From a virus: DNA of 31,902 nt. The first letter of the stretch is position 1. Each line of letters opens with the position of its first letter. A program made the position numbers and the translations under genes. This document shows positions 1 through 31,902 of this stretch, one piece after another. The stretch lies in IMG/VR virus record IMGVR_UViG_3300009332_000013, positions 1 to 31,902 of that record; one strand, 5' to 3'. The notes beneath the pieces are model-generated. The model saw only the letters and a program-made list of their open reading frames with translations. It had not been told where the DNA came from and did not search any database.

Positions 1-2
1 GG

Positions 3-1472
3 CCAGGTCTTGTATGGAAAAGTGTTGGTGATTTGGGTGAAGAACTAAATCAATCTGCACTTGGAAATGAAGATTCTCAATTATTATTTTGGAGTAACCT
101 ATGGGGAACTGATATACAAACAGATGATTGGGAAAGTGGTGTTGGTACTAATATTGGTAAGTATCATCATATGTCAATGTGGCCAGATAATAGAGAAGAT
201 GGTAATGGTATGTCTGTATTAATTGCTCGTGGTATGATATGGAAACACCATCCAAGTAGTGTTAGTGGTCAATCAAATCCCGTAGAAAGATTTCCTTCAT
301 TAGAAGTTAATCAAGCAAGGTATTTAAGTGTAGTTGATTCTAAACCTAATAGTATATCAGAATTTAATATACCAAGTAGTGTTATAAAACCAGTAATTGA
401 TGAGGATGACCCACAAAGATTATTAATACCACAACCACCAAGTATTGTAAATGATAGAGACCCAATTAGAAATTATGCTATGTCTTCGTATGGACAATTA
501 CCAGGCGAAACTAATCCAAGGGATGAGGTTATTTATGAAAAGACATTAAAGACACCAAGAGAAAAGAATGATGAGTCTTTTACAACACCAGATGGTGATA
601 CAGTTAAAATGGAAAATGAGTTACAAAAGAGAACAGATGCTAAAGCTATAATGTATACTCTTGGTGAACCTGGTAAACCAGGTATGAAACCAGTATGGGA
701 TGATACTCTTGGATTGATAAAGAAAGGTCATACAAATAAATATGCAAATGAGTTGACCGATAATGTTAATATGACACCATACGGACAAGATTCAGAGTCA
801 GATTTTATTCCATTTAAATTTAAAGATTTAGTTAATAATAAATGGATTGTATTTAGAGCAACTCTTGAAGGTATAAGTGATGCTGTTACACCAAATTGGA
901 ATGAAACTCAATATATAGGTAGACCAGATAAAGTTTATACATATGGTGGTGCTGATAGAGCAATAGGATTCTCTTTTAAAGTATTTCCAAACACAAAACA
1001 AGAGATGATTCCATTGTGGGAAAAATTAAATTATTTAATGGGTCTTGGTTATCCGGCGTGGAAGACTGTAGGAGACCAAGGTGGTAGATTAATGACACCA
1101 CCATTTGTTGAATTGACAATAGGTAATCTTTATAAGAATACACCAGGTTTAATAGATAATATTAGTTTTACTATAGAAGATAGTGGTGGTTGGGATATAG
1201 ATTTACTTGCAAGTCAAATAGAAAAAGTACAATTACCAAAATTTGTAACAGTACAAATCGGATTTAAGTTTATTGGTAATTATGCGTTATCAATGACAGG
1301 TAAACATTTTGATTTAGATTGGTTGGATGGTACTAAACCATATGAAACATTTTTAAACGACCCATCTACTAATGAAGAAGGCAACGAAGTTGTTAGAATA
1401 GGTGGTGTTGAGACCGTAGTTAATGATTTAGTAGCTGTACAAGGCCCAACAGATATTAGAAGGTCATCATAA
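3..1472 (+). CDS. Baseplate tail-tube-cap-like protein (gp48-like), 5' truncated
   Basis: The reading frame is open to the left window edge with no stop, so this is a 3' fragment; the TTG at 33 is only an internal codon. About 490 residues are visible. The C-terminal third (codons near 800-1330) has the aromatic-rich beta pattern I associate with tail-tube or tube-initiator folds: a YTYGGADRAIGFSF stretch, then FPNTKQEMIPLWEKLNYL and a later TIEDSGGWDID stretch. This resembles T4-type gp48/gp54 baseplate tube-cap proteins, which cap the baseplate and nucleate tail-tube growth. The middle part is polar and proline-rich. It runs by TAATG overlap into a gp53-like gene, which supports a baseplate role. 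The exact T4 equivalent (gp48 or gp54) is inferred from memory of the family. Confidence 0.6.
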   Translation, partial: PGLVWKSVGDLGEELNQSALGNEDSQLLFWSNLWGTDIQTDDWESGVGTNIGKYHHMSMWPDNREDGNGMSVLIARGMIWKHHPSSVSGQSNPVERFPSLEVNQARYLSVVDSKPNSISEFNIPSSVIKPVIDEDDPQRLLIPQPPSIVNDRDPIRNYAMSSYGQLPGETNPRDEVIYEKTLKTPREKNDESFTTPDGDTVKMENELQKRTDAKAIMYTLGEPGKPGMKPVWDDTLGLIKKGHTNKYANELTDNVNMTPYGQDSESDFIPFKFKDLVNNKWIVFRATLEGISDAVTPNWNETQYIGRPDKVYTYGGADRAIGFSFKVFPNTKQEMIPLWEKLNYLMGLGYPAWKTVGDQGGRLMTPPFVELTIGNLYKNTPGLIDNISFTIEDSGGWDIDLLASQIEKVQLPKFVTVQIGFKFIGNYALSMTGKHFDLDWLDGTKPYETFLNDPSTNEEGNEVVRIGGVETVVNDLVAVQGPTDIRRSS

Positions 1473-1765
1473 TGAATAGATACGAATTTACAAAAATTAA
1501 AAAAGATAAAAATGGTAGACGTAGTTACAAAATAACAAGGTATCCAGAAATTAGAATACAAGATACTGATACTTTTCATTTCGCTAGAGACTTCGAGAGA
1601 TTTGATTGGTTAGCTTATAAATACTATAAAGATTCATCTTTATGGTGGGTAATTGCTAAAGCTAATGGTTATTCCCACGAATCAAGGCCAAAGATTGGTG
1701 AAAAGATTCGTATACCAAGAAATATAGCTAGTATATTAGACGATTTTAGAAAAATCAATAAATAA
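1472..1765 (+). CDS. 53: Baseplate wedge protein gp53-like, LysM-type domain
   Basis: A 97-residue protein. Residues about 35-85 form a LysM-like module: an FDWLAYKYY stretch, then LWWVIAKANG and IGEKIRIPRN. This is the usual order of a short helix, the L.WW.I...N signature and a final basic beta strand. T4 gp53 is a baseplate wedge component that helps join wedges around the hub; phage LysM proteins of the tail-protein-X type are similar. The protein is about half the length of T4 gp53 (196 aa), as is common in environmental T4-like phages. The start ATG overlaps the upstream stop (TAATG), implying translational coupling. The next gene is a large hub-like protein, which agrees with a baseplate cluster. 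Confidence 0.75.
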   Translation: MNRYEFTKIKKDKNGRRSYKITRYPEIRIQDTDTFHFARDFERFDWLAYKYYKDSSLWWVIAKANGYSHESRPKIGEKIRIPRNIASILDDFRKINK

Positions 1766-1773
1766 GGGTAAGT

Positions 1774-4700
1774 ATGTTAAACCTTTCGGAAATACATCCA
1801 GACGTTAGGAAAACACTACATAAAACAGAAAACGCTCTTGTAAGAGATGTTTCTGCGAATGTAGCACAAGGTAGTGTTGGTACTGCTATAAAGGATACTT
1901 ATGCTAAAGCACCTTGGGTGAGGATGTTTTCACCTATAAACTCTACACAACAATATGCTTATTATACTAAAAAAGACGCACCACCAGAAAATGCAGAACG
2001 ACATGGAAAATTATTACAAGTAGGTGATATTAAACTTGGTACAGATGGTAAAGGATATATGTTGGAAGACAATCCGCGTGGTGGTATGGATGGTGTTTGT
2101 ATAGTAGGTGGTGAGTTGGTAAAAGACACTATTGATTCACCAGAAGATGCTTTAAAACTTAGAACATTAAATGGGTTTTCAGAAATGTACGATAGAGTAT
2201 TGTGGGATAAACAAGCATCTAACGAGTTAACATATGATACTGGTGGTAAAGTTAGAATAAATGAAGATAGATTTAGACCATTACCAGGCATAACATCTGT
2301 TAGTGTTGAATTTGCTGGTGGTACAAAAGCTATACGAAATGCAACAATAAATTGGGTTTGTCATTCTTATTCTGATGTAGCAAGATTACAACCACATTTC
2401 TTAGGTCATGGTAAACCAATTATGTTGGAGTGGGGTTGGAGTTCTATAGAAGATTTTAATGCTATACAATTTTTTAGTAAAGATGAAATTCAAAGTGGTG
2501 AAGCTTATAATACAATTCAATCAAGAATATGGGCTAATAAAGGTAAATATGATGCCATGGCAGGTCTTGTCAAAAACTTTGAATGGAAAACTCGTGATGA
2601 TGGTGGTTTTGATTGTACAACAGAAGTAACTTCCTTGGGTGTAAATACTTTAGGACAACAAACAAAAAGTGAAGTAGCTCCATCCACAGACCCAGAAGAA
2701 AAAACTACTGAAGAAAAAGAAAAAGAGGGTGGAAGTACAATTGGTGGATATACACCAACATTAGAAGAATTTGTAGAACAATTAGATGATGAGATTGTTG
2801 GGTTATGTATGGAACCTGGTGTAATTTTTGGTAATGCTTGGAAAAGTGTAAGACCAATTACAGACCAACCACCTGGAATAATGAAAACCATATTAACCGA
2901 TGGAATCAATAGAACAGTGGGGCCTTATGTATCTTGGGGTTGGATGGAAGATAATATTATAAGTAAATTTTTAGGTAAGGTAAATACTGATGGTAGGTTA
3001 TTTTCTACATTTAGAAGTGTTATACCAGTAATGGAAAATGGTAAACCAAAAGAAATTGGTGATGAAGGTGGAGAAGAGTCTTGGAGATGGGAATCGGTGA
3101 GAATTTGTAATCATGAAGGTTTACTTACTTCTAATCCAGATAGATTTATATTTAAAGGACAATGGGTTACAGCAAATAATATTGATATAAGTAAAGATTA
3201 TGATACAGAAAAAATAACTCAAATGGTTAAGGATTTTGAAGATGCAGGTGATGGTAAAAGTTTTGATAATTTTGCTTGTCCAGATAATCCAGAAGAAGGA
3301 TTTTTAAGAAATGTTATAATACACTGGGAAGAAATAAAAGAATCCTTTATAGGTGTAACTTCTATAGAAAGTGGTATGCAAAATTTATTTAATAGAATGA
3401 ATGAAGATTATGGTATTTGGAAACTAAAAGTTACTGATGCAACATTACCATCAACAAAACATGGTGCTGGTAGAGTTATGGTGATTGATGAAAACCATAG
3501 TGAAAATACGGTAGAAAATTTATTAGAGACTACAACGGGCGTGAGTAAATTAGTTGATGGAAAAGTAGAAGGTAAGTTGTTTGTATTCAATGTAATGAAT
3601 GAAAAGAGTATTGTAAAGGGCCATTCATTAACAGCTAAACTACCAAGTTCAATGCAAACTGCGGCTATGTTTGGAGCGAATAATAAAGGAAATGCTCCAG
3701 CTGTTGCTGGTAATCCATCGTCTATTAGGTATGGTAAAGCTGTAGGTAAACATCCAGACCAATCTATTGGTGATATGAAGATGGCGTGGCAATATGGTTC
3801 ATTTGGTTATAATGGAGACCGAGATAGTATTGACAATATCATATCTGATGCAAATTCACCACTAAGTGTTAATGGTGGGCCACCATTATTAATAACAGCT
3901 AAAGCTAATGCAGAAAGTACGGATGTTACTACTGATGATAATGCTAATAAAGCTAGAGATGAGGCATTAGAAGAAGAAAAAAACAAACTTGCACAAGAGA
4001 AAGAATTTCAAACCAATATTGATAAAATTAAAAATAATGAAACAATATCAACCTCCAAACATGATGATAAAAAAATGTATAATGATAAAGGATACTTAAA
4101 AGACGAAGGCGAATATAAGTGGAAAAGTATAATGAGAAAGATGATAACAACTGGTCCAACTGGTGTTTATAATGTTAGACCATTACTTATTCCATTGGAG
4201 ATAGAAATACAAGTTACTGGAATAGGTGGTATAGTTCCTGGTAATGCGTTTACTACAAGTTATTTACCACCAGAATATGATGGTTGGGTTGCATTTCAAG
4301 CTACAGATATATCACATTCCATAGGAACTGATGGTTGGACTACAACTATTAGAGGACTTATGAGAATGGCAGAACATGGGCCTACGGTGATAAAAGGTGA
4401 TGAGATTACTATTGTAAAAAAAGAAGGACATGCTAAAATTGCACAAAATGTTAATCTTGATGAAACTGGTACAGTTGACCCACCAACAACTGATGAAGTT
4501 ACTGAAGCGGAACATAGAGAACTTGAAACAGAAGAAGCTGCAGAATCTTTTGATAACAATAATCAAGTACCACGACCTAAGATTCCAATACCATCAGAAG
4601 AAGAAGATATATTAGATGATTTACCAATAGATGAAGATTGGATGGATGAAGAATTAAAAGTTGATGAAAGATTAGCACGTGGTGATATAAAACCAACAGA

Positions 4701-5100
4701 ACCACCACCAGTAAGACCTAAAATTGAAATACCAAGTGCAGATGAAGATATAGAGGGGGATGTTGATGAGGGTGATACCAGCTTTGATGAGTTTGAAGAT
4801 TTTTCAGATTTACCAGAACCACCACCACCAGCTGTTGAAGACCCATCTATACCACCAACTTATGATAGTTGGAGAATCGATGCGGTAAAAGAGGGTGAAT
4901 ATACTACGGAGATGTGGACAGTAACATATGAAGCCGTTCAATATAAAACATTTACGGATGGGAGTGTTAGAGAAACAAATAGAGGTCAAGCGTCAATCAA
5001 AAAGAAAGACCGAGAATCTGCTGACCGAACTGCAGACCAAGCCGCTCTTGGAACTGTAGGACATTGGCGTTGGACTACAACAGGTAAATCTAAGATATAA
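1774..5100 (+). CDS. Large baseplate hub-like structural protein with acidic proline-rich tail
   Basis: This 1108-residue protein starts at an ATG behind AAGGGTAAGT. Residues about 165-300 (TSVSVEFAGG, HFLGHGKPIMLEWGW, YDAMAGLVKNFEW) and about 785-870 (VTGIGGIVPGN, FQATDISHSIG, GWTTTIRGLMRM) look like hub-type beta domains; strands of the GW.T.IRG type occur in phage gp27/gpD-like hub proteins. Residues about 290-315 and 710-760 are charged, low-complexity linkers. Residues about 890-1040 are very acidic and proline-rich and carry a repeated RPKIxIPSxxEDI motif (near 934 and 981). A basic, tryptophan-containing C-terminal domain of about 70 residues follows. No lysozyme motif of the T4 gp5 type is evident. 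The hub assignment comes from position after gp53 and these strand patterns, so it is moderate. Confidence 0.5.
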   Translation: MLNLSEIHPDVRKTLHKTENALVRDVSANVAQGSVGTAIKDTYAKAPWVRMFSPINSTQQYAYYTKKDAPPENAERHGKLLQVGDIKLGTDGKGYMLEDNPRGGMDGVCIVGGELVKDTIDSPEDALKLRTLNGFSEMYDRVLWDKQASNELTYDTGGKVRINEDRFRPLPGITSVSVEFAGGTKAIRNATINWVCHSYSDVARLQPHFLGHGKPIMLEWGWSSIEDFNAIQFFSKDEIQSGEAYNTIQSRIWANKGKYDAMAGLVKNFEWKTRDDGGFDCTTEVTSLGVNTLGQQTKSEVAPSTDPEEKTTEEKEKEGGSTIGGYTPTLEEFVEQLDDEIVGLCMEPGVIFGNAWKSVRPITDQPPGIMKTILTDGINRTVGPYVSWGWMEDNIISKFLGKVNTDGRLFSTFRSVIPVMENGKPKEIGDEGGEESWRWESVRICNHEGLLTSNPDRFIFKGQWVTANNIDISKDYDTEKITQMVKDFEDAGDGKSFDNFACPDNPEEGFLRNVIIHWEEIKESFIGVTSIESGMQNLFNRMNEDYGIWKLKVTDATLPSTKHGAGRVMVIDENHSENTVENLLETTTGVSKLVDGKVEGKLFVFNVMNEKSIVKGHSLTAKLPSSMQTAAMFGANNKGNAPAVAGNPSSIRYGKAVGKHPDQSIGDMKMAWQYGSFGYNGDRDSIDNIISDANSPLSVNGGPPLLITAKANAESTDVTTDDNANKARDEALEEEKNKLAQEKEFQTNIDKIKNNETISTSKHDDKKMYNDKGYLKDEGEYKWKSIMRKMITTGPTGVYNVRPLLIPLEIEIQVTGIGGIVPGNAFTTSYLPPEYDGWVAFQATDISHSIGTDGWTTTIRGLMRMAEHGPTVIKGDEITIVKKEGHAKIAQNVNLDETGTVDPPTTDEVTEAEHRELETEEAAESFDNNNQVPRPKIPIPSEEEDILDDLPIDEDWMDEELKVDERLARGDIKPTEPPPVRPKIEIPSADEDIEGDVDEGDTSFDEFEDFSDLPEPPPPAVEDPSIPPTYDSWRIDAVKEGEYTTEMWTVTYEAVQYKTFTDGSVRETNRGQASIKKKDRESADRTADQAALGTVGHWRWTTTGKSKI

Positions 5101-5105
5101 TAATT

Positions 5106-5732
5106 ATGCCTAAATCAACTGGATTATTAAAAAAATTAAATAGAACTGCTAATAGAATAGAAACTATGGCAGGTAAGACTGGTGTAAATGCATTTAAATA
5201 TATTGATAAAGCGTGGGTTAGTCCAAATATACCATATCACATATATTATATGCCTGATGGAAGAGAGATTTATGCAACTGAAATGGAATTTAATGAATTT
5301 AAATCTGAAGTGATTGTGAGACACAAAGGTGAAACAGACTACAAAAGATATCAGAAAACTTTACAAAAGAGTGATAGATATGTTCCAGTTAGTCATAAAC
5401 CAAGTGCTAAAAAATCTGATATTAAGAAAGGTTTTATGGAACGTTGTTTTGTAAAACCAGCTTCTACTGAAAATGCGTTAGTTACTGAAGTTGACCCTGT
5501 AGGATTTAAGGGTATACCAGACACATATAAGAAAATTAAAATTAGATGGCAAATAAAAGGTAAACGTGATGATGTTTCTTCTAAAAATATAAATCAAATA
5601 CAAAAAGCTGATAGAATAGTACCAGGTGTTTCTGAGTTACCTATATCAGCGTTGGATGAATATAGAATTTCAACAAAAGAAGAAAAAAAGTATCTTTTAG
5701 AAAAAAAGCTTGAACGTATGAACAAATACTAA
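5106..5732 (+). CDS. Unknown protein, probable virion or baseplate accessory
   Basis: A 208-residue basic protein with no family that I recognise. The N-terminal 35 residues are a lysine- and arginine-rich amphipathic segment. A compact central region (about 45-90) begins with aromatic residues (YHIYYMPDGREIY). The C-terminus is a charged helix (KEEKKYLLEKKLERMNKY). There is no signal peptide or membrane segment. It starts 5 nt after the hub-like gene and shares its AT-rich codon use, so it is probably co-expressed with it. A structural or assembly role is inferred only from position. The Shine-Dalgarno is weak, which fits translational coupling to the upstream gene. Confidence 0.6.
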   Translation: MPKSTGLLKKLNRTANRIETMAGKTGVNAFKYIDKAWVSPNIPYHIYYMPDGREIYATEMEFNEFKSEVIVRHKGETDYKRYQKTLQKSDRYVPVSHKPSAKKSDIKKGFMERCFVKPASTENALVTEVDPVGFKGIPDTYKKIKIRWQIKGKRDDVSSKNINQIQKADRIVPGVSELPISALDEYRISTKEEKKYLLEKKLERMNKY

Positions 5733-5761
5733 ACTATTTATTTCTAAATAAAGGTTATATT

Positions 5762-6463
5762 ATGTTAAAGTCAAAAGTCTTAGATAAAGGTTTTATTGAG
5801 GTTGTAGATTCACTTGGCACAGACTTAACAGTAGTTAATTCTGCTCGTGTATCATTCGGTAAGAGAAAAGAGAAATTCGATAAGTCAGATGAACGATTGG
5901 TTCGTTATCTTGCTAAACACAAACACTACTCACCATTTAGACATTTACAAGTTCAGTTCCATATAAAGGCACCTGAGTTTGTAATGAGACAAGCATATAA
6001 GCATGTAGTTGGTATTGAAACTACATCTAATAGTTCAACAAAAGACCACGCTTGGAATGAGATTAGTGGTAGATATGTTCCAGTTGAAGATTTTTATATG
6101 CCTGAAGTATGGAGAAAACAATCTCAAGATAACAAACAAGCATCAGAAGGGGAATTGGACTATGACGGACAAGAAACTGCAAGTTCATTATATAGAACAG
6201 GTATAAATGAAACAAAAAGAATTTACGAAGAACTTGTTAATCTTGGAGTTGCTAAAGAACAAGCAAGAATCATATTACCATTGAACCAATACACAGAAGT
6301 TTATTGGACAGCGTCATTTCAAGCTGTTATGAATTTTATTGAACTAAGAAATGAAAAAACTGCACAGATAGAAATACAAGAGTACGCTAAGGTATTGTTA
6401 AATCAGATGAAAGAAGTATTTCCAAAAACAACTAAATTGTGGTGTGAGGCACATAATTGGTAA
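5762..6463 (+). CDS. thyX: Flavin-dependent thymidylate synthase ThyX
   Basis: This 233-residue protein is the size of ThyX (usually 200-260). ThyX makes dTMP from dUMP using methylene-tetrahydrofolate, FAD and NADPH. Visible hallmarks are KHYSPFRH (54-61, the S-PFRH element), FVMRQ (73-77) and NEISGRYVP (99-107), corresponding to the NE.SGRY part of the ThyX signature. The classical RHRX7S motif is changed: KH at 80-81 stands where RHR is expected and about 19 residues intervene before Ser102. It is preceded by an AAAGGTTAT leader and a TTTATT/AATAAA inverted repeat. Its stop overlaps a TTG-started polymerase-like gene. Together with the RNR and glutaredoxin encoded further on it would supply nucleotides for phage DNA synthesis. 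Confidence 0.9.
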   Translation: MLKSKVLDKGFIEVVDSLGTDLTVVNSARVSFGKRKEKFDKSDERLVRYLAKHKHYSPFRHLQVQFHIKAPEFVMRQAYKHVVGIETTSNSSTKDHAWNEISGRYVPVEDFYMPEVWRKQSQDNKQASEGELDYDGQETASSLYRTGINETKRIYEELVNLGVAKEQARIILPLNQYTEVYWTASFQAVMNFIELRNEKTAQIEIQEYAKVLLNQMKEVFPKTTKLWCEAHNW

Positions 6464-7755
6464 TAGTAGAATCCACAAGGGAGTGGGAAAAATTTATAAC
6501 AAAGTTTAAGATGGAAGATTCGGTTGTATTACCGATACAATGTGATGATAAACTACACCCATCTGAATCAAAATTATGTTTGTTATATATTAGGTTATTA
6601 AATGATAATACAGATGAATATGTATTACCATTTAGACATTCTGATGCTCTAAATTTAAATTTGAAGTATATAAAGAAGACTAATACTTCAAAAAATATTT
6701 ATACCTACGATAAGAAAAAATTATTACATCTTGTTGAGTGGGAAAATGTATTTGATTTACAAATGATGCATTATTTACGTAAAAATGAACCACTTTTAAT
6801 TGAGGATGTAACCACCAATTCACACAATCATTTCAATACATACTATCGTAACTTTGATAATGTTAATTCTATTATACCAATACTAAAACACGTTGAGTGG
6901 TGTAGAGAAGTTATTGATAGAATAAAAGTATCTGCTCTTGGTAAACAACCATCTTGTTATGAGACTTATAATTTTGATGTATTAGAAAGTTTACAATATA
7001 TAGAACAACATGGTTTAATGACTAAAGAGGGATTAGTTTATTCAGAGTATAATCCATATACAACAACTGGAAGACCATCTAATAGATTTGGTGGTACTAA
7101 TTTTGCAGCGTTAAATAAAACTGATGGTAGTAGAGAAAAATATATTAGTAGATTTGATGATGGTATGTTGGTTGAGATGGATTATGACGCATATCATTTA
7201 AGGTTGATTGGTGATGTAGTTGATTATAAATTTCCTAATGGTTCAGTACATAAACACATGGCAAAGTTTTATGGGTGTGATTATGAAGAAAGTAAAAAAC
7301 TATCATTTCAATATTTGTATGGTCATATTCCAATAGAAGTTGTTCAGATTAATCCATTTTTTGGTAAAGTTCATGATTATATAGAAAAGACTTGGAAGAC
7401 CTATAAAGATGAAGCTTTTATAACAAGTGATATTTATAATAAGAGAATATATAGAGATAATCTATCCGAAATGAATAAGAATAAAGTATTTAATTACCTT
7501 ATTCAGTTGATGGAGACAGAGAACAATATGAAAGTTCTTGCGGAACTGATTCCAAAGATTGAAGATTATGAAAGCAAGTTAGTTCTTTATAGTTATGATT
7601 CATTTCTATTTGACTTTAAAATTAGTGACGGGTTGGGGTTTATTGGTATGGTAAAGGACATTTTAGAACAAGGTGGTATGTACCCAGTGAAAATCGCAAA
7701 GGGGCAAAACTATCATAAAATGGAAAATATAACGGACAAATTTAATGAAAATTAA
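6457..7755 (+). CDS. Compact divergent family A DNA polymerase-like protein
   Basis: 432 residues; the TTG start at 6457 has GAGG seven bases upstream. Residues about 200-420 follow PolA palm and fingers order: TTTGRPSNR (202-210; PolA T.TGR), motif A MDYDAYHLR (241-249, catalytic Asp242), motif B SKKLSFQYLYG (279-289, keeping the Lys, Phe, Tyr-Gly positions of E. coli Lys758, Phe762, Tyr766-Gly767), and motif C YSYDSFLFD (378-386, Asp381). His881 and Glu883 of Pol I are replaced by Tyr and Ser, and Glu710 by His247. Residues 1-110 look like a 3'-5' exonuclease fold with the DxE pair lost (Pro25, Gln27 by my alignment). It lies between thyX and a large unknown gene. The phage also encodes gp43, so a specialised or repair role is possible. 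A non-catalytic descendant is the alternative. Confidence 0.7.
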   Translation: MVIVESTREWEKFITKFKMEDSVVLPIQCDDKLHPSESKLCLLYIRLLNDNTDEYVLPFRHSDALNLNLKYIKKTNTSKNIYTYDKKKLLHLVEWENVFDLQMMHYLRKNEPLLIEDVTTNSHNHFNTYYRNFDNVNSIIPILKHVEWCREVIDRIKVSALGKQPSCYETYNFDVLESLQYIEQHGLMTKEGLVYSEYNPYTTTGRPSNRFGGTNFAALNKTDGSREKYISRFDDGMLVEMDYDAYHLRLIGDVVDYKFPNGSVHKHMAKFYGCDYEESKKLSFQYLYGHIPIEVVQINPFFGKVHDYIEKTWKTYKDEAFITSDIYNKRIYRDNLSEMNKNKVFNYLIQLMETENNMKVLAELIPKIEDYESKLVLYSYDSFLFDFKISDGLGFIGMVKDILEQGGMYPVKIAKGQNYHKMENITDKFNEN

Positions 7756-9571
7756 TTACGACAAATTAGTAAAAGAGTGGTCGAATAGGATGAGTGGTAG
7801 GGCACCAATCTATACTAACAGATATCATAGAACAGTTTTACGTGAAGTAATGAAAGATTTTGGTTATTCGTTAGAATTAATAGATGGGGTTCAACCAATT
7901 TTTATACCAAATGTTATATTAAATGAGGGTAGTAATCAAGATGCGTCATTAAATACGGCTATGATGGAAACTGCGGCTTTAATAGGAACAACTGGTGTAT
8001 CACAACAACCATTTATTGATTTATTAGAATCACCAAAAGTATTTAATAAAATTAAAATCACAAAGAAAGACGATATAAATGATTTTAAAAAACAATGTAA
8101 ATCTATAATAGATTTATGTGATAAAGCTAAAAAAGAGTTATTAAAAGGATTAGGAAAAGCTGGTGATTGGAATTCGGCCGGAGTAGGTTTGATAAAAGGT
8201 TTTACATTACCTGAATTAAAAATGGAAGATGGTGTTCCTAATTTTTATAAAAATAATTTACAAGATATTGCTGTAGCTGGTGGTTTAGCGTGGGGAATGT
8301 TAGTATTTGTAGCCGAGAAGGTTAGTTTTAAACCTAATTTTATTCATGATAAGATTATGGATTTTTATAAAGCAGAAGTAAATAGAGGTATTACAAGAAA
8401 AGGTGCTAAAACTGCTACACCAGACGCTATATTATCAAATGTAGATGCTAGTACATTATTAAAAGCATTAAAAGATGATACAAATGAAATTGTAGGAAAT
8501 GAATCAGATGGAACGGTAAAATTGGGAGATAAAATAATTTATATGCAAGCATCTCTTAAAAAAGGTGTTGGAAGTTCCCAAATTGGTAAATTTTCTAAAA
8601 AGTTGAGGGGTACATATAGTCTTGGAATGAGTAACAAAGAAGCTTCAAATTATTTATTATCACACTATGAACCTAATGAAATTGAGCAAATGATTTATGA
8701 GGGTTTATGGGATAAGGTAAAAAGTTTTACTTCTTCTATTTTTACTAAAGCAAAGAATTTGGTCAATAGTGGATTATCAAAACTTAAAGGTTTCTTTTCT
8801 AAATCATTTAATGATGGAGCAACAATAAAAGCAAAAACTATTAATAAATTAACAAGTGGTTACACAATTAAAGAGTGGACAGAAGACGATGTTAATTTGT
8901 TAATGGAAGGTGATATGAATGCTCCTACGAGAGCTACTGTAAAAGCTATATATAATAGTCCAGCAAAAGCGTATTCTAATTTGGCTAAAGAAGTTGGTGT
9001 TGTAAAAAAGAAACTAAATAATATTGGTGATTTGGGTTATGGTGTAATAAAAGAATTGGGGAAATTAAAGAAGATACCTGCGGTTAAAGGTGATAAAGAA
9101 CCAGGTACTAAAGTTGTTTTTAATTTAATAGCTAATATGGCCACATTAGAAATGGTTGGAGATTTAACAAGTAAAAGTTCTAAATTAAAAAAGATAATTG
9201 CAGATTTAATTACTGAAATGTTGTTTGGAGCTACTAATCAACCACTTTGGAAAGTATATGGTAAGATGGAAACTGGTGATAAAGCATATTCTTATTTAGG
9301 TACAGCGGAAACGGTAGAGAAAAGATTTGATGGAGATGATATTAATATTGAGTTAATTGGTATTGATATACATCCACAAAGTGAGCAGAATCCTAAGAAC
9401 GTTTATTATGTAATTACTTGTTATTTATTACAAGAAATAGCCGAAGCTGGTAAATTTTATGTTAAGGTAAGAACTGGTACTAATTCATCAAGTCGTATAA
9501 CTCAAAATTATGAAGGTCAGGCTATTATAGGGGCTTTTGATATTGATAAAAAATTAAAAGATATTATCTAA
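7745..9571 (+). CDS. Large unknown protein linked to the PolA-like gene
   Basis: A 608-residue protein that I cannot assign. It overlaps the polymerase-like gene by 11 nt. Residues 1-45 (KLVKEWSNRMSGRAPIYTN, then a basic helix) look like a short N-terminal module seen in various T4-like phage proteins. There is an alanine- and glycine-rich, mildly hydrophobic stretch near 175-192 (AVAGGLAWGMLVFVAEKV), then many amphipathic lysine-rich helices (about 320-480). The C-terminal 120 residues are more globular, with strand-like segments (YYVITCYLLQEIAEAGKFYVKVRTG). No catalytic motif, signal peptide or zinc site is visible. It could be a virion or DNA-associated protein; the sequence does not decide. 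Confidence 0.6.
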   Translation: MKINYDKLVKEWSNRMSGRAPIYTNRYHRTVLREVMKDFGYSLELIDGVQPIFIPNVILNEGSNQDASLNTAMMETAALIGTTGVSQQPFIDLLESPKVFNKIKITKKDDINDFKKQCKSIIDLCDKAKKELLKGLGKAGDWNSAGVGLIKGFTLPELKMEDGVPNFYKNNLQDIAVAGGLAWGMLVFVAEKVSFKPNFIHDKIMDFYKAEVNRGITRKGAKTATPDAILSNVDASTLLKALKDDTNEIVGNESDGTVKLGDKIIYMQASLKKGVGSSQIGKFSKKLRGTYSLGMSNKEASNYLLSHYEPNEIEQMIYEGLWDKVKSFTSSIFTKAKNLVNSGLSKLKGFFSKSFNDGATIKAKTINKLTSGYTIKEWTEDDVNLLMEGDMNAPTRATVKAIYNSPAKAYSNLAKEVGVVKKKLNNIGDLGYGVIKELGKLKKIPAVKGDKEPGTKVVFNLIANMATLEMVGDLTSKSSKLKKIIADLITEMLFGATNQPLWKVYGKMETGDKAYSYLGTAETVEKRFDGDDINIELIGIDIHPQSEQNPKNVYYVITCYLLQEIAEAGKFYVKVRTGTNSSSRITQNYEGQAIIGAFDIDKKLKDII

Positions 9572-9993
9572 TGAAGTCTCAATTGTTATGTACATTCTCT
9601 AAAAGAAATAAACTTTATGATACCATAGACCTTATTATTGCATGCCATGACATATTGTTTAATAAAATTTATGTGTTTCAAAATGAGAATGACCACCACG
9701 AATTAATAATAACATATAATATAACTGGTGATTATGATTTTGGTGGAGCTGATGCTAGAGATACTATTTCATTACATAGAAAGAAACAAACTAATACATT
9801 ATATACAATTAATGCAATAAATACCATTATTAGACAAAAGAATAATGGTGTACTTGATAAAACATTCCCTATTACTTGGGATGAGTATCGAAATTCATTA
9901 TTATTAACAAATGAAAATGAATTAAATGTTATACCAACAAGAATATATTCAATTGTTGATATAGAAACTTGGGAAAAAGATAGAAAAATATAG
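9571..9993 (+). CDS. Conserved-looking small protein of unknown function
   Basis: A 140-residue soluble protein, joined by TAATG to the upstream gene. It begins MKSQLLCTFS and has alternating strand and helix segments (IDLIIACHDILFNKIYVFQN, then HELIITYNITGDYDF), suggesting one alpha/beta domain. A PITWDEYRNSLLLT segment follows near 110. From memory the MKSQLLCTF opening recurs in marine T4-like phages, but I know of no function. It has no transmembrane segment. The next gene follows after 8 nt with TAGGTTATTAAATG as its ribosome-binding context. Confidence 0.6.
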   Translation: MKSQLLCTFSKRNKLYDTIDLIIACHDILFNKIYVFQNENDHHELIITYNITGDYDFGGADARDTISLHRKKQTNTLYTINAINTIIRQKNNGVLDKTFPITWDEYRNSLLLTNENELNVIPTRIYSIVDIETWEKDRKI

Positions 9994-10001
9994 GTTATTA
10001 A

Positions 10002-10520
10002 ATGAACAATAAGGTTACAATAATAGATAATTTTTATGACGAACCTTACGAAGTTAGAAGACATGCTTTACAACGTGACTATAAGAGTGGTAATTTTGTT
10101 GGTATGAGAACATCAGACGGGGTTTCCGAGGAAGTAGTCAATAAATTATCAGATTTAAATGTTATCAATGGTCATTTTGAATGGTCACCATCCGATAGTA
10201 TAAAAATAGTTGATATTGATTATTCAATTAAATTATTTGGTATTATATTTTTATCACCACACGCTCCAATTAATTCTGGTATATCTTTTCATAGATATAA
10301 AGAACTTGAAATGGATAAATATAAATACGATGAACCTGCACACGAGTTGGTTAATGAATATGGTACGGATTTTACAAAGTGGGATGAAGTTGACAGAGTA
10401 GGTAATGTTTTTAATAGATTGGTTATATATGAAACAAAGTATTATCATTCAACTACAAATTATTTTGGAAAAGATGTTTTAGATTCTCGATTAATACAAC
10501 GTTTATATTTAAAAAAATGA
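10002..10520 (+). CDS. DUF6445-like protein, possible 2-oxoglutarate/Fe(II) oxygenase relative
   Basis: 172 residues. The opening VTIIDNFYDEPYEVRRHAL, the central FGIIFLSPHAPINSGISFHRYK and the end FNRLVIYETKYYHSTTNYFGKDVLDSRLIQRLYL match my memory of the DUF6445 pattern. That family resembles 2-oxoglutarate/Fe(II) dioxygenases, where the late His (in YYHST) and the Arg (in SRLIQ) would be the distal iron ligand and the 2OG anchor. I do not see a clear HxD that would complete the iron site, so activity is uncertain. It precedes a glycosyltransferase with a 4-nt overlap, hinting at a joint role in modifying a glycan, protein or base. The family call is moderate and the catalytic role is inference. 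Confidence 0.5.
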   Translation: MNNKVTIIDNFYDEPYEVRRHALQRDYKSGNFVGMRTSDGVSEEVVNKLSDLNVINGHFEWSPSDSIKIVDIDYSIKLFGIIFLSPHAPINSGISFHRYKELEMDKYKYDEPAHELVNEYGTDFTKWDEVDRVGNVFNRLVIYETKYYHSTTNYFGKDVLDSRLIQRLYLKK

Positions 10521-11905
10521 AACCATTTAGTAATAGAATAGAGGGAATAGTTACAATAGGTTTATCGGATTGGGAACGTAAAGAATGTAGTTATATAAAT
10601 ATGGAACCAGAACCAGATATTTATTATTATGGTATGAAGTATTTTGCAGATTGGTATCATTTTGATGATGATAGAAATATCGAATCTATTTTAAAAACAC
10701 ATGAACCAGATTTAATATTAACTATAGGTGGTGAGAAAGATAGATTTTTACATCTAAATAACTTGACAGATAATATAAAAAGAAAATGGTTACATTTATC
10801 AGATAGAGATTGGTGGTCGTGGGTAACTGATATTGATAAAAGTTTACCACATACATTAAATGATAAGTGGTGGAAAGAAATGTTAGAACCAGATGATTCT
10901 TTGGTTTCTGTAATGACAACAGCGTACAAAATAGGTGATAAAATACATAGAACATACGATTCTATTAAGGAACAAAGTTATAAGAATTGGCAATGGGTTA
11001 TTAATGACGATTCACCAGATAGAGATACTTGGAAAGAGTTAGAAAAGATAGCTTCAAATGATAGTAGAGTAAAAATTATAAGAAATGAGGGCAGAAGTCC
11101 TGTTTCTCGTATTGGTAGAAATAACTTTTTAGCCGCTACACAATGTGATGGAAAATATTTAGTTGAATTAGACCACGATGATTCTTTAACAATTAATTGT
11201 ATAGAAGATTTAATATATCCATTTAAAGAATTTGATGATGTTGGTATGACGTGGGGTGATTGTTGTGGTTATAATGTTGTTGATAATACTTGTAATGATT
11301 GGGGGCCTTGGTATGCCGGGAGATATGGACATAGATATTGGACAACATATCCAAGAGGTTATGGTAAAAAGTGGAAGGTTATGAGGTCTGCTAATATCAA
11401 TCCCTTTACTATAAGAAGGTTGTGGTCAACGTTAAATGTACCTAAATGTTGGAATAAGGACGTTTATTTTAAGATAGGTGGTCATAATACCAACGTAAAT
11501 GTTACAGATGATTATGATTTGATTATAAGAATGTTTTTAGGTACAAGGATTGCTAGAGTACAAAAACTATGTATTTTTCAAAACGATGATGGTACTAAAG
11601 ATAGTATAGGTGGTCATATCAGACACAAATCTATACAACGTGCTATGAGACATCAACAACGATACTATGAACGTAGAATCCATGAAAGATTTGAAGAGTT
11701 GGGCATAGATGATTGGTGTTGGGATAAAGAAAAAGATGAATCACAATATGAAATGTGGTTGTCAAAAAATGGTAATGAACGACCAGAAGAAACACCAGAT
11801 ATGGTTGCTAATTATATATCAGAACTAAAAGAGCCATTTGAAGAAATGATTGATTGGGAAACACCAGCCGAGGATGTAGGCCCAATTGAATGTGAAAAAA
11901 ATTAA
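10517..11905 (+). CDS. GT-A family 2-like glycosyltransferase
   Basis: 462 residues. The core (about 133-340) is a GT-A glycosyltransferase: LVSVMTTAYKIGDKIHRTYDSI is the nucleotide-binding first strand and helix, WQWVINDDSPD is the second acidic turn, and LVELDHDDSL (about 213-222) is the DXD metal-binding motif. A later VTDDYDLIIRM segment is the usual ED-type acceptor-side motif. The N-terminal 130 residues form an additional domain, possibly a degenerate Rossmann unit (PDLILTIGGEKDRFLHL). The C-terminus is an acidic helical tail. The enzyme should transfer a sugar from a nucleotide sugar; the acceptor (DNA base, virion protein or host glycan) cannot be told. It overlaps the DUF6445-like gene by 4 nt. 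Confidence 0.8.
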   Translation: MKPFSNRIEGIVTIGLSDWERKECSYINMEPEPDIYYYGMKYFADWYHFDDDRNIESILKTHEPDLILTIGGEKDRFLHLNNLTDNIKRKWLHLSDRDWWSWVTDIDKSLPHTLNDKWWKEMLEPDDSLVSVMTTAYKIGDKIHRTYDSIKEQSYKNWQWVINDDSPDRDTWKELEKIASNDSRVKIIRNEGRSPVSRIGRNNFLAATQCDGKYLVELDHDDSLTINCIEDLIYPFKEFDDVGMTWGDCCGYNVVDNTCNDWGPWYAGRYGHRYWTTYPRGYGKKWKVMRSANINPFTIRRLWSTLNVPKCWNKDVYFKIGGHNTNVNVTDDYDLIIRMFLGTRIARVQKLCIFQNDDGTKDSIGGHIRHKSIQRAMRHQQRYYERRIHERFEELGIDDWCWDKEKDESQYEMWLSKNGNERPEETPDMVANYISELKEPFEEMIDWETPAEDVGPIECEKN

Positions 11906-11914
11906 AAAAAGCTC

Positions 11915-11943
11915 TTGACCCGTGTCCTTTTTCTTTGTATATT
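11915..11943 (+). promoter_or_regulatory. Sigma70-like promoter for the 11967 gene
   Basis: -35 TTGACC (11915-11920), a 17-nt spacer, and -10 TATATT (11938-11943). An A7 tract and GCTC lie directly upstream. The predicted transcript start near 11950 leaves room for the AAAGAAAGGG ribosome-binding site of the next gene. The same TTAAAAAAGCTCTTGAC arrangement recurs at 12483 and 12787. Confidence 0.75.
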
Positions 11944-11966
11944 TAAGTGTAAAGAAAGGGAACTAT

Positions 11967-12341
11967 ATGAAAAAGTTAAAATCAAATTATGATAAATCAA
12001 TTGATAATCTTTTAGATGGTATTAAAAAAGATTATGCTGGTTGGGGTAATGACCCTAAAGATTTAAGTGGTTCACAAAAAGATATTAGACTCAAGATGAT
12101 TGATGAGTTCAACAAAGGAGTTCATGTTAAGGCAGGTAAGAAGTACGATAAGATTATCACTGGGACTTCCGTTTGGGGTTTTGTTGCTAAAAGTGATGGA
12201 ATACATAAAGGAATACCACATAAAACTGGTGATGTTTTTAAAGCGGCTGGATGGAGAGCTCCTGCTAAATGGGCAAGGGGTTCGATATTCGATTCTAATC
12301 AAAGTTGGTTTCATTGGACTGGTCCAAACTATATAATATAG
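11967..12341 (+). CDS. Conserved T4-like phage small protein, unknown function
   Basis: 124 residues from the ATG at 11967, which has AAAGAAAGGG just upstream. An upstream in-frame ATG at 11922 lies between the -35 and -10 elements and cannot be the start. The N-terminus is a lysine-rich helix (KKLKSNYDKSIDNLLDGIKKDY). The C-terminal half (KYDKIITGTSVWGFVAK, GDVFKAAGWRAPAKWARGSIFD, WFHWTGPNYII) looks like a small beta domain with many aromatics; I recall similar tails in small proteins of marine T4-like phages but no known function. It has its own early-type promoter and is followed directly by a tiny membrane-peptide gene, so it may act early in infection. Confidence 0.75.
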   Translation: MKKLKSNYDKSIDNLLDGIKKDYAGWGNDPKDLSGSQKDIRLKMIDEFNKGVHVKAGKKYDKIITGTSVWGFVAKSDGIHKGIPHKTGDVFKAAGWRAPAKWARGSIFDSNQSWFHWTGPNYII

Positions 12342-12349
12342 GAGTTAAA

Positions 12350-12454
12350 ATGAGTGATAATATAAAAGAAATACTTGGTAGTATAGTATTATTTATACTA
12401 ATGTACATTTGGATGGTTATAATGTTTACTTTGGATGGTGCTCCATTCCATTAA
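12350..12454 (+). CDS. 34-residue single-pass membrane peptide
   Basis: This short ORF starts at an ATG six bases after a strong AGGAG Shine-Dalgarno and begins 9 nt after the preceding stop. The peptide has a polar N-terminus (MSDNIKEIL), one hydrophobic span at about residues 10-28 (GSIVLFILMYIWMVIMFTL) and a short polar tail (DGAPFH). It would sit in the host inner membrane, probably N-in. It is co-transcribed with the 11967 gene from the 11915 promoter. Tiny membrane peptides of T4-like phages often alter host envelope functions, but there is no direct evidence here. The good ribosome-binding site argues for real translation. Confidence 0.6.
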   Translation: MSDNIKEILGSIVLFILMYIWMVIMFTLDGAPFH

Positions 12455-12480
12455 AAAAGCTTAAAAAAGTTTAAAAAAGC
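12451..12480 (+). repeat. Three phased A-tract repeats upstream of the ncRNA1 promoter
   Basis: Three consecutive 10-nt units TTAAAAAAGC, TTAAAAAAGT, TTAAAAAAGC end two bases before a -35 hexamer. The 10-bp period places the A6 tracts on the same helical face, the classic layout of an intrinsic DNA bend and UP-element-like activator. Confidence 0.8.
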
Positions 12481-12482
12481 TC

Positions 12483-12511
12483 TTGACTTTTACAATTTTT
12501 ATTCGTAAGTT
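12483..12511 (+). promoter_or_regulatory. Sigma70-like promoter for ncRNA1
   Basis: -35 TTGACT (12483-12488), 17-nt spacer, -10 TAAGTT (12506-12511), directly downstream of phased A-tracts. The expected start near 12517-12519 coincides with the first base-paired segment of the structured region. No open reading frame with a ribosome-binding site follows before 12842. Confidence 0.65.
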
Positions 12512-12516
12512 AAGGT

Positions 12517-12777
12517 GTTGATTGAGATGAGTACTTTTAAAAACGGATAATCAACAAACTGATGAAGGACGTTGAGGAAGATTAATCACCTTCTGAGTCT
12601 AATGGTGTTCCGAGATTGAAACAGTTGATTACTTGAGTAGGTCGTTTGAGGAGCTGTGGAGTTCGAGTCTCCACCATCGGTCAATTAAAATTCGTGGTTT
12701 TTGTCTTTTTCTACGATAATTTGAAAAAGATGGTGGGTTGTGAGTGACTACCAATTTGGAACTCTCAAATTTTATTA
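12517..12777 (+). ncRNA. Putative structured non-coding RNA 1 (about 260 nt)
   Basis: No convincing ORF lies here, but many mutually compatible helices do. H1: GTTGATT 12517-12523 with AATCAAC 12549-12555. H2: GAAGG 12564-12568 with CCTTC 12589-12593. H3: AGTCT 12596-12600 with AGATT 12613-12617. H4: ACAGTT 12621-12626 with AGCTGT 12652-12657, enclosing GATT with GGTC. H5 is a long hairpin: TCCACCATC 12670-12678 with GATGGTGGG 12729-12737, continuing through TCAATT with AATTTGA and TCGTGG with CTACGA to a U-rich loop. H6 is a terminator-like hairpin at 12738-12768. A promoter ends just upstream and a second promoter lies just downstream. A GTTCGAGTC loop at 12661-12669 mimics a tRNA T-arm, but no cloverleaf can be drawn. 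I recognise no known RNA family. Confidence 0.6.
12738..12777 (+). terminator. Probable intrinsic terminator of ncRNA1
   Basis: TTGTGAGT (12738-12745) pairs with ACTCTCAA (12761-12768) with one T-T mismatch. An inner CCA/TGG helix caps it, and AATTTTATT follows. It lies between the structured region and the next promoter. The U-tract is interrupted, so strength is uncertain. Confidence 0.45.
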
Positions 12778-12786
12778 AAAAAGCTC

Positions 12787-12815
12787 TTGACTCTTATTTG
12801 CATTTTTGGTATATT
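12787..12815 (+). promoter_or_regulatory. Sigma70-like promoter for the nuclease-methyltransferase pair
   Basis: -35 TTGACT (12787-12792), 17-nt spacer, -10 TATATT (12810-12815), preceded by TTAAAAAAGCTC as at 11915 and 12483. The start near 12822 rules out translation starts at 12806 and 12821 and supports the ATG at 12842. Confidence 0.75.
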
Positions 12816-12841
12816 CTCTTATGTTAAATAAGGAAAATACA

Positions 12842-13450
12842 ATGAATATAAACATAATAGAATCTTTAAACGAATTTGAAAAGGATTATAACCCATACGA
12901 AAATACTCCCTTTGAAAAACTTTTGACATTAACAAGTGATGACAGAGGTAAGTGGGGTGAAAAATTCTTACATAGTAACATAAAATTATCTGGATTAGAA
13001 TCTAAATGGGATGGTGATTCAAACACAGATAATGAGGATGGTAGTGTATATGACATTTTAGTCAATTTAAATCGTAGAACAGAAGTAAAAACTGCTACTA
13101 ATGGATTGGATAAGAAAAAGAAAAAACTTACTAATACTTGGCAACATGAAAATATATATAAAGAAAATATTTGGGATGATTTATTATTATTAGATGTTAA
13201 TCCAAATGGTTTTTATTTAACACATATACCACATAGTGAAATGTGTTTCGGAAAGGAAAGACATATTATCTTAGAAAAAAAATCTACAAAACACTTATCA
13301 GGTTGGAAATTTGATAGTTCAAGAGCTTCTTTAACCAAAGGTTTAAAGGCTGGAATCACTATTTACATTGATGTAGATAACGATGGTAACATATCTGATG
13401 ATGACAATATAAAACTAAGGAGATTTATTGTTGAAAAATTCACTAATTAA
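12842..13450 (+). CDS. PD-(D/E)XK nuclease-like protein, candidate type II restriction endonuclease
   Basis: 202 residues from the ATG at 12842 (AAGG eight bases upstream; upstream in-frame starts lie in or at the promoter). Residues 35-83 fit a restriction-endonuclease core: a helix with Glu40 (RGKWGEKFL), then SVYDILV with Asp71, and RRTEVKTAT with Glu81 and Lys83. This is the D-X9-ExK pattern of PD-(D/E)XK nucleases, in which the acidic residues bind Mg and Lys helps catalysis. The C-terminal half has strand and helix segments of unknown role. It overlaps a gene for an adenine methyltransferase, the expected partner of a type II enzyme. The family assignment rests on this motif alone, and the recognition site is unknown. 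Alternatives are a homing-type or host-DNA-degrading nuclease. Confidence 0.6.
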   Translation: MNINIIESLNEFEKDYNPYENTPFEKLLTLTSDDRGKWGEKFLHSNIKLSGLESKWDGDSNTDNEDGSVYDILVNLNRRTEVKTATNGLDKKKKKLTNTWQHENIYKENIWDDLLLLDVNPNGFYLTHIPHSEMCFGKERHIILEKKSTKHLSGWKFDSSRASLTKGLKAGITIYIDVDNDGNISDDDNIKLRRFIVEKFTN

Positions 13451-14498
13451 TTTATATTTAAAGGCTGAATCAAAATTTGGAATTAAAACTCTAGCAAAAA
13501 GATTATCTGTAAAAACTGGTACCATAGAAAGATGGAAATTATTGAATAATGTTCCCGAACATTATATGTTTGATTTGTATGAAATTTTAGGAATGAATCT
13601 TGATTATGAAAAATTTGACTATAAACAAAAAGACCAATTCTTTACATCAGATAAAACTGCCAATTTCTGTTTTACAATATTTAAAAATAAATTAAAAGAA
13701 CTTGGAGTAGATGATAATAATTATACATATCTTGAACCATCTGCTGGTGATGGTAGTTTTTATAATTTGATGCCAAAGGATAGAAGAGTTGGTATTGATA
13801 TTGAACCACGAATTGATAATATAATAGAACACAATTACTTATCATGGTTACCTGAAGGTGATACTAAATTTTTGGTAGTTGGTAATCCGCCATTTGGGTT
13901 GAGAGGAAATAAAGCATTAAGATTTTTAAACCATTCTTCTATGAATATTGGTGCAGAATTTGTTGGATTTATATTACCACAAATATTTAATAGTCAAGGT
14001 AGGGGTTCATGTATGAAACGAGTACAAGACTTAAATCTAATTCACACAGTAGAAGTTCCAAATGAATTTTATTATCCAGATAATACTAAAGTAAATGTGA
14101 ATTGTATTTTCCAAGTTTGGTCTAAAAACTTTAAAATTGAATCAGTAGATGAAAGTTGTTCGGACTACATCAAGTTGTATTCATTATCTGATGGTAATAG
14201 CTCTGGTAGTAAACGAAATGTAAATATGTTATATGAATGTGATTTATATTTACCCATCACTTGTTTTGGTAAGGATAATATGAAGGTGGTAAATAATTTT
14301 GATGATTTACCATTAAGGCGTGGTTATGGAATTAAAATTTTAAAAGATAATAAACGAGTCGTAGACAAATTCAATGAAATAGATTGGTCTAAAGAATCTT
14401 TTTCATCTACAAATAGTGCATTAAATCTTAGATTTGACATTATAGAAAATGCATTAATAAAGAAAGGAATAAAAAATAAAAAGAACAAATTTTTTTAA
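13428..14498 (+). CDS. HTH plus N6-adenine DNA methyltransferase-like protein
   Basis: 356 residues. AAGGAG (13417-13422) serves a TTG at 13428 or the adjacent TTG at 13431; no ATG fits, so initiation is non-canonical and overlaps the nuclease gene by about 20 nt. Residues about 18-45 form a helix-turn-helix (GIKTLAKRLSVKTGTIERW). The SAM-binding motif I is EPSAGDGSF (103-111), followed by GIDIEP (122-127) and the catalytic NPPF (153-156), typical of N6-adenine methyltransferases. The remainder (about 200-356) may hold target recognition. Fusion of an HTH to a methyltransferase can give a self-regulating controller, as in some type II systems. It probably protects phage DNA from the overlapping nuclease or from host enzymes. 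No stable hairpin lies at its end before the next promoter. Confidence 0.75.
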   Translation: MLKNSLINLYLKAESKFGIKTLAKRLSVKTGTIERWKLLNNVPEHYMFDLYEILGMNLDYEKFDYKQKDQFFTSDKTANFCFTIFKNKLKELGVDDNNYTYLEPSAGDGSFYNLMPKDRRVGIDIEPRIDNIIEHNYLSWLPEGDTKFLVVGNPPFGLRGNKALRFLNHSSMNIGAEFVGFILPQIFNSQGRGSCMKRVQDLNLIHTVEVPNEFYYPDNTKVNVNCIFQVWSKNFKIESVDESCSDYIKLYSLSDGNSSGSKRNVNMLYECDLYLPITCFGKDNMKVVNNFDDLPLRRGYGIKILKDNKRVVDKFNEIDWSKESFSSTNSALNLRFDIIENALIKKGIKNKKNKFF

Positions 14499-14504
14499 AA
14501 AAGC

Positions 14505-14533
14505 TTGAACGTTTTGGCTATTTGTAATATATA
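14505..14533 (+). promoter_or_regulatory. Sigma70-like promoter for ncRNA2
   Basis: -35 TTGAAC (14505-14510), 17-nt spacer, -10 TATATA (14528-14533), preceded by TTAAAAAAGC at the methyltransferase 3' end. Predicted start near 14540. No gene with a ribosome-binding site follows for more than 500 nt. Confidence 0.7.
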
Positions 14534-14539
14534 TATATT

Positions 14540-14990
14540 TATATCGTTAGATATTAAGATTTTTGATAATTTGAAAACGGAAAGTAGAGAGAGTAATTAA
14601 CTCTCTATGGGATTGCCTGAATAATGAGTATACTTTGAAGCTCATAAGGGAATCTACCAATGGATGTGGTGTCCGACTACCTGCTAGAATGGTAGGTTGC
14701 AAATGTCTCGTAGACATACGAATTGGAATGTACTTTCAGAACATATAAAGAACACGATTCTTTGACCTTGTTGTGAGTAAGGGTAAAACCGAAATCTCAC
14801 TTTATGACCGAATAATCTAATCTTGGAGAGATAAGGTAATGGTACAGAGGTTGTACTCAATCGATGATAGTTAACCACTATTGAGAGAATCATCGTAACT
14901 GATGGGTATTAGGTACAAGGTAAAAAAATCCAAGCTGATAGTTGTAGGTAATCGTTAATCCTACATCCCCAAATTTTCAAAAATTATAAA
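14540..14990 (+). ncRNA. Putative large structured non-coding RNA 2 (about 450 nt)
   Basis: A gene-free stretch with its own promoter and dense pairing. Possible closing stem: ATAATTTGAAAA 14566-14577 with TTTTCAAAAATTAT 14974-14987 (2-nt bulge). Inside are: TAGAGAG/CTCTCTA (14585-14607); GATTgCC/GGgAATC enclosing ATGAG/CTCAT (14612-14654); CTACC/GGTAG (14677-14695); ATGTCT/AGACAT with a CGT loop (14703-14717); GTGAG/CTCAC (14773-14800); GTACA/TGTAC with a GAGGT loop (14842-14856); CGATGAT/ATCATCG (14862-14895); and TGTAGG/CCTACA (14943-14965). GC content is visibly higher than in neighbouring coding DNA. I found no group I intron P/Q/R/S sequences, RNase P core or tmRNA ends. It is followed by a T-run terminator. 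It matches no RNA family I know. Confidence 0.65.
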
Positions 14991-15057
14991 AAAGGGTTCA
15001 ACCGATTTTTAGTTTCCACTATATACAAACTTAAAAAACTACAGAACCCTTTTTTTT
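14988..15057 (+). terminator. Terminator-type inverted repeat enclosing a promoter
   Basis: AAAAAAGGGTTC (14988-14999) is complementary to GAACCC (15044-15049) plus the following T8 run (15050-15057). Transcription arriving from ncRNA2 would form a 12-bp hairpin ending in U8. The roughly 44-nt loop contains a promoter, so transcripts started inside it would lack the left arm. Confidence 0.6.
14997..15025 (+). promoter_or_regulatory. Putative promoter for the 15075 methyltransferase, inside the terminator loop
   Basis: -35-like TTCAAC (14997-15002), 17-nt spacer, -10 TATATA (15020-15025). The -35 matches consensus less well than the other promoters here, but the spacing is the same. Predicted start near 15032, upstream of the AAATAAAGGTTAT leader of the 15075 gene. 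Confidence 0.5.
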
Positions 15058-15074
15058 ATTTAAATAAAGGTTAT

Positions 15075-15689
15075 ATGTTAGACGTATCGTCACATAAAAA
15101 TGTAGAAAATGTTATAAGATTCTTTTTGATGTATTTACCGCCACGAGGAGCAGAATCAATACTCGATGTCGGTGGTGGTAGTACAGCTCCATATAAAGGC
15201 GTTCTACAAACTCGTACAAAAAAATATAAAAATTTAGATATAAGACCAGGTGATAGAGTTGATTATTGCCAAGATATTATAGAAGGTACAAATTTTAAAG
15301 ATAAACAATGGGATTGGGTTTGGTGTTCAGAAACACTTGAACATATACCACAACAATATATGAAAACTTTTGTTGATGAAATTTGTAGGATAAGTAAAAA
15401 TATTGTTTGGACATTTCCACTACCACACTCACCAGCGTTCCACGATGACCCAGGCCATAGTGAAGTTATAGTTGATATGAAATCATATGATACGGATTTC
15501 AATGTTATTGATAAAACTACAAAAACTGGAAAAGGAATCTGGATATTTGCAAGAAAAGATAAAGAAATTCAAGTATCTAAAAGAGGAATAATCCAAGAAG
15601 GATATTCAGAAGATACTCTACCATTCGTAGTAATAAATTATAAGTGTTATGATAGAAATAATACTAAAAAAGCTTGGACGTTTACATAA
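15075..15689 (+). CDS. Class I SAM-dependent methyltransferase-like protein
   Basis: 204 residues, starting at an ATG behind AAATAAAGGTTAT. ESILDVGGGSTAP (about 27-39) is SAM motif I. YKNLDIRPGDRVDYCQDII is the post-I acidic strand region, and WDWVWCSETLEHIP (about 76-89) is the motif IV region with the EHIP signature common in small-molecule, lipid or sugar methyltransferases rather than DNA enzymes. A following TFPLPHSPAFHDDPGHSEV segment resembles those of glycan-associated methyltransferases. The target is unknown; the glycosyltransferases in the window make sugar or glycan methylation plausible. The 3' end of the gene (AAAAAAGCTTGGAC) doubles as the -35 region of a gp32 promoter. Confidence 0.7.
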   Translation: MLDVSSHKNVENVIRFFLMYLPPRGAESILDVGGGSTAPYKGVLQTRTKKYKNLDIRPGDRVDYCQDIIEGTNFKDKQWDWVWCSETLEHIPQQYMKTFVDEICRISKNIVWTFPLPHSPAFHDDPGHSEVIVDMKSYDTDFNVIDKTTKTGKGIWIFARKDKEIQVSKRGIIQEGYSEDTLPFVVINYKCYDRNNTKKAWTFT

Positions 15690-15704
15690 CATCTTAGATA
15701 TATA
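15674..15704 (+). promoter_or_regulatory. Probable gp32 promoter overlapping the upstream gene end
   Basis: -35 TTGGAC (15674-15679) preceded by AAAAAAGC, with an AT-rich -10 region GATATATA (15697-15704) at 17-19 nt. The exact -10 register is ambiguous. The -35 lies within the last codons of the methyltransferase gene. Confidence 0.5.
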
Positions 15705-15707
15705 TTA

Positions 15708-15764
15708 TTAATCAAGGTTTTACTTTGATTAACAATTAACAATTAAAACATTAACAATTAGGAG
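15708..15764 (+). promoter_or_regulatory. Likely autoregulatory translational operator of gp32
   Basis: A 10-bp hairpin, TTAATCAAGG (15708-15717) with CTTTGATTAA (15723-15732), has a 5-nt loop. It is followed by three copies of TTAACAATTA (15729, 15736, 15751) running into the AGGAG ribosome-binding site. T4 gp32 represses its own translation by binding a structured 5' element plus unstructured A/U repeats at its start region. The layout is the same although the sequence differs. Confidence 0.6.
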
Positions 15765-15772
15765 ATTATAAA

Positions 15773-16543
15773 ATGGATATTGATGCAATACGGAAACGTT
15801 TAAATCAGTTACAAACCACAAACACTCGTACTTCAAATTTATGGAAACCGCAACCAGGAAAGCAAGTTGTTAGAATTGTACCTAATAAGTACAATAAAAC
15901 TTCACCTTTCATTGAGTTGTATTTTCATTATGATTTGGGCGGACGAACCTACCTATCACCAATTTCTTTTGGAAGACCAGACCCTGTTGAAGAGTTTGCT
16001 GACAAATTGAAATCAAGTGGTAATCGTGATGACTGGAGACTTGGTAAGAAACTTGAAGCTAAGATGAGAACTTTTGCACCTGTACTTGTACGTGGAGCAG
16101 AAAATGATGGTATTAAGTTTTGGGGATTTGGTAAAACAGTCTACCAAGAATTACTCTCGGTTATTGCTGACCCAGATTATGGTGATATTACAGATGCAGA
16201 AAATGGTCGTGATGTCGTAGTTGAGTTTAAGACTGCAGAAGAAACAGGAAAATCATTTCCTACTACTGCTATTCGTGTTAAACCAAATCAGACACCAATT
16301 TCAGATGATAAACAAACAATGGAAGGAGCATTAGAAAACCAAGTTGATTTAAATACGGTTTATAATGAACGTTCTTATGATGAACTTACAGAAGTTCTGA
16401 ATGAGTGGTTGAATCCATCTGAAGATTCTGAAGCGAATGGTACAGCTACTGAAACGGTAGATAAACCTACAAAGGAAGCTTTGAAGGAAACTACTACAGT
16501 AGATGATGCCTCATCCGCGTTTGACGAATTATTCAATCGGTAA
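15773..16543 (+). CDS. 32: Single-stranded DNA-binding protein gp32
   Basis: 256 residues (T4 gp32 has 301). It coats ssDNA during replication and recombination and organises the replisome. The N-terminus has basic residues for cooperative binding (DIDAIRKRLNQL). The OB-fold core includes IELYFHYDLGGRTYLSP (about 46-62) and IKFWGFGKTVYQELLSV (about 117-133). The C-terminus is acidic (WLNPSEDSEANG) and ends SSAFDELFNR, the protein-interaction tail typical of the family. There is no cysteine in the protein, so the zinc site of T4 gp32 is absent. It has an AGGAG ribosome-binding site and the repeat-rich leader described separately, and it lies upstream of uvsX and gp41, in keeping with a replication-recombination operon. 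Confidence 0.88.
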   Translation: MDIDAIRKRLNQLQTTNTRTSNLWKPQPGKQVVRIVPNKYNKTSPFIELYFHYDLGGRTYLSPISFGRPDPVEEFADKLKSSGNRDDWRLGKKLEAKMRTFAPVLVRGAENDGIKFWGFGKTVYQELLSVIADPDYGDITDAENGRDVVVEFKTAEETGKSFPTTAIRVKPNQTPISDDKQTMEGALENQVDLNTVYNERSYDELTEVLNEWLNPSEDSEANGTATETVDKPTKEALKETTTVDDASSAFDELFNR

Positions 16544-16553
16544 TTAAATAATA

Positions 16554-16620
16554 TTGGGTGGCTAGGGTTAAGAGCCACTGTTAAGAATAGAGGAACACTC
16601 CGTCTTTCTGGAACCACCCA
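16554..16620 (+). other. Structured gp32-uvsX intercistronic element
   Basis: TGGGTGG (16555-16561) pairs perfectly with CCACCCA (16614-16620). An overlapping GTGGCT (16558-16563) pairs perfectly with AGCCAC (16573-16578), so the two helices compete. There is no T-run, so it is not a simple terminator. It lies just ahead of the uvsX ribosome-binding site and could act as a processing, stability or translational control element. Confidence 0.5.
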
Positions 16621-16639
16621 TATTTACATAGGAGATTTT

Positions 16640-17761
16640 ATGTCCGCAAGAGACGAATTGGCTTCGGTTTTATCCACAAGCCTTAATAAACAATTTAAAA
16701 AGGATTATCCGAAAGTAGCATATTTTCTTGATGGTTCTGATGAAACGCCAACCGATGTAACCGATTTTATTTCTACTGGTTCATCTATGTTGGATTTAGC
16801 AATTTCTAATAAGCCAAATGGTGGTATAGCTATTGGTCGAATTACAGAAATAAATGGACTTGAATCAAGTGGTAAATCCTTGGTTGGAGCCCATTTATTA
16901 GCTTCTACACAAAAGAAGGGTGGAGTAGCCGTATACATAGATACTGAGACTGCAGTTAGTAGAGAATTTCTTGAAGTTATAGGTGTTGATATAGACAATA
17001 TGTTATATGTTCACTTAGAAACTGTAGAAGAAATATTTGAAGCTATAGAAAAGATAGTTACCAAGGTTAGAGAAGAAGATACAGGTAGATTGGTTACAAT
17101 ATTGGTTGATAGTTTAGCTGGAGCTTCTACTAAAGTTGAGATGGAAGCCGATTTTGAGAAAGATGGTTGGGCTACAAGTAAAGCTATCATCATTTCTAAA
17201 GCGATGAGAAAGATTACTCAGATGATTGGAAGACGTAAAGTCGCTCTTGTGTTTACTAATCAATTAAGACAAAAGTTGGGTGTAATGTTTGGAGACCCTT
17301 GGACAACAAGTGGTGGAAAAGCGTTACCATTTCATGCTTCTACTCGTATTCGATTAAAAAATAAAGGTCAGATAAAAGACACTAAAAAGAATACGATTGG
17401 AATGAATATACAAGCTCAAGTTATTAAAAATAGATTAGGGCCTCCATTAAGACATTGTGAGTTTCCACTTTATTTTGAAAGTGGTATTGATGATGATGGT
17501 AGTTGGCTAACCGTAATGAAAGAACATGGTATTTGTAAAGTTGCAGGAGCTTGGTATACACTTCCAATTATTGATATGGATACAGGTGAAGTTACAGATG
17601 AAAAGAAATTTCAATCAAAAGATTGGTCAAAACTTTTGGAAGACAAGGAATTTAAAGATTATGTATATAGTATGATTTGTGATAAAGTTATTTTAAAATA
17701 TACAAAAGAAGATTTAGGTATTGATGATGTGGAGATGACCGAAGAGGTATTAGGTGACTAA
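16640..17761 (+). CDS. uvsX: RecA-like recombinase UvsX
   Basis: 373 residues (T4 UvsX 391). It catalyses strand exchange on gp32-coated ssDNA. Walker A is GLESSGKS (73-80). The YIDTETA segment (about 99-105) holds the catalytic acidic residue, and VTILVDSLAGAS (152-163) is Walker B with Asp157. The region about 205-235 (RKVALVFTNQLRQKLG...TSGGKAL) is the DNA-binding loop area. The N-terminus, rich in hydrophobic and basic residues, would mediate filament contacts. Start ATG follows AGGAG. The stop overlaps the GTG start of the 5' nuclease gene. A structured element separates it from gp32, so its level may be set separately. Confidence 0.92.
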   Translation: MSARDELASVLSTSLNKQFKKDYPKVAYFLDGSDETPTDVTDFISTGSSMLDLAISNKPNGGIAIGRITEINGLESSGKSLVGAHLLASTQKKGGVAVYIDTETAVSREFLEVIGVDIDNMLYVHLETVEEIFEAIEKIVTKVREEDTGRLVTILVDSLAGASTKVEMEADFEKDGWATSKAIIISKAMRKITQMIGRRKVALVFTNQLRQKLGVMFGDPWTTSGGKALPFHASTRIRLKNKGQIKDTKKNTIGMNIQAQVIKNRLGPPLRHCEFPLYFESGIDDDGSWLTVMKEHGICKVAGAWYTLPIIDMDTGEVTDEKKFQSKDWSKLLEDKEFKDYVYSMICDKVILKYTKEDLGIDDVEMTEEVLGD

Positions 17762-18815
17762 TGCTAAATATCTTTCGATACTTGAACAAATAAAAAACGA
17801 CGGCGGTCGGATTGAACATAATAACCCTGACGATAAAGTATTGATAATAGATGGCCTGAATACTTTTATAAGAGTTTTCAGCGTCGTACCAGTTACCAAT
17901 GATGACGGAGCTCACGTTGGTGGAATAATTGGTTTTCTAAAGTCAATTGGTTTCGCTATAAAAATGCACAATCCCACGAGATGCATAATAGTATTTGATG
18001 GAGAAGGAGGCTCAGACCGCCGTCGTAAGTTATACCCAGATTATAAAGCTAAACGTAGAACAAAAATACGTTTGAATAGAGCGTATGATTGGAACACACC
18101 AGAAGATGAACATCAATCTATGTTGTTCCAAATGAGTCGGTTAGTAGAGTATTTACAATTACTACCACTAACTATTATATCTGCTAATCATTTGGAAGCT
18201 GATGATGCTATTGGTTATATATCCAAACAAATTTTAACAGATTCTAAGATAACAATAATGTCTACTGATAAAGATTTTCTTCAGTTGGTAGATGATAGAA
18301 TTTCTGTTTGGAGCCCTACCAAGAAAAAAAAGTATACACCAGTTGAAGTTCAAGAAGAATTTGGTATACCATCTCATAACTTTTTGATGTATAAAATAAT
18401 TGATGGTGACAAGTCAGATAACATTCCTGGCATAAAAGGAGTTGCATTAAAAACAATTAAAAAATGCTTACCACTTTTACAAAATAACCAGATAGTTAGT
18501 ATAGAGGAAGTTTTAAAATATATCGAAAATAATGAAGTTACAAAAAATGTCAAGTCTATGTTGACAGAAGATAATCGAAAACAATTACAATTAAATAATG
18601 ATTTAATGCAATTGAATGATGTTAATATTAGTGGTAACGCTAAATTAAAGATTAAAGATATTGTTGATGAACCAATTCAACAATTATCTAAATTTAATTT
18701 TACGAAAATGTTTTTAAAAGATAAATTATTTCAATCGTTACCTAATGTTGATAGTTGGTTATTAACTACATTTGCTACTTTAAATAAATATGCAGGAATA
18801 AGTAATGACAGATAA
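17754..18815 (+). CDS. rnh: 5'-3' exonuclease / RNase H-like flap nuclease
   Basis: 353 residues (T4 RNase H 305). It removes RNA primers and 5' flaps from lagging-strand fragments. Family acidic residues are visible: IIDGLN (Asp33), VFDGEG (Asp82), LEADDAIG (Glu148, Asp150, Asp151), STDKDFLQL (Asp172, Asp174) and DGDKSDNIPGIKG (Asp218 region, the helix-hairpin-helix DNA-binding motif). SDRRRKLYPDYKAKR is the basic arch segment. It starts with GTG at 17754, inside the last codons of uvsX, with GAGG upstream; no nearby ATG would keep the first motif. The C-terminal 100 residues are lysine-rich and may bind gp32 as in T4. The next gene, gp41, overlaps it by 11 nt. Confidence 0.88.
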   Translation: MTNAKYLSILEQIKNDGGRIEHNNPDDKVLIIDGLNTFIRVFSVVPVTNDDGAHVGGIIGFLKSIGFAIKMHNPTRCIIVFDGEGGSDRRRKLYPDYKAKRRTKIRLNRAYDWNTPEDEHQSMLFQMSRLVEYLQLLPLTIISANHLEADDAIGYISKQILTDSKITIMSTDKDFLQLVDDRISVWSPTKKKKYTPVEVQEEFGIPSHNFLMYKIIDGDKSDNIPGIKGVALKTIKKCLPLLQNNQIVSIEEVLKYIENNEVTKNVKSMLTEDNRKQLQLNNDLMQLNDVNISGNAKLKIKDIVDEPIQQLSKFNFTKMFLKDKLFQSLPNVDSWLLTTFATLNKYAGISNDR

Positions 18816-20181
18816 GTTAACTGGGTTTGGAACACCATTCCAAATAAAAGTAATAGCGTCTCTCTTAACAGATTTAAAGTTTCTACAAACATCTTCGGAT
18901 ATTATAAATGGTGATATATTTGATTCTAATGCAAATGGTTGGATAGTTGAGGAAGTAACAAAGTATTTTTTGAAACATAAGCAAGTACCAACACTCGATG
19001 TTTTAAAAATAGAAATAAATGCTATAGAAGATGAACCATTACAAGTAGCTGTTATAGATAATTTAAGAGAAATTTGGAAAAATATAGAAGCTACAGATTT
19101 AGATTGGGTAAAAGATAAATGTTTGGAGTTTTGTAAGAATCAAGTTTTAAAGAATGCTATATTGGAGTCGGTAAATCTTTTAGAGAATCAAGATTACGAT
19201 GGTATTAAATCGTTAATTGATAAGTCTATGTCTGTTGGTATTGAACGAGACTTGGGTCATGAATATTTAACAAGTTTAGAGGAGAGATTAACAGAGTCGG
19301 TTAGAAACACCACACCTACTGGTTGGGATATTATAGATGAAGTGATGGATGGTGGTCTTGGTGCAGGTGAACTTGGTGTTATAGTGGCACCAGCTGGTAT
19401 TGGTAAGACTTGGATGTTACAAGTTGTTGGAGCTAATGCCATTAAAAAAGGAAAAACTGTAGTTCATTATAGTTTGGAATTAAATCAGACTTATGTTGGG
19501 TTGAGATATGATACAGTATTTAGTGGTGTAACTACATCAAATATCAAATTTTATAAAGAGGACGTACAGAAGAAGATAGATGCACTTAAAGGTAATTTAT
19601 ATATAAAATATTATCCTACTCGTTCTGCTACAGTTCAAACGATAAATTCACATTTACAACAATTATTAATTCAAGGTATAAAACCAGATTTAGTTGTTGT
19701 TGATTATGCCGATATTGTAAAACCACTTGGTACATTCAGAGAAAAGAGACATTCTATTGGGGATAATTACGAAAGACTTAGAGAGTTAGCTGGTGAGTTT
19801 GAAATTCCTGTATGGACAGCTTCACAAGCTAATAGAAGTGCTCTTGAAGAGGAAGTAATTGATGCTACAAAGGTGTCGGAAGATTATTCAAAAGTTATGA
19901 CATCTGATTTTGTAATGTCAATAAGTCGTAAGGTAGAAGATAAAATATCTAATACTGCTCGTTGTCACGTTATTAAAAATAGATTTGGAGTTGATGGTAT
20001 GACATATCCAATGATGATGAATACTAATATTGGTAATATAGAAATTCATGAGTCTAATACTGTGGGTGGAAAACAACAACAAAAGAAAATGGATAGTTCG
20101 GAAGACTATCTTAGAAAATTAGCTAAAAATAAATATGATGATTTTAAAACTGATGGTAGCAAAATGGAAGGGTTTGAATAA
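18805..20181 (+). CDS. 41: Replicative DNA helicase gp41 (DnaB-like)
   Basis: 458 residues (T4 gp41 475). This hexameric helicase unwinds DNA 5' to 3' on the lagging strand. The N-terminal 150 residues are the helical domain. The RecA-like motor has Walker A APAGIGKT (195-202), HYSLEL (221-226) and Walker B LVVVDYAD (296-303, Asp300), followed by YERLRELAGEFEIPVWTASQANR with the sensor Gln near residue 338 and a C-terminal arginine segment (KNRFGVDG). It overlaps the 5' nuclease gene by 11 nt, AGGA being the ribosome-binding site. Primase gp61 and loader gp59 are not in this window. Confidence 0.92.
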   Translation: MTDKLTGFGTPFQIKVIASLLTDLKFLQTSSDIINGDIFDSNANGWIVEEVTKYFLKHKQVPTLDVLKIEINAIEDEPLQVAVIDNLREIWKNIEATDLDWVKDKCLEFCKNQVLKNAILESVNLLENQDYDGIKSLIDKSMSVGIERDLGHEYLTSLEERLTESVRNTTPTGWDIIDEVMDGGLGAGELGVIVAPAGIGKTWMLQVVGANAIKKGKTVVHYSLELNQTYVGLRYDTVFSGVTTSNIKFYKEDVQKKIDALKGNLYIKYYPTRSATVQTINSHLQQLLIQGIKPDLVVVDYADIVKPLGTFREKRHSIGDNYERLRELAGEFEIPVWTASQANRSALEEEVIDATKVSEDYSKVMTSDFVMSISRKVEDKISNTARCHVIKNRFGVDGMTYPMMMNTNIGNIEIHESNTVGGKQQQKKMDSSEDYLRKLAKNKYDDFKTDGSKMEGFE

Positions 20182-20236
20182 TTATAGTAGGTATAGGTAT
20201 ACACGAAATGAGAAAGTTTACGAGAGAAGGTAAAAA

Positions 20237-22243
20237 ATGAAATTTAAGTTGTCGGAAAATTTTATAAATAAGTATAAGAGGCGAAAAGCCCCATTTGGTT
20301 TTAATGGTTTAGGTGAGTTAGTTTATATGAGAACCTATTCAAGAATTAAAGAAGATGGTAAAAACGAAAGATGGTGGGAAACTGTTCAACGAGTAGTAGA
20401 AGGAACTTATTCAATGCAAATGAATTGGATTGAATCACATCAATTAGGGTGGAATCCCTGGCAAGCTCAAAAGTCGGCACAAGAAATGTATGACCGAATT
20501 TTTAATATGAAGTTCTTGCCGCCTGGTCGTGGTCTGTGGGCAATGGGAACGCCCATTACAGAAGACAAGGGTTTATATGCCGCCCTAAACAATTGTGCTT
20601 TCGTATCTACGAAGACACTAAGAGAAGATTATGCTAAACCTTTTTGTTTCCTTATGGATGCAAGTATGTTGGGTGTTGGTGTAGGTTTCGATACAAAAGG
20701 TGCTGGAGAAATAGTAATCAAAGGTATTCAGAAAGATAGAGATGAACAAGTTTATCAGATACCAGATACTCGTGAGGGATGGGTAGAATCAGTTCGTCTA
20801 TTATTGGAAAGTTATTTTCATGGTCAAGCACCAGTGAAATTTGACTATACAAAGATACGAGGTGCAGGTGAACCAATTACTGGATTTGGTGGTGTCGCAA
20901 GTGGTTATGAACCATTAGAAGAAGTACACGACGCAATCAGAAAAGTTCTTGATAATAACGCAGGAGAACCAATTACAATCACTACAATTGTTGATATTAT
21001 GAATCTTATAGGTAAATGTGTTGTAGCAGGTAATGTTAGAAGAACTGCTGAGATTGTATTTGGAGACCCACATTCAGATGAATATTTAGATTTAAAAAAT
21101 TATAAAGTTAATAAACATAGAGAACAATATGGTTGGACATCAAACAATTCTATATTTGCAAAACTTGGTATGGATTATACCGAAGTATCAAAAAGAATTG
21201 TAGACAATGGTGAACCAGGTTTAGCTTGGTTGAAAAATATGAGAAAATATTCTCGTATGAAAAATGGTGGAGATAATAAAGACCATAGAGTTGCAGGTGG
21301 AAATCCTTGTTTAGAACAATCATTAGAGAGTTATGAGTTATGTTGTTTAGTAGAAACTTTTCCAAGTAATCACGATAGTTATGACGATTATGCTAGAACA
21401 TTAAAATATGCTTATCTATATGCTAAAACTGTAACACTTGGTAAGACTCATTGGTCAGATACAAATCGTGTGATGTTAAGAAATAGAAGAATCGGTTGTT
21501 CTGTTAGTGGTGTCGCACAATTTATTACTAATCGTGGATTAAATGAATTAAAGAATTGGTTAAATAATGGTTATGATGTAATACAAGATTGGGATAAAAT
21601 GTATTCAGATTGGTTTGCAGTACCAAGAAGTATAAAAACTACTTCAGTAAAGCCATCAGGTACAGTTTCACTATTAGCAGGAGCGACTCCAGGATTACAT
21701 TACCCTGAGAGTCGTTTTTACATTAGGAGAATAAGGGTTTCAAAACATTCAGAATTATTAGAACCATTGAAAAAAGCAAAGTATAAAGTAGAACCAGCGG
21801 TTGGTTCAGAAGATACGACAATGGTCGTAGAAGTTCCTGTTGATGTTGGTGAAGGAATAAGAACAGCGGCGGAATTATCCATATGGGAACAATTCCATTT
21901 AGCCGCATTTCTTCAAAGACATTGGGCAGACAATCAAGTAAGTTGTACTGTAACATTTGACCCAGAGTCAGAGGGTTCAGTTATTCCACAAGTACTAAAT
22001 TATTTTCAATATCACTTGAAAGGAATTTCATTACTACCAAGACATGATTATGGTGCCTACCCACAAATGCCATATGAGTCTATTGATGAAAAAGAATACA
22101 ATAAACAAGTTAAGAGACTTGGTAAGTTATCATTTGGAGTTATCAAACACGAAGAGGCTGATATTGATAAATTTTGCAATAATGATGTATGTGCAGTAAT
22201 TCCGATGACTGGTGATAATGACGACCAAGAATATGCTAATTAA
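20237..22243 (+). CDS. nrdJ: Adenosylcobalamin-dependent class II ribonucleotide reductase, monomeric type
   Basis: 668 residues (Lactobacillus RTPR 739). It reduces ribonucleoside triphosphates using a B12-generated thiyl radical. Key residues match the RTPR pattern by spacing: Cys120 (NNCAF) and Cys369 (ELCC) as redox partners, Cys358 in NPCLE as thiyl cysteine with Asn356 and Glu360, and the C-terminal pair Cys647 and Cys652 (CNNDVC) that re-reduces the site. ASMLGVGVGFDTKGAG (142-157) and KPSGTVSLLAGATPGLHYP are further family signatures. The start ATG follows GAAGG. The class needs cobalamin but no oxygen and no NrdB subunit. Glutaredoxin, encoded 4 kb on, could provide electrons. T4 and its cyanophage relatives, as I recall them, carry class I NrdAB instead. 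Confidence 0.93.
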   Translation: MKFKLSENFINKYKRRKAPFGFNGLGELVYMRTYSRIKEDGKNERWWETVQRVVEGTYSMQMNWIESHQLGWNPWQAQKSAQEMYDRIFNMKFLPPGRGLWAMGTPITEDKGLYAALNNCAFVSTKTLREDYAKPFCFLMDASMLGVGVGFDTKGAGEIVIKGIQKDRDEQVYQIPDTREGWVESVRLLLESYFHGQAPVKFDYTKIRGAGEPITGFGGVASGYEPLEEVHDAIRKVLDNNAGEPITITTIVDIMNLIGKCVVAGNVRRTAEIVFGDPHSDEYLDLKNYKVNKHREQYGWTSNNSIFAKLGMDYTEVSKRIVDNGEPGLAWLKNMRKYSRMKNGGDNKDHRVAGGNPCLEQSLESYELCCLVETFPSNHDSYDDYARTLKYAYLYAKTVTLGKTHWSDTNRVMLRNRRIGCSVSGVAQFITNRGLNELKNWLNNGYDVIQDWDKMYSDWFAVPRSIKTTSVKPSGTVSLLAGATPGLHYPESRFYIRRIRVSKHSELLEPLKKAKYKVEPAVGSEDTTMVVEVPVDVGEGIRTAAELSIWEQFHLAAFLQRHWADNQVSCTVTFDPESEGSVIPQVLNYFQYHLKGISLLPRHDYGAYPQMPYESIDEKEYNKQVKRLGKLSFGVIKHEEADIDKFCNNDVCAVIPMTGDNDDQEYAN

Positions 22244-22460
22244 TTTCACGTACAACAAACCCGCGGACAGGCAGACAACGCACCTGTAGAAAAATGCGTA
22301 TTTTCGTTAACGAATATAACAAAGGAGAACGATAAATGAAAAATCGTAATCTAATATCGTTGGCTGTGTTTGTACGCCTAACTTTCCCATTTTTTCCAAA
22401 AAAATATCCACCCTTTTGAATTTGGGTTCACTATTTATTTTTATAAAAAAAGGTTATTAA
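22244..22460 (+). other. Intergenic spacer with palindrome, hairpin and microORF
   Basis: A 217-nt spacer between nrdJ and the next gene. The first 50 nt are unusually GC-rich for this genome (CCCGCGGACAGG) with an ACAGG/CCTGT hairpin (22267-22287). A perfect 12-nt palindrome TTCGTTAACGAA lies at 22303-22314. A strong AAAGGAG precedes a 27-codon ORF (22336-22419). The end is AT-rich and contains an ACTATTTATTTTTATA leader like that of thyX. A weak promoter (TTGAAT 22416, TTTATA 22440) is possible. Confidence 0.5.
22336..22419 (+). CDS. Possible 27-residue peptide with strong ribosome-binding site
   Basis: The ATG at 22336 is preceded by AAAGGAGAACGATAA, one of the best Shine-Dalgarno sequences in the window. 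The peptide starts with MKNRNLISLAVFVRL and continues with a proline- and phenylalanine-rich tail (PFFPKKYPPF). The basic start and hydrophobic run resemble a signal peptide, but there is no room for a mature protein, so it could be a leader peptide or the remnant of a longer secreted protein. It lies 14 nt after the TTCGTTAACGAA palindrome's last AAC-rich stretch begins. I recognise no relative. Confidence 0.4.
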   Translation: MKNRNLISLAVFVRLTFPFFPKKYPPF

Positions 22461-23912
22461 ATGATAAATCACAAGTTATATGGTAGAAGAATCTTACACG
22501 TAATGTCACCTGTAAGATGGCGTTCAACCAAATTTATGCATCAAATGGATTCCAATTATAAAGTAATGGTTAAGACTATAAAATGGTTACCAATGTGTCA
22601 TCATTATGTTTTAGTTCCACCAAACAATACAATTCCGCATCTTGGAGATAATGTTACTAAAATACCATTTCCATATGCTGGTAGTGTGTTGTTTAATCGT
22701 GGTTTTTTTGAAAGTAAAGCTCTATTGAAGAAGATGGATTTTCAAAAACTCGATATTGATTTTATTTTTAATCATCAACCAGAACTATTGTATAATGTTT
22801 ATAATGCTATCTTGACCGATAGATATGGTATGACTGTAGATAGTTATAATTTTTTCCATTGGGTTGATTGTGAAAAGAGTAGACCTACTGGTGGCTATCC
22901 AGTTGGATTTTTTAGACAAATGGAAGCTATTGATTTATCAACAAAATCTTATTTTCATTGTCCAGTTAGTTTAGATTATATGAAATCTAATTGGGATAAA
23001 ATGCCACACACTTCACAAGGTGTTGATGAAAATGTAATGAAAGAGAAGATTAATTATTTCCCACTTGGTGTTGGTGATTTACCTGACCCAGAACCATTTC
23101 CATTACCAGATAAAAAGATATTAGTTTTTAATCATAGGTGGAATCAATCATGTGGTATAAAAAAACTTATACAATTTACAGAAGGACTTGATAGAGATGA
23201 GTGGTTGGTATGGGTTACCGATGATGATGCTAAACATCCAAAGGCAGGTAAACCTGCACCAGATTGGATGAAGGTTCAGAACTTACCAAGTGGCGGTCAA
23301 TATAGATATCTTATAGATAATTGTTATGCTACTATTTGTCTTGTACACGATTATATGACTTGGAATTTATCTGCACAAGATGCTATAAAAGCTGAAAGAC
23401 CAAGTTTAGTTTATGAACATCCAACACACGATTATGTTTTGGGTGAAGACTATCCGTTTTTCTTTAATGATAAAAAATCATTTCTTGAGTTGTTAGATAA
23501 TACACCAAGACATTATGGTTGGGATTTACCAAAACACGATGAGACATTTAAAGAAAATTTAATTGGTGATTTAATTGATGCGTGTGATAGTAAAAAGAAA
23601 CGTACTGTCAGAACACCAAGTGCTGGAATAGAATGGTTATATCATATATTACAAGGTAATGGTTTTAAGAAAAATTTATTACACAATAGTCATCCAAATT
23701 TATATCTTAGTAATACTTGGGAGAAGATAAGACTTTGGTGTATGTCCAAAGGAGTTAAGGATGACCCAAACTATGAATTTACTAAATTATTTATCCCAGA
23801 TGATAAGAGAGATGAAATACAAAAACTCGTTGATGATTCTGGAGAAACGTTTGGTGAATCAAAGTTAGACCCAAAATTTACTATAATCAATAAAGATGAT
23901 AGTTGGTTTTAA
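22461..23912 (+). CDS. GT-B-like glycosyltransferase family protein, phage paralogue A
   Basis: 483 residues, start ATG after AAAGGTTATTAA. The N-terminal half has RRILHVMSPVR (a first Rossmann strand), CHHYVLVP, DIDFIFNHQPELLYN and FFHWVDCEKSR. The second half has KKILVFNHRWNQSCGIKKL (about 219-237), a donor-side opening as in GT-B enzymes, then QYRYLIDNCYATICLVHDY and WNLSAQDAIKAERPSLVYEHPTHDYVLGEDYPF, resembling the E-containing nucleotide-sugar loop of family 4-type glycosyltransferases. It is the full-length relative of the truncated gene at 31358. The acceptor is unknown; DNA, virion protein and host surface glycan are all possible. Stop and next start overlap (TAATG). Confidence 0.65.
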   Translation: MINHKLYGRRILHVMSPVRWRSTKFMHQMDSNYKVMVKTIKWLPMCHHYVLVPPNNTIPHLGDNVTKIPFPYAGSVLFNRGFFESKALLKKMDFQKLDIDFIFNHQPELLYNVYNAILTDRYGMTVDSYNFFHWVDCEKSRPTGGYPVGFFRQMEAIDLSTKSYFHCPVSLDYMKSNWDKMPHTSQGVDENVMKEKINYFPLGVGDLPDPEPFPLPDKKILVFNHRWNQSCGIKKLIQFTEGLDRDEWLVWVTDDDAKHPKAGKPAPDWMKVQNLPSGGQYRYLIDNCYATICLVHDYMTWNLSAQDAIKAERPSLVYEHPTHDYVLGEDYPFFFNDKKSFLELLDNTPRHYGWDLPKHDETFKENLIGDLIDACDSKKKRTVRTPSAGIEWLYHILQGNGFKKNLLHNSHPNLYLSNTWEKIRLWCMSKGVKDDPNYEFTKLFIPDDKRDEIQKLVDDSGETFGESKLDPKFTIINKDDSWF

Positions 23913-26419
23913 TGTATCAGAATATATTTTATGATAACTTCAAAAATAAGATACATATTTGGGATGACGAAAAAGGTTATCTTGTCCTACCATATAAAAA
24001 ATACGCATATGTAAAAGATAATTATGGAACTTATGTATCTCTATATGGAGATAAACTAAAAAAAGTATATAAGTTCGATAAGAAGACTAAAAACCTTTGG
24101 GAATCTGATGTAAATCCAGAGACAAGAACACTTGTTGATATGTATACAGATTCAGATGACCTATCCACTAATATTAGAATTGGTGTAATTGATATCGAGG
24201 TAGAAGTTACACAAGGATTTCCAGATGTTGAAAAAGCAGAGAACAAAATAACTTCAATAGCTTACTATGATAGTGAGGTAGATAAATATTTTTGTCTTGT
24301 ACTTGACCCAGAGAATAGACTAACTCTTGAAACAAAAGATGATGTTGAGATAGAAGCTTTCCAAGAAGAAGGTGAGTTGTTAAATAGATTTTATGCATTA
24401 TTTCTGAAGTTGAGACCTACAATACTAACTGGTTGGAATAGTCTAAGGTTTGATATACCATACCTTTACAATAGAGCTACACAAGTACTTGGTTCTGAAA
24501 TAGCAGATTGTCTATCACCAATTAGAAGAGTTAATTGGAGTGACTATCAAAATAGATATAAAATAGCTGGATTATCACAATTAGATTATTTATCATTATA
24601 TAAGAAATTTACATTTACACAAAAAACATCGTATAGATTAGACGCTATAGCAGAAGATGAACTTGGTGAGAAAAAAGTTGAGTATGAAGGAACATTAAAT
24701 GACTTGTATGACAATGACTTAGATAAGTTTGTAGAATATAACGTACATGACGTTAGACTTGTTAAGATGTTAAATGACAAGTTGGATTTTATTGATGTAT
24801 GTCGTGGTATTGCTCACGTTGGTCATGTTCCATATGAAGAAGTTGAATGGTCTTCGAGATACCTTGAAGGAGCCGTATTAGTTTACTTAAAGAAACTTGG
24901 TATTGTTGCACCAAACAAAAAGAAGGGTGGTAGAAAAGATTTATTTGAAGAAAATAAATTCTCTGGTGCATATGTTCAAGACCCGCAGAAAGGTAGACAC
25001 GAATGGATTTATGATTTAGATATTACTTCAATGTATCCATCAATTATTATGTCGTTGAATATATCACCAGAAACAAAGATAGGTGAAATTGTAGGATGGG
25101 ATTCAGAAGAGTACGTTAAAAAAGTACCAAAGACTTATTCAGTTAAAATGAATGGTAAGGAACAAGGTAAGTTAACACATCAAGAATTGGAAATGTATTT
25201 TAGAGATAACCAAGTTTCTATTTCTTCTAATGGTATAATTTATAAAACAGATAAAAAGGGTTTGATTCCAGCCTTGTTAGAACAATGGTTTGATACAAGA
25301 GTAGAGTTTAGAAAATTAGCTAAGAAGTTTGCCGATGAAGGTGATGAAGAAAAGTATCAATATTTTAATAGGAAACAATACATTCAAAAAGTTGTTTTAA
25401 ATTCATTGTATGGTGTATTGGGTTTATCAGTTTTTCGATTCTATGATTTGGATAACGCTGAAGCAACAACATTGACTGGTCAATCATTGATTAAATTTAC
25501 AAAGAAGATTGGTAATCATTTCTATAATAAAGAACTTGAAGATGATAAAGATTATTGTATCTACATTGATACTGATTCGGTATTTTATTCAGCCGTACCA
25601 CTTCTTGATAAGAGATTTCCAGATGAAAAACTTTCTGATGTTATGAAGACACAAAAGATTTCAGAGATAGCTACAGAAGTTCAAGGTTATATGAATACTT
25701 CATATGATTATTTTGCTAAAAAGTTTTGTAATATAGATAAACATAGATTTGAAATTAAACAAGAGATTATAGCAAGAGCTGGTTTCTTTGTTGTTAAGAA
25801 ACGATATGGAATGAGAATTATTAATGATAATGGTGTAAAGGTAAATAAGGTTCACGTAAAAGGTTTAGATACAGTTAGAAGCACATTCCCACCTGCAATG
25901 AAAGTTTTATTAAAAAGTGTTCTTGATGATATATTAAATTATGTTCCAAAGGATAAAGTTGATAAACGGATATTGGATTTTAAAAGTAATATAAGAAATT
26001 TAAGTGTAGATGATATAGCAAATCCAGTTGGTGTTAAAAATTTAGAAAAGTATACACCAAAGAAAGATAATAAATTCGCTAATAGAAGTGCTACTACTGA
26101 TATTATGACTGGTACACCTGTTCACGTTAAGTCTTCATTGTATTATAATGATTTGTTAAAATATTTTAAAAAGAAAAGTTACGAACCAATTGTTAGTGAT
26201 TCTAAAATCAGATGGGTATATTTGAAAGATAATCCATTGAAATTGGATGTTGTTGCTTATAAGGGATATGAAGACCCAAAAGAAATAATGGATTTTATAA
26301 AAGAATATATTGATTATGATAAAATGTATGAACAAGCTCTAACTAAAAAACTAAATATGTTTTATGGTGCGTTAGATTGGGATGAACCAAAAATACAAAA
26401 TGAGAACGCATGGTTTTAG
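23912..26419 (+). CDS. 43: Replicative family B DNA polymerase gp43
   Basis: The ATG at 23912 (TAATG overlap) gives 835 residues; an upstream TTG in frame is less likely. T4 gp43 has 898. Exonuclease motifs are VIDIEVE (about 92-98, the DIE pair), WNSLRFDIPYL (Exo II, N...FD) and YNVHDVRLV (Exo III, Y...D). Polymerase motifs are DLDITSMYPSII (motif A, DxxSxYPS), QKVVLNSLYGVLG (motif B, KxxxNSxYG) and YIDTDSVF (motif C, DTDS). All catalytic residues are present, so it should be an active proofreading polymerase. No intein or split is seen, unlike some T4-like relatives. The C-terminus ends WDEPKIQNENAWF; T4 gp43 binds the gp45 clamp through its C-terminus. The glutaredoxin gene overlaps it by 10 nt. 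Confidence 0.95.
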   Translation: MYQNIFYDNFKNKIHIWDDEKGYLVLPYKKYAYVKDNYGTYVSLYGDKLKKVYKFDKKTKNLWESDVNPETRTLVDMYTDSDDLSTNIRIGVIDIEVEVTQGFPDVEKAENKITSIAYYDSEVDKYFCLVLDPENRLTLETKDDVEIEAFQEEGELLNRFYALFLKLRPTILTGWNSLRFDIPYLYNRATQVLGSEIADCLSPIRRVNWSDYQNRYKIAGLSQLDYLSLYKKFTFTQKTSYRLDAIAEDELGEKKVEYEGTLNDLYDNDLDKFVEYNVHDVRLVKMLNDKLDFIDVCRGIAHVGHVPYEEVEWSSRYLEGAVLVYLKKLGIVAPNKKKGGRKDLFEENKFSGAYVQDPQKGRHEWIYDLDITSMYPSIIMSLNISPETKIGEIVGWDSEEYVKKVPKTYSVKMNGKEQGKLTHQELEMYFRDNQVSISSNGIIYKTDKKGLIPALLEQWFDTRVEFRKLAKKFADEGDEEKYQYFNRKQYIQKVVLNSLYGVLGLSVFRFYDLDNAEATTLTGQSLIKFTKKIGNHFYNKELEDDKDYCIYIDTDSVFYSAVPLLDKRFPDEKLSDVMKTQKISEIATEVQGYMNTSYDYFAKKFCNIDKHRFEIKQEIIARAGFFVVKKRYGMRIINDNGVKVNKVHVKGLDTVRSTFPPAMKVLLKSVLDDILNYVPKDKVDKRILDFKSNIRNLSVDDIANPVGVKNLEKYTPKKDNKFANRSATTDIMTGTPVHVKSSLYYNDLLKYFKKKSYEPIVSDSKIRWVYLKDNPLKLDVVAYKGYEDPKEIMDFIKEYIDYDKMYEQALTKKLNMFYGALDWDEPKIQNENAWF

Positions 26420-26664
26420 TATTATACACATCATCTAATATACCAGATTGTCCTTATTGTGATGAAGCACGCACGTGGTTGAATGATAACAAAGTTAATT
26501 TTGTTGAGGTAGATGTAGCTAACAATCAGAAACTAAAAGATAAAATATATGAAAAGACAAAATCTAAGAGTGTACCAGTTGTTAATATTGATGGTTCATA
26601 TTTTAGAGGTTGGTTTACAAAAAAAGAATTGGAAGAATTATTAAAATTATTGAAAAAAAATTAA
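26410..26664 (+). CDS. Glutaredoxin-like protein
   Basis: 84 residues, the size of a minimal glutaredoxin. The redox motif CPYC (Cys14, Cys17) follows the first strand LVLYTSS. VPVVNIDG has the cis-proline (KSVPVV) and a GW segment takes the place of the usual GG turn. It keeps reductants such as RNR supplied with electrons; the class II RNR in the same window has the C-terminal cysteine pair that needs them. An extra IPD before the active site is a small insertion. It overlaps the gp43 stop, so it is translated with the polymerase. Confidence 0.9.
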   Translation: MVLVLYTSSNIPDCPYCDEARTWLNDNKVNFVEVDVANNQKLKDKIYEKTKSKSVPVVNIDGSYFRGWFTKKELEELLKLLKKN

Positions 26665-26669
26665 TCGTT

Positions 26670-26697
26670 TTGAACTTGTCATATATATGTATATATG
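26670..26697 (+). promoter_or_regulatory. Sigma70-like promoter for gp45
   Basis: -35 TTGAAC (26670-26675), 16-nt spacer, -10 TATATG (26692-26697). The start near 26704 leaves AAGGAG for gp45 in the leader. The -35 hexamer equals that of the ncRNA2 promoter. Confidence 0.6.
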
Positions 26698-26723
26698 ACT
26701 CAAATAATAAGGAGAAATAGGTT

Positions 26724-27476
26724 ATGGAAAAAGCGAAATTAACTCGCTATCTTGATAAAGTTCGTATTGGTAATCATATCGAACAAGCTCAAATATCAAC
26801 TAAAGATGGAGTATCACATACTTGGGTTGCAAGTAAAGATAAAGATGCTTTGGTTGTTTTAAAAATGACTAAATCAGAAATACCAGATTCTGTTTTAGGT
26901 ATAGGTGACTTACAGAAGTTTAATGGATTACTTGGTGCACTTGGTAATGATATTTCTATGGATGTTGTAAAGATTGATAGAGATGGAGAAGAAAAGTCAG
27001 TAGAAGTAAATTCATCAGATTCTTATGGTAACTCTACAAAGTATATGTTACACGATACAAGTGTTGTTCCAACAACACAAGGAAACGTTGTAAAGGGTTT
27101 ATTGGAACAAGATTATAATTTAAAATTTACTTTGGATACCAATTTTGTTTCTAAATTTATAACTGGTAAATCAGCTCTTGGTGACGAAGTAGAAACGTTT
27201 ACTATTGTTGCTGATAATAACAATGTTAATGTTGTTATTGGTTGGAGAAACACACACTCTAACAGACTATCAATTCCAGTCACAACACAAACTTATGAAG
27301 AAGTTGATAAGGTTTCTTTTAGTTCACAAGTTATGGCTGACATTCTGAGTGCTAATAAAGAATGTGAAACTGGAACTCTTGAAATGAAAGGTGGAGATAG
27401 ACCATTAATCAAAATGACATTTAATGTTGATGATTATAATGCGATTTATTTTTTACAACCAAGAGTTACGGTTTAA
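26724..27476 (+). CDS. 45: Sliding clamp gp45
   Basis: 250 residues (T4 gp45 228). The trimeric ring holds gp43 on DNA and, in T4, activates late transcription. There is no catalytic motif. The identification rests on alternating strand and helix repeats typical of the clamp fold (KLTRYLDKVRIG, KDALVVLKMTKSEIPD, LNGLLG-type helices), a final YNAIYFLQPRVTV strand, and position directly before gp44. The Shine-Dalgarno is AAGGAG, with a second AGG immediately before the ATG. It has its own promoter after the glutaredoxin gene, consistent with high demand for the clamp. Confidence 0.85.
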   Translation: MEKAKLTRYLDKVRIGNHIEQAQISTKDGVSHTWVASKDKDALVVLKMTKSEIPDSVLGIGDLQKFNGLLGALGNDISMDVVKIDRDGEEKSVEVNSSDSYGNSTKYMLHDTSVVPTTQGNVVKGLLEQDYNLKFTLDTNFVSKFITGKSALGDEVETFTIVADNNNVNVVIGWRNTHSNRLSIPVTTQTYEEVDKVSFSSQVMADILSANKECETGTLEMKGGDRPLIKMTFNVDDYNAIYFLQPRVTV

Positions 27477-27480
27477 ATGA

Positions 27481-28410
27481 ATGAAAATTACTAATGAAAA
27501 TAATACTCTATGGGTAGAAAAGTATCGGCCTCAGACACTTGACTCTTATATTGGGAACACCCAATTAAAAGAAAAAGTTCAAGTGTGCTTAGAGAGTGGA
27601 GACTTACCACATCTTTTACTATATGGGAAGGCTGGTACAGGTAAGACCACTCTCGCTAAATTACTCGTTAATAATATAGATTGTGAATATCTATATATTA
27701 ATGCGTCAGACGAGAGAAATCTTGATATGGTTCGAGATAAGGTAAAAACTTTTGCAGGAACACTTGGGTTTTCTGATTTAAAAGTTATTATTTTAGATGA
27801 GTGTGATTATATAACACCCACCGCTCAAGCTGCATTAAGAAATTTGATGGAGACATATTCCAATCATTGTAGATTTATTTTGACTTGTAATTTTGTCGAG
27901 AGAATTATTGACCCAATTCAAAGTAGGTGTCAATCTTATAATTTAACACCACCATCAAAAAAGGAAGTAGCTATACATCTTGGTCAAATACTTGATACAG
28001 AGAATGTAAAGTATGAAACTAAAGATGTAGTTTTCATTATTAATAGTTGTTACCCAGATATTCGTAGGGTTATAAATTCCGCACAAAAACAATCAATCAA
28101 GGGAAAGTTGGAGTTAGATAAAACAAGTATAGTTCAAAATGATTATAAGATGAAGGTTCTTGAAATTTTAACACAACAAGATAAGAGAAGTGCGTTTAAG
28201 AATGTTAGAAAGTTACTTTTGGATAGTGAAGTTAAGGATTATACAGAATTATTTAGATTGTTATACGATGAAGTTGATGATTGGGGTAAAGGTCACGTAG
28301 CCGAATGTATTTTAATTTTAGCGGAATATCAAATGTCAGATAGTCAAGTTGTTGATAAAGAAATTAATGCTATGGCTATGTTAACTAAATTATTGGGAAC
28401 TATAAAATGA
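27481..28410 (+). CDS. 44: Clamp loader large subunit gp44 (AAA+ ATPase)
   Basis: 309 residues (T4 gp44 319). It loads the gp45 ring using ATP. LWVEKYRPQTLDSYIG (10-25) is the classical clamp-loader opening. Walker A is GKAGTGKT (49-56), Walker B is VIILDECD (102-109), sensor 1 is ILTCNF (133-138), and the SRC motif (148-150) holds the arginine finger. The C-terminal helical collar follows. The start ATG at 27481 is 4 nt after gp45; a five-codon ORF (27477-27494) opens in the gap in another frame and may couple translation. The neighbour gp62 is separated from it by two inserted genes. Confidence 0.93.
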   Translation: MKITNENNTLWVEKYRPQTLDSYIGNTQLKEKVQVCLESGDLPHLLLYGKAGTGKTTLAKLLVNNIDCEYLYINASDERNLDMVRDKVKTFAGTLGFSDLKVIILDECDYITPTAQAALRNLMETYSNHCRFILTCNFVERIIDPIQSRCQSYNLTPPSKKEVAIHLGQILDTENVKYETKDVVFIINSCYPDIRRVINSAQKQSIKGKLELDKTSIVQNDYKMKVLEILTQQDKRSAFKNVRKLLLDSEVKDYTELFRLLYDEVDDWGKGHVAECILILAEYQMSDSQVVDKEINAMAMLTKLLGTIK

Positions 28411-29192
28411 GAGTATTAGTAGTTGGTGAAAATTGTCAAGACCAATTTATTTATGGTGACATAGATAGATTAAGTCCAGAAGCACCTGTTCCAGTATTTG
28501 TACCAGAATATACACAAGTAAATGATGGAATGGCTAGAAATGTTGCTAACAACGTTGAGTCATTAGGTATGTGTATTAATACAATTACAAATAATGAACC
28601 TGGTAATGATATTATTAAAAAACGTTATGTTGATAAACGTAGTGGTCAGATGGTTTTACGAGTTGATGAACATGATTATTGTGAACCAATTGATAATGTA
28701 TTATTATCTACAATTCAAGATAATGAATGTTACATACAGTTGAGTGGTATAGTTAAAGTTGATGCTATAATTATATCAGATTATTGTAAAGGTTTTTTGA
28801 ATGAAGAAGATATAAAATTTATTTGTGATAATAATAAAAATGTATTTGTAGATACTAAAAAACACCTTGGTAGTTGGATTGAAAATGCAGATTTTATTAA
28901 AATAAATGAATTTGAGTATAAGAAGAATCATGAGTTTTTAAAGGGTAATGAACGTAAACTTATTGTTACTATGGGTAGTAAAGGTTGTATGTGGAATAAT
29001 ACAGTTTTTCCTGCAGGAAAAGTAAAGATAGCCGAAGTAAGTGGAGCAGGAGATACATTTATGGCAGGTTTGGTTTGTGGTTATTTAAATACAAATGATA
29101 TTAGAAAAGCAATAGAGTATGCACAGAAGTGTACTGAAATAGTTGTACAAGAACGTGGGGTAACCATAGTTGATAGGGAGAATATAAAATGA
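28407..29192 (+). CDS. PfkB-family sugar kinase, HldE N-domain-like
   Basis: 261 residues, overlapping gp44 by 4 nt. The opening VLVVGENCQDQFIYGDIDRLSPEAPVPVF matches heptose-7-phosphate kinases of the HldE/RfaE type, where the DR.SPEAPVPV element is characteristic. IIISDYCKGFL (121-131) corresponds to the SDYGKG segment, and SGAGDTFMAG (212-221) is the PfkB signature with catalytic Asp216. It would phosphorylate a sugar phosphate, perhaps on the route to ADP-heptose for glycans. It is slightly shorter than bacterial HldE N domains (about 315 residues) and lacks the nucleotidyltransferase half. Its place inside the clamp-loader operon is unusual. Substrate is inference from family. Confidence 0.8.
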   Translation: MRVLVVGENCQDQFIYGDIDRLSPEAPVPVFVPEYTQVNDGMARNVANNVESLGMCINTITNNEPGNDIIKKRYVDKRSGQMVLRVDEHDYCEPIDNVLLSTIQDNECYIQLSGIVKVDAIIISDYCKGFLNEEDIKFICDNNKNVFVDTKKHLGSWIENADFIKINEFEYKKNHEFLKGNERKLIVTMGSKGCMWNNTVFPAGKVKIAEVSGAGDTFMAGLVCGYLNTNDIRKAIEYAQKCTEIVVQERGVTIVDRENIK

Positions 29193-29458
29193 GTACAAAA
29201 CCAATGAAACCTTTTCCAGGTGCACCAAAAAATGAAGTAAAAGTTAATTTAGCAGAACAAGATACGATGAACTGCGAAAAGTGTGGAAATTATTTATGGA
29301 TAACGGCGTTTGTTATCAAGAAAATTTCAGCTATAGTTTCACCAACAGGTCAAGCTGGATTGGTACCTGTTCAAGTTTATAGTTGTGGTAATTGTGGTGA
29401 AGTACCTAAAGAATTATTAGAAGGTAGTGGATTAGATGTCCAAGAAACCAATAGTTAA
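29189..29458 (+). CDS. Small zinc-ribbon protein, unknown function
   Basis: 89 residues. Two CxxC pairs (CEKC near 29-32 and CGNC near 67-70), about 35 residues apart, form a zinc ribbon. Between them lies KKISAIVSPTGQAGLVPVQVYS. The N-terminus is proline-rich and charged (KPFPGAPKNEVKVNLAEQD). I recall very similar short proteins in marine T4-like phages beside replication genes but no assigned role. It overlaps the kinase gene by 4 nt and gp62 by 23 nt, so it is firmly part of the clamp-loader operon. It may be a replication or transcription accessory factor. Confidence 0.75.
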   Translation: MSTKPMKPFPGAPKNEVKVNLAEQDTMNCEKCGNYLWITAFVIKKISAIVSPTGQAGLVPVQVYSCGNCGEVPKELLEGSGLDVQETNS

Positions 29459-29909
29459 GAAAAAAGGGTTATTTGACCATATAAATGCAATAACAACAGT
29501 TCAGAATCAAAACTATTGGGAAGAACTATCAGAAGAAAATAAAAAAACCTATTCTACTTATATGGTTAATAGGTTTTTATCAATGAAAATCGAGTGGATA
29601 GATTTTGTTAATGATGTTCAAAAATATTGGAATGAATTAACACCAAGAGAACATTATAAAGTCTATGCAGATATTTTACCGAAAGGTAAACAATTTTTAA
29701 AATACATAAAAAAGGATAAGGATATGAACTTACCAAAGTGGTTTATGGAAATATTCTGTAAACATTATGAATGTTCTACAGGACAAGTTAAGGGTTACAT
29801 AGAAACATTGTTATTGACAGAACAAGGTACTCTTGAAATACGGGAAGTTTTAACAAAATATGGTGTCGAGCCAAAAAAATGGCAAGAACTACCATTCGAA
29901 ATACGATAG
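29436..29909 (+). CDS. 62: Clamp loader small subunit gp62
   Basis: 157 residues (T4 gp62 187). It completes the gp44/gp62 clamp loader but has no ATPase motif. The identification rests on GLFDHINAIT, YSTYMVNRFLSM, and the helical pattern with LPKWFMEIFCKHYECSTGQVKGYI, which match my memory of gp62 proteins of T4-like marine phages, and on the operon with gp45 and gp44. The ATG lies within the 3' end of the zinc-ribbon gene. No RegA gene follows, in contrast to T4, where regA adjoins gp62. Confidence 0.8.
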   Translation: MSKKPIVKKKGLFDHINAITTVQNQNYWEELSEENKKTYSTYMVNRFLSMKIEWIDFVNDVQKYWNELTPREHYKVYADILPKGKQFLKYIKKDKDMNLPKWFMEIFCKHYECSTGQVKGYIETLLLTEQGTLEIREVLTKYGVEPKKWQELPFEIR

Positions 29910-29917
29910 GAGGTTAC

Positions 29918-30490
29918 ATGACCAATCTTGAAGAAAGAAACATAGGACATACTATGCTCATGAAAGAACTTGAGTGGGGTGTGAATACTGAAACTAATAC
30001 AGTTTATATGGCATATGATTTTGATATGGATAATTTGTATACTATAGTTACAAAGACGGACAATATACTTAGACATCAAAAAGATGTTAGAAAACCTTTA
30101 AATATGATTATCAGTTCTTATGGTGGTGATGTTTATGCTATGTTGGGTTTGATAGACCATATAAGAAGTTTACCAGTAAAAGTTAATACTCATTGTCTTG
30201 GTGCTTGTATGTCTGCCGCAGCAGTTCTACTTGCGTGTGGAACTGGTAATAGAACAATGAGTAAACACTCGACAGTAATGATTCACGAAGGTTCTGCATT
30301 TGAAGCTGGAAAAACATCCGATGTACTAAAAGGAGCAGACCATTTAAAACTTTTACAAAAGAGTATATGTGATATACTTGGAGATGTAACAAAGAAAACT
30401 TCTGATTTTTGGGAAGGAGTTTCTAAACAAGATACCTATCTAACGGCTAAGGATTGTTTGAAGTATGGTGTCGTAGACGAGGTAGTTTAA
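29918..30490 (+). CDS. clpP: ClpP-like serine protease
   Basis: 190 residues from the ATG at 29918, which has an excellent TAGGAGG five bases upstream; an in-frame ATG at 29879 within gp62 is rejected. The ClpP catalytic triad is recognisable: Ser99 in GACMSAAAVLLACG, His123 in STVMIHEG, and Asp172 in SKQDTYLTAKD. NMIISSYGGDVYAMLGLID (62-80) is the oxyanion strand region (ISSYGG in place of INSPGG), and YGVVDEVV closes the fold. No ATPase partner gene is in the window, so it may use host ClpX/ClpA or act alone. A role in prohead maturation is less likely because it sits among replication genes. Confidence 0.85.
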   Translation: MTNLEERNIGHTMLMKELEWGVNTETNTVYMAYDFDMDNLYTIVTKTDNILRHQKDVRKPLNMIISSYGGDVYAMLGLIDHIRSLPVKVNTHCLGACMSAAAVLLACGTGNRTMSKHSTVMIHEGSAFEAGKTSDVLKGADHLKLLQKSICDILGDVTKKTSDFWEGVSKQDTYLTAKDCLKYGVVDEVV

Positions 30491-30756
30491 TGAAAAAATG
30501 GAATAAAGTTAAAGGTAGAAAACATCCAGAAGATGAAATTTTATTATATTATGATAAACCAGTTTCATTTGAGGACGTAGCCGTTATGTGTAAATTTTTT
30601 ATGATTAATGAAGATAAAATATATCCACCACCAAGATTTAAAGGTGCGGAAATGTTTAAAGAATATATAAAAGAAGTTTTGGATACAAGAAAAATACCAA
30701 ATAAAAATAAATTTCAATTAAACAAAAATTTAACTATTTTAGAGGAGTGTAAATGA
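30490..30756 (+). CDS. Small basic protein of unknown function
   Basis: 88 residues from the ATG at 30490, which overlaps the ClpP stop (TAATG). It is rich in lysine and aromatic residues, with MKKWNKVKGRKHPEDEILLYYDK at the start (split here: a basic lead of about 12 residues, then an acidic segment). Residues about 25-70 could form a small helical domain (FEDVAVMCKFFMINEDKIY, then GAEMFKEYIKEVL). There is no cysteine pair, signal peptide or membrane span. The next gene overlaps it by 4 nt. I recognise no family. Confidence 0.6.
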   Translation: MKKWNKVKGRKHPEDEILLYYDKPVSFEDVAVMCKFFMINEDKIYPPPRFKGAEMFKEYIKEVLDTRKIPNKNKFQLNKNLTILEECK

Positions 30757-31130
30757 AAACTATAAAAGATACACCAACAGGTATTGATTCACCTGGAACA
30801 ATTGTGGAACAAATGGAAAAAGAATGGCCAGAGATGACACAAGAGTTCAAGAAGATTCAACGAGAACAATACGAATTGTTTCTACACAAACAACATGATT
30901 ACGGCCCAGGTAATATTTCAGTTGGTACTCAATTACAAACACCTGATGAAATTAAATTATCACTTACAGGGTTATGGTTCAGAATTAATGACAAGTGCCA
31001 GAGATTGAAAACTTTATTGATGGGTGGTAAACAATCAGCTGTAGATGAACCACTTGAAGATGCATATTTAGATATATCTAATTATGGTATAATGGCAACA
31101 ATAGTCAAGAATGGTAAATGGGGTAAGTGA
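30753..31130 (+). CDS. Nmad1/DUF1599-like protein
   Basis: 125 residues. QREQYELFLHKQHDYGPGN (about 36-54), LSLTGLWFRINDKCQRL (about 70-86) and DEPLEDAYLDISNYGIMATIV (about 98-118) match the nucleotide-modification-associated domain 1 (DUF1599). That alpha-helical family is found in phages and is linked by comparative genomics to modified-nucleotide metabolism; its biochemical activity is uncertain. The charged pairs DYGPGN and EDAYLDISNY are the usual conserved sites. It starts behind GAGG and is followed by an ATGA-overlapping small gene. With ThyX and glycosyltransferases present, base modification is a reasonable hypothesis, not shown. Confidence 0.7.
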   Translation: MKTIKDTPTGIDSPGTIVEQMEKEWPEMTQEFKKIQREQYELFLHKQHDYGPGNISVGTQLQTPDEIKLSLTGLWFRINDKCQRLKTLLMGGKQSAVDEPLEDAYLDISNYGIMATIVKNGKWGK

Positions 31131-31258
31131 TGAAACAACCTATAAAAATTATAGAAGAGTTAGTTGATAAATTTCCAAATGATATGGAGCTAGGTGGAAA
31201 GGTTAGAGCTTATATACATTGGTTACGAGGACTACTAAAGGATAAACCAGATGTATAA
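31130..31258 (+). CDS. 42-residue protein of unknown function
   Basis: The ATG at 31130 overlaps the stop of the Nmad1-like gene (ATGA-type). It encodes KIIEELVDKFPNDMELGGK followed by VRAYIHWLRGLLKDKPDV, two amphipathic helices that could form a helical hairpin. No known family. It fits the tight operon packing and codon use of its neighbours, and the next small gene overlaps it by 8 nt, which supports its reality. Confidence 0.55.
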   Translation: MKQPIKIIEELVDKFPNDMELGGKVRAYIHWLRGLLKDKPDV

Positions 31259-31370
31259 GTATGAATGTAAGGCTGGAGTATATGAGTCTGATACTTTAGT
31301 TGGTTTACTATGGGAAAGATTCAAACACAGATTATGGCACTTGAAGGAGCATGGTAAATGGATGGATTGA
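31251..31370 (+). CDS. 39-residue protein of unknown function
   Basis: The ATG at 31251 lies in the last codons of the preceding small gene. It encodes MYKYECKAGVYESDTLVGLL followed by a basic, tryptophan-rich helix (WERFKHRLWHLKEHGKWMD). Its 3' end contains the GGAG used by the next gene and overlaps that gene by 13 nt. No family recognised. The reading frame is open with good packing, but it is short, so it is only moderately certain. Confidence 0.45.
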   Translation: MYKYECKAGVYESDTLVGLLWERFKHRLWHLKEHGKWMD

Positions 31371-31902
31371 GAATATTACATTATGGTAGTCCAGTAAGAT
31401 TTGATAGTAGTGGAATATTTCAACACGAATTTGATTCTAACTATAAAGTATTAGAAAAGACAATATCATTCTTACCAGAATGTCACCACTATGTTTTAGT
31501 ACCAGAAAAACATAAGATGCCTGATGATAGAGCAAATGTCACTCTTATCAAGTATCCTTTCTATAGAAACGCTTTATCTAATCGTTCAGCGTTTCATGAT
31601 TCTGTTTTTAGAAATATAATAAATTTTAAGACACAAGATATAGATTTTGTTTTTTGCCATCAACCAGAGATGTTATATAATATCTTTGTAGCTATGAGTG
31701 ATAAAAGATATGGACAAGTTGTAAGTAGATTCTTATTTTTTCATTGGGTTGATTGTCCAGGTAGTAGAGTATCTTCCGCGACACCACCACCATTTATGAG
31801 ACAAATAGAATCAATAGGTATGGCTGATAACGCATTCTTTCATACTGATATATCGAATGATTGGTTAGCTAGAAACTTTCATAAAGGTCAACCAGTATCT
31901 AT
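31358..31902 (+). CDS. GT-B-like glycosyltransferase family protein, paralogue B, 3' truncated
   Basis: The ATG at 31358 has GGAG nine bases upstream; the frame is open to the right window edge (181 codons visible). It is clearly related to the 22461 gene over its whole visible length: RILHYGSPVR, DSNYKVLEKTI, CHHYVLVP, DIDFVFCHQPEMLYN, FFHWVDC, and a FMRQIESI helix correspond position by position, with an 8-residue shorter N-terminus. Two such genes in one phage suggest separate donor or acceptor specificities. The donor-binding half lies outside the window, so activity cannot be judged. Confidence 0.75.
   Translation, partial: MDGLRILHYGSPVRFDSSGIFQHEFDSNYKVLEKTISFLPECHHYVLVPEKHKMPDDRANVTLIKYPFYRNALSNRSAFHDSVFRNIINFKTQDIDFVFCHQPEMLYNIFVAMSDKRYGQVVSRFLFFHWVDCPGSRVSSATPPPFMRQIESIGMADNAFFHTDISNDWLARNFHKGQPVS

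Follow-up and report, generated by a model that had tools for sequence, protein, structure and literature searches.

Genomic setting of the RNA

The window analyzed here is the whole stretch of 31,902 nucleotides that makes up positions 1 to 31,902 of the viral record IMGVR_UViG_3300009332_000013. Between positions 5762 and 31900 it encodes Thy1, a gp32-like single-strand DNA-binding protein (SSB), UvsX/RecA, a 5'-3' exonuclease, a DnaB-like helicase, a B12-type ribonucleotide reductase, a clamp-loader-like ATPase, a PfkB-like kinase, and a head maturation protease. Among isolates, its RecA comes closest to that of Microcystis phage Mel-JY01 (51.6% identity), a phage that has no match to the manA RNA family.

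Upstream of the ssb gene lies a region in which our searches brought up no coding gene (Table 1). An initial annotation, made from the sequence alone, had read this region as a large structured RNA of no recognized family, framed by a dedicated promoter and terminator. That such an RNA exists, with both of these signals, is strongly supported by covariation in 36 relatives; the assignment to no known family, however, is superseded, because each half of the RNA corresponds to a unit of manA (RF01745).

Table 1. Predicted features of the RNA locus and of the two genes that follow it (positions in the window; helix numbers refer to the 36-sequence alignment)
Feature	Position	Strand	Remarks
RNA-gene promoter	14505-14533	+	-35 TTGAAC 14505-14510, 17 nt, -10 TATATA 14528-14533
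Double manA RNA, predicted noncoding transcript	14540-15057	+	about 518 nt; putative 5' end
Closing stem	14558-14573 with 14970-14985	+	moderate support
P1 hairpin	14584-14608	+	covariation, helix 1
Unit 1, weak Rfam manA RF01745 match	14585-14714	+	19.8 bits, below cutoff; permissive scan
P0 GGGAU/AUCCC, enclosing both units	14609-14613 with 14965-14969	+	36/36 paired
Unit 1 P2; internal loop CUGAAUAA/UAAGG (manA signature)	14616-14650	+	Rfam alignment, covariation
Unit 1 multistem junction	14657-14726	+	hairpin with GUGGUG loop at 14666-14671; hairpin 14708-14721 with GACA loop; covariation, helices 5-7
Swapped P5 helix A	14733-14739 (unit 1, 5' strand) with 14935-14941 (unit 2, 3' strand)	+	
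Swapped P5 helix B	14765-14771 (unit 1, 3' strand, ACCUUGU) with 14915-14921 (unit 2, 5' strand)	+	
Junction hairpin common to both Rfam matches	14773-14800	+	overlapping RF01745 matches, helix 10
Unit 2, Rfam manA RF01745 match	14776-14969	+	58.8 bits, cutoff 55.2
Unit 2 P2; internal loop GAAUAA/UAAGG (manA signature)	14807-14837	+	helices 12-13
Pseudoknot CUUGGA/UCCAAG	14822-14827 (unit 2 P2 loop) with 14929-14934	+	helix 14
Unit 2 multistem junction, three hairpins	14840-14911	+	helices 15-19
Unit 2 3' terminal hairpin, GUA...AAUC loop of manA	14944-14964	+	Rfam alignment, helix 20
Intrinsic terminator	14988-15057	+	AAAAAAGGGTTC ... GAACCCTTTTTTTT; T8 ending at 15057
Methyltransferase-fold protein gene	15075-15689	+	only in some relatives; outside RNA
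gp32-like single-strand DNA-binding protein gene (ssb)	15773-16543	+	outside RNA

A conserved fold

Relatives of the RNA were collected through homologs of the next gene and an 18-nt motif of the terminator loop, and 36 distinct full-length double RNAs, including a divergent clade (L171, L204, L208, and L216), were aligned with MAFFT. Across these sequences a curated structure of 110 pairs is 96.7% paired, with double-sided changes at 73 pairs as against 49 after shuffling; sliding one strand along the other as a control lowers pairing to 37-46%. RNAalifold recovers 96 pairs from the same 36 sequences, 68 of them with changes on both sides. The covariation that had been proposed as a check on the RNA is strong among these relatives: under a tree-based null 15 column pairs reach E<0.5, all of them Watson-Crick pairs within the fold, this null being our own script rather than R-scape and the sequences being related to one another. 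The hairpins that had been picked out by eye are borne out: covariation backs P1 and P2 as well as the hairpins in each of the two multiloops. The long closing stem, originally placed at 14566-14577 with 14974-14987, also exists, but its best register is approximately the one given in Table 1. It is less well supported than the core: duplexes of each leader with its own trailer average -8.8 kcal/mol, against -7.2 when leaders are swapped between distant rows of the alignment and -4.5 when they are shuffled.

As anticipated, the single sequence folds better than its shuffled versions (z = -2.7 for 14540-14990 and -3.8 for 14540-15057), though the complementary strand does about equally well (z = -3.9). 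Energy alone is therefore not proof and does not pick the strand, which we assign on the ground that the covarying helices contain many G-U pairs. Such moderately favorable energies, equaled on the other strand, are also what an AT-rich intergenic region that pairs by chance, or a decaying, functionless remnant, might give; the strong covariation over 36 sequences, very divergent ones among them, together with the invariance of the loop motifs, refutes this reading and leaves it a negligible probability. The GC content of the RNA (0.33-0.40) is higher than that of the sequence directly upstream (0.20-0.30), so that the claimed elevation over the flanks holds for the upstream flank, the one compared.

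Two interwoven manA units

A search of Rfam returned manA at 58.8 bits for the second half of the RNA. The weak match of the first half shares the core CUGAAUAA ... UAAGG ... GUGGUG, and in relatives the corresponding match scores 29-40 bits (E down to 1.5e-11). Several relatives show two head-to-tail manA matches overlapping by 20-32 nt; G034 has two, at 61.2 and 39.9 bits, and viral contigs of this type carry the RNA of the window. From these matches and the alignment, we regard it as almost certain that the region is a double manA RNA made of two homologous units in tandem. The miRNA and snoRNA matches of the permissive scan fall below cutoff and were set aside as chance. The GOLLD, ROOL, and OLE models gave no match, either at the gathering threshold or with E relaxed to 5, in agreement with the earlier remark that features of GOLLD and ROOL are missing. 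The region has no match among isolate phages by BLASTN, the terminator motif is absent from the bacterial and archaeal genomes searched, and no double or tandem manA is described in the main texts of the literature searched.

The outer stem typical of manA (GGGaG/CuCCC) is represented by P0, to which unit 1 contributes one strand and unit 2 the other; in relatives it reads GGAAU/AUUCC or GGGGU/ACCCC, and two of its pairs covary. Both units carry the CUGAAUAA/UAAGG internal loop in P2, with alignment columns that are mostly invariant. Rather than forming from adjacent strands of the same unit, P5 is swapped between the units in 36/36 sequences. The exchanged helices average -9.2 and -8.5 kcal/mol, whereas the unswapped alternatives, rejected as much weaker in every sequence, average -0.8 and -1.5; helix A shows double-sided changes at all 7 pairs, and in the Rfam alignment of unit 2 the P5 pairs are broken. 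Because of this exchange, we file the double form as a variant of manA rather than as a standard member. The double form also supplies an independent covariation constraint on the manA fold and demonstrates that units can exchange their P5 strands.

By alignment, the junction hairpin serves unit 1 as its 3' hairpin and occupies the P1 position of unit 2. The pseudoknot of unit 2 comprises 6 pairs, all formed in 36/36 sequences and 3 of them with double-sided changes; it holds the top covarying pair, and one of its positions shows all four Watson-Crick pair types. Unit 2 further has a short loop-loop contact between GUU (14850-14852) and AAC (14873-14875), with a double-sided change in four rows, and unit 1 retains the GUGGUG loop, for which no complementary ACCA partner was found.

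Other loci (L028, L039, L052, L081, L021, and L033, among others), around the CTGAATAA core, share CUGAAUAA/UAAGG/GUGGUG; their sequences mostly score below the manA cutoff, and their long 3' parts differ. The manA superfamily seems to reach beyond RF01745.

Transcription signals and downstream genes

The promoter named in the initial annotation is present, and in close relatives it is kept although the gene upstream differs; promoter, RNA, and terminator stay together while that gene varies. In a simple promoter scan, TTGAAC-17-TATATA was not scored as a sigma-70 consensus match. The terminator is likewise real, with a stem that covaries across the alignment (helix 21), but its T8 lies beyond position 14990, where the RNA had been thought to end. 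It has the form AAAAAAGGGUUC ... GAACCC U8, with the conserved UUUUUAGUUUCCACUAUA in its loop. A terminator of its own ends each aligned double RNA (n = 36), a statement that is partly circular because the sequences were gathered by the motif in the terminator loop, with few also found independently (the core-pattern loci and L236). Several double RNAs found by the core pattern carry the usual terminator, and one relative found by the covariance model rather than by its terminator has an unrelated one.

This terminator is not an obvious attenuator, because in the comparison of 36 relatives no conserved stretch of the RNA body is complementary to its 5' arm; attenuation by antiterminator pairing was rejected on this ground. 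Nor does pairing of the terminator arm provide the coupling of an expression platform to an aptamer that would mark a riboswitch.

The conserved loop of the terminator, TTTTTAGTTTCCACTATA, is also present at loci lacking manA (L147, L150, L151, L152, L158, L173, and L162). At L162 it follows an Hsp20-like gene; it also belongs to a short cassette of promoter plus terminator, from which a tiny RNA could be made.

A gp32-like ssb gene follows the double RNA in 35/38 loci. The RNA lies about 105-126 nt from this gene in 28 of them, one has a small ORF in between, and in six aligned loci, the window included, the methyltransferase gene, absent from the others, is inserted between terminator and ssb. 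The methyltransferase gene is also found away from the RNA (L135/L236). Several relatives have another promoter-like block between the terminator and ssb, and in the window ssb has such a block of its own at about 15673-15708, after the methyltransferase gene. That each sampled copy has a terminator and that the downstream ssb has its own promoter-like block make it quite probable that the double manA RNA is a stand-alone transcript of about 14540-15057. With its own start and stop signals it would probably be a free RNA and not the control region of a neighboring gene.

The same neighborhood has features that would suit a cis-regulatory leader, which would sense a ligand or protein and thereby adjust either read-through into the downstream gene or its translation. 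The methyltransferase gene of the window starts 18 nt past the terminator, where a promoter would not fit, and so seems dependent on read-through. Moreover, two distinct phage groups have manA just ahead of gp32-like ssb genes (e.g., L003, L006, L007, and L036; the window), a placement for which a regulatory role is possible. The sensed protein could be the phage SSB itself, with the double core behaving like a cooperative tandem riboswitch; in T4, gp32 acts as an autogenous, mRNA-specific repressor of translation (PMC535899). The T4 gene 32 leader is likewise structured and precedes a gp32-like SSB gene, but the double manA is much larger, is set apart from ssb by its terminator and by another promoter-like block, and is separated from it by a whole gene in six aligned loci, the window included; we claim no sequence relation between the two. 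A leader is further disfavored by a terminator whose arm complements no conserved part of the RNA, by the position of the ssb promoter-like block beyond that terminator, and by the different genes (Hsp20, a cobalamin-biosynthesis-like protein, and an ORF without assignment) that follow the RNA in the other three of the 38 loci.

The two homologous structured units in one transcript recall the tandem glycine riboswitch. In the double manA, however, the units are interwoven by the outer stem and the P5 helices, and a terminator precedes the next gene.

Comparison with canonical manA

The 2010 description of canonical manA presented it as a riboswitch candidate found in cyanophages and marine sequences, the pseudoknot being doubtful (PMC2864571); an update came with Rfam 14 (PMC7779021). 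Rfam files it as type Cis-reg, and later papers repeat this label (PMC9964418; PMC12197685). Since that first description it has stood as a widespread structured RNA of marine cyanophages without a demonstrated function. The copies of Prochlorococcus and Synechococcus phages and of marine metagenomes share with the double form the P1 hairpin, the P0 outer stem, the CUGAAUAA/UAAGG loop, the multistem junction with its GUGGUG hairpin, the 3' hairpin with a GUA...AAUC loop, and an upstream promoter of their own. The double form differs in having two cores in one P0, swapped P5 strands, an extra pseudoknot in unit 2, a closing stem, and its own terminator with a conserved loop, and in not being joined directly to the next gene.

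All 44 distinct canonical copies examined (L218-L226 from isolate cyanophages plus 35 metagenomic loci) have a TTGACA-TATAAT promoter with at most 2 mismatches and a start point at P1, a combination found at 2.4% of random positions. Several copies take their -35 box, TTGACA, from the loop of the hairpin that terminates the upstream gene (GAGGGTGCTTGACACCCTCTTTTTTT), so that terminator and promoter are fused. Each of nine complete cyanophage genomes (9/9) carries exactly one copy, and the sites are unrelated: behind regA, ferredoxin, the major capsid gene, or pstS, or before transaldolase. An ORF begins within some tens of bases downstream of most copies. It is of the gp32 type (MSF-LKK start) in 15/38 copies with a readable ORF, two of these being checked by Pfam, and PurS, transaldolase, or small ORFs occur elsewhere; three copies are followed by a tRNA gene. 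Terminators are not enriched behind canonical manA in our own scan (1/27 as against 5% in controls), and we therefore do not claim that this form is terminated. Since most copies run into an ORF, their promoter does not decide between a leader and a free RNA.

For the leader, these copies thus furnish the existing classification as a cis-regulatory riboswitch candidate, an ORF soon after an RNA that mostly lacks a recognizable terminator, and gp32-like genes after canonical and double copies alike; the tRNA genes after some of them fit it less well, and a single copy per genome would be unusual if manA were a riboswitch serving a metabolite pathway. Canonical manA may deserve its cis-regulatory label, which suits the double form poorly; for the double RNA we hold the leader, the chief competing explanation, to be unlikely. 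It is the double form, more than the promoters of the canonical copies, that points to a free RNA.

A candidate trans-acting RNA

On balance we favor, with some reserve, a self-contained phage gene for a double manA RNA of ~500 nt that acts in trans. Two manA cores stand in tandem within one outer stem, P0, and are locked by the exchanged P5 strands. The RNA would be made alongside the neighboring replication genes and released free, its own terminator uncoupling it from the gene downstream. The pseudo-symmetric cores would then present two invariant GAAUAA/UAAGG loops to a partner from host or phage, most likely a protein. With two cores and two copies of the loop, the doubling would give either two-site binding or a covalently fixed dimer. 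The chances that the double manA is a trans-acting two-site binder seem to us evenly balanced. We put forward more tentatively that it is a natural covalent, strand-swapped dimer acting in trans, and that canonical manA is a free-standing phage RNA that acts as a dimer. If so, canonical manA, a riboswitch candidate since 2010, would be one gene per genome, transcribed from P1.

A different use of doubling would be structural, in an oligomeric RNA like OLE, ROOL, or GOLLD, where it would fix a dimer interface that two molecules of canonical manA would form and serve in scaffolding or in sequestering host factors. Swapped P5 helices are the expected appearance of a domain-swapped dimer made covalent, and other large phage RNAs without assigned function form RNA-only oligomers (PMC12286853). 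However, the Rfam consensus allows canonical manA to close P5 within one molecule, and although GOLLD, ROOL, and OLE are likewise large structured RNAs, the first two phage-encoded and without assigned function, the double manA matches none of their models; we consider this structural role improbable.

Whether manA is a trans-acting RNA, as we favor for the double form, or a leader is a directly testable question, given the terminator, the promoters at P1 in 44/44 canonical copies, and the one copy per genome; the culturable phages P-SSM2, P-HM2, and MED4-213 are suited to it. As a minor observation, tRNA-Asn or tRNA-Tyr genes adjoin several canonical copies (downstream in L013, L058, and L069; in the flanks of L009 and L004), and tRNA genes likewise lie near GOLLD and ROOL.
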